Positions 1 to 47,070 of a stretch of DNA of 47,070 nucleotides are shown here, in pieces. Source of the stretch: Prevotella sp. (GTDB lineage: Bacteria; Bacteroidota; Bacteroidia; Bacteroidales; Dysgonomonadaceae). The stretch covers positions 1 through 47,070 of the forward strand of contig JAITVV010000062.1 of NCBI GenBank assembly GCA_031285625.1, read 5' to 3'. A program made the translations under genes and the position numbers. Numbering within the stretch: the first letter of the stretch is position 1; every line of letters starts with the position of its first letter. Below the pieces are notes generated by a model. It did no database searches. It was not told the DNA's origin and saw only the letters and a list, made by a program, of their open reading frames with translations.

Positions 1-3
1 TCT

Positions 4-90
4 TTGTTGTCATCCTGAGGAACGAAGGATCTCTTTCCTTTTTTCCTTGACAAATGGGTCGGGATGCTTCCTTCGTCAGCATGACAAAGC
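4..90. repeat. Imperfect inverted repeat (REP/MITE-like)
   Basis: Two arms face each other. The left arm, about 8-29, contains TCATCCTGAGGAACGAAGGA. The right arm, about 66-88, reads on the other strand as TCATGCTGAC followed by GAAGGA. The spacer is T-rich. The arms match except for a few bases inserted in the left one, so the transcript could fold into a long hairpin. Motifs of the form TCATCCTGA...CGAAGGATCT are familiar as dispersed intergenic repeats in Bacteroidota and other genomes. I see one copy here and cannot prove dispersal. Confidence 0.5.
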
Positions 91-226
91 CATCTGTAAG
101 TAAACATGAAAACAAAAAAGTGATAAAAGTGACATGTTTATGTCTATTTTTTATTGTTACCTTTTTATGTTATACTGTTATTATAATAGATAAATTTAGT
201 GTAGGAATGTGAGTCTTTGCAGATAG

Positions 227-2227
227 TTACCATCTGAGTATAATACGTTCTCCAAGTTCCTTTGCCAGAATCTTTTTTATTTCTTCAAACTCTTTTATCT
301 TTTGCATGAGTTCAATGGCGCCATCCCAGTCTCCGGCTTTTTGCTTCTGCTCCATCTCAGTTTTTATATCTTTTATCTGTTTTGAGATGTGTGCATCCTT
401 TAGCTCGGTAACTGCACGTGGAACATTTTTCCACAAATGCTTTTCTTCTGCCAAAGGAGTATCTTCCTTTTTTATATTTTCACCAAACTGCTTTATATGC
501 ACTTTGCTCAACTCATATCTATCGCTCATAATCTCAGCAGCAAGTTTACTTACTTGTGCATCAGTATGGGCGAGGAAGTAGCGGCTGGGATTGAATGTCT
601 CGTTAAGTGACTGCTCGATAGCTTCCTCCAGTATTGTCTTATATAGAGGGTTTGTAAACCAGAAACCATCCCGTTGGAGGTCAAATTTTACCCAGTCTAT
701 TACTGTTGTCGGCATATCTCCTGTTACAGTATTATTTTCTCCCCCTTCAAGCACAATCTCCATACCATAACGGATAATGAAATATAAGATGGCCAGTTCG
801 AACTTATCGATATTTGTTCGTTTTACAATGGCTTTTTCTGATCTGATTATAGGTTGGGACAAATCAACATTGACTGCAGACATCTCCGGCGCTATTCTTT
901 GTAGAGGTGCTTTTTCCAGGTGGGCCAGTCTTTTTTTATTAACTTCCTGTATCAGTATGCGTTCGTCAATATCCAATAATATACTGCAATCTTTGATATA
1001 TACGCTACGGATAATATTGTCCGGTATAACTGATATACTACTTACAATATCTGTGATCAGGTTAGCCCGTTTGATTGGGTCATTACCTGCTTCATCCAGC
1101 AGTAGTTTTGTTTTGAAGCGAATAAAATCTACCTCATGTTCCTTGATATACTTTGTAAGAGATTCGGCATTCTGTTTGCGTGCAAATGAATCCGGATCTT
1201 CTCCGTCGGGAAGCAGGACAACTTTTATGTTCATACCGTCTTCCAGCAAAAGATCGATTCCTCTCAAAGCTGCTTTTATTCCGGCAGCGTCGCCATCATA
1301 AATAACGGTTACATTCTCTGTAAACCTGTGGATAAGTCTAATCTGTCCATGTGTGAGGGCCGTACCTGATGAAGCCACTACATTCTCTATCCCTGCCTGA
1401 TGCATAGAGATCACATCGGTATATCCTTCGACTAGATAACAGCAATCGTTTTTTGTAATAGCTTGCTTGGCAAAATAGATACCATATAATTCATTCCCTT
1501 TGTGATATATTTCACTTTCCGGAGAATTGATATATTTTCCTGTATTTTCTGCTTTTTTTAAGATGCGACCACCAAAAGCAATAACTTTTCCTGATAAAGT
1601 ATGCACTGGAAACATCACGCGCCCTCGAAAACGGTCGATCAGCGCATTGTTATGCTCACTTTTTATGGTGAGTCCTGTCTTTATCAGGTAATCTTCTTTG
1701 TAGCCATTCCTGATAGCTTCCTGACTGAATGCATCTTTTTGCTCGAGACTGTAGCCTAACTGGAATTTTTGGATAATGTCTTCTCTGAAACCTCTTTCCT
1801 TGAAGTAACTTAATCCGACCGATTTTCCTTCTATATGCTCATGCAGCATATTCATAAAGTGGGTACGGGCAAAGTCATTAAGGATAAAAAGACTCTCTCT
1901 CTCGTTGTAAGCATGTTTTTGCTCATCGGTAAGTTCCCGTTCCTGTATCTCTATATTGTATTTTTTTGCCAGATATTTTAATGCTTCATAATATGACAAT
2001 TGTTCATGTTTCATTATGAAGTGTACGGCAGTGCCTCCTTCGCCACAGGCAAAACATTTACATATATTCTTTGCTGGCGAAACATAAAAAGAAGGAGTCT
2101 TATCTGTATGGAAAGGGCATAAACCGACATAATTTATCCCTCTGCGTTTGAGTGTAACATACTGGGATACCACATCAACTATTTGTGCGGCATCCATTAT
2201 ACGGTCTATGGTAAGTTGGTCTATCAT
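227..2227 (-). CDS. dnaG: DNA primase DnaG
   Basis: DnaG synthesises the RNA primers for chromosome replication and works with the replicative helicase DnaB. The N-terminal CHC2 zinc finger is intact, with C37, H40, C58 and C61. It is followed by the primase core and a TOPRIM domain with the acidic motif VEGYTD at about residue 270. The C-terminal third is less conserved, as expected for the helicase-binding region. At 666 residues the length is normal for a bacterial DnaG. The start ATG fits the first conserved residues (MIDQLTIDRI). The gene is divergent from dsbD across 229 bases, and no partner gene follows it in this window. Confidence 0.97.
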   Translation of the reverse strand: MIDQLTIDRIMDAAQIVDVVSQYVTLKRRGINYVGLCPFHTDKTPSFYVSPAKNICKCFACGEGGTAVHFIMKHEQLSYYEALKYLAKKYNIEIQERELTDEQKHAYNERESLFILNDFARTHFMNMLHEHIEGKSVGLSYFKERGFREDIIQKFQLGYSLEQKDAFSQEAIRNGYKEDYLIKTGLTIKSEHNNALIDRFRGRVMFPVHTLSGKVIAFGGRILKKAENTGKYINSPESEIYHKGNELYGIYFAKQAITKNDCCYLVEGYTDVISMHQAGIENVVASSGTALTHGQIRLIHRFTENVTVIYDGDAAGIKAALRGIDLLLEDGMNIKVVLLPDGEDPDSFARKQNAESLTKYIKEHEVDFIRFKTKLLLDEAGNDPIKRANLITDIVSSISVIPDNIIRSVYIKDCSILLDIDERILIQEVNKKRLAHLEKAPLQRIAPEMSAVNVDLSQPIIRSEKAIVKRTNIDKFELAILYFIIRYGMEIVLEGGENNTVTGDMPTTVIDWVKFDLQRDGFWFTNPLYKTILEEAIEQSLNETFNPSRYFLAHTDAQVSKLAAEIMSDRYELSKVHIKQFGENIKKEDTPLAEEKHLWKNVPRAVTELKDAHISKQIKDIKTEMEQKQKAGDWDGAIELMQKIKEFEEIKKILAKELGERIILRW

Positions 2228-2456
2228 TTTGCTACCACGAAAGTAATAAAAATATCTTGATACAGCTATTGGTTAACCTTTGTTGAATGGTTAAGAAAGG
2301 TTAGTGGCTTACATTAAGTGATTTCGGAATTCTATCAAAACTTATTAATTGATATTCCTAATTATTCAAAAAAGCCATATCCTTATTCACAATGTATACG
2401 CTCTTTTTCTTAACTTTGGCTTTCTTATTAAATAACCATCGATATAGATACTTTTT
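2228..2456. other. Divergent dnaG/dsbD intergenic region
   Basis: This spacer must hold the promoters of both flanking genes. An 8-base inverted repeat, TAACCTTT at 2274-2281 and AAAGGTTA at 2296-2303, lies about 50 bases upstream of dnaG and could be an operator or part of the dnaG promoter. The dsbD promoter candidate is listed separately. No small gene is visible. Confidence 0.35.
2411..2418 (+). promoter_or_regulatory. Promoter -7 box for dsbD
   Basis: TAACTTTG matches the Bacteroidota -7 consensus TAnnTTTG and lies about 40 bases before the dsbD start. No good TTTG -33 box is visible at the usual distance, so the call rests on the -7 box alone. Confidence 0.4.
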
Positions 2457-4487
2457 ATGAAAAAAATAGTATTACTGATTCTATCACTTATTGCAATAAC
2501 GGCGGTTCAGGCCCAGGAACCAACCTCATGGACAGTAAAACTGGTAGATAAAGGAAATAGTGAAGTAGAACTGACTGCTTCGTTTCGTATAGACCCTACA
2601 TGGCATATATTTGATATTACTATCCCTGATAACGGGCCAATGCCAACTACTATTTCAATAGATAATCTGAAAGGGGCGACCAAAGTAGGGAATCTAAAAG
2701 TTGTAAATTCCAAGTTGAAGAGGAAATATGATGAAATATTTCAGATGGAATACGGCTATTATGAAAATCAGGCCACATTTGTTCAAACCCTTAAAATAAC
2801 CGATAAGGCCGCATTTGTGCTCGAAGGAGACCTTCGTGGGCAGGTATGCAGTGAAATTGACGGGCAGTGTATTCCTATAAAAGTAGGTCTGGATTTTAAA
2901 TCTAAAGATTTGCCTGCTACAGTAGTTGCTGCGGGTGGAACAGCAACAGAAAATATATCCGCAACAGATACTCCGGGTTTGATTGCTGTTGACTCTCTTG
3001 CATTATCAGCACCCGAAACGTCTGCAAATGTAAGTAATGAGACCCTTTGGACTCCGGTAGTAGACAAGATGAAACCATATGGCGCTGAAGATAATGCTTC
3101 AGAGTCTTTATTCTGGATTTTCCTTGGAGGATTTGGAGGTGGATTGATTGCTTTACTTACACCTTGTGTATGGCCTATGATTCCAATGACTGTAAGTTTC
3201 TTTTTGAAACGTAATAAGAAAAATAAAGGCAAAGCAATAAAGGATGCTGTAACATATGGTTTGGGAATTATATTGATATATGTTGCTTTAGGATTAATAA
3301 TAACTGCCGTGTTTGGTGCAAGTGCGTTAAATGATTTGGCTACGAGTGCTATATTCAATTTATTGTTCTTTGCTTTACTGGTCGTATTTGCTATATCGTT
3401 TTTTGGTGCTTTTGAAATGGTATTACCATCATCCTGGACTAACAAGATGGACCAGAAAGCTGATTCTACTACAGGGATTATCAGTATTTTCTTTATGGCA
3501 TTTACATTGGCTCTGGTGTCATTCTCCTGTACAGGGCCTATTATAGGTACACTATTAGTACAGGCAGCGGGGTCGGGTAGTATCGTTGCCCCTGCGATCG
3601 GGATGTTCGGATTTGCTGTTGCATTAGCTATACCATTCTCCCTGTTTGCAATTTTCCCATCCTGGCTCGAAAGTATGCCAAAATCCGGAGGATGGCTTAA
3701 CTCGGTGAAGGTGGTATTAGGTTTCCTTGAGTTGGCTCTAGCCCTTAAATTCTTGTCTGTTGCCGATCTGGCTTATGGTTGGGGGATTTTAGACCGCGAA
3801 GTATTCCTTGTATTATGGATTGCTATTTTTACTCTGTTGGGTGTTTATCTGTTAGGAAAACTAAAATTGCCACATGATAGCGATTTAAAACATGTGTCAG
3901 TTCCGCGTTTGTTTATGGCAATTATATCATTTGCTTTTGCAATATATATGGTTCCTGGATTGTGGGGTGCACCGTTGAAAGCAATCAGTGCTTTTTCTCC
4001 ACCTCTTAACACACAGGATTTTAATCTGTATAAAGGTGAGGTACATGCCAAGTTTGACGATTATGAGGCCGGAATGGAATATGCCCGTAAAAACAATAAG
4101 CCTGTGATGATAGATTTTTCCGGTTATGGTTGTGTAAACTGTAGGAAAATGGAAGCTGCAGTATGGACGGATGTTCGTGTGAAACAAATACTGGAAAATG
4201 ACTATGTGCTGATTACTCTTATGGTAGATGATAAGAAAAGCCTGCCGGAAGTAATAGAAGTACAAGAAAATGGTAAAACATCAAAACTTAAAACCATAGG
4301 GGATAAGTGGAGTTATCTGCAACGGCATAAATTTGGTACTAATTCTCAGCCGTATTATGTATTGCTGGATAGTAAAGGAGAACCTATTGGTCCATACTAT
4401 GTATATGATGAAGATGTACCTAAATATCTTGATTTTCTGAATATAGGTCTCAATAACTTTAAGAAAGTAAAAGAAGAAGTAAAATAA
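2457..4487 (+). CDS. Thiol:disulfide interchange protein, DsbD family
   Basis: Proteins of this family carry electrons from cytoplasmic thioredoxin across the inner membrane to keep periplasmic thiols reduced. The order is a signal peptide (ends near VQAQ, residue 20), an N-terminal periplasmic DsbD-like domain (about 25-150), a linker, a CcdA-like membrane domain of about eight helices (about 215-510), and a C-terminal thioredoxin-like domain. The membrane cysteine pair is C237 (LTPCVWPM) and C358 (SCTGP). The thioredoxin active site is C559-V-N-C562. All three redox regions are therefore intact, although the N-terminal cysteine pair of Escherichia coli DsbD is not obvious. The closely following mazG may be cotranscribed despite a hairpin between them. 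Confidence 0.92.
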   Translation: MKKIVLLILSLIAITAVQAQEPTSWTVKLVDKGNSEVELTASFRIDPTWHIFDITIPDNGPMPTTISIDNLKGATKVGNLKVVNSKLKRKYDEIFQMEYGYYENQATFVQTLKITDKAAFVLEGDLRGQVCSEIDGQCIPIKVGLDFKSKDLPATVVAAGGTATENISATDTPGLIAVDSLALSAPETSANVSNETLWTPVVDKMKPYGAEDNASESLFWIFLGGFGGGLIALLTPCVWPMIPMTVSFFLKRNKKNKGKAIKDAVTYGLGIILIYVALGLIITAVFGASALNDLATSAIFNLLFFALLVVFAISFFGAFEMVLPSSWTNKMDQKADSTTGIISIFFMAFTLALVSFSCTGPIIGTLLVQAAGSGSIVAPAIGMFGFAVALAIPFSLFAIFPSWLESMPKSGGWLNSVKVVLGFLELALALKFLSVADLAYGWGILDREVFLVLWIAIFTLLGVYLLGKLKLPHDSDLKHVSVPRLFMAIISFAFAIYMVPGLWGAPLKAISAFSPPLNTQDFNLYKGEVHAKFDDYEAGMEYARKNNKPVMIDFSGYGCVNCRKMEAAVWTDVRVKQILENDYVLITLMVDDKKSLPEVIEVQENGKTSKLKTIGDKWSYLQRHKFGTNSQPYYVLLDSKGEPIGPYYVYDEDVPKYLDFLNIGLNNFKKVKEEVK

Positions 4488-4490
4488 AAA

Positions 4491-4516
4491 AGAAAGCAGG
4501 TTAATCCCTGCTTTCT
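4491..4516 (+). terminator. Hairpin between dsbD and mazG
   Basis: AGAAAGCAGG and CCTGCTTTCT form a perfect 10-bp stem around the 6-base loop TTAATC. The T tract after it is weak, so it may only partly terminate or may protect the dsbD mRNA end. Confidence 0.6.
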
Positions 4517-4534
4517 CTAAATAGTATAAGCGGT

Positions 4535-5317
4535 ATGCATACAAAACAACAAAAGATGGAAGCCTTTGGACGGCTTCTTGATATAATGGATGAACTTCGA
4601 GTGAAATGTCCATGGGATGCTAAGCAAACAAACGAAAGCCTTAGAACAAATACGATAGAAGAAGTATATGAGCTCTGTGAGGCCATTATTCAGAATAGTG
4701 ATGAGGCAATAAAGAAAGAACTTGGGGATGTACTCTTACATGTTGTTTTCTATTCAAAGATAGGAGAGGAGAAAAGTACTTTTGATGTTGCAGATGTATG
4801 TAATGCCCTTTGTGATAAATTGATATTTCGTCACCCGCATGTTTTTGGAGACGATGTTGCTAAGACAGCCGGGGAAGTGGAGAAATCATGGGAACAAATA
4901 AAACTGAAAGAAAAGGGAGGTAACAAAACTATTCTTGAGGGAGTGCCTGCATCCTTACCATCTATAGCAAAAGCTCACCGTATACAAGATAAGGCCCGTA
5001 ATGCCGGATTTGACTGGGAAAAGAAGGAAGACGTATGGGATAAGGTTTCAGAAGAATTTCAGGAACTAAAAAGTGAAGTGTCAAAAATGGATGATGATAA
5101 GATGGAGGCTGAATTTGGCGATATGTTTTTTAGTCTGATCAATGCTGCCCGTTTATACAAGATCAATCCTGACAATGCATTGGAACGTACAAATCAAAAA
5201 TTTATACGGAGGTTTAATTATATAGAGCAGGAAGCTAAAAAAGAGAATAAGAGCCTCAAAGATATGACTCTTTCAGAAATGGATGCTTTGTGGAATCAGG
5301 CTAAGAATATGGAGTGA
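4535..5317 (+). CDS. mazG: Nucleoside triphosphate pyrophosphohydrolase MazG
   Basis: MazG hydrolyses (d)NTPs to the monophosphate and pyrophosphate, which cleans the nucleotide pool and, in E. coli, lowers ppGpp. The 260-residue protein has the two-domain all-alpha form. The N-terminal domain begins with KCPWDAKQT and carries the metal-binding EEVYE motif near residue 43. A second acidic helix, ELGDVLLHVVF, follows. The C-terminal domain repeats the pattern with EEFQEL and EFGDMFFSLINAARL (about 185-210). This is the usual length for the long MazG form. It stands 47 bases after dsbD in the same direction. Confidence 0.95.
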   Translation: MHTKQQKMEAFGRLLDIMDELRVKCPWDAKQTNESLRTNTIEEVYELCEAIIQNSDEAIKKELGDVLLHVVFYSKIGEEKSTFDVADVCNALCDKLIFRHPHVFGDDVAKTAGEVEKSWEQIKLKEKGGNKTILEGVPASLPSIAKAHRIQDKARNAGFDWEKKEDVWDKVSEEFQELKSEVSKMDDDKMEAEFGDMFFSLINAARLYKINPDNALERTNQKFIRRFNYIEQEAKKENKSLKDMTLSEMDALWNQAKNME

Positions 5318-5416
5318 GTATATCAAGCTATTTTCAGAAAATATTTTAATACCTGATTAAACTATTTCTATATATTCATGTCTGACTAATATAAACTAAT
5401 CAAACAACATAAGGTT

Positions 5417-5722
5417 ATGAAGTATATATTGACAATTATTATCCTGAGTACAATGATGTTTGTCTCCTGTGCATCAATGAGCAATCAGATGAATGCATCC
5501 AAAAACATGACTAAGGTCGAATTGAATATGACGAAGCAGGAGGTAACAAAGATTATGGGGAAAACATACGAAGTGGTTGGTAGCCGTAATACCCAGGAAG
5601 GATCGGAAGAAACGATCGGGTACCATGACGCTTATAATGATATCTATTTGCTTACATTCTTGAATGGAAAGTTAGTCGAATTTCACAAAGAGTGGTTGCC
5701 TAAAGGCACTCCTGTAAACTAA
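5417..5722 (+). CDS. Small lipoprotein with BamE/SmpA-like fold
   Basis: The 101-residue product starts with a lipoprotein signal (lipobox VSCAS, lipidated C18), so it should be anchored in an envelope membrane. The rest resembles the SmpA/OmlA (BamE-like) fold: an amphipathic helix with the phrase LNMTKQEVTKIMG (about 36-48), then beta strands ending with LLTFLNGKLVEFHKEW. In proteobacteria this fold occurs in an accessory protein of outer-membrane protein assembly, but many small lipoproteins share it and I do not claim that role here. The stop codon lies inside an exact 23-base tandem duplication. The strong hairpin that follows serves both this gene and the convergent one. Confidence 0.75.
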   Translation: MKYILTIIILSTMMFVSCASMSNQMNASKNMTKVELNMTKQEVTKIMGKTYEVVGSRNTQEGSEETIGYHDAYNDIYLLTFLNGKLVEFHKEWLPKGTPVN

Positions 5723-5756
5723 GACAAAGTATACCTGTAAACTAAGACAAAGTATA
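5711..5756 (+). repeat. 23-bp exact tandem duplication over a stop codon
   Basis: The unit begins CCTGTAAACTAAGAC and occurs twice without a mismatch, at 5711-5733 and 5734-5756. The first copy contains the last three codons and the TAA stop of the BamE-like lipoprotein gene. The second copy is non-coding. It looks like a recent slippage or repair event. Confidence 0.95.
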
Positions 5757-5761
5757 GAAAT

Positions 5762-5804
5762 AAAAAAGAAGGGTTGTATACTTTTACACAACCCTTCTTT
5801 TTTT
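5762..5804. terminator. Bidirectional terminator
   Basis: A 16-bp perfect stem (5762-5777 with 5788-5803) encloses a 10-base loop. It has A-rich and T-rich flanks on the two sides, so it can terminate both the lipoprotein gene on the plus strand and the convergent gene on the minus strand, whose stop codon begins at the last bases of the stem. Confidence 0.9.
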
Positions 5805-7171
5805 CATATATTTTTACTTGGTGGAATATATAGATCTTCAGGTTTAAGCTCACATTCTTTTATCATTTCTATTGAATATTCCATTTTTCCGATATTCGGA
5901 TCTGCATTATTAGTGCCAAATGTGAATTTAACACCTGATGCTTTAGCTTGTTTTATAAGTCTGGCAGATGGTATTTTATATCGATTATTTATTTCAAGTG
6001 CTACATTGTGTTTAACACAGGCATCCACGATTCTTTGCATCCTTTCTGTAGTCCATAAAGCTTCATATTCGGGCATTAACCGGTCGGGAATAAAGGTCGG
6101 ATTAACGAAGATATTGATAGGTTCGCTTGATATAATCGTTACAGCGCGATCTACAAGCATGTCCATAAATTGCTCTTTATCATCAACAAATGTTTCCTCA
6201 TCTATCCATATGCGTTGTCTGCGACCTTTGTTGTCTGTCCATGTAAGGGCATCAGTAAAGCGATAGTCAAATTTACTCATTGCCTCTTCTGTGAATAGTG
6301 TTAACCATTCGCGTCCTTCAGCCTGCATAGGCAGTAGAAATGGCTGATGTTGCATTGTATCAAGGAATGTATATATGTCTGCATCTTTTGTAACAGGAAA
6401 CTTTAACCCACAATTTGGGGCTATGCCATAAGTAATGCCATATTTACGCGAAACAGCAGCTGCCTGTGCTTTTGTCCAGCCCTCTTTGAGGTGTACATGG
6501 CTGTCTATAAGCGGGTAGTTTTCTTGCTGCAAACGGATTATATCATCATTCTGTTCATCAATATCAGTTGTGACTTTATTGTCTGCAGACAATGATTTTA
6601 TACTGATGTTTCGGAACTCTATAGGTGAATCAGAGTAACTTATAAAAGCCAGATTGCCTTTACTTAAAAATCGCCTTGCATATTTTTCTGTCCGATATGG
6701 TTTTTCAGGTTCAACATATTCTGTTACCCAAACATTGTTAATCCAAACATTGATAAGGTTACCGGATACCTGAATTTTTACAGGAAACCAATTATTATTA
6801 TCTGCTGTACGTTTGCCAAAATTACGGACAGCTGACAAACTACCCGATTTTCTCCATTCGGTGGGCTCTATATTGTTATTTATAAGTACTTCGTACCCTT
6901 TTGAACTTGGTTGGGAGCTATTGGTATGAAACCATATGCCAGCAATAGCACCATGGGAGGTATTGCACTCCAGTTCCAGTTCAAAATTTTTATATTCTTC
7001 ATTATATCCGGCTACAGATTCATTGCCGGATAACAGTAAGACACTGTCTTTTATCTGTGCATTATTCGTGAAAGTCCAGTCGGACGATTTACTTAGTATG
7101 TTCTTTTCACCTGTATTATCACAAGATAATAATAAGAATGGCAGAACAAGGAGTAGAATTAAATTTTTCAT
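5804..7171 (-). CDS. Lipoprotein with DUF1080-like and PHP/amidohydrolase-like domains
   Basis: The signal peptide ends in a lipobox (LLLSCDNTG, C17), so the 455-residue product is probably envelope-anchored. Residues about 25-195 form a beta-rich domain like DUF1080 (3-keto-disaccharide hydrolase, concanavalin-like fold). Residues about 215-450 begin with IDSHVHL, a metal-binding DxHxH-type motif (D223, H225, H227), and continue with a TIM-barrel-like pattern including EINNRYKIPSARLI and FTFGTNNAD, as in PHP or amidohydrolase enzymes. The fusion suggests a metal-dependent hydrolase acting on a sugar derivative, but the substrate is unknown. The gene is separated from the polysaccharide locus by rnpB and has its own promoter candidate. 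Confidence 0.75.
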   Translation of the reverse strand: MKNLILLLVLPFLLLSCDNTGEKNILSKSSDWTFTNNAQIKDSVLLLSGNESVAGYNEEYKNFELELECNTSHGAIAGIWFHTNSSQPSSKGYEVLINNNIEPTEWRKSGSLSAVRNFGKRTADNNNWFPVKIQVSGNLINVWINNVWVTEYVEPEKPYRTEKYARRFLSKGNLAFISYSDSPIEFRNISIKSLSADNKVTTDIDEQNDDIIRLQQENYPLIDSHVHLKEGWTKAQAAAVSRKYGITYGIAPNCGLKFPVTKDADIYTFLDTMQHQPFLLPMQAEGREWLTLFTEEAMSKFDYRFTDALTWTDNKGRRQRIWIDEETFVDDKEQFMDMLVDRAVTIISSEPINIFVNPTFIPDRLMPEYEALWTTERMQRIVDACVKHNVALEINNRYKIPSARLIKQAKASGVKFTFGTNNADPNIGKMEYSIEMIKECELKPEDLYIPPSKNI

Positions 7172-7199
7172 TGTGTTCTTTTTGTGTGCATTTATTTGT

Positions 7200-7231
7200 T
7201 AAAGGTATAACTTTGAAATAAAAAAGCCAAA
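7200..7231 (-). promoter_or_regulatory. Promoter of the DUF1080/PHP gene
   Basis: On the minus strand TTTG (complement of 7228-7231) is followed by 20 bases and then TACCTTTA (complement of 7200-7207), close to the Bacteroidota pair TTTG / TAnnTTTG. The start codon is about 30 bases downstream. The promoter overlaps the rnpB terminator. Confidence 0.55.
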
Positions 7232-7245
7232 TTTTTAATCTGGCT
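7216..7245 (-). terminator. rnpB terminator
   Basis: On the minus strand AGCCA and TGGCT (7241-7245 with 7225-7229) pair around an A/T-rich loop. A run of T (complement of the A run at 7219-7225) follows. The stem is short, so the call is moderate. Confidence 0.5.
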
Positions 7246-7274
7246 ATCTGATAATCAAGTTAGTAAAAATAAAA

Positions 7275-7621
7275 CAGTAAGCCTATAAGCCGGGTTCTGT
7301 ACCCCGAAAGGTGTTTGTCATTTATCTACACCCGCTGTCACCAACGGGCTCTAGCGACCTACCCCCCGACATCGGACGAGCAGCCCTACATGCGCCGGTA
7401 TACATGGTCTTACAACTTGCAAGTGGTACGGCTCTGTGTATTACTACACAGACCGGTGAGCTCTTACCTCACCTTTTCACCCTTACCCCGTTAGAGGCGG
7501 TTGTTTTCTGTTACCTTACTCTGCCCTCGCGAACAGCTTCCCATTAAGAAATACAATGCTCTGTGTTGCCCGGACTTTCCTCTTTCTGCCTTGCGACAGC
7601 CAGCGACAAACCGGCCTACTG
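7275..7621 (-). ncRNA. rnpB: RNase P RNA (M1 RNA)
   Basis: The catalytic RNA of RNase P matures the 5' ends of tRNAs. Read on the minus strand, the conserved 5' core GAGGAAAGTCCGGGC lies at about 7567-7581 and the conserved 3' segment ACAGAACCCGGCTTATAGG at about 7283-7301. The ends pair to close helix P1: CAGTAGGCC (complement of 7613-7621) with GGCTTACTG (complement of 7275-7283), with one G-U pair. I set the boundaries at P1, and a few bases more at either end are possible. About 347 nt is a normal bacterial type A length. It fills the only long gap without a protein gene in the window. Confidence 0.95.
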
Positions 7622-7631
7622 TAATAGGTTG

Positions 7632-7661
7632 TAAAGATACGATTAAAATATATTTTTTCAA
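7632..7661 (-). promoter_or_regulatory. rnpB promoter
   Basis: On the minus strand TTG (complement of 7659-7661) is followed by 19 bases and TATCTTTA (complement of 7632-7639), a near match to TAnnTTTG. The predicted transcript start falls within a few bases of the RNase P RNA 5' end. Confidence 0.6.
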
Positions 7662-7671
7662 TTTTATGCTT

Positions 7672-7703
7672 AAAATAAAAACGACAGGAATATTCTCCTG
7701 CCG
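7672..7703 (-). terminator. Terminator of the GH2 gene
   Basis: On the minus strand CGGCAGGA and TCCTGTCG pair over 8 bp (one G-U) around a 6-base loop, followed by TTTTTATTTT. It separates the beta-galactosidase transcript from rnpB. Confidence 0.75.
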
Positions 7704-7728
7704 CTCCTATCGTGTTTAAAAAAAGCAA

Positions 7729-10227
7729 CTATTTAATATTTATAATAGTTTCAGTTGATTTCAACCATGGGGACGTAAATCTTACTTTTATTTTTCCTTG
7801 TTTACCTGTAGCCTGTATATATGCCAGTATACGGCCGTGGAAAACACGGTGTTTGTTATCAGTATAATCAGACATATCTTCATTGTTACTTGCTTCTAGT
7901 CCTAATAGCCTGGCAGGGCCTTGTATCTGACATGTTATTTCGTTATCAGATAACATAACAGGTATGCCGTTTTCATCAACTACCTGCATTACAATCTGGG
8001 CCAGCCCCTTGTCTTTACTTATTTCTTTATCAGAATTCAGTATGCTTAGAGCGTAAGGTTGTCTTGAAGATTGTATCGTATAGCGGGCCGTTTCTTTCCC
8101 GGTTTTGTCCATTCCTATAACCTCCAGTTTTCCATCCTGATAAGGAATATCCCAAAAGATAATACCTGTATTGTCATCATAATCTTTTGTTTGTCCTACT
8201 TCTTTCCCTTCCAGTAGTAATCGTGCTTTTTGCGTGTTTGTATAACATACTACACGGATGGATTGCCCTTCTTGATAATTCCATATCGACCATGCATCCA
8301 TAGACGGTATTTTTTCTTCGTAGTTACTGCCTTCATTTTCAGCATTGAGTTGAGACCATACATCTTTTACCTGACTTTTGCTACCTCTGCCCGGAGTAGG
8401 GTAAGTTCCCAGATAGGCCATTGGTTTGTCTGACCAAAGTGACTGACGGAAATATCCTCTTGGCTTGATAAAGCCACCAAAATCAAGCAAGCCTGAATAG
8501 AACCCTCTGGAGGGCCATCTTCCCGATTCTCCCAAATAGTCAATACCGGTCCAAAGAAATTGCCCGAATACATGTTCATTGTCTCTTACTGCTTTCCATG
8601 CTGCAAGTTCATGACGGTTTTCACTACCATATATCACGCGGTTAGGATATTTTTTATGGTCATAATCATATCGGTTCTCAGTATAATTATATCCTGCAAT
8701 ATCTAAGGCTCCGGGATATTCTGTCTCATTCGACATAGCAACACCTGCTAAGCCTGCTGTTGTGGGGCGTGATCGGTCATATTTCTTTACAACAGCAACC
8801 AATCGTTTTGCTATATCTCCTAATCGCATTGCGTCAGGGGCATCTTTCTTATATCCGCCAAATGTAGCCTGAGTGAAACCTGTATTTTCTCCTCCATCCA
8901 AAACAGGATGGGAATATGGGTCATTTGGATAATCGACTTCATTTCCTATACTCCATGCAAATATTGAGAGATGATTCCTGTCGCGACGAATCAGATCAGC
9001 AAGATCTTTCTCTCCCCATTCTTCAAAGAAGCTGAAATTTCCCTGAAATCCCGGAGTACCTACATTCCATCCCTCGAGCCATTTTCGTTTGGGATATTCC
9101 CATTCATCATATGCTTCGTTGAGGACTAACAATCCCAACTCATCGCATAGGCTGTATAGGTCTGGGGCCTGTGGGTTGTGGCTGGTACGGATAGCATTTA
9201 CACCAATTTCTTTTAAGGTAAGCAATCTACGTTTCCATACTTCATATGGAACGGCGGAGCCTAACACCCCTGCATCATGATGGATACATACCCCTTTCAT
9301 CTTCATCCATTTGCCATTTAATGCAAATCCTTTATCCGGATCGAAAGTAAATGATCTGAAACCTGTTTTGGTTATTGTTGCATCTATCTCTTTTCCATCT
9401 TTAAATACAGTGGTTTTAAGACTATATAAGTCAGGATTGTTCAGATCCCATAAAATAGGATTATTTACTTTCAAATCTGTAGTAATTTTCCCGTTTTGAT
9501 TTGCTGCAACTAATATTTTCTGGGTATTCTTCGCCACCATCTTATTGTCCGGACCTATCAGTTCATTTGTTATTGTCAGATTGGAATTATTAGTTGTATT
9601 ATTTTCCAGTTCAATTTCGATATTTAATTTTCCAACTCCTTTTTCTATTTCAGGATATGCATATACACCCCATTGGGCTATGTGTATAGGATTAGCATAA
9701 ACAAGCCATACGTTACGGTAGATGCCGGAGCCGGTATACCATCTTGAGTCGGCTGACTGGCTGTGATCTACACGAACGGCTATTATATTGTCTTTTCCAT
9801 ATTCGATATATGGGGAAGCATCATACATGAAAGAAATATAACCATTCGGACGTTTGCCTAACGAATGTCCGTTAATAAACACTTCACTATGATTATATAC
9901 TCCCTCAAAATAAATATATGTTTTTTCTCCTTGCTTTTCGTAGGGAATATTTATTGTTTTTCTGTACCAGCCGATACCTCCTGGAAGATAACCTGTGGCA
10001 CTGGCTAAAGTAGGGCTGAGTTGTTCTTTTACACTCCAGTCATGTGGTATTTCTACCGACTTCCACATAGAATCGTCATAATCCTTTGATTTAGCCTCCG
10101 GAATATCGGATAAAGAGAACTTCCACGAAGAGTTAATTTTCTCGGGTTGACCAAAAGAAACTTGTCCCATTACAGATATGGATACTATGCATAGTACTGC
10201 GGTCAGAAATAACGTAGTAATTTTCAT
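7729..10227 (-). CDS. Glycoside hydrolase family 2, probable beta-galactosidase
   Basis: This 832-residue enzyme has a cleavable signal peptide (MGQ near residue 22) and no lipobox, so it is probably periplasmic. The order is the GH2 sugar-binding domain (about 30-190), an immunoglobulin-like domain (about 195-300), the TIM barrel (about 305-600) and C-terminal beta domains. The acid/base is E430 in AWSIGNEVDYP and the nucleophile is probably E536 in IYGSENRHELA. The FLWTGIDYLGE segment that follows is typical of Bacteroidota beta-galactosidases with an extra C-terminal DUF4982-like domain. It probably releases terminal beta-galactose from imported oligosaccharides. It sits downstream of the hybrid regulator, 109 bases away, with its own -7-like box on the minus strand (10256-10263). 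Confidence 0.9.
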   Translation of the reverse strand: MKITTLFLTAVLCIVSISVMGQVSFGQPEKINSSWKFSLSDIPEAKSKDYDDSMWKSVEIPHDWSVKEQLSPTLASATGYLPGGIGWYRKTINIPYEKQGEKTYIYFEGVYNHSEVFINGHSLGKRPNGYISFMYDASPYIEYGKDNIIAVRVDHSQSADSRWYTGSGIYRNVWLVYANPIHIAQWGVYAYPEIEKGVGKLNIEIELENNTTNNSNLTITNELIGPDNKMVAKNTQKILVAANQNGKITTDLKVNNPILWDLNNPDLYSLKTTVFKDGKEIDATITKTGFRSFTFDPDKGFALNGKWMKMKGVCIHHDAGVLGSAVPYEVWKRRLLTLKEIGVNAIRTSHNPQAPDLYSLCDELGLLVLNEAYDEWEYPKRKWLEGWNVGTPGFQGNFSFFEEWGEKDLADLIRRDRNHLSIFAWSIGNEVDYPNDPYSHPVLDGGENTGFTQATFGGYKKDAPDAMRLGDIAKRLVAVVKKYDRSRPTTAGLAGVAMSNETEYPGALDIAGYNYTENRYDYDHKKYPNRVIYGSENRHELAAWKAVRDNEHVFGQFLWTGIDYLGESGRWPSRGFYSGLLDFGGFIKPRGYFRQSLWSDKPMAYLGTYPTPGRGSKSQVKDVWSQLNAENEGSNYEEKIPSMDAWSIWNYQEGQSIRVVCYTNTQKARLLLEGKEVGQTKDYDDNTGIIFWDIPYQDGKLEVIGMDKTGKETARYTIQSSRQPYALSILNSDKEISKDKGLAQIVMQVVDENGIPVMLSDNEITCQIQGPARLLGLEASNNEDMSDYTDNKHRVFHGRILAYIQATGKQGKIKVRFTSPWLKSTETIINIK

Positions 10228-10255
10228 GATATAATAATTTGCATTTATTTATGGG

Positions 10256-10263
10256 CAAAAATA
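10256..10263 (-). promoter_or_regulatory. Promoter -7 box for the GH2 gene
   Basis: The minus strand reads TATTTTTG, which fits TAnnTTTG, about 30 bases before the GH2 start codon. No clear -33 box was found. Confidence 0.35.
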
Positions 10264-10336
10264 TACTTTGTATGAGGATATGATAGAGCTTGTATCGAGC
10301 AAGTTTGGTTAGTAAATTCGTCATTTTACAGTTTGG

Positions 10337-13300
10337 CTATTTACTGTTCATTATTTGCTTTATATATTCTGAAGGTACCATACCAAACTCTTCTTTGAAG
10401 CATTGCCTGAAATAAGTGATGCTGTTTATTCCTACCATATATGATATTTCAGATATGGTATATTTTCCGGTTAGCAGTAATTGTTCTGCATTACGTATCC
10501 TTACCTTTCTTATGAATTCGTTTGCAGACATACCGGAAAGAGCTTTTATTTTCCTGTAAAGTGTAGAATGGCTCATATTCATCTTCTCTGCAATAAATGT
10601 GACGTCAATTTTATCCGAATCCAGATTCTGTTCGATAATAGAGGTTATCTTTTCTATAAATTCATTGTCTATCTTACTTAATGAATCTATTATTATAGCG
10701 TTTTTATTTACAGTATTGTTGTTTATCAGCTCTGCTACTTTTCGGCGGGCTTCCAGTAAATTTATAATGCGGCTTTGCAGCAATCCTGCACTGAACGGTT
10801 TTGTAATATAAGACTCTACACCGATATTGTAACCCTCTGTACGATCTTGTATAGAATCTTTTGCGGTGAGGAGTACAATCGGAATATGGCTTGTCCTTAC
10901 ATCCTCTTTTAAGATTTTACTTAACTCGAAGCCATCCATCTCGGGCATCATAATGTCACTTATGATTATATCGGGAATATGGGTGTAAGCTGCTTTTAGC
11001 CCTTGTTTGCCATTATTAGCTGTATAGACTTTATATTGTTCCGATAAAGAACTGTAGATATAATCCCTGATATCTTCATTGTCTTCTACTACCAGTATAA
11101 TCTGTTTTGAATCGGATTTCTCTACATTTTCTGTTTCTATATCCTTTTCTGCAATGTCATCGCTAGTAGCATCAATATGTAAAGCATCCGGATATGCATT
11201 ATCTGATAGTATCCTGAAATGGAAAGATGTACCTTCTCCCTGTTTGCTGTTCACGGATATAGTGCCTTGATGTATCGATACCAAATTTTGAACAAGAGCT
11301 AAGCCAATGCCTGTCCCTGATACTTGCTGGTCTCTTTCCGCTTGATAATACCTGTCAAATATTCTGGATATTGCTTCAGGAGAAATCCCCTTTCCTGTAT
11401 CTTTTACTTCTATTTCCGTATAGTTTGCATTATTCTCTTCCACATTTCGCAATGTAAGCGTGATATTTCCTTTTTGTGTGTATTTAAATGCATTGGATAG
11501 AAGATTTTCAAGGATAGTGGTTATTATATCAGGGTCAAAATACAGATTAACGTTTGGAGTGTCTATTATAATATTGAACGAAATACGTTTGTTTGTATTA
11601 AGCTCTTTGTATTTTAATCCTACCTCCCGGATTAATTGGGATATATCGCTTTTATATACACAGAGCTTCTTATTCTGTGTTTCTGTTTTCCTAAATTCCA
11701 GTATCTGATTGATAAGATTTAGCAGACGTGTTGCACTCCTGTATATAACTGATACTTTAGAAGAATATTTTTCCTGCAGACCCGGGTCAGCTTGTAAATC
11801 CTCTAATGGTCCGAGTATTAAGGTCAAAGGAGTACGCAGTTCGTGGGTTATATTCGTGAAGAAACGAAGCCTTTCATTATTTAGCTCTTGTTCCTGCATA
11901 TGATTCTTCTTTTCCAGCGTGAGTGTATTCTCCAGATCCAACTTACGTTTGTAAAACCGAAGTATAAGATAAATAATGGCTAATATAGCTAAAACATATA
12001 GCGCCTTTGCCCACCAGGTCAACCACAAAGGAGGGTTCACTACAATCTTCAGTGAGGTTATATTGTCAGACCATTCCTGATTTTTTACCCTCGATTTTAT
12101 TAATAATTCATATGTGCCCGGAGGAATATTACGGAAAGTTATTGCATTTTCATCCTGAGTATTATACCACAGGTCTTCCAGCCCTTTAAGCATATATGCG
12201 TAATCAACTAGGTGATTGAGGGAATAATCAAGGACATTGAAGGATACATTAAATGTATTCTGATTGTAACTTAATTCGATGTCTGATGTCACAGGTTTAG
12301 TTATTTCATTATCGGGCATATTTATCTGACTGCCGTAAATACTGAATCCTGTAATGATTGTTGCAGGCAGGTCTATCTTGGTAGGTATCATTTCAGGATT
12401 GAAGTAGCATAGCCCGTTTTGTGATCCGAAAAATATTGTTCCTTTTGAGTCTTTTGTAACCGAACCACTCATGAAATCACCAGAAGGTATTCCACTATAA
12501 TGATTGTAGTTGTAGAATTTATTTTGAGAAGGCATAAATCTATTTATACCTCCATTGGTGCTGATCCATATATCTCCCTGTTTATCTTCTGTAATTGCCC
12601 GGATATGGCTATTTAAAATTCCGTTTTGTTCATTAAATACAGTATATTCGTCGATTTTTTCCGGAGAACTGAAGCATACTAATCCTTCTCCCGTTGCAAT
12701 CCACATTTGCCCCTTCGTGTCTTTGTATATATTGTCTACTGTATTGGATGGGAATCCTTTATCAGTCTTGAATGTCTTAACTATTTTGAGATCCTTGTCA
12801 AGGATGGTAAGTCCTTCTCCAAAAAAGCCAATCCATATCTGGCCTTTGTTATCTCTCGAAATAGCGCGGACAAGGTTGTCGGGTAGTTCGGAGTTATCTG
12901 TAGAATATAGCTTTCCTTGCCCGGTAGTAATATTATATTGATATAGACCATTGTTACAGCCTATCCACATGTTTTTTTCATTATCCTCGAAAAAGCATCT
13001 TATATCTTTACTTTTATCATCTATTGGAAGCTTTTTTAGAATATCTTTCTTGTGATCATATATATTCACCCCTCCATTGAATGTTCCAAACCATAGGTTA
13101 TTTTCGGAATCTTTGATTGCTGCCAGAATTGCATCATCTGTAATCTTGTTTGTTTTCTTATCAAAGATTTGTACTCTCTTTCCATTTGCGAAAAGGTTAA
13201 TTCCTCCACCATCAGTACCTACCCATATTTGATCATATTTGTCGGCACATGTACCCCATGCTATCGGGTTGTTAAGTGTATTATTCAATCCGGGTATTGG

Positions 13301-14395
13301 AGAATAGATCCATGTATTAAAAAATGGCGGGTGATGGCTGATAAAGTTTATACCCCCGCCATAAGTGCCAATCCATAAATTATTGAAGGAATCCTGATAG
13401 ACACTTCGTATAGTGGGGTTAGACAAGCCTCTGTTCCCATCATTATATGTAATATTCTCAAAAGAGATATTTTGAGGAGTAAGAAACATATTTTGTTTCA
13501 TATCCAGGATACTTATTCCCCCTTTTTCGGTACCTATCCATAGCTTACCATCGTCTACCTGATTTATTGTATAAACATAATTGGATATGAGTGATTGCTT
13601 GTTTTGTGGATCGTGGCTGAAAGTCGTAAACGATTCTTTATCACTGTTAAAGAGAGCCAGTCCATTATTAGTCCCTATCCATACATTATCATTCCTGTCT
13701 ACATATATGGTTCTTACTTCATCACCGGGCAGGCTTTCCTTATTGCCTGACTCATGTCTGAAATTTTTTATTCTTTTGTCTTTTAAGGACAAAATACTCA
13801 GGCCTGACGATACATGCCCAATATACAAAAAACCTTTGTTATCTTCCATTACAGACCATACGCTATTACTTACCATATTTGGTATGGTGGTACGGTTGTA
13901 ATGTGTAAATGTTCCATTTTTTTTATCAAAATAATCTACTCCCCGATGATATGTAGAAAGCCATAAATTACCATCTGCTGAGTTTGTTATATCAGTAATG
14001 TCATTTGTGACAATACCTGCCTCCCTATCGGGGGTATATTTGTAGTGGGTGAATGTTTCAGTATGACAATCAAACATATTCAGCCCTTCACGCTGAGTTG
14101 CGATCCATATTATATCTGCATATTTATCTGCATATACTTTATTAAGCTCATTTCCACTGATACTATTAGATTCTTGTGCTCCGTTCTTTTTATAAACTTT
14201 AAATCTGTTACCATCAAATCTGTTTAGTCCCGATTCGGTAGCAAACCACAGAAATCCTTTTTTGTCCTGAGTAACGCTTACTACATAATTACTGGAAATC
14301 CCATGCTCTATGCCCAGCTGTTTGATGTCATATAGCTGCGCTTTGATAGATATAAGAGGTATAAAAATAAAGATAAAGAAGAACTTCAGTTTCAT
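10337..14395 (-). CDS. Hybrid two-component system sensor/regulator (HTCS)
   Basis: This 1352-residue protein joins sensor kinase and response regulator in one chain, as in Bacteroidota polysaccharide loci. After a signal peptide, a periplasmic part of two seven-bladed propellers (about 25-690) repeats phrases such as IWIGT, LWFGT and MWIGC. A Y_Y_Y domain (about 700-785) and one membrane helix (about 795-812) follow. The cytoplasmic part has a HisKA domain with phospho-acceptor H851 (THELRTPL), a HATPase domain with GTGIGLALV, a receiver domain with D1147 (ISDIMMPEMDG), and an AraC-type DNA-binding domain at the C-terminus. It should bind an oligosaccharide in the periplasm and activate the divergent SusE-to-GH43 operon. 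The ligand cannot be read from sequence. Confidence 0.96.
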   Translation of the reverse strand: MKLKFFFIFIFIPLISIKAQLYDIKQLGIEHGISSNYVVSVTQDKKGFLWFATESGLNRFDGNRFKVYKKNGAQESNSISGNELNKVYADKYADIIWIATQREGLNMFDCHTETFTHYKYTPDREAGIVTNDITDITNSADGNLWLSTYHRGVDYFDKKNGTFTHYNRTTIPNMVSNSVWSVMEDNKGFLYIGHVSSGLSILSLKDKRIKNFRHESGNKESLPGDEVRTIYVDRNDNVWIGTNNGLALFNSDKESFTTFSHDPQNKQSLISNYVYTINQVDDGKLWIGTEKGGISILDMKQNMFLTPQNISFENITYNDGNRGLSNPTIRSVYQDSFNNLWIGTYGGGINFISHHPPFFNTWIYSPIPGLNNTLNNPIAWGTCADKYDQIWVGTDGGGINLFANGKRVQIFDKKTNKITDDAILAAIKDSENNLWFGTFNGGVNIYDHKKDILKKLPIDDKSKDIRCFFEDNEKNMWIGCNNGLYQYNITTGQGKLYSTDNSELPDNLVRAISRDNKGQIWIGFFGEGLTILDKDLKIVKTFKTDKGFPSNTVDNIYKDTKGQMWIATGEGLVCFSSPEKIDEYTVFNEQNGILNSHIRAITEDKQGDIWISTNGGINRFMPSQNKFYNYNHYSGIPSGDFMSGSVTKDSKGTIFFGSQNGLCYFNPEMIPTKIDLPATIITGFSIYGSQINMPDNEITKPVTSDIELSYNQNTFNVSFNVLDYSLNHLVDYAYMLKGLEDLWYNTQDENAITFRNIPPGTYELLIKSRVKNQEWSDNITSLKIVVNPPLWLTWWAKALYVLAILAIIYLILRFYKRKLDLENTLTLEKKNHMQEQELNNERLRFFTNITHELRTPLTLILGPLEDLQADPGLQEKYSSKVSVIYRSATRLLNLINQILEFRKTETQNKKLCVYKSDISQLIREVGLKYKELNTNKRISFNIIIDTPNVNLYFDPDIITTILENLLSNAFKYTQKGNITLTLRNVEENNANYTEIEVKDTGKGISPEAISRIFDRYYQAERDQQVSGTGIGLALVQNLVSIHQGTISVNSKQGEGTSFHFRILSDNAYPDALHIDATSDDIAEKDIETENVEKSDSKQIILVVEDNEDIRDYIYSSLSEQYKVYTANNGKQGLKAAYTHIPDIIISDIMMPEMDGFELSKILKEDVRTSHIPIVLLTAKDSIQDRTEGYNIGVESYITKPFSAGLLQSRIINLLEARRKVAELINNNTVNKNAIIIDSLSKIDNEFIEKITSIIEQNLDSDKIDVTFIAEKMNMSHSTLYRKIKALSGMSANEFIRKVRIRNAEQLLLTGKYTISEISYMVGINSITYFRQCFKEEFGMVPSEYIKQIMNSK

Positions 14396-14405
14396 GATAT
14401 TTACA

Positions 14406-14422
14406 TTGGTATACCAAATGTA
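14406..14422 (-). promoter_or_regulatory. HTCS promoter box with overlapping palindrome
   Basis: The minus strand has TACATTTG (complement of 14415-14422), a perfect TAnnTTTG box. A 12-bp perfect palindrome TTGGTATACCAA at 14406-14417 overlaps it and ends 10 bases before the HTCS start codon. It is placed where a repressor or autoregulator would block transcription. Confidence 0.45.
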
Positions 14423-14491
14423 GTCATATTTTGAAAATATAGATACTCAAATTAATCATTGACTGATTTGAACCCTATTAATGATTATTTT

Positions 14492-14527
14492 ATACCCCCG
14501 GGTATTGTTGGTCAATACATACCTTTG
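14492..14527 (+). promoter_or_regulatory. SUS operon promoter and candidate HTCS operator
   Basis: TACCTTTG at 14520-14527 is a perfect -7 box. About 15 bases upstream, at 14492-14505, ATACCC-CC-GGGTAT forms an inverted repeat where a -33 box would lie. A second pair, ATTGAC (14458-14463) and GTCAAT (14511-14516), flanks it. A weak -33 box covered by symmetric sites is what an activator-dependent promoter would show, but binding by the HTCS is inference. Confidence 0.5.
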
Positions 14528-14550
14528 CCTTGTAATTTATTTAATTGAGG

Positions 14551-14571
14551 TGCATCAACCGTATTGATGCA
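14551..14571 (+). other. Leader hairpin of the SUS operon
   Basis: TGCATCAA and TTGATGCA form a perfect 8-bp stem with the 5-base loop CCGTA. It lies downstream of the predicted transcript start and 44 bases before the first start codon, so it would be in the 5' leader. It is not followed by a T run. Confidence 0.5.
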
Positions 14572-14615
14572 TACTTTTCTAAGTTATATTATTTCATAAA
14601 CTAAAATCTAATTTC

Positions 14616-16052
14616 ATGAAAACAAGAAAGTATTTAAGCTTTATGCTTGTTCTTTTATTTTTCCTAGCTGGATGTAGTGACGATGATAAGTATTCCGATG
14701 TAGACGGATTGGCTCCTGTCATTGTTCTAGGTACATCTAATATTAAAACCGAACCCGGACGTGAATTTGTGATTAAAGCTAAGGTAGAAGATAAAGATGG
14801 ACTTCGGTCTATAAATCTGAAAAATGCTGGTTTTAATCTGGATAAAACAATCGATTTAACATTGGATAGTATAATCTATTCGTTTGATTTAGATTATAAG
14901 TACAAAACGGTGAAAGATCTCGAAGGAGATAACTTTTCGGTAGAGATAACCGTAACAGACTTAGGTGGCCGTACAGTGAATGAAACTGTATTGGTGACTA
15001 TGGATGGCGATTTTACCAATCCTGTGTTTACTGTTTCTCCTGATGAAGCTATTACGGTGCTTCTAAAAGCTGAGACAAGATTGAATGTTAAGTTTACAGT
15101 AGAGGATGATAAGGCACTGAATATGGTTACGATCAATATTCCTGAACTTAACTATTCGAAAGAGATAACAGAATTTACAAATGCCGGTAAGACTCTGGTG
15201 TTTAACGATCCTATTACCTTGCCATCTACAGTTGCAACTTATAATCTGGTGTTGCGTGCAATAGATAAGTCGGGACTGGAAGCTACAAAGAGCAGTGTTA
15301 TTACAGTATCTGAAATGCCTGACTTTCCAAAAATGTATTTGACAGACGTTACAGATGCATCGTTGATGAATAGTGATATCTTCGGAATCCCAATGCTTAT
15401 AGAACATGTCGGGGAATATACATATAAAGCGCGCTATTACTCAGAAGCAGCTGGTACGCAAATCCGTTTTGTGCCTCAGAAGACAGACTTTAGTCCGATT
15501 TGTTTCGGAGTTGATCCTGAAAATAATAGCTTATTGACTGATGATCCGGATGTTTCTCAACCTATTACTCTTCCGGGTAAAGGGTATTATGAAATCAATT
15601 TTAATGTAAAAACAGGAGCATATACAGTTACTTCTTACGTGCCGACAGATACCCCTGTTGCTATTGGAAGCCCAATGTATTTAAATGCCGGAGAGCCGGA
15701 AGCTGGAACTATTCCTTTGCAAATAGGCCTGGTAGGTAGCGGAGTTCCTGATTCAGGTAACTGGAGTCCTGCTGAACCATTAATCTTGAAACAAGATAAT
15801 GAAAATAAATTCTTATTCTCTGTGGAAATGACCTTAGAAGCTGGTGCTGAAATCGAATTTATTATTCAAACCCAACACTCATGGGGCTGGTGGCCTGAGC
15901 CTTTCTGGCGCTGGGACAGAGGAGAAGATCCGGAATATAATGTTTCGAATGGAGGGGAAAATCCTGCAAAATGGAAAGTTCAGACTTCAGGAAAATATAT
16001 ATTCAAATTTGATTCACACCTGAAACGTTCAAGATTTTACCCTATTAACTAA
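14616..16052 (+). CDS. SusE/SusF-like surface glycan-binding lipoprotein
   Basis: The 478-residue product has a lipoprotein signal (LAGCSDDD, C20). The acidic residues right after the cysteine resemble the Bacteroidota lipoprotein surface-export signal. Residues about 30-230 look like two immunoglobulin-like repeats (for example VEDKDGLRSINLK and VEDDKALNMVTIN). The C-terminal half (about 235-478) resembles the SusE/SusF carbohydrate-binding modules, with the aromatic patch SWGWWPEPFWRWD near residue 430. It probably holds the glycan at the cell surface. It is the first gene of the operon and is 19 bases before susC, whereas most loci place such genes after susD. Confidence 0.8.
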   Translation: MKTRKYLSFMLVLLFFLAGCSDDDKYSDVDGLAPVIVLGTSNIKTEPGREFVIKAKVEDKDGLRSINLKNAGFNLDKTIDLTLDSIIYSFDLDYKYKTVKDLEGDNFSVEITVTDLGGRTVNETVLVTMDGDFTNPVFTVSPDEAITVLLKAETRLNVKFTVEDDKALNMVTINIPELNYSKEITEFTNAGKTLVFNDPITLPSTVATYNLVLRAIDKSGLEATKSSVITVSEMPDFPKMYLTDVTDASLMNSDIFGIPMLIEHVGEYTYKARYYSEAAGTQIRFVPQKTDFSPICFGVDPENNSLLTDDPDVSQPITLPGKGYYEINFNVKTGAYTVTSYVPTDTPVAIGSPMYLNAGEPEAGTIPLQIGLVGSGVPDSGNWSPAEPLILKQDNENKFLFSVEMTLEAGAEIEFIIQTQHSWGWWPEPFWRWDRGEDPEYNVSNGGENPAKWKVQTSGKYIFKFDSHLKRSRFYPIN

Positions 16053-16071
16053 TATTATAAATAGAATACAC

Positions 16072-19000
16072 ATGAAAAAATATCTAATATTTCTACTCAT
16101 GACCTTGCCTCTTTGCTCTTTTGCACAGAACAAGATAGCCATAACAGGAAAGGTTACATCAGCTATTGATAATGAACCTCTTATTGGAGTTACGGTTGTA
16201 GAGAAAGGTACGTCAAATGGCGTTATGACCGATTTTGATGGCAATTATAGTTTATCTGGTGTTTCTCAAGGCAGTACTGTCGTTTTTTCAATGATAGGAT
16301 TTGTTCCGCAGGAAATAAAAGTCAGCCAGGGTGGTGTTATGAATATATCTATGGTGGATGACACCAAAATACTGGATGATGTAGTGGTTATTGGTTACGG
16401 GGTAGTAAAGAAAAGTGACCTTACAAGTTCCATAACAACAGTAAAAGGAGATGATCTGAAAAATATAACAACAGGAAATGCTTTATACTCACTTCAGGGT
16501 AAAGCAAACGGAGTACAGATCACAGGAGAGGGAGGCCCCGGTAGTGCACCTCAGGTTATTATACGTGGTGTTACAACTATCAATGGTTCTAACCCGCTCT
16601 ATGTTGTGGATGGTGTGCCTATCGGTACCAATATTAATTTCCTGAATCAGGATGATATAGAAAGTATAGAAGTACTGAAAGATGCTTCGGCATCGGCAAT
16701 CTATGGAACCAGAGGTTCGAACGGTGTTATTATGGTAACTACCAAAAAAGGTAGTGCCGGTAAGACCAGATTTCAGGCTAATGCATCTTTTGGTTTCCAA
16801 ACATTGACAAAGCCCAAGATGGCAAATGCTGCAACCTACGAAAAAGTATTTAGAGAAAGATATACCAACGATGGAGGTGTCCCGGTTTGGAATACACCGG
16901 AAGGATCCGGTTATACCGATTGGTGGGATCAGACAATAAATGATTTTGCATATACTCAGAATTACAATATTAGTTTTCAGGGAGGTACCGAAAAGTTTAC
17001 ATATAGTGGTAGTTTAGGGTATTTTCGTCAGAACTCCCAGTATGATGTTGGCTACTGGGATAGAATAACAGGCCGCTTCAATACTGAATATAAATTCAGT
17101 GAATATGTAAAAGCCGGGATTGACTTTGCCCCTCGTTATGAAAGTTGGGACGATACTCCAAATCTATTTGGTGCTGCTATGAAGATGGACCCGACTACAC
17201 CTGTGTATAGGGCTAAAGAAGATTGGACATCGAATCCATTGAATAATTATGCGCGTTCCTATAATAATCAGGAATGGAATCCGGTTGCTAATCTTGCTCG
17301 CCAGAATAAACACAGCAATGAATATGGACTAATGATGAACCCATATGTAAGTGTTGAACCGATAAAAGGTTTGATCTTCCGTACACAGTTCAGTGTGAAT
17401 GCTCGTTTCAGAATGAGCGATGAGTTTACTCCAAAGTTTTTCATTGATAATCTGGAGCAGAATGCTGAGTCTAAAGCCGAGCGTAAATCATATAACTGGG
17501 TAGACTGGAACTGGACAAACACCCTCAGCTATATGAAAACATTTGAAGAAAAACATAACTTTAATTTCATGGCCGGATATACAATGGAACGATTTGCCGA
17601 ATACAATCTGGTCGGTTCCCGCGAAGGTATTCCGAGTAATATCTCAGACTTGCAATATGTGAATGCCGGGACAATTAATCCGAAAGCCGAAGGTACTAAT
17701 ATCTATAGCTCGTTACTTTCCTATCTGGGTCGTGTAATGTATAACTATGACAATCGCTACTATGTGACGGGCTCTGTTCGTGTAGACGGGTCTTCTAAGT
17801 TCCCTTCGGGAAGTAAATATGCAACATTCCCTGCTGTATCAGTTGCCTGGAGAATATCAGAAGAAGCATTTATGAAGAATCAAAGTATTGTTTCCAACCT
17901 TAAATTAAGAGCAGGATGGGGACGTGTAGGGAATCAGAGCATCGACCCTAATGCTTATCTGAATCTGATAGGTGCGGGGGATTATGTTTTCGGCCCTAAT
18001 GGAGACCGTTATGTGGGTACAGCAATCAGTTCGGTTGGAAATAATAAATTGAAATGGGAAACAGTAGAAGATTACAATTTGGGTATTGATGCCAGTTTCC
18101 TTGATAGCCGCCTTGATATTACAGCGGATGTTTTTTCAAAAAAATCAAAAGATATGCTTATGAAAAGACAGAATCTTCTAATTCTTGGATATCCGATGTG
18201 GAATGGTGAAATGTGGACAAATATAGGTAGTATGGAGGCTAAAGGTTGGGAACTGTCTATCAATTGGAGAGATAAGATAAGTGATTTTACTTATGAGGCA
18301 GGAATAAATCTATCCGGCGTGAAAAATAAGGCTAAAACGCTGGTAGATAATACACCTGTACTAAGAGGAGGCTTCTTCAATGATTATATTATACGCAATG
18401 TAGAAGGTGGAGAGATCAGCCGCTTCTATGGATATATTGCCGATGGAATATTCCAGAACCAGACAGAAATCAATAGTCATACAAGCAATACAGGTACCTT
18501 GCTTCAGCCGGATGCACAGCCAGGGGATATTCGTTTCAAGGATTTAAATAATGATGGAGTATTGGATGAAAATGATAAAACATATATTGGAAAAGCATTC
18601 CCTGATGTTATGATTGGTTTGAATATACGTTTAGGATATAAGAATTTCGATTTGGTTTCTAATTTCTATGGTACAATAGGTAATGATATATATAACAGTG
18701 CAATGGGAGGACTATATGCCGGAACTGACGGGCAAAATGTTTTCGCAGATGCATATGATAAAGCATGGAGAGGTGAAGGAACCAGCAATTTCTATCCCCG
18801 CCTTTCTGTTAACGATAAAAATCTGAATTATCGCCGTGTTTCCTCCTTCTTTGTTGAGGATGGTTCGTATTTCCGTTGCAAACTATTACAATTGGGATAT
18901 ACATTACCAAAGAAGATGACAAAAGGTATAGGCATTCGTTTATCTGCCTCAGCGCAGAACCTTTTCACAATTACAGGTTATTCGGGTATGGATCCTGAGA

Positions 19001-19116
19001 GAGCTGCAATGGGAGCAAATGTAGATGGAACTTATCAGGTACTGGAAGCTGGTATCGATAATCTGGGTTATCCTAATCCTCGTACATTCCTGTTTGGTGT
19101 TAACATTAACTTTTAA
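16072..19116 (+). CDS. SusC-like TonB-dependent outer-membrane transporter
   Basis: SusC proteins import oligosaccharides through the outer membrane with TonB energy, as a pair with SusD. After the signal peptide (SFAQ, residue 19) come a carboxypeptidase-like domain (about 22-105; GVTVVEKGTSNGVMTDFDG), a TonB-box region (DDVVVIGYG, about 103-112), the plug domain with the SusC signature (about 115-225; LYVVDGVPI, IYGTRGSNGVIMVTTKKG), and a beta barrel to the C-terminal aromatic residue (FLFGVNINF). Its 1014 residues are typical. The gap to susD is only 12 bases. Confidence 0.97.
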   Translation: MKKYLIFLLMTLPLCSFAQNKIAITGKVTSAIDNEPLIGVTVVEKGTSNGVMTDFDGNYSLSGVSQGSTVVFSMIGFVPQEIKVSQGGVMNISMVDDTKILDDVVVIGYGVVKKSDLTSSITTVKGDDLKNITTGNALYSLQGKANGVQITGEGGPGSAPQVIIRGVTTINGSNPLYVVDGVPIGTNINFLNQDDIESIEVLKDASASAIYGTRGSNGVIMVTTKKGSAGKTRFQANASFGFQTLTKPKMANAATYEKVFRERYTNDGGVPVWNTPEGSGYTDWWDQTINDFAYTQNYNISFQGGTEKFTYSGSLGYFRQNSQYDVGYWDRITGRFNTEYKFSEYVKAGIDFAPRYESWDDTPNLFGAAMKMDPTTPVYRAKEDWTSNPLNNYARSYNNQEWNPVANLARQNKHSNEYGLMMNPYVSVEPIKGLIFRTQFSVNARFRMSDEFTPKFFIDNLEQNAESKAERKSYNWVDWNWTNTLSYMKTFEEKHNFNFMAGYTMERFAEYNLVGSREGIPSNISDLQYVNAGTINPKAEGTNIYSSLLSYLGRVMYNYDNRYYVTGSVRVDGSSKFPSGSKYATFPAVSVAWRISEEAFMKNQSIVSNLKLRAGWGRVGNQSIDPNAYLNLIGAGDYVFGPNGDRYVGTAISSVGNNKLKWETVEDYNLGIDASFLDSRLDITADVFSKKSKDMLMKRQNLLILGYPMWNGEMWTNIGSMEAKGWELSINWRDKISDFTYEAGINLSGVKNKAKTLVDNTPVLRGGFFNDYIIRNVEGGEISRFYGYIADGIFQNQTEINSHTSNTGTLLQPDAQPGDIRFKDLNNDGVLDENDKTYIGKAFPDVMIGLNIRLGYKNFDLVSNFYGTIGNDIYNSAMGGLYAGTDGQNVFADAYDKAWRGEGTSNFYPRLSVNDKNLNYRRVSSFFVEDGSYFRCKLLQLGYTLPKKMTKGIGIRLSASAQNLFTITGYSGMDPERAAMGANVDGTYQVLEAGIDNLGYPNPRTFLFGVNINF

Positions 19117-19128
19117 TCAGTAGTAAAA

Positions 19129-20706
19129 ATGAAAAATATAGTCAAAATATTCGTATTAGGAGCATTTGCATTATTATTCAGCAATTGTTCCGACTTCTTG
19201 GATGAACCTGTATTAGGGCAGGAGAATCTTGATACATATTATCAAACTGAAGAAGAGTGTCTGAAGCAATTAGCCGGATGTTATCAGGGTATATTCTGGG
19301 ATGGTTGGTGGCAGATAGCTGCACCAAATGTAGGATTTGATATGGCTACAGATGATTTATGGATGGGTAATACAACTCAGTCTCAAAGTGATTGGCTTAG
19401 AATGACTCATTATGGAAATCCAAAACAAGATGGGCCTCTAAGCAATTATTGGCAATATCGTTACAAATCTATTTTGAGATGTAATATAGTGATCGATAAA
19501 GTAGCCACAGCTCCTATTACAAATGAAGACTTACGTAAAAGAATTATTGCGGAGGCTAAATTTTTGCGTGCATTCAATTATTTCGAATTAGTTAAGAATT
19601 ATGGAGGAGTTCCTGTTATCACCGGAATGAAATTACCAAGCGAAATACAGGGTATACAGCGTGAAACTACAGAAGGTACGTATGCTGTAATTGAGCAAGA
19701 CTTGAAGGATGCAATTACTGACCTGCCACTCAGAAGTGAGTACCCTTCGGCTGATTTAGGACGTGCCACACAGGGTGCAGCAATGGGATATTTAGGAAAA
19801 GCATATTTATATCAGGGTAAATACAGCGAGGCGTTCAAAATACTGGGAGAACTTATTAATACCCAAGAATATGATTTGTGTACTAATTTTAAAGATGTAT
19901 GGTCTGTCGAAAATAACAATAATATAGAATCATTATTTGAGGTACAATATAGTTCCGATATCAGCTATAATCTGGGTGGACGCCTTCCTGTATTTACAGG
20001 CTCTCGTGACGATTCGGGATGGTCGTGGGGATTGCCTACCAGTAACTTGGAAAAAGCATTTATTGATGCGGGTGATACAGAGCGTCTTCGCTGGACAATT
20101 GTAAAACATGGTGATGATGTTCCCGGAGACGATACCGACGAAGCTAAGAATTATGTAATATCTCCTGATAAGCATAAATCGGCCCGTATAAACAGAAAGT
20201 TTTATATACCACACGATTTGCGTCCTTCACCTTACGATTCTGATCATAATAATCTGAATCACAGATTACTCCGCTTCGCTGATGTGCTTCTGATGTACGC
20301 TGAAGCTGCTAATGAAGAAGGTAATGATGGTGAGGCACGTAAGGCTCTTAAAAGAGTGAGAGACAGGGTCAGCTTGCCCGAAGTAACCGCATCGGGGAAA
20401 ACATTACGTGATGCGATCAGATTGGAGAGAAGACTGGAACTGGCCCTTGAGTTTCAACGCTTATATGATATTCGCCGCTGGACAGATGATAATGGGAAAA
20501 AAGCAATATGCAACATCATGGGTGAAAACGGAACATTTGTCAGATATAATATGTATGAATCGACAGATGAATATGAAACAACAAACCAGAAAGAGAACAG
20601 TAATAAAGGTATAACATTTCAGGAGAACAGGGACTTACTGTTTCCTATACCTAACACGGAGGTTCTTCTTTCGGGTGGAAGTATTGCTCAGAATCCTAAT
20701 TTCTAA
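19129..20706 (+). CDS. SusD/RagB-like outer-membrane glycan-binding lipoprotein
   Basis: SusD sits as a lid over SusC and delivers the sugar. The 525-residue product has a lipoprotein signal (FSNCSDFLDE, C20), a tetratricopeptide-like helical N-terminal half (about 30-290) with the typical AEAKFLRAFNYFELVKNYG phrase, and the C-terminal SusD/RagB half with RLLRFADVLLMYAEAANE and RLELALEFQRLYDIRRW. The last residues (LLFPIPNTEVLLSGGSIAQN) match the conserved end of the family. It is separated from the next gene by 72 bases that contain a strong hairpin. Confidence 0.96.
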   Translation: MKNIVKIFVLGAFALLFSNCSDFLDEPVLGQENLDTYYQTEEECLKQLAGCYQGIFWDGWWQIAAPNVGFDMATDDLWMGNTTQSQSDWLRMTHYGNPKQDGPLSNYWQYRYKSILRCNIVIDKVATAPITNEDLRKRIIAEAKFLRAFNYFELVKNYGGVPVITGMKLPSEIQGIQRETTEGTYAVIEQDLKDAITDLPLRSEYPSADLGRATQGAAMGYLGKAYLYQGKYSEAFKILGELINTQEYDLCTNFKDVWSVENNNNIESLFEVQYSSDISYNLGGRLPVFTGSRDDSGWSWGLPTSNLEKAFIDAGDTERLRWTIVKHGDDVPGDDTDEAKNYVISPDKHKSARINRKFYIPHDLRPSPYDSDHNNLNHRLLRFADVLLMYAEAANEEGNDGEARKALKRVRDRVSLPEVTASGKTLRDAIRLERRLELALEFQRLYDIRRWTDDNGKKAICNIMGENGTFVRYNMYESTDEYETTNQKENSNKGITFQENRDLLFPIPNTEVLLSGGSIAQNPNF

Positions 20707-20732
20707 TTAGGGTGAAGAGGTATTTAGGCTCG

Positions 20733-20762
20733 GATAGTGTACCCAGAGGTGGGTGCACTATC
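20733..20762 (+). other. Intercistronic hairpin between susD and the GH30 gene
   Basis: A 13-bp stem (20733-20745 with 20750-20762, one G-T pair) closes on the 4-base loop GAGG. It is followed by TATAATTAATT and not by a T run, so it is more likely an mRNA-stabilising or attenuating structure than a full terminator. Confidence 0.75.
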
Positions 20763-20778
20763 TATAATTAATTAAAAC

Positions 20779-22398
20779 ATGATATTTATGAAAAAAGTAC
20801 GATATATATTATTTGCTTGGCTGCTTGTTGCTGCCTTTTCCTGTAATGACGATCCTGATCCGACAATAGCTCCTGACAAAGGTTCCGGAAACGAGACTCC
20901 GGAAGGTTCCGAAAATGTAGTTATCAATATAAGCCAGACATACCAAACAATAGAAAGTTTCTCCGCATCCGATTGCTGGGCACCCAATTATATAGGTACG
21001 TATTGGGCTAATGAAGAGAAAGAAAGTATGGCTAAGTTGCTATTTTCCGGTGATATTACTGATGGACAACCTGAAGGTATCGGTTTGTCAGGATGGCGAT
21101 TCAATTTGGGAGGAGGTACTGCACAACAAGGTGCTGCCAGTGGAATAGAGGATGCTGCCAGACGGGCTGAGTCTTTTATGAATCCTGTTGATGGCACATT
21201 GGACTGGACAAAACAAGCAGGACAGCAGTATTTTCTGGACAAGGCAAAACAATATGGTTGTGAACAGTTTGTTATGTTCAGTAATACACCTCCGGTATAT
21301 CTGACCCGTAATGGTAAAGGATATTCTGAAATGGGCGCTTATTCAAATCTGAAAGAAGATTGTTATGATGATTTTGCAAGGTATATAACAAGTGTTCTGG
21401 AGTACTTCAGAACGAATAAAGCAATCAACTTTGCCTATATCAGCCCTGTCAACGAACCACAATACAATTGGGAAGGTGGCCAGGAAGGTTCCGGATGGCA
21501 AAATAGCGAAATAAAGAAACTATCCGTAGAAATAAATAAAGCAATAGAAGAGAAGGGGTTGGATACAAAAATATTATTAGCAGAAGCCGGAGCTTGGAAT
21601 TATTTATATGAGGCAGATGGTGATGCCGGACGTAAGAATGTTATATATAACCTTTTTGATAATACTTCATCCAACTATGTAGGAGACCTGGCGCATGTGG
21701 CACCTGTTATAGCCGGACATAGTTATTGGACGGACGGTAGTTGGCAAAATATGGTGGATGTTAGGACACAGGTTGCATCAAAAGCGGGAGCGGCAGGACT
21801 GAAAGTGTATCAGACAGAGTGGAGCATGCTGGGCGATGGTTACAGTAATGAATTTATCGGTTTCGATGATGCTTCTTACATGGATATTGCTTTGTATATG
21901 TCTAAAGTTATACATTGCGACCTGGTTTATGCAAATGTTTCTTCCTGGTCTTATTGGACTAGTATCGACTTAGAGCGTTGGAGCCATAAAAACAGATTTC
22001 TGTTAATAAAAGTAACTCCGGCAGGTGGTGACTATGGAGATATTACACAGAGTGGTACACATGAGGCAACTAAAACTTTGTGGGTTTTGGGTAATTATAG
22101 CTTGTTTGTCCGCCCCGATTATAAACGTATCGGGCTGGATATGAAAAATACTTCTAAGGATCTGTTCGGAAGTGCATATATTTCACCTGATGGTAAAAAA
22201 CTTGTTGCTGTATACACTAATCTGTCTTCAAGTCGCTACGATGTCAGAGCTGATATAGGAAGCGTTGAGATAAACTCAATAAAAACATATACTACGAGCC
22301 AAACCCAGGATTTGGCAGAAGCGACTGTTCAGAATGTAGAAAACTCCATATTTGTTAATCCGGCTTCTGTGTTGACAGTTGTATATGATTTAAAATAG
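20779..22398 (+). CDS. Glycoside hydrolase family 30, probable endo-beta-1,6-galactanase-like lipoprotein
   Basis: The signal ends in a lipobox followed by acidic residues (FSCNDDPDP, C22 from the first ATG), which suggests a surface lipoprotein. A second ATG at 20788 gives a more typical signal (MKKVRYILF) and may be the true start. The barrel begins with TIESFSASDCWAPNYIG and carries acid/base E226 in SPVNEPQYNWEGGQEG and nucleophile E347 in YQTEWSML. A C-terminal beta domain (about 445-539) follows. The NEPQ...W...QEG pattern is like that of the endo-beta-1,6-galactanase branch of GH30, so I favour cleavage of beta-1,6-galactan, but other GH30 activities are not excluded. An endo-enzyme at the surface would feed SusCD. 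Confidence 0.82.
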   Translation: MIFMKKVRYILFAWLLVAAFSCNDDPDPTIAPDKGSGNETPEGSENVVINISQTYQTIESFSASDCWAPNYIGTYWANEEKESMAKLLFSGDITDGQPEGIGLSGWRFNLGGGTAQQGAASGIEDAARRAESFMNPVDGTLDWTKQAGQQYFLDKAKQYGCEQFVMFSNTPPVYLTRNGKGYSEMGAYSNLKEDCYDDFARYITSVLEYFRTNKAINFAYISPVNEPQYNWEGGQEGSGWQNSEIKKLSVEINKAIEEKGLDTKILLAEAGAWNYLYEADGDAGRKNVIYNLFDNTSSNYVGDLAHVAPVIAGHSYWTDGSWQNMVDVRTQVASKAGAAGLKVYQTEWSMLGDGYSNEFIGFDDASYMDIALYMSKVIHCDLVYANVSSWSYWTSIDLERWSHKNRFLLIKVTPAGGDYGDITQSGTHEATKTLWVLGNYSLFVRPDYKRIGLDMKNTSKDLFGSAYISPDGKKLVAVYTNLSSSRYDVRADIGSVEINSIKTYTTSQTQDLAEATVQNVENSIFVNPASVLTVVYDLK

Positions 22399-22480
22399 GA
22401 GTATTGTGCGCTATTTATAGTATAAATAAAGACTAGAAAGTTTATCTATTTACAGAGCATTTGAATATGAAATAAAGGGG

Positions 22481-22530
22481 AAAAGTAACGTTTAAAAACT
22501 ATGATAAAAGTGTTACTTTTGTTACCTTTT
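22481..22530 (+). promoter_or_regulatory. Repeats and promoter-like box before the GH43 gene
   Basis: AAAAGTAAC (22481-22489) and GTTACTTTT (22512-22520) form a 9-bp inverted repeat. The second half is followed at once by a near copy, GTTACCTTTT, whose TACCTTTT (22523-22530) resembles a -7 box. The GH43 gene may have an internal promoter with an operator in addition to readthrough from the GH30 gene. Confidence 0.35.
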
Positions 22531-22559
22531 CTGATAAATGTGTTGATAATTAATTTGTT

Positions 22560-24476
22560 ATGAAAAATGTAAAATTATTACTTGTTACCTTTTTGTCGAT
22601 TATACCTTTTATTGTTTCCTCTCAGGAATATAAAGCCGGTATTGAAGAAAAAGACTATGTTGCTTATTTGTTTACATATTTTACCGGGAATCAGGTAGAA
22701 GAAGAAGCTATTCATTATGCAATCAGTGCAGATGGATATAGCTATTATACCTTAAACAATAATAAACCTGTTATCGATTCTAAGGTAATAAGTTCTACGG
22801 GAGGAGTGCGTGATCCTCATTTGTTGAGAACTGAAGATGGTAAATCCTTTTATATGGTAGTTACCGATATGACTTCATCAAAGGGGTGGGAGTCGAACAG
22901 GGCGATGATACTGATGAGGTCTGATGATTTGATACATTGGACATCAAATATAATCAACATCCAGGAAAAATATCCTGATCAGGAAAATCTGAAAAGAGTG
23001 TGGGCGCCGCAAACGGTCTATGATCCTGAGGCAGGCAAGTATATGGTGTACTGGTCTATGAAGCACGGCGATGGAGAGGATATTATCTATTATGCATATG
23101 CTAATAAAGAGTTCTCTGACTTGGAAGGTGAACCCAAACAATTATTTTCCCCTTCTAATGGTAAATCATGTATAGATGCGGATATTGTATTAAAAGATGG
23201 TGTCTTCTACATGTTCTATAAAACAGAAGGGCACGGAAATGGAATTAAACTGGCAACAACTACTTCTCTTACATCTGGTCAATGGATAGAACATGAAGGA
23301 TATAAGCAGCAAACATCTGAGGCTGTTGAAGGGTCAAGCGTATTCAAATTGATAAATACCGATACTTATATTCTCATGTATGATGTGTATATGAAAGGAA
23401 AGTATCAGTTTTGTGAAAGTGCCAATCTGGAGGATTTTAAGGTTATAGATCATGAAATATCAATGAACTTTCACCCTCGTCATGGTTCTGTTGTTCCTAT
23501 AACAAAAAAAGAATTGAAATCCTTAACAGATAAATGGGGGAAACCTGATGGTTATCCTGATATACCAAAAAATCCTGTGCTGACAGGTTATTATGCCGAT
23601 CCGGATATTCTCTATTCAAATAAAACAGAAAAGTATTACATCTATCCTACCAGTGATGGTTTTGATGGTTGGGGCGGCTATTATTTCAAGGCTTTTTCTT
23701 CAGATAATTTGACGGATTGGAAAGATGAAGGTGTTATCCTTGATCTGAAGAAAGATGTTTCGTGGGCCGATGGGAATGCATGGGCACCTTGTATCATAGA
23801 GAAAAAAATAGGGGGAGACTATCAGTATTACTATTACTTTAGTGGAGGAAAAGACGGCGGTACTAAAAAGATAGGAGTGGCAGTGGCTGATAATCCTACC
23901 GGGCCATTTGTCGATTCAGGAAGTCCTCTTATAACTTTTAAACCCAAGGGCGTAAATGGAGGACAGGAGATAGACCCGGATGTATTTTGTGACCCTGAGA
24001 CCGGGAAAAATTATATCTATTGGGGTAACGGCTATATGGGTGGAGCAGAGCTGAATGATGACATGATCTCTATAAAAAAGAATACTGTGAAAGAAATGAC
24101 TCCGGATAATACATTCAGGGAGGCTGTCTATGTATTTTACCGTAAAGGACTTTATTATTTCTTATGGTCGGAAGACGATACGGGTAGTGTAAACTATAAA
24201 GTTCGTTATGCTACGGCAAAATCCCCACTTGGCCCGTTAGTAATCCCTACTGATAATATTGTGATAATGAAAGATGAATCAAAAGGGATTTTCGGTACGG
24301 GACATAATTCAGTCTTACAGATTCCGGGTAAAGATGAATGGTATATAGTCTATCATCGTATATCCCGTCCTGATGGTATTAAGAAAGTCTATCCCGGAAC
24401 TTCACGTGAAGTGTGTATAGATCGACTTGAATTTGGAGAAGATGGAAGTATCAGACGAGTGATACCTTCTTTATAA
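22560..24476 (+). CDS. Tandem glycoside hydrolase family 43 protein
   Basis: After a signal peptide (VSSQ, residue 22) with no lipobox, two five-bladed GH43 propellers follow, about 30-315 and 340-638. Both have candidate catalytic residues. In the first these are base D85 (GVRDPHLL) and acid E257 (AVEGSSVF). In the second they are base D347 (YYADPDILY) and acid E521 (FREAVYVF). The transition-state Asp candidates are in CIDADIV and EIDPDVF. GH43 members are mostly alpha-L-arabinofuranosidases, beta-xylosidases or exo-beta-1,3-galactanases. The subfamily cannot be settled by eye. Within this locus it probably trims side chains or the backbone in the periplasm. It is the last gene before a palindromic terminator. 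Confidence 0.82.
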   Translation: MKNVKLLLVTFLSIIPFIVSSQEYKAGIEEKDYVAYLFTYFTGNQVEEEAIHYAISADGYSYYTLNNNKPVIDSKVISSTGGVRDPHLLRTEDGKSFYMVVTDMTSSKGWESNRAMILMRSDDLIHWTSNIINIQEKYPDQENLKRVWAPQTVYDPEAGKYMVYWSMKHGDGEDIIYYAYANKEFSDLEGEPKQLFSPSNGKSCIDADIVLKDGVFYMFYKTEGHGNGIKLATTTSLTSGQWIEHEGYKQQTSEAVEGSSVFKLINTDTYILMYDVYMKGKYQFCESANLEDFKVIDHEISMNFHPRHGSVVPITKKELKSLTDKWGKPDGYPDIPKNPVLTGYYADPDILYSNKTEKYYIYPTSDGFDGWGGYYFKAFSSDNLTDWKDEGVILDLKKDVSWADGNAWAPCIIEKKIGGDYQYYYYFSGGKDGGTKKIGVAVADNPTGPFVDSGSPLITFKPKGVNGGQEIDPDVFCDPETGKNYIYWGNGYMGGAELNDDMISIKKNTVKEMTPDNTFREAVYVFYRKGLYYFLWSEDDTGSVNYKVRYATAKSPLGPLVIPTDNIVIMKDESKGIFGTGHNSVLQIPGKDEWYIVYHRISRPDGIKKVYPGTSREVCIDRLEFGEDGSIRRVIPSL

Positions 24477-24482
24477 TATAAA

Positions 24483-24508
24483 AAAGCCAGTGAATATTCA
24501 CTGGCTTT
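24483..24508. terminator. Bidirectional terminator
   Basis: A 26-base perfect palindrome (AAAGCCAGTGAA and its complement) forms a strong hairpin with a T-rich 3' flank on the plus strand and A/T-rich sequence on the other. It lies between the convergent GH43 and alpha-glucan phosphorylase genes. Confidence 0.9.
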
Positions 24509-24529
24509 CTTCTTATACTTATTTGTCTA

Positions 24530-27115
24530 TTAGATCCAACGTACAAAAGCAAAATCCTGACGATGCGCCATGTCAGAGTGTACAGGGTACACGCGATATG
24601 CAAAATTACATGCTCCAGGTATCTTAGCTACTGTGTTCAGTTCGAAATAAAGTTTAGATCCTTCTTTCTTGATCAGCTTAAACTCATCAGCAGACATAAA
24701 CTTATCTTCTTTCTTTTCAGCATCATATTCTGTTAATACACAGTCAACTCCTAAGTCTCCGATCATATTCTTTTTGTCTATTACGATCTCTACTTTCATT
24801 TTCTCACCTTCAGTAAAGTTAGGCATAGCTAAAGCTGTACCATCTTTTATATCCTGACCGTTAAATGTAAGTTGTTCTACTGTAAACTTATCCCAGTTAG
24901 CTGCAGTATCCTCTTTCCATGCTGCCAATTCTTTAGCTTTAGCATAGTTATTTGCTGTAACTAGTTTAGTGCGGACCTGTTCAGGTTTATAGAAGTTCTT
25001 GATATAATCATCGATCATACGCTTTGTTGTATATTCTGGTGCGATATGAGCGATTGAATTTTTGATGTACTGTATCCATTCAGGAGAATATCCTTTTGAA
25101 TTACGTGCATAGTATGTTGGCAGGATTTCATTTTCGAAAGTAGAATAGATCTCCGCTGCATCCAGTTCATCCTGATATGCCTGATTGGAGTATGTACGTT
25201 TATCAGTTAAGCACCAACCGGCATCTTTACGATAACCTTCATACCACCATCCGTCAAGTACAGAGAAGTTAAGAACTCCATTCATCTCAGCTTTTTCTCC
25301 TGAAGTTCCTGAAGCCTCTAACGGACGTGTAGGAGTATTTAACCAGATATCCACACCCGAAATAAGGCGTTTAGCCAGACGCATATCATAATTTTCAAGG
25401 AAGATGATCTTTCCGAGGAACTCAGGACGACGCGATATCTCTACGATTTGTTTGATCAAACCTTGTCCTGCACCATCAGCAGGGTGAGCTTTTCCTGTAT
25501 ACAGGAATTGAATCGGGTATTTTTCATTATTCACTAACTTAGCCAAACGATCTAAGTCTGTAAATAACAGATGTGCACGTTTATATGTTGCAAAACGACG
25601 GCCAAATCCAACTAAAAGAGCGTCAGGATTAATTTTGTCTACAATGTTGAATATTGCAGACGGAGCTTTTTGGCTTTTGATCCATCCCTCTTTCATTTGT
25701 TCCTGTACATAGCTTATAAGACGTTTTTTCAAGATAGAACGAATATTCCACAGGTCTTCATCTTTCACACTGTAGATATTATCCCATATTTCGTGATTAG
25801 ACTGATCTTCGTAGAAGTTCTTGTCAAAAGTCTTTTCATACAGAACTTTCATCTCTTTAGCCGTCCATGTTGGCATATGCACACCATTGGTAACATGTCC
25901 TACATGCAGTTCTTCAGGGAAGTATGCTGGCCAAACAGGTTGGAACATATGACGGGAAACTATACCATGCAGGTAACTTACACCATTTGCTTCGAGACAA
26001 GTATTCAACGCGAAAACGCTCATACTGAATTTTTCTCCACTTCCGGGATGTTCACGTCCCATATCTACAAAGTCTTGCCATGAAATACCCAGACGAGCCG
26101 GATAGCTACCAAGGTATTTACCAAGAAGACCTTCATCGAAATAGTCATGTCCTGCAGGTACCGGAGTATGTACAGTATATAGTCCAGACGCACGAACAAC
26201 TTCCAATGCCTGATTGAAAGTTAATCCTTCACCTTCGATAAGGTCGAGCAAGCGCTGAACGTTGATCAATGCTGCATGTCCTTCATTACAGTGATAGATT
26301 TCTTTCTTTATTCCCAGCTTGTTTAATAAGTGGATACCACCTATACCTAGCAGATATTCTTGTTTCAGACGGTTTTCCCAGTCTCCACCATATAGTTGAT
26401 GTGTAATCGGCTTATCATATTCACTATTCAGATCGATATCGGTATCAAGTAGGTATAAGTTTATACGTCCTACACATACTTTCCATACATTTGCATACAC
26501 ATCTCTGTCTGGATAAGGAACAGCAAGGATCATTTGATTACCATCCTCATTCAGTACAGGTTCGATAGGTAATTCTCCGAAATTTTGTGATTCATAGACA
26601 GCAACTTGTTGTCCGTCAGGTGAAATTGATTGAGTGAAATATCCATAACGATAAAGGAAACCAACTCCGGTCAGATCGACATGGCTATCGCTGGCTTCTT
26701 TCAGGTAGTCACCTGCAAGGACACCAAGGCCTCCTGAATATATTTTCAATACATGAGTAAAACCATATTCCATGCTGAAATAGGCAATTGAAGGTTTTGA
26801 TGTATCGAATTTCTTGGACATATAAGTATCAAAATTCTTAATAACGCTTTTTACCTTATTCATTAAGGTTGCATCCTTAAGGATTTCGTCGATTCTTTCG
26901 TAAGACAGTTTCTGTAATAAGACTACAGGATTATTTCCTGAATCTTTCCATAGTTGAGGATCAAATTCTGCAAAAAGATCTGTTGCATCGTTGTTCCATA
27001 CCCACCATAAGTTGCGTGAGATTTTCTCTAACGGCAGCAGTTCTTTTGGTAAATTTACTTGTGTATGCGCACTTCTCCATGATGGAGTGTTCGAATAACT
27101 TGCTTTAATTCTCAT
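24530..27115 (-). CDS. glgP: Alpha-glucan (glycogen/starch) phosphorylase
   Basis: The enzyme (GT35) releases glucose-1-phosphate from alpha-1,4-glucans with a pyridoxal phosphate cofactor. The 861-residue protein belongs to the form that starts with a DUF3417-like N-terminal region (about 12-125; PLEKISRNLWWVWN). The phosphorylase body has STEL-type landmarks such as IAYFSMEYGFTHVLKIYSGGLGVLAGDYLKEASD (spread over about 105-140), the HCNEGHAAL motif, and the pyridoxal-phosphate segment TPTRPLEASGTSGEKAEMNG (about 600-620), whose lysine anchors the cofactor. It follows the glycogen synthase gene on the same strand by 144 bases, with a LacI-type palindrome between, so synthesis and breakdown of glycogen are linked here. 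Confidence 0.95.
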   Translation of the reverse strand: MRIKASYSNTPSWRSAHTQVNLPKELLPLEKISRNLWWVWNNDATDLFAEFDPQLWKDSGNNPVVLLQKLSYERIDEILKDATLMNKVKSVIKNFDTYMSKKFDTSKPSIAYFSMEYGFTHVLKIYSGGLGVLAGDYLKEASDSHVDLTGVGFLYRYGYFTQSISPDGQQVAVYESQNFGELPIEPVLNEDGNQMILAVPYPDRDVYANVWKVCVGRINLYLLDTDIDLNSEYDKPITHQLYGGDWENRLKQEYLLGIGGIHLLNKLGIKKEIYHCNEGHAALINVQRLLDLIEGEGLTFNQALEVVRASGLYTVHTPVPAGHDYFDEGLLGKYLGSYPARLGISWQDFVDMGREHPGSGEKFSMSVFALNTCLEANGVSYLHGIVSRHMFQPVWPAYFPEELHVGHVTNGVHMPTWTAKEMKVLYEKTFDKNFYEDQSNHEIWDNIYSVKDEDLWNIRSILKKRLISYVQEQMKEGWIKSQKAPSAIFNIVDKINPDALLVGFGRRFATYKRAHLLFTDLDRLAKLVNNEKYPIQFLYTGKAHPADGAGQGLIKQIVEISRRPEFLGKIIFLENYDMRLAKRLISGVDIWLNTPTRPLEASGTSGEKAEMNGVLNFSVLDGWWYEGYRKDAGWCLTDKRTYSNQAYQDELDAAEIYSTFENEILPTYYARNSKGYSPEWIQYIKNSIAHIAPEYTTKRMIDDYIKNFYKPEQVRTKLVTANNYAKAKELAAWKEDTAANWDKFTVEQLTFNGQDIKDGTALAMPNFTEGEKMKVEIVIDKKNMIGDLGVDCVLTEYDAEKKEDKFMSADEFKLIKKEGSKLYFELNTVAKIPGACNFAYRVYPVHSDMAHRQDFAFVRWI

Positions 27116-27174
27116 AGATGTTAAATATTTAAACTTGTATAGATTTCTATCAATTATCGTATATCACAAGGTTA

Positions 27175-27182
27175 CAAATATA
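27175..27182 (-). promoter_or_regulatory. Promoter -7 box for glgP
   Basis: The minus strand reads TATATTTG, a perfect TAnnTTTG, about 60 bases before the glgP start. A -33 TTTG at normal spacing is not visible. Confidence 0.45.
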
Positions 27183-27236
27183 ACATATTTGATGATCCTT
27201 ATGTTTGTATTCTGAAAATATAGTCTTCATAAAAAT

Positions 27237-27250
27237 TGCAAACGTTTGCA
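27237..27250. promoter_or_regulatory. LacI-family operator palindrome
   Basis: TGCAAACGTTTGCA is a 14-bp perfect palindrome with the central CG typical of LacI/GalR-family operators such as those of MalR, PurR and CcpA. It lies between the glycogen synthase stop codon and the glgP promoter box, about 55 bases upstream of the -7 box. No LacI-family gene is in the window. Confidence 0.7.
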
Positions 27251-27259
27251 CAGAGTAAA

Positions 27260-28912
27260 TTACTTTCTCTCAGATGCTTTGTTTAAAGCGATACTGTAAG
27301 CTTCTTCGTAATATTTAAAGAAGTGTGCCCAGTCGGCTAGTGCTGCGCGGTCAAGAGCGGCTTTGCGTAATAAACGTTCTTGTTCGGCACTTTTTGTAGT
27401 CATTTCAAAGACACGGTTGCATATATCTTCTGATACTTCTATGAAGTTGTAATCATCACGGGTTATTACCTCGGCGCCATCATCCATTCCTTTTTCATCT
27501 CCCATTTTGCGCATCCATAAACCAAATCCGGCAAGAGAGGAAGTTATGGTAGGTACAGAGAAAGCAATACTTTCATGTGGAGTATAGCCCCATGGCTCAT
27601 AATATGAAGGAAAAACTGTAACGTCCATTCCTATCAGTAGATCATAGTATGGTACATTGAATATACCGTCATTGCCATTCAAATAAGACGGTACAAAAAT
27701 AATTTTTACTTTATCTTCTTTCTTATTCAACATGCGTAGATATGAAATCTGATTCAGAATAGAATCATTATTCATATTTTTAATCCAGTGTGTTATATGT
27801 GGATGGCTAAGTGATGTATCAGGGGTTTTCTTCGTTTTTAGCCGTTCCTGTAGATCGGAGCGGGGAGAGTCTATCCATGCCGGAACCATAATAAATGCTA
27901 TTACATCTTTTTCCAGCTGCTTTATTTGTTCCAGGCGGCTCATTGCATCTACAAAAACGTCGAGGCCTTTATTTCTGTATTCATAACGTCCGCTTGTAGC
28001 TACTAATAATGCATCTTCTTGTATATCGTAGCCCAAAAGCTTTTCTGTAACGTTAATTAATATTTTACGTGCATCTAGTCGTATTTTCTCATGGGCATCG
28101 CCTACAGGAATAAAGTCTTTTTCAAAACCATTGGGAGTAACCAGAGGTTCGCGATGAAGCAATTGTTTACATTCTTTTGCTGTAATATCACTTACAGTAG
28201 TAAAGCAATCCACTTGTTGGGCAGCTATTTTTTCTATTGAATGTTTTGCCTGCATATTCAATTCGCGAGCCATCTGGTCGCTGTCATATGCCGATAAATA
28301 ATTGTATAAAGGTTTGCCATTTCCTGCGATAGAGCGTCCTATTGAAGTGGCATGTGTCGTAAATATTGTACCTATAGCCGGTAAACGGTCTTTTATATAT
28401 AAGGCACCCATTCCCAGCATCCATTCGTTGAAGTGGGCGATAACTTTTTTATTTTCGAGATTGTGGAATTTGTAGAAACTTTCAATTACTGTACCTGTTG
28501 CATATGCAAACATACAGGCTTCATCGTAATCGCCATATGCATGAAGTGAGTCTACTCCAAACTTATTCCACATATAGCCATATATAGCATCTTTATGTAA
28601 AAAAGCCTGACTAAAATCGACCAATACAACGATTGGTCTACCTGGTACAAGCCACCTTCCTACCCGTATGTCGAGACGGTCAAAAACTGTTGCAGCCTTA
28701 ACCCAATCAGCCAAAAGGCTTTTATCTTCTTCAAACCATGGGTTTTCTTTTTCTTTCCAGATATCAGGTCCGATAAAAATGGCTTTATCTTTATGTCGGT
28801 CCTGCATCGATTTAGCTTTGGTTGATAAAACAGTATAAATGCCTCCAACCTTATTACATACTTCCCAGCTGGTTTCAAAAATATAATTAGGTGTATTGGT
28901 TCGTTTTGCCAT
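27260..28912 (-). CDS. Glycogen synthase, eukaryote-like GT3 type
   Basis: The protein of 550 residues elongates glycogen from a nucleotide-activated glucose. It begins with FETSWEVCNKVGGIYTVLSTKA (in part, about 12-30), a glucosyl-donor binding signature of the GT3 family found in animals, fungi and Bacteroidota, and differs from the bacterial GlgA (GT5) form. Further GT3 marks are AHFNEWM (about 160-166), TTHATSIGRSIAGNG, and PSYYEPWGYTPHESIAFSVPTITSSLAGFG with the catalytic E-x7-E type acid pair (about 435-460). Length is shorter than in eukaryotes because regulatory tails are absent. It is the first gene of a glycogen pair with glgP. Confidence 0.92.
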   Translation of the reverse strand: MAKRTNTPNYIFETSWEVCNKVGGIYTVLSTKAKSMQDRHKDKAIFIGPDIWKEKENPWFEEDKSLLADWVKAATVFDRLDIRVGRWLVPGRPIVVLVDFSQAFLHKDAIYGYMWNKFGVDSLHAYGDYDEACMFAYATGTVIESFYKFHNLENKKVIAHFNEWMLGMGALYIKDRLPAIGTIFTTHATSIGRSIAGNGKPLYNYLSAYDSDQMARELNMQAKHSIEKIAAQQVDCFTTVSDITAKECKQLLHREPLVTPNGFEKDFIPVGDAHEKIRLDARKILINVTEKLLGYDIQEDALLVATSGRYEYRNKGLDVFVDAMSRLEQIKQLEKDVIAFIMVPAWIDSPRSDLQERLKTKKTPDTSLSHPHITHWIKNMNNDSILNQISYLRMLNKKEDKVKIIFVPSYLNGNDGIFNVPYYDLLIGMDVTVFPSYYEPWGYTPHESIAFSVPTITSSLAGFGLWMRKMGDEKGMDDGAEVITRDDYNFIEVSEDICNRVFEMTTKSAEQERLLRKAALDRAALADWAHFFKYYEEAYSIALNKASERK

Positions 28913-28997
28913 AAGTGATATTGGTGTTCTCAGTCTTTCTCCTAAACTTAAAAACTATTAAATATAGACGAATAAAGACTGTAATTTCTTTTTTTAG

Positions 28998-29005
28998 TAC
29001 CTTTG
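28998..29005 (+). promoter_or_regulatory. Promoter -7 box of the 29067-31514 operon
   Basis: TACCTTTG is a perfect Bacteroidota -7 box, about 60 bases upstream of the first start codon. The -33 region at the usual distance is poor. Confidence 0.5.
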
Positions 29006-29066
29006 CGCTCGTCAAACGGACGACAAAGATAAGAAAGAATATAAACTTATAAAAGATATTTTCATC

Positions 29067-29348
29067 GTGAGTAGCAGAAGAAATCTAAAAAAAAGCATAA
29101 ATTCTACAATGGATTTGCTTTATACTGATTGCATTTTTTACAAAGTGTTTGTTGTAGATGCCGATAAGGAAGCGGCAGACAAAGTTATAATGCATATAGC
29201 TGAAACTCAGGCTGAGTTTTTAAAACGTGCAAATATCAGTGAAGGTAAAGAGGTGAAAGGCCGGGTTCGTGCTTACTATAAGAAGTTGAGAGCAGACTTT
29301 AAAACTCAAATAAATGCCATTGCTAAGGAAATTGAATCTTTGGGCTAA
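29067..29348 (+). CDS. Conserved small protein of unknown function
   Basis: I do not recognise a named family. The 93-residue product is basic, probably cytoplasmic, and mostly helical. It has a predicted helical hairpin with KVRAYYKKL-like basic stretch (KGRVRAYYKKLRADFKTQI, about 63-81). No signal peptide or membrane segment is visible. The start is GTG at 29067, and no earlier in-frame start fits the promoter box at 28998. The stop codon overlaps the ATG of the acyltransferase gene (TAATG), so the two are translationally coupled. Confidence 0.65.
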   Translation: MSSRRNLKKSINSTMDLLYTDCIFYKVFVVDADKEAADKVIMHIAETQAEFLKRANISEGKEVKGRVRAYYKKLRADFKTQINAIAKEIESLG

Positions 29349-29887
29349 TGGAAAAATTTTGTAGATTTATTCTTCGGTCTGTAGGATGGAAGATAGTAGG
29401 GCATACAAATTTGCCAAATAAATGTGTGATTTGTGTTGCTCCACATACCAGTAACTGGGACTTGCCTCTCGGACTGATTGTATATAAGGCAATGGGCAGA
29501 AAAGCCTCATTCCTTATAAAAAAAGAATGGTTCTTCTTTCCCATGAATTTATTATTTAAGGCTTTAGGGGGAATTCCTGTAGATCGTTCACGTAAGTCAT
29601 CATTGACAGAGCAGATGGCCGAGATATATGCAAAAAAAGATAATTTCCAACTCGCTATTACTCCTGAGGCTACACGAAAAGCCAATGCCGAGTGGAAAAA
29701 AGGATTTTATTTTATAGCATTGGAAGCAGATGTACCTATTGTAGTAGCTGCTCTTAATTATGGGAAGAAAGAAGCTGATTTTAAAGAAATTGTAATGCCT
29801 ACAGGTGATGTGGAAGGCGATATTGCCAGAATCAAAGACTGTTATAAAGGGGTAGTTGCCCGTCGCCCCGAATATTTCTCATTATAA
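29348..29887 (+). CDS. PlsC-like lysophospholipid acyltransferase
   Basis: The 179-residue product has the glycerolipid acyltransferase signature HX4D as H33-TSNW-D38 and, later, the substrate-binding phrase ITPEATRKA, a variant of the usual PEGTR with Ala in place of Gly. It should acylate a lysophospholipid or another glycerol-phosphate acceptor at the inner membrane. It is shorter than E. coli PlsC (about 245 residues) and lacks a long N-terminal anchor, which fits the compact PlsC-like group common in Bacteroidota. It overlaps the preceding gene by one base and ends 7 bases before the next start. Confidence 0.85.
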   Translation: MEKFCRFILRSVGWKIVGHTNLPNKCVICVAPHTSNWDLPLGLIVYKAMGRKASFLIKKEWFFFPMNLLFKALGGIPVDRSRKSSLTEQMAEIYAKKDNFQLAITPEATRKANAEWKKGFYFIALEADVPIVVAALNYGKKEADFKEIVMPTGDVEGDIARIKDCYKGVVARRPEYFSL

Positions 29888-29894
29888 TATCATT

Positions 29895-30677
29895 ATGGAA
29901 GATGTTGTACTAAGAGTAAGTCTCGTACAATATGACATTGTCTGGGAGAATAAGCGAGCTAATCTGGATTATGTGAAGACTAAGATTGAAGAACTTGCTG
30001 GTCATACGGATTTAGTTATATTACCGGAGATGTTTTCTACAGGCTTTACTATGAATAGCCATAATCTGGCCGAACCTATAAACGGACCAACAATATCGGC
30101 CCTGAAGCAATGGTCTCAGACTTATGACGTTGCTATTTGTGGTAGTTATATAGCTAACGATAATAATGAATATTATAATCGTGGCTTTTTCATTACTCCA
30201 CAAAATGAATATTATTATGATAAACGTCATTTGTTTAGAATGGGAAGTGAACCTCAATCTTTTTCGGCAGGAGAAAAACGCTTGATTCTTGAACATAAAG
30301 GCTTCAATATCTGTTTACTTATTTGTTATGATCTCCGGTTTCCTGTGTGGTCAAGAAATGCGGATAATGAATACGACCTACTTATCTATTCTGCAAACTG
30401 GCCTGCTTCAAGATCAAAAGTCTGGAACGCATTATTAACAGCACGTGCATTAGAGAATATGACATATGTATGTGGTGTGAACAGAATCGGAACAGATGGT
30501 AATGGGTTGAATTACTCCGGAGAATCTAAATTGATAGATGCCAGAGGTAACGAGGTTTTGACTATTGGTGAGAATATAGAACAAACATATACGATATTGA
30601 TATCTAAAACGGAACTTGATCAATTCAGAATTAAATTTCCGGTGTGGAAAGATGCTGATAAATTTGAAATAAAATAA
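29895..30677 (+). CDS. Nitrilase-superfamily amidase, probable omega-amidase (YafV-like)
   Basis: The enzyme family hydrolyses C-N bonds. The YafV/NIT2 branch converts alpha-ketoglutaramate and related repair products to the acid. The full Glu-Lys-Cys triad is present: E45 (ILPEMFSTGF), K110 (YYDKRHLF) and C144 (LICYDLRFP). These phrases are the ones typical of the omega-amidase branch. I use the ATG at 29895, giving 260 residues, because an in-frame TTG at 29856 would overlap the upstream gene and adds residues that do not fit the family. It is the third gene of the operon and cytoplasmic. Confidence 0.88.
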   Translation: MEDVVLRVSLVQYDIVWENKRANLDYVKTKIEELAGHTDLVILPEMFSTGFTMNSHNLAEPINGPTISALKQWSQTYDVAICGSYIANDNNEYYNRGFFITPQNEYYYDKRHLFRMGSEPQSFSAGEKRLILEHKGFNICLLICYDLRFPVWSRNADNEYDLLIYSANWPASRSKVWNALLTARALENMTYVCGVNRIGTDGNGLNYSGESKLIDARGNEVLTIGENIEQTYTILISKTELDQFRIKFPVWKDADKFEIK

Positions 30678-30698
30678 CCTATTTATAAAATATTGATT

Positions 30699-31514
30699 AT
30701 GAAACTTTTTTTTAAATCTGCAACATTATTGATTGCAGTACTTACACTTACTTTTGCTACACAAAGCTGTAGTTCTGTAAAACCTGTTGAAAAATCTCAG
30801 CTAGAAGATGGTGCATGGGTTTTGAAATCACTCAAGGGCGAGGATGCTAAAACTGCATTTACAGGAAAAATGCCGGATCTGACTTTTGATTTTTCAAAAA
30901 ACATGTTATCAGGAAATGGCGGTTGTAACCGTTATACCGGTAGCTTTACTTTGACTGAGGAAAATATCTTTTCAGCTCCAAATTTGGCTGCGACTATGAT
31001 GGCTTGTTTACCTGGCAATAAGGAACCTCAATTCTTAGCAGCTTTGTCTTCACCAAACCTTGTTGTTTCACTTACTAAAGAGGGAGTCCTTACTTTCTCT
31101 GAGGGAAATAAGGTCGTTCTTGAATTTGAGAAATCTCAAGTTACGGCTAAATCAGCAGATGCGGATATCGTAAATGCTGAAAATTTGGCTGGTAAATGGA
31201 ATCTTACCTCGATTTCGGGAGGTGATATCGCTACCTTATTTACAGATAAAGTGCCTACAATGGAAATATCAAATGATGGAAAAGTTTTTGGCAATGCCGG
31301 ATGTAATACATATCGTACAGCTTATACACTGGCCGAAAATACAGTGACATTTGGTCCGGTTATGTCTACAAAGATGGCATGTTCCAGCCTGAAAGGAGAG
31401 GGCTTATTTACATCTTTTCTTTCTACTCCGCTTCAAGCCGGATTAAATGGTGATAAACTTACTTTCCTTAAAGAAGGAAATATTGTTCTTGAATTTACGA
31501 AGGTTATAGAATGA
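30699..31514 (+). CDS. Lipoprotein with two META domains
   Basis: The product (271 residues from this ATG) has a lipoprotein signal (ATQSCSSVK) and two consecutive META (DUF306, HslJ-like) domains. The first spans about 33-145 with the core GNGGCNRYTGSF, and the second about 155-270 with the core GNAGCNTYRTAYTL. Both also keep the MACL/MACSSL phrase. META domains occur in envelope and heat-shock proteins such as HslJ, and their function is not settled. An in-frame TTG two codons upstream is less likely as the start. It is the last gene before a terminator. Confidence 0.88.
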   Translation: MKLFFKSATLLIAVLTLTFATQSCSSVKPVEKSQLEDGAWVLKSLKGEDAKTAFTGKMPDLTFDFSKNMLSGNGGCNRYTGSFTLTEENIFSAPNLAATMMACLPGNKEPQFLAALSSPNLVVSLTKEGVLTFSEGNKVVLEFEKSQVTAKSADADIVNAENLAGKWNLTSISGGDIATLFTDKVPTMEISNDGKVFGNAGCNTYRTAYTLAENTVTFGPVMSTKMACSSLKGEGLFTSFLSTPLQAGLNGDKLTFLKEGNIVLEFTKVIE

Positions 31515-31537
31515 TTTGAGAAAAAATAATAAATTTC

Positions 31538-31571
31538 AGGGTTGTATTTGTTTGAAATACAGCCCTTTTTG
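31538..31571 (+). terminator. Terminator after the META gene
   Basis: AGGGTTGTATTT pairs with AAATACAGCCCT (12 bp, one G-T) around a 5-base loop and is followed by TTTTTG. It separates this operon from the ECF/DUF4252 operon. Confidence 0.9.
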
Positions 31572-31600
31572 TTTTCAGTGATATTTTTTTATTTTTTGCT

Positions 31601-31626
31601 GTAACAAATTTTATAGCTGCTTCGTC
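31601..31626 (+). promoter_or_regulatory. ECF-type promoter of the DUF4252 operon
   Basis: GTAAC at 31601-31605 is followed, after 17 bases, by CGTC at 31623-31626. AAC-type -35 and CGTC -10 boxes with 16-17 bases between are the general signature of ECF sigma-factor promoters. No TAnnTTTG box is near. The first start codon of the operon is about 65 bases downstream, and the operon encodes an ECF sigma factor, so autoregulation is likely. Confidence 0.65.
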
Positions 31627-31691
31627 TTAGTAATTGAAAGCAGATGATAGCACACATCAGACGATTTATTAACAATTATAAGAGAAGAGTT

Positions 31692-32162
31692 ATGAAAAAG
31701 TATTTAATTTGTTTAATATTGGTGATTGCATTGAGCCAGACAGCATATAGTCAGAGTTTAGATAACCTATTGAACACTGTTTCAAAAACAGAGAATATTG
31801 AGAAAGTAAAAATTGGACGTTTTCTGATGTCTGTAGGAAAAACCTTTGGAGGAGTAGGCAATATGCCGGTTGCAAGAGGTGTACACTCAATGGAAGTCTA
31901 TGATTTATCTGGCTGTGATTCGAACTTTAAACGTAATCTTGCAGAGCAGATTGATAAGCTGAAAGATGGTGATGGTTATGAAACATTGATATTAGCAAAA
32001 GATAAAGGTGATAATGTCAGGATCATGATGAAGAAGAAAAAAGATGTAATTAGTGATATGGTTATTTTATGTCTTAGCGATAACGACCCGGCAATCGTAA
32101 AATTTAAAGGAAAAATTAAAGAAGGTGATATCGCTGAATTGGTACAGAAATATAATAAATAA
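31692..32162 (+). CDS. DUF4252 protein, copy 1
   Basis: A secreted protein (156 residues from this ATG) with a cleavable signal peptide (TAYSQ, residue 21). It carries the DUF4252 pattern: a central GYETLILAKDKGDN segment and a terminal strand IVKFKGKIKEGDIAELV. An in-frame ATG at 31644 would add 16 residues that hide the signal peptide, so I chose 31692. Family function is unknown. It differs from its neighbours in a Gly-rich segment near residue 50. It is the first gene after the ECF-type promoter, and its product likely acts in the periplasm or envelope. Confidence 0.8.
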   Translation: MKKYLICLILVIALSQTAYSQSLDNLLNTVSKTENIEKVKIGRFLMSVGKTFGGVGNMPVARGVHSMEVYDLSGCDSNFKRNLAEQIDKLKDGDGYETLILAKDKGDNVRIMMKKKKDVISDMVILCLSDNDPAIVKFKGKIKEGDIAELVQKYNK

Positions 32163-32199
32163 TACTATAAATAAGTAAACACAATTAAAAGCAAAAATT

Positions 32200-32706
32200 A
32201 TGAAAAGGTACATGTTCTTATTCGCATTAACTATTATGACAGTTCAGTTTACATTCGCTCAGGATTTAAACCAATTGATGAACGAATTGTCTAAAATTGA
32301 AGGAGCTCAACATCAGGTTGTAGATAAAGAAATGTTGAATACAACGATGAATGCTGCTATGGAAGCAGACTCTACCGGACAACTAAAGTCAAAGATGCCG
32401 GCGTTTATGCAAAAGTTGGAATCAATAGAAGTTGTTGCAATAGAAGAATATGCACCTGAGGTAAAAGAGCAGTTTCTGAATCAGATTAATAGTTTTAGTG
32501 ATGGGAACGGGTATGAGACCTTGATGTTTGTAAAAGAGGAAGATAACAATGTACGCATAATATCATACAAAGACGGAGATCAGATACTAGGTGTTTTTAT
32601 ACTTGTTTTAGATGGGGAAGATGCTGTTATCGTAAAGATGTCCGGAAGTCTAAGTGAGTCGGATTTGACTGATATAATTAATGAGCAAAAGAAAAATAAC
32701 AACTAA
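32200..32706 (+). CDS. DUF4252 protein, copy 2
   Basis: The second paralogue has 168 residues with a signal peptide ending at FAQ (residue 21). It shares DLNQLMNELSKIEGAQHQVVDK at the mature N-terminus with copy 3 (in short form DLNNLMDELAKVESAQ), the central YETLMFVKEEDNN, and the terminal IVKMSGSLSESDL. Copies 2 and 3 are the closest pair in the array, which suggests a recent duplication. There is no lipobox, so the product is probably a soluble periplasmic or secreted protein. Confidence 0.8.
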   Translation: MKRYMFLFALTIMTVQFTFAQDLNQLMNELSKIEGAQHQVVDKEMLNTTMNAAMEADSTGQLKSKMPAFMQKLESIEVVAIEEYAPEVKEQFLNQINSFSDGNGYETLMFVKEEDNNVRIISYKDGDQILGVFILVLDGEDAVIVKMSGSLSESDLTDIINEQKKNNN

Positions 32707-32717
32707 ATAATGCAATC

Positions 32718-33197
32718 ATGAAAAAAATACTATTTACATTTTTATTAGTTTTTGTAGGACAGGTTATCTATGCTCAGGATCTGAACAATCTAATGGATGA
32801 ACTGGCAAAGGTTGAATCGGCTCAGAAACAGGTTGTAGATAAAGCTATGCTTGCACAGGCAATGAATGATGAGGACGAAGATGACAAAATGCCTGGGTTT
32901 ATGAGTAAAGCTGATTCTGTGATTGCAGTTATTGTACGCAGCTGCCCTCAGGATATAAGTGAAAAGATATCTGCAGGAATTAATTCATCCGAAAAAAGCG
33001 GACAATATGAAACATTGATCTCTTTAAAAAAAGAGGATAAAATAATTTCGATGTTATCTGAAAAAAGGGAAGCCGACACCGACATATATGTTTATGTTGC
33101 GAGCGGAGACAATATTGTGTTCGTGAAGATAAAAGGACAATTTACGGCAGAGGATCTGCAAAATATGGTTAAAGAACAAATGGAGGGAGTAAACTGA
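32718..33197 (+). CDS. DUF4252 protein, copy 3
   Basis: The third paralogue has 159 residues, a signal peptide ending near YAQ (residue 20), and an acidic insert (NDEDEDDKM, about 51-59) absent from the others. It keeps the central QYETLISLKKEDK and the terminal VKIKGQFTAEDLQNM. It lies 11 bases after copy 2 and 12 bases before copy 4, so all four are surely cotranscribed. Confidence 0.8.
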   Translation: MKKILFTFLLVFVGQVIYAQDLNNLMDELAKVESAQKQVVDKAMLAQAMNDEDEDDKMPGFMSKADSVIAVIVRSCPQDISEKISAGINSSEKSGQYETLISLKKEDKIISMLSEKREADTDIYVYVASGDNIVFVKIKGQFTAEDLQNMVKEQMEGVN

Positions 33198-33209
33198 TAA
33201 ATAAAAAAT

Positions 33210-33710
33210 ATGAAAAGAAATATTTTAATATTGTTTTTAATTTTTATTTCGGGCCAAGTAGCAACTGCTCAGGAACATATTCTTGATAGATTGATTAAAG
33301 ACTATGCTAAAAAGGAGAATGCAATTCTTAGAGAGATGGATCGTACAATTCTTTTAGAACCGATAGAAAAAGCGATAAGAATGGATTCGACTAAATCAGA
33401 TGCAGACATAGAGAAACTCTATACAGAATATCCATTTGATAAAGTAACAATATTGACGTTGAAAGAATCACCTAAAGATATCTGGTCCGAATTTGCAGAA
33501 GATGTGAAAGCATATAATGATGATGAGAATTACAAGACATTATTAAAAATAAAAAAGGATGGTTTAGTTAATATTATAACCAAAAAAGGCGAATCATTTG
33601 TATCTGAATTGTTTTTAATTATACAGAAAACCGATGATGTTGCAATTGTGAAGATCGAAGGATGGCTAAAAGAGTCAGATATAGAAGAACTTACTGAACA
33701 ATATAAATAA
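33210..33710 (+). CDS. DUF4252-like protein, copy 4
   Basis: The most divergent of the upstream four, with 166 residues and a signal peptide ending at ATAQ (residue 21). The central motif is NYKTLLKIKKDG in place of YETL. The terminal strand IVKIEGWLKESDIEELTEQYK (in part) aligns with copy 1. The stop is one base from the ATG of the sigma-factor gene, which points to coupled translation. I assign it to DUF4252 by this alignment and by position. Confidence 0.7.
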   Translation: MKRNILILFLIFISGQVATAQEHILDRLIKDYAKKENAILREMDRTILLEPIEKAIRMDSTKSDADIEKLYTEYPFDKVTILTLKESPKDIWSEFAEDVKAYNDDENYKTLLKIKKDGLVNIITKKGESFVSELFLIIQKTDDVAIVKIEGWLKESDIEELTEQYK

Positions 33711-33711
33711 T

Positions 33712-34209
33712 ATGGATACGGAAACTTTCAAAAAAGTCTTTCTTCCATACCATCAGAAATTATACAGGGTTGCTTACCGGATAGTACAAGATGCAGCTAA
33801 TGCAGAGGACATAGTGCAGGATACATTTATCAAACTTTGGAATAAAAGAGACGAATTAGATAGCATAGATAATACAGAAGGGTTTGCTATTATTATACTT
33901 CGCAATACTTGTCTCGATTATCTGAGAAAAACAAAAAATGATTACCATACCTCCTATGAGGCAGATATACCGGAAAGCGTATCCTTATCAGCACAGATAG
34001 AATTACGGGATAATGCACAGTATGTGAAGAATTTGATAAATAAGCTGCCCGAACAACAGCGACAGGTACTGATGCTGAAACACTGGGATGGATATTCTGA
34101 TGAAGAGATAGAAGGAATGACAGGACTAAGTCCGGGAAATATAAGGGTTATCCTTTCACGGGCAAGAAAAACAATAAAGGAACAATACAGTAAAATAGAA
34201 CAAAGATGA
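33712..34209 (+). CDS. ECF-family RNA polymerase sigma factor
   Basis: The 165-residue protein has the two ECF domains. Sigma2 (about 8-75) contains YRVAYRIVQDAANAEDIVQD and sigma4 (about 105-160) contains LPEQQRQVLMLKHWDGYSDEEIE and the helix GNIRVILSRARKTIKEQY (each in part). It should recognise the GTAAC/CGTC-type promoter at 31601-31626 and so raise its own operon. It overlaps the next gene by four bases (ATGA), the usual arrangement with an anti-sigma factor. It is not accompanied by a FecR gene, so it is not of the iron-transport type. Confidence 0.93.
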   Translation: MDTETFKKVFLPYHQKLYRVAYRIVQDAANAEDIVQDTFIKLWNKRDELDSIDNTEGFAIIILRNTCLDYLRKTKNDYHTSYEADIPESVSLSAQIELRDNAQYVKNLINKLPEQQRQVLMLKHWDGYSDEEIEGMTGLSPGNIRVILSRARKTIKEQYSKIEQR

Positions 34210-34766
34210 ATACAAATGAAATAAAAAAACTGATAGATGCTTTCTACAATGGTGAAACTTCAGTAGAAGAGGAACAACTATTACTGAATTATTTCAATGG
34301 TGGAGATATTGCAGAAGAGCTGCTTGAAGAAAAAGAAATTTTCCTTCAAATGTATAATGCAGCTCCGGCTGATGTTCCTGTGGGTCTGGAGTCAAAATTG
34401 AATAATCTGATTGATGAACTTGCATCGAAGGAGACTGTAAAGATTGAATTAAAACCTCAGTCAAACAAACGGCAGATGTGGGTGAAAATAGGAAGTGTTG
34501 CGGCAGGTGTAGCCTTACTGATTACGGCAGGTGTTTATTTTAATAAAAAAGCAGATCCGGTAACCCCTCCATTGGCTCAGGGGCAAACCGAAACCGTAAA
34601 TGCAGAGGACGAACAAAAGATAAAAGAAGCTCAGGAGGCATTAGTGTTATTATCCTCAAAATTTAATAAAGGGATGGATCAGCTTGCTGTAGTTGAAACT
34701 AACTTGGATAAAACAAACGAAATAATAAATAAAACTTTCAACCGTAAAAAAGACAAGGAATTATGA
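34206..34766 (+). CDS. Single-pass membrane protein, probable anti-sigma factor
   Basis: No named domain is clear. The 186-residue protein has a helical, acidic N-terminal part (about 1-80; FYNGETSVEEEQLLLNYF), a basic stretch, one membrane helix (about 94-112; VAAGVALLITAGVYF) and a periplasmic coiled-coil-like tail (about 125-180). This layout, with the sigma-interacting part in the cytoplasm, and the four-base overlaps with both neighbours fit an anti-sigma factor that senses the envelope. The N-terminal part is like those found beside ECF sigma factors in Bacteroidota, but it lacks a recognisable zinc motif. Function is inferred from context. Confidence 0.65.
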   Translation: MNTNEIKKLIDAFYNGETSVEEEQLLLNYFNGGDIAEELLEEKEIFLQMYNAAPADVPVGLESKLNNLIDELASKETVKIELKPQSNKRQMWVKIGSVAAGVALLITAGVYFNKKADPVTPPLAQGQTETVNAEDEQKIKEAQEALVLLSSKFNKGMDQLAVVETNLDKTNEIINKTFNRKKDKEL

Positions 34767-35230
34767 AAATAAAAGGATTATTAATCGCAGTTGTGTTCAT
34801 GCTCAGTGCAGTAGCTGTGCAGGCACAAGACAAGATGTTCGAGAAGTTTTCGGATAATAAGGACATAACAACTGTGTATATTTCAAAAGCATTGCTTTCG
34901 ATGGTTCCCAATATGGATGCCGGAGGTGTAAATGTAAAAGGCCTGGCCAATAAACTGGAAAAGCTGGAAATATATACGAGTGAAAACAAAGGAGCTATGA
35001 AAACAATGGCATCAGAAGCTCAGGTAATGAAGAAGAACAAAGCTTATGAAACTCTGATGTCTGTAAAAGAAAAAGATCAGATTATTGATTTCTATGCGCA
35101 ACAAGACAGCAATGGCAAATTTAAAGATCTGATCATGTTTGTTAATCAGCCGGATGAATGTACCGTTATACGTATAGTGGGGAGTTTTACAATGGATGAT
35201 ATACAAGGTGTAATGAATAGCGTTAAATAG
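34763..35230 (+). CDS. DUF4252 protein, copy 5
   Basis: The 155-residue protein has a signal peptide ending at VQAQ (residue 22) and the DUF4252 landmarks AYETLMSVKEKDQ and VIRIVGSFTMDDIQGVM. It is separate from the first four and follows the probable anti-sigma gene with a four-base overlap. Coupled translation with the anti-sigma gene suggests that it may be the copy that works directly with the sensor, while copies 1-4 are outputs. That division is inference. It is the last gene before a strong hairpin. Confidence 0.8.
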   Translation: MKIKGLLIAVVFMLSAVAVQAQDKMFEKFSDNKDITTVYISKALLSMVPNMDAGGVNVKGLANKLEKLEIYTSENKGAMKTMASEAQVMKKNKAYETLMSVKEKDQIIDFYAQQDSNGKFKDLIMFVNQPDECTVIRIVGSFTMDDIQGVMNSVK

Positions 35231-35249
35231 TTTTAAAGATTAAATGGTA

Positions 35250-35290
35250 AATATGGCTTCGGATAATGTTATCCGAAGCCATATTATTTT
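35250..35290 (+). terminator. Terminator of the ECF/DUF4252 operon
   Basis: A stem of about 14-16 bp (35250-35265 with 35270-35285, with a small loop) is followed by ATTTT. Its position rules out the long upstream start for the following peptidase gene, because that start would lie in front of the hairpin. Confidence 0.9.
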
Positions 35291-35351
35291 GACAAAAAGA
35301 AATATCTGTCTATATTTAACAAATTTTGTAGGTATCAAAAAGAATCTAAAT

Positions 35352-37490
35352 ATGAAAAAGGCATTATTTTTTACTTTAAGTTTATTTATACTTATGTCGT
35401 GTACAACAAATAATAAAGGAGTATTTAAACAAGCTAACCCTCCTATAGCTGAAAAAAAGGAGCATCTGAGAATTATCCATGGTGATACAGTTCAGGATGA
35501 TTATTACTGGATGTATGACTATTTTGGTAAAGGACCGGATAGTACACTTGTCGTTAATTACCTGAAAGCAGAAAATGCTTATCTGGATACAGTGATGAGT
35601 GAGACTGCCGGATTTCAGAAAGCTTTATTCAATGAAATGAAGGGGCGAATAAAAGAAACTGACGAGAGCGTCCCTGTATTTAAAAACGGCTATTATTACT
35701 ACACCCGTACAGAAGAAGGTAAGGAATATTATAAATATTGTAGAAAGAAAGGAAGTCTCGAAGCACAGGAAGAAATATTACTCGATGTGGATAAAATGGC
35801 TGAAGGACACTCATATTATGCTATTGGCGGAGTGAGTATTAGCGAAGATAATAAATTGATGGCATATGGTGTTGATGAGATTAGCCGTAGACAATATACC
35901 ATCTATTTCAAAAATTTGGAAACAGGAGAGATTTACAAAGAATCTATTCTAAATACCAGTGGTGGTTCTACATGGGCTGACGATAATAAGACTATTTTCT
36001 ATACATCAAAAAATCCGGTAACTCTTCTCTCCGAAAAAATCAAACGTCATGTGTTGGGCACGGATGTATCTGCTGATGTTACCGTATATGAAGAAAAAGA
36101 TAAAAGCAACTATATCGGCGTGGGTAAAACCAAAAACCGGAAATATATCTTTATTCAGTCTCAGGCAACTATGTCTTCTGAAACATTTTATATAGAGGCT
36201 GATAAACCAACCTCTGCATTCAAATCGTTTCAACCGAGAGTGAAAGATGTATTGTATGATATAACTCCTTTAGAAGATAAGTTTTTGATCACTACAAATA
36301 TGGATGCGAAGAACTTTAAAGTGATGCAATGTCCCTTAGATAAAACCGGAGTTGAAAACTGGACTGAATACATACCTCACCGTGAGGATGTACTACTCGA
36401 AGGTATAGATGAATTTAAAGATTTTATTGTGATAGAAGAACGTAAGGAAGGTCTTATGCAGTTGCGTATCCGTCATTTGAGTGATGGAAAAGAACATTAT
36501 ATCGATTTTGGTGAACCAACATATATGGCATACACTTCTTCTAATCCTGAGTATGATAGCCAGGTTGTAAGATATGGTTATACATCACTTACTACTCCTA
36601 GCTCGACTTTCGATTATAATATGCAGGCACAGGAGAAAACTCTGATGAAAGAACGTGAAGTAGTAGGTGGTTATAATAAGGAAAACTATCAGACTGAAAG
36701 ACTATATGCTACAGCTAAAGACGGGACCAAAGTGCCTATCTCATTAGTTTATAAGAAAGGATTTAAGAAAGATGGTACATCTCCACTACTACTTTATGGA
36801 TATGGTAGTTATGGAGCCAGTATGGATGCTTCTTTCAGTAGTAACAGACTAAGCCTTTTGGATCGGGGTTTTGTGTATGCAATAGCCCATATACGTGGAG
36901 GGCAGGAGATGGGTCGCCAGTGGTATGAGGATGGCAAACTGCAGAAAAAGAAAAATACATTTACGGACTTTATTGATTGTGGAGAATTCTTAATTGCCGA
37001 AAAATATGCAGGCAAAGGACATTTATATGCTTCGGGTGGTAGTGCCGGAGGCTTATTAATTGGTGCTGTTATTAATATGAAGCCTGAGATATGGAATGGC
37101 GTAATTGCAGCTGTTCCTTTTGTAGATGTTGTAAATACAATGTTGGATGAAAGTATTCCTCTTACTACAAATGAATTTGATGAATGGGGAAATCCTAAAA
37201 ATAAAGAGGCATATGATTATATGAAGAGTTATAGTCCTTACGAGAATGTGGAGAAAAAGAATTATCCGAATATACTTGTTACTACAGGTTTGCACGATAG
37301 TCAGGTGCAGTACTTCGAGCCTGCTAAATGGGTAGCAAAGTTAAGAGATATGAAAACTGATGATAATATACTGTTGCTAAAGACAAATATGGAATTCGGT
37401 CATGGAGGTGCTAGCGGACGTTTCGACTATTTGAATGATGTAGCTTTAGAATATGCTTTTCTGTTTACTCTGGAAGGTATTGATAAATAG
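35352..37490 (+). CDS. Prolyl oligopeptidase-family (S9A) lipoprotein, oligopeptidase B-like
   Basis: The enzyme cuts short peptides after basic residues (oligopeptidase B branch) or proline. The start at 35352 gives a lipoprotein signal (LMSCTTNN, C18), so the 712-residue product is probably anchored in the envelope. The N-terminal propeller (about 60-430) gates the active site. The C-terminal alpha/beta hydrolase domain has S564 (ASGGSAGGLL), D649 (GLHDSQVQ) and H684 (EFGHGGASG), a complete triad. IAHIRGGQEMGRQWYEDGK is a phrase typical of the PtrB branch. An in-frame ATG at 35244 would run through the preceding terminator and is rejected. Confidence 0.92.
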   Translation: MKKALFFTLSLFILMSCTTNNKGVFKQANPPIAEKKEHLRIIHGDTVQDDYYWMYDYFGKGPDSTLVVNYLKAENAYLDTVMSETAGFQKALFNEMKGRIKETDESVPVFKNGYYYYTRTEEGKEYYKYCRKKGSLEAQEEILLDVDKMAEGHSYYAIGGVSISEDNKLMAYGVDEISRRQYTIYFKNLETGEIYKESILNTSGGSTWADDNKTIFYTSKNPVTLLSEKIKRHVLGTDVSADVTVYEEKDKSNYIGVGKTKNRKYIFIQSQATMSSETFYIEADKPTSAFKSFQPRVKDVLYDITPLEDKFLITTNMDAKNFKVMQCPLDKTGVENWTEYIPHREDVLLEGIDEFKDFIVIEERKEGLMQLRIRHLSDGKEHYIDFGEPTYMAYTSSNPEYDSQVVRYGYTSLTTPSSTFDYNMQAQEKTLMKEREVVGGYNKENYQTERLYATAKDGTKVPISLVYKKGFKKDGTSPLLLYGYGSYGASMDASFSSNRLSLLDRGFVYAIAHIRGGQEMGRQWYEDGKLQKKKNTFTDFIDCGEFLIAEKYAGKGHLYASGGSAGGLLIGAVINMKPEIWNGVIAAVPFVDVVNTMLDESIPLTTNEFDEWGNPKNKEAYDYMKSYSPYENVEKKNYPNILVTTGLHDSQVQYFEPAKWVAKLRDMKTDDNILLLKTNMEFGHGGASGRFDYLNDVALEYAFLFTLEGIDK

Positions 37491-37510
37491 AAATTTCGTG
37501 AAAATATTAG

Positions 37511-37540
37511 GCCTGTCCCATTATGAGACAGGCTTTTTTA
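37511..37540. terminator. Terminator between convergent genes
   Basis: GCCTGTC (37511-37517) and GACAGGC (37527-37533) form a 7-bp GC-rich stem followed by TTTTTTATTT on the plus strand. It ends the peptidase transcript and may also serve the convergent TonB-domain gene. Confidence 0.8.
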
Positions 37541-37975
37541 TTTACGGAAGTTTATATGCATAGGCAATGTAAAGTAGACATCAACTGCTTTCCCATTTTG
37601 TCGTCCGGGTATCCACTGAGGCATCTTTCTTACCATGCTGATTAGAGAATCGCATAAATGCCCTCCTCTGATAGCTTCTATATTTGTTATATTTCCGGTT
37701 TTGGTAACAACAAATCTGATTACTACTCTGCCAACAATCCCATTCTCTTCTGAAATAACGGGATATCTTAGATTATTAGCAATAAATTTATGCATCTCTG
37801 ATTCTCCGCCGGGATAAGCAGGCATTTGTTCTACAGTCAGAAATGGTTTGATCGTATCGATAATCTCCAATTTAGTTATTTCAGTTGTATCAGGTGCAAA
37901 ACGGTCTAAAACCTGTGCTACTACGGTATTTCCTAAGCAGAGCAGAATGAAAATTATATAAATACGAAAATGCAT
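37538..37975 (-). CDS. Secreted protein with a TonB C-terminal domain
   Basis: The 145-residue product has a signal-peptide-like N-terminus (VVAQ, residue 21) followed by a TonB C-terminal domain (about 48-145; QMPAYPGGESEMHKFI, YP...GIVGRVVIRFVVTKTG, MPQWIPGRQNGKAVDVYFTLP). The membrane anchor and proline-rich spacer of a complete TonB are missing, so it cannot be a full energy transducer by itself. In Bacteroidota such stand-alone domains are common and their partner is unknown. It is 15 bases downstream of the SUKH gene, so the two may be cotranscribed. Confidence 0.8.
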   Translation of the reverse strand: MHFRIYIIFILLCLGNTVVAQVLDRFAPDTTEITKLEIIDTIKPFLTVEQMPAYPGGESEMHKFIANNLRYPVISEENGIVGRVVIRFVVTKTGNITNIEAIRGGHLCDSLISMVRKMPQWIPGRQNGKAVDVYFTLPMHINFRK

Positions 37976-37990
37976 ATACTAAATATTTAG

Positions 37991-38950
37991 TTAATAAACT
38001 TCTCCTATTCCTCCGATACATTCGACCTTATTATCCTTAATCTTTATCTCTATTCCATGTTCCCTGTCTAAGCCATAAAAAATAGGAATATGTATAACTC
38101 CCTCTTCTTGAATGCGGATATAATTTATAGCCTTAAGTGCTTCAAAATGCTTTTCTGGTGTATCTATATTTAATGGCTCTTGTCCGGATTTTGATTTATC
38201 CTCGTAATAGTATGCGTATAATCTATTATAACGATCAAAAGTTTGTTGTTTAATGGCCGGTACTATTTTCTCAATATTATGCAGGAAACTTTTAAAAGTT
38301 TCCTCGAAATCATCCAGTTGATCTGTAATGGGGATATTTATTTCCTCTTCTTCGTCATCCTCTCTTCCTAAATGTATTTTTATATCTTGGTCAAAATAGG
38401 GGATATAAAATTTATTGATAGTCACTAATTCATTCCAGCTTTCTGTAATTCCTCCCCAATATGGATGATTCATTATAATTGTAGGAGGTTCGGGTTCTTT
38501 GGTCACTATTAAATCTATCAACTCTTGGAATGAGTTAGCCATAAGTTGTTCTGTTTTTTTCCACCTTTCATAAAAATGAATACTTCCATCTTCACTATTA
38601 ATACATAAGTATCCTGTCCTGCTGGTTGGTGATGCAAAGGCAAATGGTAACAGATTTCTCGGAATATTTCCTTTTTCACTATTCCATTCTTCTATTGTTC
38701 TGAAAGGTATACAGAAATCAGGATCATTAATAAAGTGGTTAGAATAAAGCATGGGAATAAAGCGGATATTGGATACTTCAAAGTCACCTCTTTTATTTGT
38801 CAAAAAAGAGTTTTCAATATTTCCCCCGTTATATTTCAGATAATGTTTTTTTAATATTTCCGGCAATTTTATACCTAGTTGGGCTTCTACTGTGGTCAAC
38901 TCAGTTTCTGTTAACTTTCGGCTACATTTTATATACCTTAATTCCTGCAT
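37991..38950 (-). CDS. SMI1/KNR4 (SUKH) family protein, possible orphan immunity protein
   Basis: Residues about 8-150 match the SUKH fold: LTETELTTVEAQLGIKLPEILKKHYLKYNGG at the N-terminus (quoted in part: LGIKLPEILKKHYLKYNGG) and the IPFAF-like phrase NLLPFAFASPTSRTGYLCIN near 100. SUKH proteins often neutralise a cognate nuclease toxin. Residues about 165-319 are an acidic second domain (EDDEEEEIN, about 195-203) that looks like a domain seen next to SUKH in similar proteins, but I cannot name it with certainty. No toxin or secretion gene is adjacent, so an immunity role is unproven. The protein is cytoplasmic. Confidence 0.75.
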   Translation of the reverse strand: MQELRYIKCSRKLTETELTTVEAQLGIKLPEILKKHYLKYNGGNIENSFLTNKRGDFEVSNIRFIPMLYSNHFINDPDFCIPFRTIEEWNSEKGNIPRNLLPFAFASPTSRTGYLCINSEDGSIHFYERWKKTEQLMANSFQELIDLIVTKEPEPPTIIMNHPYWGGITESWNELVTINKFYIPYFDQDIKIHLGREDDEEEEINIPITDQLDDFEETFKSFLHNIEKIVPAIKQQTFDRYNRLYAYYYEDKSKSGQEPLNIDTPEKHFEALKAINYIRIQEEGVIHIPIFYGLDREHGIEIKIKDNKVECIGGIGEVY

Positions 38951-39021
38951 AGTATTTCTGTAAGTGTTGTTTTTACAAAGATAGAATTATATGATAAACT
39001 TTTCTCTTATTGATGAATTAA

Positions 39022-39126
39022 CTGATAACTTTCCAGGTGGAATATACTGCTACTGAAGAAGGTGAGGATATTGCAGATATCTCTCTTGAGGCAAATGTTA
39101 ATCTTCTTCCATTCATACTTGTATAG
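39022..39126 (+). pseudogene. Possible coding remnant
   Basis: An in-frame stretch of 34 codons reads like the end of a real protein (VEYTATEEGEDIADISLEA) and ends at a TAG, but has no credible start and stops upstream. It may be the decayed tail of a gene whose head is gone, and chance is not excluded. The 38951-39229 gap otherwise shows only the gapA terminator. Confidence 0.3.
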
Positions 39127-39177
39127 AAGGATTTGGTTAGAATAAAGGTGATTGTAGATTAGAATTTGTGAAATAAA

Positions 39178-39208
39178 AAAAGAGCTGCCTCATATAGGTA
39201 GCTCTTTC
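39178..39208 (-). terminator. gapA terminator
   Basis: On the minus strand AAAGAGCTACCT pairs with AGGCAGCTCTTT (12 bp with one G-U) around a 5-base loop and is followed by a T run. It stands 23 bases after the gapA stop. Confidence 0.9.
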
Positions 39209-39229
39209 TTTATTATATAGATAATCTGA

Positions 39230-40240
<1,011 letters not shown>

Positions 40241-40317
40241 TTAATTTTTATAGTTAAAAAATTGAGTAATTCCTTTCTTGTAAAACACTTATGCACATGT
40301 TAATCCTTCTAAATATT

Positions 40318-40356
40318 TATGTTTTAAAACATAATTTATAAGGCAGAACAAAGGTA
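40318..40356 (-). promoter_or_regulatory. gapA promoter box and leader palindrome
   Basis: The minus strand has TACCTTTG (complement of 40349-40356), a perfect -7 box about 115 bases before the gapA start. Just downstream, at 40318-40333, TATGTTTTAAAACATA is a 16-bp perfect palindrome that would lie in the early leader and could be an operator. Its AT content also makes chance plausible. Confidence 0.45.
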
Positions 40357-40501
40357 GCAAAAATATTTTTATTTGTCTTATAACTTAGCTTTTTTTAAAG
40401 ACTAAATGCTGCTTTTTACTATTGATAATCACGTTTTTGCCTGTTTTGTAAAGTGGAGTTGTCTTTTTGCTGTTTTTAGCTGATTGCGTATTTCTTCTTT
40501 A

Positions 40502-41377
40502 TTATTTTTGAGACCGTCCCCGAGGCGTTGCTTTTGTTTTTCCTATTCGTTGTCCTGTTTTGTTTTCCTTCTGCTTGTTTGGTTTATTCCATTCTTTATT
40601 AGGCGTGTTTGCAGATTTACTTTTGAATTGATACGTTTTTGCCCCTTGAGGCTTTGCTTTTTTCTTTGATATATCAGTTTTTGTGGATGAAGCTGTTTTT
40701 TTTCGAAGGGTGTCCACTTCTTCTTGTGTGAGATTTTTCCATTGCCCTATTTTTATATTACCCAGCTTGATATGCATAATGCGTATGCGTTCCAGTCTGA
40801 GGACTTTATATCCCAGATATTCGCACATGCGGCGTATCTGCCTGTTCAACCCTTGTCGCAGTACTATGTTGAATGAATGGGTCCCTGTTTTTACAACTTC
40901 ACATTTGCGGGTAACTACTCCTAATATTGGAACCCCGTTTTGCATCTTATTTACAAAATCCTCATTTATGAGTCTGTCTACAACAACAGAATATTCTTTT
41001 TCATGGTTGTTGTCGGCCCGTAGCATTTTATTTACGATGTCACCATCATTTGTTAGTATTATCAGTCCTTGTGAATCTTTATCAAGTCGTCCTATCGGAA
41101 AAATTCGTTCTTCATGACCGACCGCATCAAGTATATTACTCGGCTCATCAGGGTCAGTCGTGCTGACAATTCCAAGGGGCTTATTATAAGCTATAAAGAT
41201 TGGTCGGTTATTATTAATGATTGTTTCTCCGTATATCTTTACTTCCTGTCCATCTAAAACCTGACTGCCAATTGTCGCTTTCTTACCGTTTATTGTCACA
41301 TTTCCTTGTTCGATAAGCTTATCTGCTTCGCGACGTGAGCAGTAGCCGCTATCGCTTATGTATTTATTTATTCGCAT
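40502..41377 (-). CDS. rluF: 23S rRNA pseudouridine synthase, RluF-like
   Basis: Members isomerise uridine 2604 (E. coli numbering) of 23S rRNA. An S4 RNA-binding domain (about 1-60; RINKYISDSGYCSRREADKL in part) is followed by the RsuA/RluB/E/F catalytic domain with D99 in IGRLDKDSQGLIIL and RQGLNRQIRRMCEYLG near 175. After about residue 232 there is a lysine-rich tail of some 60 residues (KKKAKPQGAK, KPNKQKENK) that probably adds RNA or ribosome contacts. It is the last gene of a four-gene operon and begins 9 bases after the epimerase gene. Confidence 0.9.
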   Translation of the reverse strand: MRINKYISDSGYCSRREADKLIEQGNVTINGKKATIGSQVLDGQEVKIYGETIINNNRPIFIAYNKPLGIVSTTDPDEPSNILDAVGHEERIFPIGRLDKDSQGLIILTNDGDIVNKMLRADNNHEKEYSVVVDRLINEDFVNKMQNGVPILGVVTRKCEVVKTGTHSFNIVLRQGLNRQIRRMCEYLGYKVLRLERIRIMHIKLGNIKIGQWKNLTQEEVDTLRKKTASSTKTDISKKKAKPQGAKTYQFKSKSANTPNKEWNKPNKQKENKTGQRIGKTKATPRGRSQK

Positions 41378-41386
41378 ATGTATATT

Positions 41387-42400
41387 TTATAGCCAGTTAT
41401 TGTCTTTGTACCATTTTACTGATTCCTCTAGTCCTTTTCTCAAATTGTATTTTGGGGAGAAGCCTAAATCCTCTACTAGTGGAGTAATATCGCACTCCCA
41501 ATTTCGCTGTTTCATTATTTTATATTTATCTCTGTTAAGGGTAGAGGGTTTCTTTGTTAATTTAGATATTTCTTCTGAAATAACAGATATACTTTTTAGT
41601 ATCCATAGAGGAACTTTGATGCTGATAACATGCTTCTTCCCTATCACTTCTTTTACCATCTGTGTATATTCTTTGTCTGTATATACATCTCCATCCGCGA
41701 CAAAATAACCTCTGTTTTTTATCGGACTTTCCAGTCCCAGGAAGGCAACATCCACAAGATCTTTTGCATATATGAAGGTCAGGTGTTGAGGTTTAAATCC
41801 TGCACCTACGTCGAGTCCTGATCTTACCGTTTTTATCATCAGAAAATAATCTTTTTCACGAGGACCATACACACCTGTGGGACGTAGTATTATATATGGG
41901 AAATCTTTAGCTGCCTCTAAATATTGTTCGGCTTTAAGTTTACTTTTTCCATACGCTGTATTTGGGTTGGGACTATCAGTCAGTTTGATGGGTGTATAGT
42001 TAATTTCATCTCCAAGCCCAAAAGAGCTTAGACTACTCATTAAAATAAATTTCTCAGGAACAGCATTGGCTTCAATCAGAGCATCAATAAAATTTGCCGT
42101 ATTCTGGAAATTCACTTTGTCAAAGTCATCCGGGTTCAAGCATTTGGTGACTCCTGCATTATGGATAATAAAATCAAATTTGCCGTATGTGGAGACAAAA
42201 TCCTGAATTTGGATGGTAAGCGATTGCTTGTTGCCAAAATTTAAATCGATAAATTGTATCAGGGGATTTTTCAGGTATTCACGGCTACTACTTTTTCTTA
42301 TTCCTGCCCATGTCTCATAACCTCTCTCTAGGGCTTTTTCTACAAGAAAACTTCCTATAAATCCACTTGCTCCGGTGATTAAAATACGCTTTGCATTCAT
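41387..42400 (-). CDS. NAD-dependent epimerase/dehydratase (extended SDR)
   Basis: The 337-residue protein has the Rossmann motif TGASGFIG (residues 9-16), a substrate-site serine in LMSSLSSFG and the catalytic Y150-GKS-K154 pair. This is the extended short-chain dehydrogenase group that acts on nucleotide sugars or similar. The exact reaction cannot be given. It lies 16 bases after the SGNH-like gene in the operon with the MBOAT gene, which suggests that it makes or tailors a sugar for an acylated glycan. Confidence 0.8.
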   Translation of the reverse strand: MNAKRILITGASGFIGSFLVEKALERGYETWAGIRKSSSREYLKNPLIQFIDLNFGNKQSLTIQIQDFVSTYGKFDFIIHNAGVTKCLNPDDFDKVNFQNTANFIDALIEANAVPEKFILMSSLSSFGLGDEINYTPIKLTDSPNPNTAYGKSKLKAEQYLEAAKDFPYIILRPTGVYGPREKDYFLMIKTVRSGLDVGAGFKPQHLTFIYAKDLVDVAFLGLESPIKNRGYFVADGDVYTDKEYTQMVKEVIGKKHVISIKVPLWILKSISVISEEISKLTKKPSTLNRDKYKIMKQRNWECDITPLVEDLGFSPKYNLRKGLEESVKWYKDNNWL

Positions 42401-42416
42401 CTTACAAAGATATGAA

Positions 42417-43298
42417 TTATTTACCTGCTTGAATAAGGCTATCTACCTGCATTTTGAATTGGCGGGTAAATCTTTCTACTTCATCTTTACCCAGATGTAG
42501 ACCGTCCAGAGTCTGATATTCATCATATTCGGGCTTTGGAAGATATGTGTATTTATCAGGAGAGAAATACTCATTAAATGCTTTTCTTATGCTTTCTACT
42601 CTTGGAGAGTAGTACAATGTTTTATAAAGAGGCATTTCAAAGAATATGATTTCTGTATTATGGGACTCCAAGTCCAGAATGAAAGTATTGAGGTCGTCTA
42701 ATTGGTTTTTCATATCCTGAGTGGAAGCTTCAACCTCGAATCCTTGGAACAATCCTATTCCGGGTGTAGGTTCTATCAGTTTTTTGAAAATAGCAGAATA
42801 TTTATCTCTGTTCTGTTCTTCTATACTATGATTTACGGCACACTCTTCTGTTGCGCTAGCGGCAACTAATATGGGTTGTTTGCCATCTCTCAGTGCCGGA
42901 AGATATGTTCTAACCGGATATAGAATGGGATTGTATAGTACATCATAAAATAAGCCGTCTTTACTTTTACCTGCAGGGAAGTTTGTTTCTATAAAAATCC
43001 TTTTAGGGTATTTCCCTTTTTCTTTCATTAGTTCCAGTCCCTTAATGTAATTCTCGCCTAGTAAAGATAAATTGCAGAATCCCGGAAGACTATCGGTTGG
43101 TATCCGGAACGACATCGAACTACCGACTATTATATTCTCGGCATCATCACACACATCGGTATATAGATAATTCTGTGCCTTTACCTGATTGTCTTGCCAA
43201 AATCCTTGAGGGGATATGAACCCAGGGTTCCAAAAGTATAAAACCAGATTATACAGGAGGAAAAGAATCAGTGTATATATCAATGCCTTCTTTATCAT
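42417..43298 (-). CDS. SGNH-like partner of an MBOAT O-acyltransferase
   Basis: The 293-residue protein has one N-terminal membrane helix (about 5-24) and a globular outer part. IIVGSSMSF (G59, S60, S61) near the N-terminus and LDGLHL (D265, H268) near the C-terminus look like the Ser and Asp-x-x-His catalytic elements of the SGNH/DltD/AlgJ-type fold. In such pairs the MBOAT protein passes an acyl group across the membrane and the partner attaches it to a polymer. It is three bases from the MBOAT gene, which supports the pairing. The acceptor is unknown. Confidence 0.7.
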   Translation of the reverse strand: MIKKALIYTLILFLLYNLVLYFWNPGFISPQGFWQDNQVKAQNYLYTDVCDDAENIIVGSSMSFRIPTDSLPGFCNLSLLGENYIKGLELMKEKGKYPKRIFIETNFPAGKSKDGLFYDVLYNPILYPVRTYLPALRDGKQPILVAASATEECAVNHSIEEQNRDKYSAIFKKLIEPTPGIGLFQGFEVEASTQDMKNQLDDLNTFILDLESHNTEIIFFEMPLYKTLYYSPRVESIRKAFNEYFSPDKYTYLPKPEYDEYQTLDGLHLGKDEVERFTRQFKMQVDSLIQAGK

Positions 43299-43301
43299 AT
43301 T

Positions 43302-44708
43302 TTAAAATTGAAAATAGATAAAAGAACCCGATGTTCCGCTATTTGTAATTATAAGGAATAACATGACTGCATAAAAAATATATTCTGTGCGTTTTATCTG
43401 TGGCCAGTACTTCTTATCCTTATATAGATATATGGCATGGTAAAGAATGACTGGTAAGGAGTACATCAATGTGAAAGTGATCAGGTGAATATCCAGAACG
43501 CTGAGGCTCTTGGTCAGGTTCTCCCATGCATAGTACACAAATAATTTTACACCATCGGGTGTTAGCCTGAACAATATCCATGCGGCTGAAACAAATAAGA
43601 AGACAAATATACCTTTTATTATAGTCCCCAAACGATTAAGTTTAAGTGTTGTATTATCGTTTATATATCGTTCTATGGCCAATGCTGCACCATGAGTGAA
43701 CCCCCATAGGGCATAAGTCCATGCTGCGCCATGCCATAGACCGCCGAGAGTCATCGTTAATAACAGATTAAAATATGTTCGTACTTTGCCTTTTCTGTTG
43801 CCACCTAATGAGAAATAAAGATATTCCATTAAGAACGTAGATAGCGATATATGCCAACGTTTCCAGAACTCTTTGAATGACGTGGATATATAAGGAAAAT
43901 TGAAGTTTATATTGAAATTGTAGACGAATAATTTAGCAAGTCCGATAGCTATCAGGGAATATCCTGCAAAATCGGCAAATATTTGGAATGAATATCCCAG
44001 AACTAATATAAAGAGAGTTATAGAGCTTAAATAGTAAGGCTCAGCCATCAGATGGGTGAAATCTTTAAGGTTATCAGCAATTACCATCTTGAGGAAATAT
44101 CCTGTTACCAGATTTTTGAATGCAGCCTCCCATTGTATGTCTCTAAAATATTTTTCTTTTATTTGAGGGAAGAATTCATGTGCTTTTAGTATGGGTCCTG
44201 CGATCAGATGAGGAAAAAACGAAATGAAGAATAATGTATGCTGAGCATGTTTCGCTAATGACTTTGGTACTATTTGCTTGTTATCAACATACTTTTCTTT
44301 CCATACATCCATTAGTAGGCTAATGCCTTCGAACGTAAAAAATGATATACCTATTGGTAGCGGTATATGTAGAAGGAAATTCCCTATAGAATCGCTGGGG
44401 TCGAGAAATGTTTTGGAAATAAGCGGACTGTATTTAAAGAAAGCCAAAGCACATAAATTGACAATAACACCTGTTAATGCCAATGCCTTCTTCCTTTTTA
44501 CGTTTCCATACACAACATAATAGCTTGTCAGTATATTCACTCCGGCAGAAAAAAGCAATAAGAGAACAAATTCTAATTGGTCGTACGAATAGAATACTAA
44601 ACTTGCTATGATTAATATTAAAACCTGAAATCTACCTAGTTTGGGTATGTAATACAACCCAAAGGTAATGACCAATAAGAGAATGAAAATGTAGCTATTA
44701 AAAAGCAT
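43302..44708 (-). CDS. MBOAT-family O-acyltransferase (AlgI/DltB-like)
   Basis: The 468-residue protein has about ten membrane helices and the MBOAT landmarks: FKEFWKRWHISLSTFLMEYLYF (in part; His near 287) and the invariant H326 in GGLWHGAAWTYALWG. AlgI and DltB members move acetyl or other acyl groups through the membrane onto exopolysaccharide or teichoic acids. As a Gram-negative gene paired with an SGNH-like partner, acetylation of a surface or exported glycan is the best guess. It is the first gene of the four-gene operon. Confidence 0.9.
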   Translation of the reverse strand: MLFNSYIFILLLVITFGLYYIPKLGRFQVLILIIASLVFYSYDQLEFVLLLLFSAGVNILTSYYVVYGNVKRKKALALTGVIVNLCALAFFKYSPLISKTFLDPSDSIGNFLLHIPLPIGISFFTFEGISLLMDVWKEKYVDNKQIVPKSLAKHAQHTLFFISFFPHLIAGPILKAHEFFPQIKEKYFRDIQWEAAFKNLVTGYFLKMVIADNLKDFTHLMAEPYYLSSITLFILVLGYSFQIFADFAGYSLIAIGLAKLFVYNFNINFNFPYISTSFKEFWKRWHISLSTFLMEYLYFSLGGNRKGKVRTYFNLLLTMTLGGLWHGAAWTYALWGFTHGAALAIERYINDNTTLKLNRLGTIIKGIFVFLFVSAAWILFRLTPDGVKLFVYYAWENLTKSLSVLDIHLITFTLMYSLPVILYHAIYLYKDKKYWPQIKRTEYIFYAVMLFLIITNSGTSGSFIYFQF

Positions 44709-44733
44709 TTACAGGTTTGATATTAATCGGTTT

Positions 44734-44764
44734 TAAAGATACGCTTTACAAACGAAAGGGCAAA
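44734..44764 (-). promoter_or_regulatory. Promoter of the MBOAT operon
   Basis: On the minus strand TTTG (complement of 44761-44764) is followed by 19 bases and TATCTTTA (complement of 44734-44741), close to the Bacteroidota consensus. The start codon is about 26 bases downstream. Confidence 0.65.
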
Positions 44765-44850
44765 AATAATGAAAAATGAGCAATTTAAGACACTTTCGGT
44801 TTTCTTTGTTGTTCAATTCAAAAATAATTAGAACTTTAACCATTTAAATA

Positions 44851-44881
44851 TTTGTAGGTTTGAAAAATATAACTAAATTTG
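44851..44881 (+). promoter_or_regulatory. Promoter of the rpmB operon
   Basis: TTTG at 44851-44854, 19 bases, then TAAATTTG at 44874-44881. Both boxes match the Bacteroidota -33/-7 consensus exactly. It is the best promoter match in the window. Confidence 0.75.
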
Positions 44882-44936
44882 CATCCCGATTTTGCACATG
44901 AATATAGAAAAATAAACATATAAATTAACAATAGCG

Positions 44937-45176
44937 ATGTCCAAAATTTGTCAAATTACAGGAAAAAAAGCTATGGTTGGCAACAATGTTTCTCACTCGA
45001 ATAAAAAGACAAAGAGAAAATTTAATGTCAATCTTTTTAGAAAGAAGTTCTACTGGGTAGAAGAAGATTGTTGGATCAGTCTGAATGTATCTGCAGCCGG
45101 TCTTCGTACAATTAATAAAATAGGTTTGGATGCTGCGCTGAAAAGAGCGGCTACAGATGGGTATTTGAACGCATAA
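44937..45176 (+). CDS. rpmB: Ribosomal protein L28
   Basis: This 79-residue protein of the large subunit begins [20 protein letters not shown] and has the typical [18 protein letters not shown]-type basic segment (in part). The length is normal. It is first of three short genes, followed 19 bases later by rpmG with the Shine-Dalgarno-like AAGGAGA before it. Confidence 0.97.
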
Positions 45177-45195
45177 TAATAAGGAGACCTAAGAA

Positions 45196-45384
45196 ATGGC
45201 TAAGAAAGCAAAAGGAAATAGAATTCAAGTGATATTAGAGTGCACAGAGCACAAGGCTAGTGGTATGCCAGGCACATCACGTTACATCACTACTAAAAAC
45301 AGGAAGAATACAACTGAGAGACTTGAGTTGAAAAAATACAACCCGGTTCTTAGAAAGATGACTGTTCATAAAGAAATAAAATAA
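45196..45384 (+). CDS. rpmG: Ribosomal protein L33
   Basis: This 62-residue large-subunit protein has the L33 pattern: [11 protein letters not shown], then [22 protein letters not shown] (in part). The usual C-terminal zinc cysteines are absent, so it is the zinc-free form. A rare clear Shine-Dalgarno-like AAGGAG lies about 10 bases before the ATG. Confidence 0.97.
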
Positions 45385-45399
45385 AAATAAGAATAAACC

Positions 45400-45561
45400 A
45401 TGGCAAAGAAAGCAGTAGCAGGTTATCGTGATGCATCTTCTAAAGATGGTCGTAACTATGCAAAAGTAATCAAAATGGTAAAGTCTCCTAAAACGGGCGC
45501 TTACACATTTAAAGAAGAAATGGTTCCAAACGAATCAGTAAAAGATTATTTCGCAAAATAG
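45400..45561 (+). CDS. DUF4295 protein (small ribosome-cluster protein)
   Basis: A short gene of 53 residues starting MAKKAVAGYRDASSKDGRNY and ending VPNESVKDYFAK. It is strongly basic and belongs to the DUF4295 family, which in Bacteroidota is placed after rpmB and rpmG. A role at the ribosome is suggested by the context, and the biochemical function is unknown. It is 15 bases after rpmG and is followed by a terminator. Confidence 0.9.
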   Translation: MAKKAVAGYRDASSKDGRNYAKVIKMVKSPKTGAYTFKEEMVPNESVKDYFAK

Positions 45562-45579
45562 TCTTGTTAAAAATATTTA

Positions 45580-45617
45580 AAACGCCTCCTTCATTCTTAT
45601 GCAGGGAGGTTTTTTAT
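45580..45617 (+). terminator. Terminator of the rpmB-rpmG-DUF4295 operon
   Basis: GCCTCCT and AGGGAGGT pair with one G-T across a loop of about 11 bases and are followed by TTTTTT. Confidence 0.75.
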
Positions 45618-45628
45618 TATCCATTTCG

Positions 45629-45636
45629 TAGCTTTG
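45629..45636 (+). promoter_or_regulatory. Promoter -7 box for ftsY
   Basis: TAGCTTTG matches TAnnTTTG about 80 bases before ftsY and directly after the terminator of the ribosomal genes. The -33 box is poor. Confidence 0.45.
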
Positions 45637-45716
45637 CAGAAGGTAAAAATACCGGGCAGCCCCAAGGCTTAAGAGATTGATTTATTTTTATCTATATAAT
45701 CAGAAGAATAAAATCT

Positions 45717-46670
45717 ATGGGATTATTTGATTTCTTTTCGAAACAAAAAAAGGAAACGCTTGATAAAGGATTGGAAAAGACTAAAGAGTCAATGTTTTCC
45801 AAACTATCACGTGTTATTGCCGGAAAATCGAAAGTAGACGATGATGTACTCGATCAACTCGAAGAAGTGTTGATCATGTCCGATGTAGGGGTAAACACTA
45901 CATTGAAGATTATCGAACGTATCGAAAAACGGGCAGCAAAGGATAAGTATGTAGACGACAAAGAGTTGAAAAATATACTGCGGGAAGAAATCGCTGATTT
46001 ATTGACTGAAAATAATGCCGTAGATAATGATGATTTCTCTGTTCCGGAAACAGCAAAACCATATGTAATAATGGTTGTCGGAGTTAATGGTGTTGGTAAA
46101 ACAACTACAATCGGCAAGCTGGCAAATCAGTTCAAGAAAGCAGGCAAGTCCGTCTACCTTGGTGCAGCCGATACATTCCGCGCCGCAGCCGTTGAGCAAC
46201 TGGTTATCTGGGGCGAGCGTGTAGGTGTTCCGGTCATAAAACAGGCAATGGGTTCCGATCCGGCTTCTGTGGCTTTTGATACATTAAGTTCTGCTAAATC
46301 GAACAATGCCGATGTTGTAATAATAGATACAGCAGGACGACTCCACAACAAAATCGGTTTGATGAACGAGCTTTCAAAAATAAAGAAAGTGATGGATAAG
46401 ATAGTTCCGGGAGCACCGCATGAGGTACTACTTGTACTCGACGGCTCTACCGGACAGAACGCGTTCGAACAGGCTACACAGTTTACTGCTGCTACCGACG
46501 TTACAGCTTTGGCTATTACCAAACTGGACGGTACGGCAAAAGGAGGTGTCGTAATCGGTATTTCCGATCAGTTCAAGATACCGGTAAAATATATAGGTTT
46601 AGGAGAGGGTATTGACGATCTTCAGGTATTTCGCCGTCGCGAGTTTGTCAACAGTCTCTTTGGAGAATAA
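45717..46670 (+). CDS. ftsY: Signal recognition particle receptor FtsY
   Basis: FtsY receives SRP-ribosome complexes at the membrane and hydrolyses GTP with Ffh. The 317-residue protein has a short, charged N-terminus in place of the long acidic A domain of E. coli, then the N domain (about 20-95) and the G domain with the P-loop GVNGVGKTT (from G122), DTFRAAAVEQL, DTAGRLHNK and TKLDGTAKGG. The last segment, GLGEGIDDLQVF, is typical. It is 3 bases before rimO, so the two are cotranscribed. Confidence 0.97.
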   Translation: MGLFDFFSKQKKETLDKGLEKTKESMFSKLSRVIAGKSKVDDDVLDQLEEVLIMSDVGVNTTLKIIERIEKRAAKDKYVDDKELKNILREEIADLLTENNAVDNDDFSVPETAKPYVIMVVGVNGVGKTTTIGKLANQFKKAGKSVYLGAADTFRAAAVEQLVIWGERVGVPVIKQAMGSDPASVAFDTLSSAKSNNADVVIIDTAGRLHNKIGLMNELSKIKKVMDKIVPGAPHEVLLVLDGSTGQNAFEQATQFTAATDVTALAITKLDGTAKGGVVIGISDQFKIPVKYIGLGEGIDDLQVFRRREFVNSLFGE

Positions 46671-46673
46671 GAA

Positions 46674-47070
46674 ATGAAGAAAAACAGAATAGATGTCATC
46701 ACGCTTGGTTGTTCTAAAAATCTGGTAGACTCCGAGTTATTGATGAAACAATTGTTGGCAAACGGCTACACCGTAAAACATGATCCGGATAAGTCGGAAG
46801 GAGAAATCGTAGTTATAAATACATGTGGCTTTATAGGTGATGCAAAGGAAGAATCTATCAATATGATTCTTGAGTTTGCAGAGGCTAAAAAAGAGCGAAA
46901 ACTGAATAAGTTGTTTGTAATGGGCTGCCTTACCGACAGGTATATGGAGGAATTGAAGGCCGAAATACCCGAAGTAGACAGCTTTTACGGGAAATTTGGA
47001 TGGAAAGCCCTCATCTCTGATTTGGGTAAATCATATCATAAGGAGTTGGCGCTGGAACGCAACATAACCA
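46674..47070 (+). CDS. rimO: Ribosomal protein S12 methylthiotransferase RimO (partial)
   Basis: The radical-SAM enzyme adds a methylthio group to an aspartate of ribosomal protein S12. Only the N-terminal 132 codons are present, and the window ends inside the gene. The UPF0004 domain is visible with the three cluster cysteines C13 (TLGCSKNLVDSE), C51 (NTCGFIGDAKEES) and C85 (MGCLTDRY). The phrase LGCSKNLVDSE distinguishes RimO from MiaB. The radical-SAM CxxxCxxC and TRAM domains must lie beyond the edge. Confidence 0.95.
   Translation, partial: MKKNRIDVITLGCSKNLVDSELLMKQLLANGYTVKHDPDKSEGEIVVINTCGFIGDAKEESINMILEFAEAKKERKLNKLFVMGCLTDRYMEELKAEIPEVDSFYGKFGWKALISDLGKSYHKELALERNIT

Follow-up and report, generated by a model that had tools for sequence, protein, structure and literature searches.

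Introduction

A gene cluster of the gut-type bacterium Dysgonomonas in the window (the whole stretch of DNA analysed, 47,070 nucleotides) places four DUF4252 genes, an ECF sigma factor gene, a gene for a single-pass anti-sigma-like protein and a fifth DUF4252 gene, in that order, between two hairpins (Table 1). The locus raises the question of whether such an operon controls its own transcription, and whether the DUF4252 proteins are its output or a part of its switch. The accessible portions of the literature naming the family gave no function for DUF4252, a widespread family with members in 129 of the 295 genomes examined from the order. In the available parts of published transcriptomes of oral species, it changes in expression (PMC11410844, PMC10101095, PMC9045371). 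With five copies, the operon is a naturally expanded set suited to asking whether DUF4252 copies differ.

Organization of the operon

The arrangement of the seven genes between two hairpins, as given in a preliminary description of the sequence, was confirmed by open reading frames, Pfam, NCBIfam and folding. The intergenic spacings, described there as gaps of 1-37 bases and two 4-base overlaps, indeed measured 37, 11, 12, 1, -4 and -4 bases in gene order. Gene 1 most likely starts at 31692 rather than at 31644, judging from the 155-161 aa of its counterparts in the genus and from the signal peptide. For the downstream peptidase ORF, given as running from 35244, the most probable start is 35352, which makes hairpin 2 intergenic. 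Hairpin 2 had no entry in the first hairpin scan of the window and was found by folding.

Table 1. Features of the DUF4252 operon and its flanks, in positions of the window.
Feature	Position	Strand	Remarks
Hairpin 1 with T tract	31538..31566	+	Probably terminates the upstream META-domain gene; fold -16.2 kcal/mol
Putative ECF promoter GTAAC-N17-CGTC	31601..31626	+	Conserved before related operons
DUF4252 gene 1	31692..32162	+	First-gene upstream group (tree); signal peptide; 64.7 bits; ORF readable from 31644
DUF4252 gene 2	32200..32706	+	Second upstream group (tree); 55.0 bits
DUF4252 gene 3	32718..33197	+	Extra second-group copy; nearest are the copies of L062 and L079; tree support 1.0; 35.5 bits
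DUF4252 gene 4	33210..33710	+	Upstream copy, divergent; tree shows no close counterpart; 39.7 bits
ECF sigma factor, PG0214/GFO_1088 family	33712..34209	+	195.1 bits, cut-off 130; best solved match SigW
Single-pass anti-sigma-like protein, short tail	34206..34766	+	Sequence searches, hydrophobicity, tail profile
DUF4252 gene 5	34763..35230	+	Downstream group; start overlaps anti-sigma stop by 4 bases; 91.1 bits
Hairpin 2, 16 pairs	35250..35285	+	Probable terminator; -24.5 kcal/mol

All five DUF4252 products scored above the Pfam gathering cut-off of 23.9 bits for DUF4252 (PF14060), and none reached the 150-bit cut-off of the GFO_1090 family protein model (NF058626), on which they scored 21.0 to 82.0 bits. 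The Y(E/K)TL core that they had been said to share was present in each. The final strand (I/V)(V/I)(K/R) held strictly in four of the five, gene 3 having FVK, and in every product a G follows the terminal strand two residues later.

Neither the housekeeping -33/-7 consensus nor its -7 part alone had a match on the plus strand between 31401 and 35400, which is a weak test for internal promoters. A sigma-70 promoter scan of the window yielded 23 sites against 25.0 in shuffled sequences and was discarded; this consensus is unsuited to the phylum (PMC7366714).

The sigma and anti-sigma-like proteins

The sigma protein, of about 165 aa, contains sigma regions 2 and 4 in Pfam, which identifies it as an ECF sigma factor, and its score places it in the GFO_1088/sigma_PG0214 family (NF058625; Table 1). 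The sigma alignment comprised 31 of 53 collected sigmas. BT1572 and BT1197 have been classed as ECF114 (PMC12596196).

The anti-sigma-like protein has 186 aa, with a single hydrophobic stretch that begins near residue 92 and is followed by about 76 aa. No Pfam family scored above its cut-off, and the NCBIfam model 'anti-sigma factor' (NF052375) matched at E 1.2e-5 but with 25.4 bits, below its cut-off of 100; 28 of 56 relatives matched the same model at E up to 0.1. A profile built from the window's protein and 55 relatives, picked by length and hydrophobicity, had RsiW as its best solved match, a weak one (E 0.027) that the single window protein alone did not find. Of 102 held-out tails from loci with DUF4252, 99 reached 5 bits or more on a profile of the tail; of 17 from loci without, two did, one of them being cut by its contig end. 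As judged from these profile scores, the type of anti-sigma tail goes with the presence of DUF4252, an association that is new here.

Recurrence of the layout in other genomes

A comparison of gene order in other genomes had been proposed as a check on the operon and was made on 131 unique sigma loci. DUF4252 lay after the anti-sigma gene in 112 of these and before the sigma gene in 67, and every locus with an upstream copy also had a downstream one, except for two cut by contig ends. The four upstream copies of the window were the maximum observed. In 83 of 102 cases no more than 20 bases separated the anti-sigma gene from the following DUF4252 gene, and in 27 of 102 the spacing was exactly -4. 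Among the 295 genomes of the order, both families were found in 115, DUF4252 only in 14, the sigma family only in 15 and neither in 151, and the loci without DUF4252 were confined to few clades. Other genomes in the order, and some outside it, have this layout too, which is therefore more than chance.

Upstream and downstream DUF4252 copies

A tree was made of the DUF4252 copies of the window, of L062-L081 and of ten further loci, and the alignment contained 66 of the 69 listed downstream copies and 25 of the 35 listed upstream ones together with the window's five. The five copies were not uniform: genes 1-4 clustered with the copies that precede the sigma gene in other genomes, and gene 5 with those that follow the anti-sigma gene. 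It is improbable that the operon is an ordinary locally duplicated cluster whose five copies lack distinct roles. The variable copy number, the lack of a close counterpart of gene 4 and the placement of genes 2 and 3 in the same group would fit such an origin, but upstream and downstream copies were largely separate across several families (exceptions, L099 and L101).

When DUF4252 profiles were searched against solved proteins, only four weak matches came up (best E 0.06). No second Pfam family recurred among 96 DUF4252 members, the next best being seen in three of them (E up to 0.5), and no RseB/LolA-type match was found at sequence level.

A putative promoter element before operons and unlinked DUF4252 loci

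The element GTAAC-N16/17-CGTC was found before 58 of 128 operons (3 of the 131 loci were dropped for having too little upstream sequence) vs 6 of 6582 control tiles and none of 238 other genes. By DUF4252 content, it preceded 58 of 111 operons with DUF4252 and none of 17 without; three DUF4252-less loci were added later, two of them with the element, so the latter count becomes 2 of 20. These two, L260 and L261, are sigma operons without detectable DUF4252 in genomes without PF14060. The element there would drive the sigma and anti-sigma genes, and any output would have to be something else. Of 11 DUF4252 loci to which no sigma gene is linked, the element was present before six and missing from five (L067, a half operon at a contig end that has the element, was kept out of this count). 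Because the element also precedes unlinked DUF4252 loci, DUF4252 looks like an output. The occurrence of this promoter-like sequence before both operons and unlinked DUF4252 loci is new here.

In 25 genomes of the genus, 18 of the 23 strict sites fronted DUF4252 genes (17 before the operon and one before an unlinked DUF4252 gene) and five lay elsewhere; the backwards control gave 20 sites. The strict element occurred once in the window's genome. A wider regulon in this genome was sought with a looser motif and was not supported, the 14 sites found vs 34 backwards representing no enrichment. Two of the looser sites precede secreted proteins (L128 and L134), with N16 vs the window's N17, and had no further support.

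The same genome carries a second operon (L258) with genes for a sigma factor, an anti-sigma factor, a divergent DUF4252 protein and a barrel. Its element is GTTAC-N16-CGTT, which was also found at L068 and L174. The system had been called self-contained, which is accurate for the five Pfam-level DUF4252 copies and the once-only strict promoter; the second operon and the promoter-bearing unlinked DUF4252 genes in other genomes limit the term.

We infer that the operon's sigma factor reads the GTAAC/CGTC element. That another ECF sigma reads it, with the linked sigma controlling different, distant genes, is very improbable. ECF sigmas are indeed numerous in the genome (11 scored matches, 57 first-look candidates) and the strict element is missing from 70 of 128 operons. 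From family to family, however, it is this sigma's operon that the element marks, even at the two operons without DUF4252, and the paralogue of the operon within this genome carries another element. In the accessible parts of the published reports, moreover, gene sets shift together with their sigma.

Probable autoregulation and the role of DUF4252

Autoregulation is probable because the genes form one tightly packed unit and the ECF-type promoter in front of it is a conserved feature of such operons. We favor the reading in which the operon is autoregulated and DUF4252 is its main output. The locus is likewise probably an autoregulated ECF sigma operon of the envelope-stress type, in the PG0214/GFO_1088 family, with DUF4252 exported to the periplasm or beyond; its link to envelope stress is drawn from papers about other species. 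The membrane anti-sigma would hold the sigma factor until an envelope signal arrives, and the freed sigma would read GTAAC/CGTC and produce more of the whole operon, anti-sigma included. The preliminary description had proposed positive feedback arising from the placement of effectors before sigma. Feedback of this kind agrees with the probable autoregulation, but the gene order is not its source, since an upstream copy is lacking at 64 of the 131 sigma loci, and the anti-sigma encoded in the same unit implies a negative arm too.

The upstream copies may represent an expandable effector set, enlarged here by duplication. The downstream copy, nearly always present and often translation-coupled to the anti-sigma gene, is a probable core component that may feed back on the anti-sigma, a role we suggest only tentatively. 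In other systems, feedback on the anti-sigma side is carried out by RseB or CpxP. Co-variation beyond the sigma background was measured in the 60 loci having all parts, which are related, so that the p-values are too small. It was not significant between the tail and the downstream copy (partial r 0.093, p 0.14), weak between the tail and the first upstream copy (partial r 0.207, p 0.002) and strong between the downstream and first upstream copies (partial r 0.586, p 0.002). This pattern does not favor a special tie between gene 5 and the anti-sigma. Of the earlier proposal that the proteins are sensors, decoys or effectors, the effector part is directly supported, as regulon output, and a sensor role of the downstream copy is possible.

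DUF4252 proteins could instead be mainly regulatory, as RseB-like periplasmic co-anti-sigma factors or receptors, the extra upstream copies setting the threshold as decoys or as alternative sensors. The tightly coupled order of sigma, anti-sigma and secreted protein, the tail type that tracks DUF4252 presence and the weak co-variation between the tail and the first upstream copy are consistent with this. We nevertheless regard it as unlikely, given the promoter-like element before unlinked DUF4252 genes, as expected of an output, the non-significant co-variation of tail and downstream copy, and searches in which no relation to a solved protein or second Pfam family was found.

More speculatively, DUF4252 proteins would not only be the output of their own switch but also act as its input in the periplasm. 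The sigma would be kept across much of Bacteroidota mainly to make one family. The downstream copy would be a constant partner of the anti-sigma, the upstream copies would form a variable set by which sensing is tuned or diversified, and different promoters would insulate paralogous copies in one cell. We doubt this combined reading, slightly more so since two DUF4252-less sigma operons have the same element. The promoter signature would tie the family, unlinked genes included, to one sigma class and offers a direct route to the regulon and to the roles of the proteins.

Comparison with known systems

RpoE-RseA-RseB resembles the window's operon in having a sigma factor, a single-pass anti-sigma and a secreted third gene, and differs in that no sequence relation to any solved protein was found for DUF4252. 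In the available parts of the published work on Bacteroides and Phocaeicola, EcfO-Reo and Das/Dma likewise pair an ECF sigma with a membrane anti-sigma, and have lipoprotein products (NigD); their anti-sigma, however, reaches the outer membrane via a C-terminal beta-barrel, and the papers on them lie outside the set found to name DUF4252. An assignment of the window's operon to the EcfO-Reo/Dma type was rejected, as its anti-sigma is too short for the long barrel form described in those sources. CirYZ-Spy of Phocaeicola vulgatus shares a sigma, an anti-sigma and a co-transcribed periplasmic protein, but its product, in the accessible text, resembles the Spy chaperone (PMC13114119).

The closest counterparts are known from parts of published reports. 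PG0985-PG0987 of Porphyromonas gingivalis, called an operon whose genes change together (PMC9045371; PMC10101095; also PMC10434189), has a sigma, a hypothetical protein and DUF4252 in that order; the likeness is one of gene order, and the listings available include no upstream DUF4252 gene. PG0214-PG0218 of the same species, a co-regulated gene set, comprises the sigma that names NF058625, a putative anti-sigma and DUF4252 (PMC10101095), and differs in the two beta-barrel genes at its end (PMC13227078); by gene content it appears to match the second operon, L258, better than the window's. PREBIDRAFT_RS05910-RS05890 of Prevotella bivia, whose genes are downregulated together in the portion available (PMC11410844), would run, going by its locus tags, DUF4252, DUF4252, sigma, hypothetical protein, DUF4252, with two upstream copies vs the window's four. 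The operon is a member of a widespread, partly published kind and is unusual mainly for its five DUF4252 copies.

The five-copy operon and its distribution

The seven plus-strand genes lying between the two hairpins encode, in order, four DUF4252 proteins, an ECF sigma factor, an anti-sigma-like protein and a fifth DUF4252 protein, at spacings of 37, 11, 12, 1, -4 and -4 bases. All five DUF4252 products passed the Pfam cut-off (PF14060); none carried a lipobox in a crude pattern test, which detected one in 18 of 227 DUF4252 copies. The sigma factor exceeded the cut-off of NCBIfam model NF058625, named for PG0214 and GFO_1088, and its nearest named relative among the matches listed (81% identity) was from Dysgonomonas mossii. 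Its best solved match was SigW (E 7e-22). The anti-sigma-like protein matched no Pfam family over cut-off, and the best solved match of its profile was RsiW of the same structure entry (E 0.027, not significant).

Coordinates of the two operons and their associated elements (G000, genome of the window; C35, contig)
Feature	Position	Strand	Content
Upstream hairpin	31538-31566
Putative ECF promoter	31601..31626	+	GTAAC-N17-CGTC
Window operon	31601..35290	+
Downstream hairpin	35250-35285
Second operon (locus L258)	G000:C35:134500-144500, 3989-6249		sigma, anti-sigma-like, divergent DUF4252, barrel

Two samples of loci were assembled, the first comprising 61 loci from DUF4252 searches (window included; 53 with a sigma gene) and the second the best 80 sigma relatives among the matches listed in a collection with one genome per species. 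Chosen by sigma alone, 64 of these 80 had DUF4252 in the locus, in one case (L195) only some 0.8 kb past the anti-sigma gene. Pooling by unique sigma gave 131 loci, of which 53 entered through the DUF4252 route and only the later 80, the best listed, are free of that bias; DUF4252 lay downstream of the anti-sigma gene in 112 of the 131, and at least one upstream copy was present in 67. Among the matches listed, upstream copies numbered four in the window, three in L062 and at most two at all other loci examined. ECF operons of this kind are common, and none in the examined sample has as many DUF4252 copies as that of the window.

Across 295 genomes of the order, both families exceeded their cut-offs in 115, DUF4252 alone in 14, the sigma family alone in 15 and neither in 151, a split taken from two match tables with a sigma cut-off of E <= ~1.5e-37, in line with the 130 tallied. 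Eight loci were inspected later, one from the genome of the window and seven from 'sigma only' genomes (7/15); an iterated profile found a divergent DUF4252-like gene in five (L258, L259, L262, L263, L265) and none in three (L260, L261, L264). A PF14060 match was absent from seven genomes of the same genus (G019, G296, G298, G300, G303, G305, G317), and because four of them are given as 99% complete, the operon is dispensable or lost there.

In a tree of copies from Dysgonomonas and some other Bacteroidales, downstream copies clustered in a clade of 30 (support 0.90) that also included the upstream copies of L099 and L101 and the unlinked copy of L065; all other upstream copies fell outside it. 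Window gene 1 belonged to a first-gene group (support 0.986), gene 2 to a second group and gene 5 to the downstream group; gene 3 was an additional second-group copy nearest L062 and L079 (support 1.0), and gene 4 was divergent. These placements indicate that the five copies arose through local expansion from a 2+1 layout, the usual one in the genus. Elsewhere, DUF4252 matches lay within longer ORFs of 509 (L085), 363 (L088) and 319 (L098) residues, possibly fusions or double domains.

A shared promoter-like element

GTAAC-N16/17-CGTC preceded the first gene at 58 of the 128 loci having enough upstream sequence. Among 6582 tiles of those loci 6 had it, and it stood before none of 238 other genes. 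N16 and N17 forms occurred at 29 loci each, and no other spacing from 10 to 24 was found. In Dysgonomonas, 17 of the 18 sigma-bearing operons had the element in front, the sole exception (L068) being an operon of the L258 type. It also preceded 6 of 11 unlinked DUF4252 loci (L071, L100, L119, L239, L241, L245) and was absent from five (L065, L085, L089, L114, L244). Among the 11, L085 and L119 have a contig end within about 0.6-2 kb, and L089 has a sigma-like gene ~2.7 kb off on the opposite strand. These placements are new evidence, at the level of sequence, that DUF4252 genes, linked or unlinked, share the promoter-like element of the sigma operon. At L119, two adjacent DUF4252 genes each have their own element, and the stretch examined holds no sigma gene.

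Within the 128-locus set the element preceded none of 17 operons lacking DUF4252; among three such operons examined later it was present in two (L260, L261). These show that, outside the genus, the putative promoter can belong to a sigma operon that lacks DUF4252. In both, sigma and anti-sigma genes follow the element and no DUF4252 gene was found after them, an apparent switch without that output.

The strict form, GTAACAAA-N14-CGTC, gave one site in the genome of the window, versus two in backwards controls, and 23 sites in 25 genomes of the genus, versus 20 in the backwards control. Because 17 of the 23 lay before the operon, one before an unlinked DUF4252 gene and five elsewhere, the strict motif gives no sign within the genus of a regulon beyond DUF4252 genes, although a weaker motif would escape it. 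Separately, two sites in the genome of the window (L128, contig C61; L134, contig C95) place GTAAC-N16-CGTC 22 and 58 bases ahead of secreted-protein ORFs, and may belong to another ECF sigma.

The anti-sigma tail and the DUF4252 copies

At 102 loci with DUF4252, the part of the anti-sigma protein after its hydrophobic stretch was short, with a median of 74 residues. A hand-written motif from the anti-sigma alignment, helix-like in character, occurred in 64 of these 102 tails versus 0 of 17 at loci without DUF4252, the latter representing few clades. A profile trained on four fifths of the tails, with held-out folds random and not by clade, gave 5 bits or more to 99 of the 102 when held out (median 54.2). 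Two of the 17 also reached this score, among them that of L193, which a contig end truncates. Judged from their sequences, tails at DUF4252-less loci differ, and many are long with HEAT-like repeats. These comparisons point to a tie, also new, between DUF4252 and the anti-sigma tail.

Long HEAT-repeat-like tails were seen in sigma relatives without adjacent DUF4252 (L155, L159, L160, L164, L167, L171, L177, L185, L195, L207), largely from genera of the Cytophagales; these loci are of the same sigma class with a different sensor part. Four DUF4252-less loci of Tannerella/Parabacteroides type (L157, L209, L213, L214) have a common GSYIxRxGVR-like tail.

Co-variation was assessed from distance matrices for 60 loci with the sigma background removed. 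The tail did not co-vary significantly with the downstream copy (0.093, p 0.14); it did with the first upstream copy (0.207, p 0.002), and the downstream and first upstream copies co-varied with each other (0.586, p 0.002). The pattern favours joint evolution of the DUF4252 copies and does not mark gene 5 out as partner of the anti-sigma protein. We infer that the sigma factor would act on the promoter-like element in response to an envelope signal, with a role for the DUF4252 proteins.

A second operon and comparison with known systems

The gene order of the window occurs in P. bivia, where excerpts of one study describe the genes as jointly down in mixed biofilm (PMC11410844). According to excerpts on P. 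gingivalis, PG0214-0218 and PG0985-0987 were raised in strain FLL361, taken here as a PG_0686 mutant, and further under peroxide (PMC10101095), PG0985-0987 were reduced in two sphingolipid-pathway mutants (PMC9045371), vesicle proteins include PG0987 (PMC5378342), and PG0216-0218 were listed in 2007 as Bacteroidales-specific (PMC1887533). None of these excerpts states a function for the genes.

The sigma factor of L258 (35% identity) scored 179.8 bits against NF058625 (cut-off 130), and its anti-sigma-like gene had no family match over cut-off. The divergent DUF4252 product reached 21.6 bits versus a cut-off of 23.9, with 97.9% in profile comparison, and the probable outer-membrane barrel 25.4 versus 27. 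The GTAAC/CGTC element is absent from L258; GTTAC-N16-CGTT lies 35 bases ahead of the start and, among 11 loci examined, also occurs in L068 and L174. By gene content, L258 appears to resemble PG0214-0218 of P. gingivalis.
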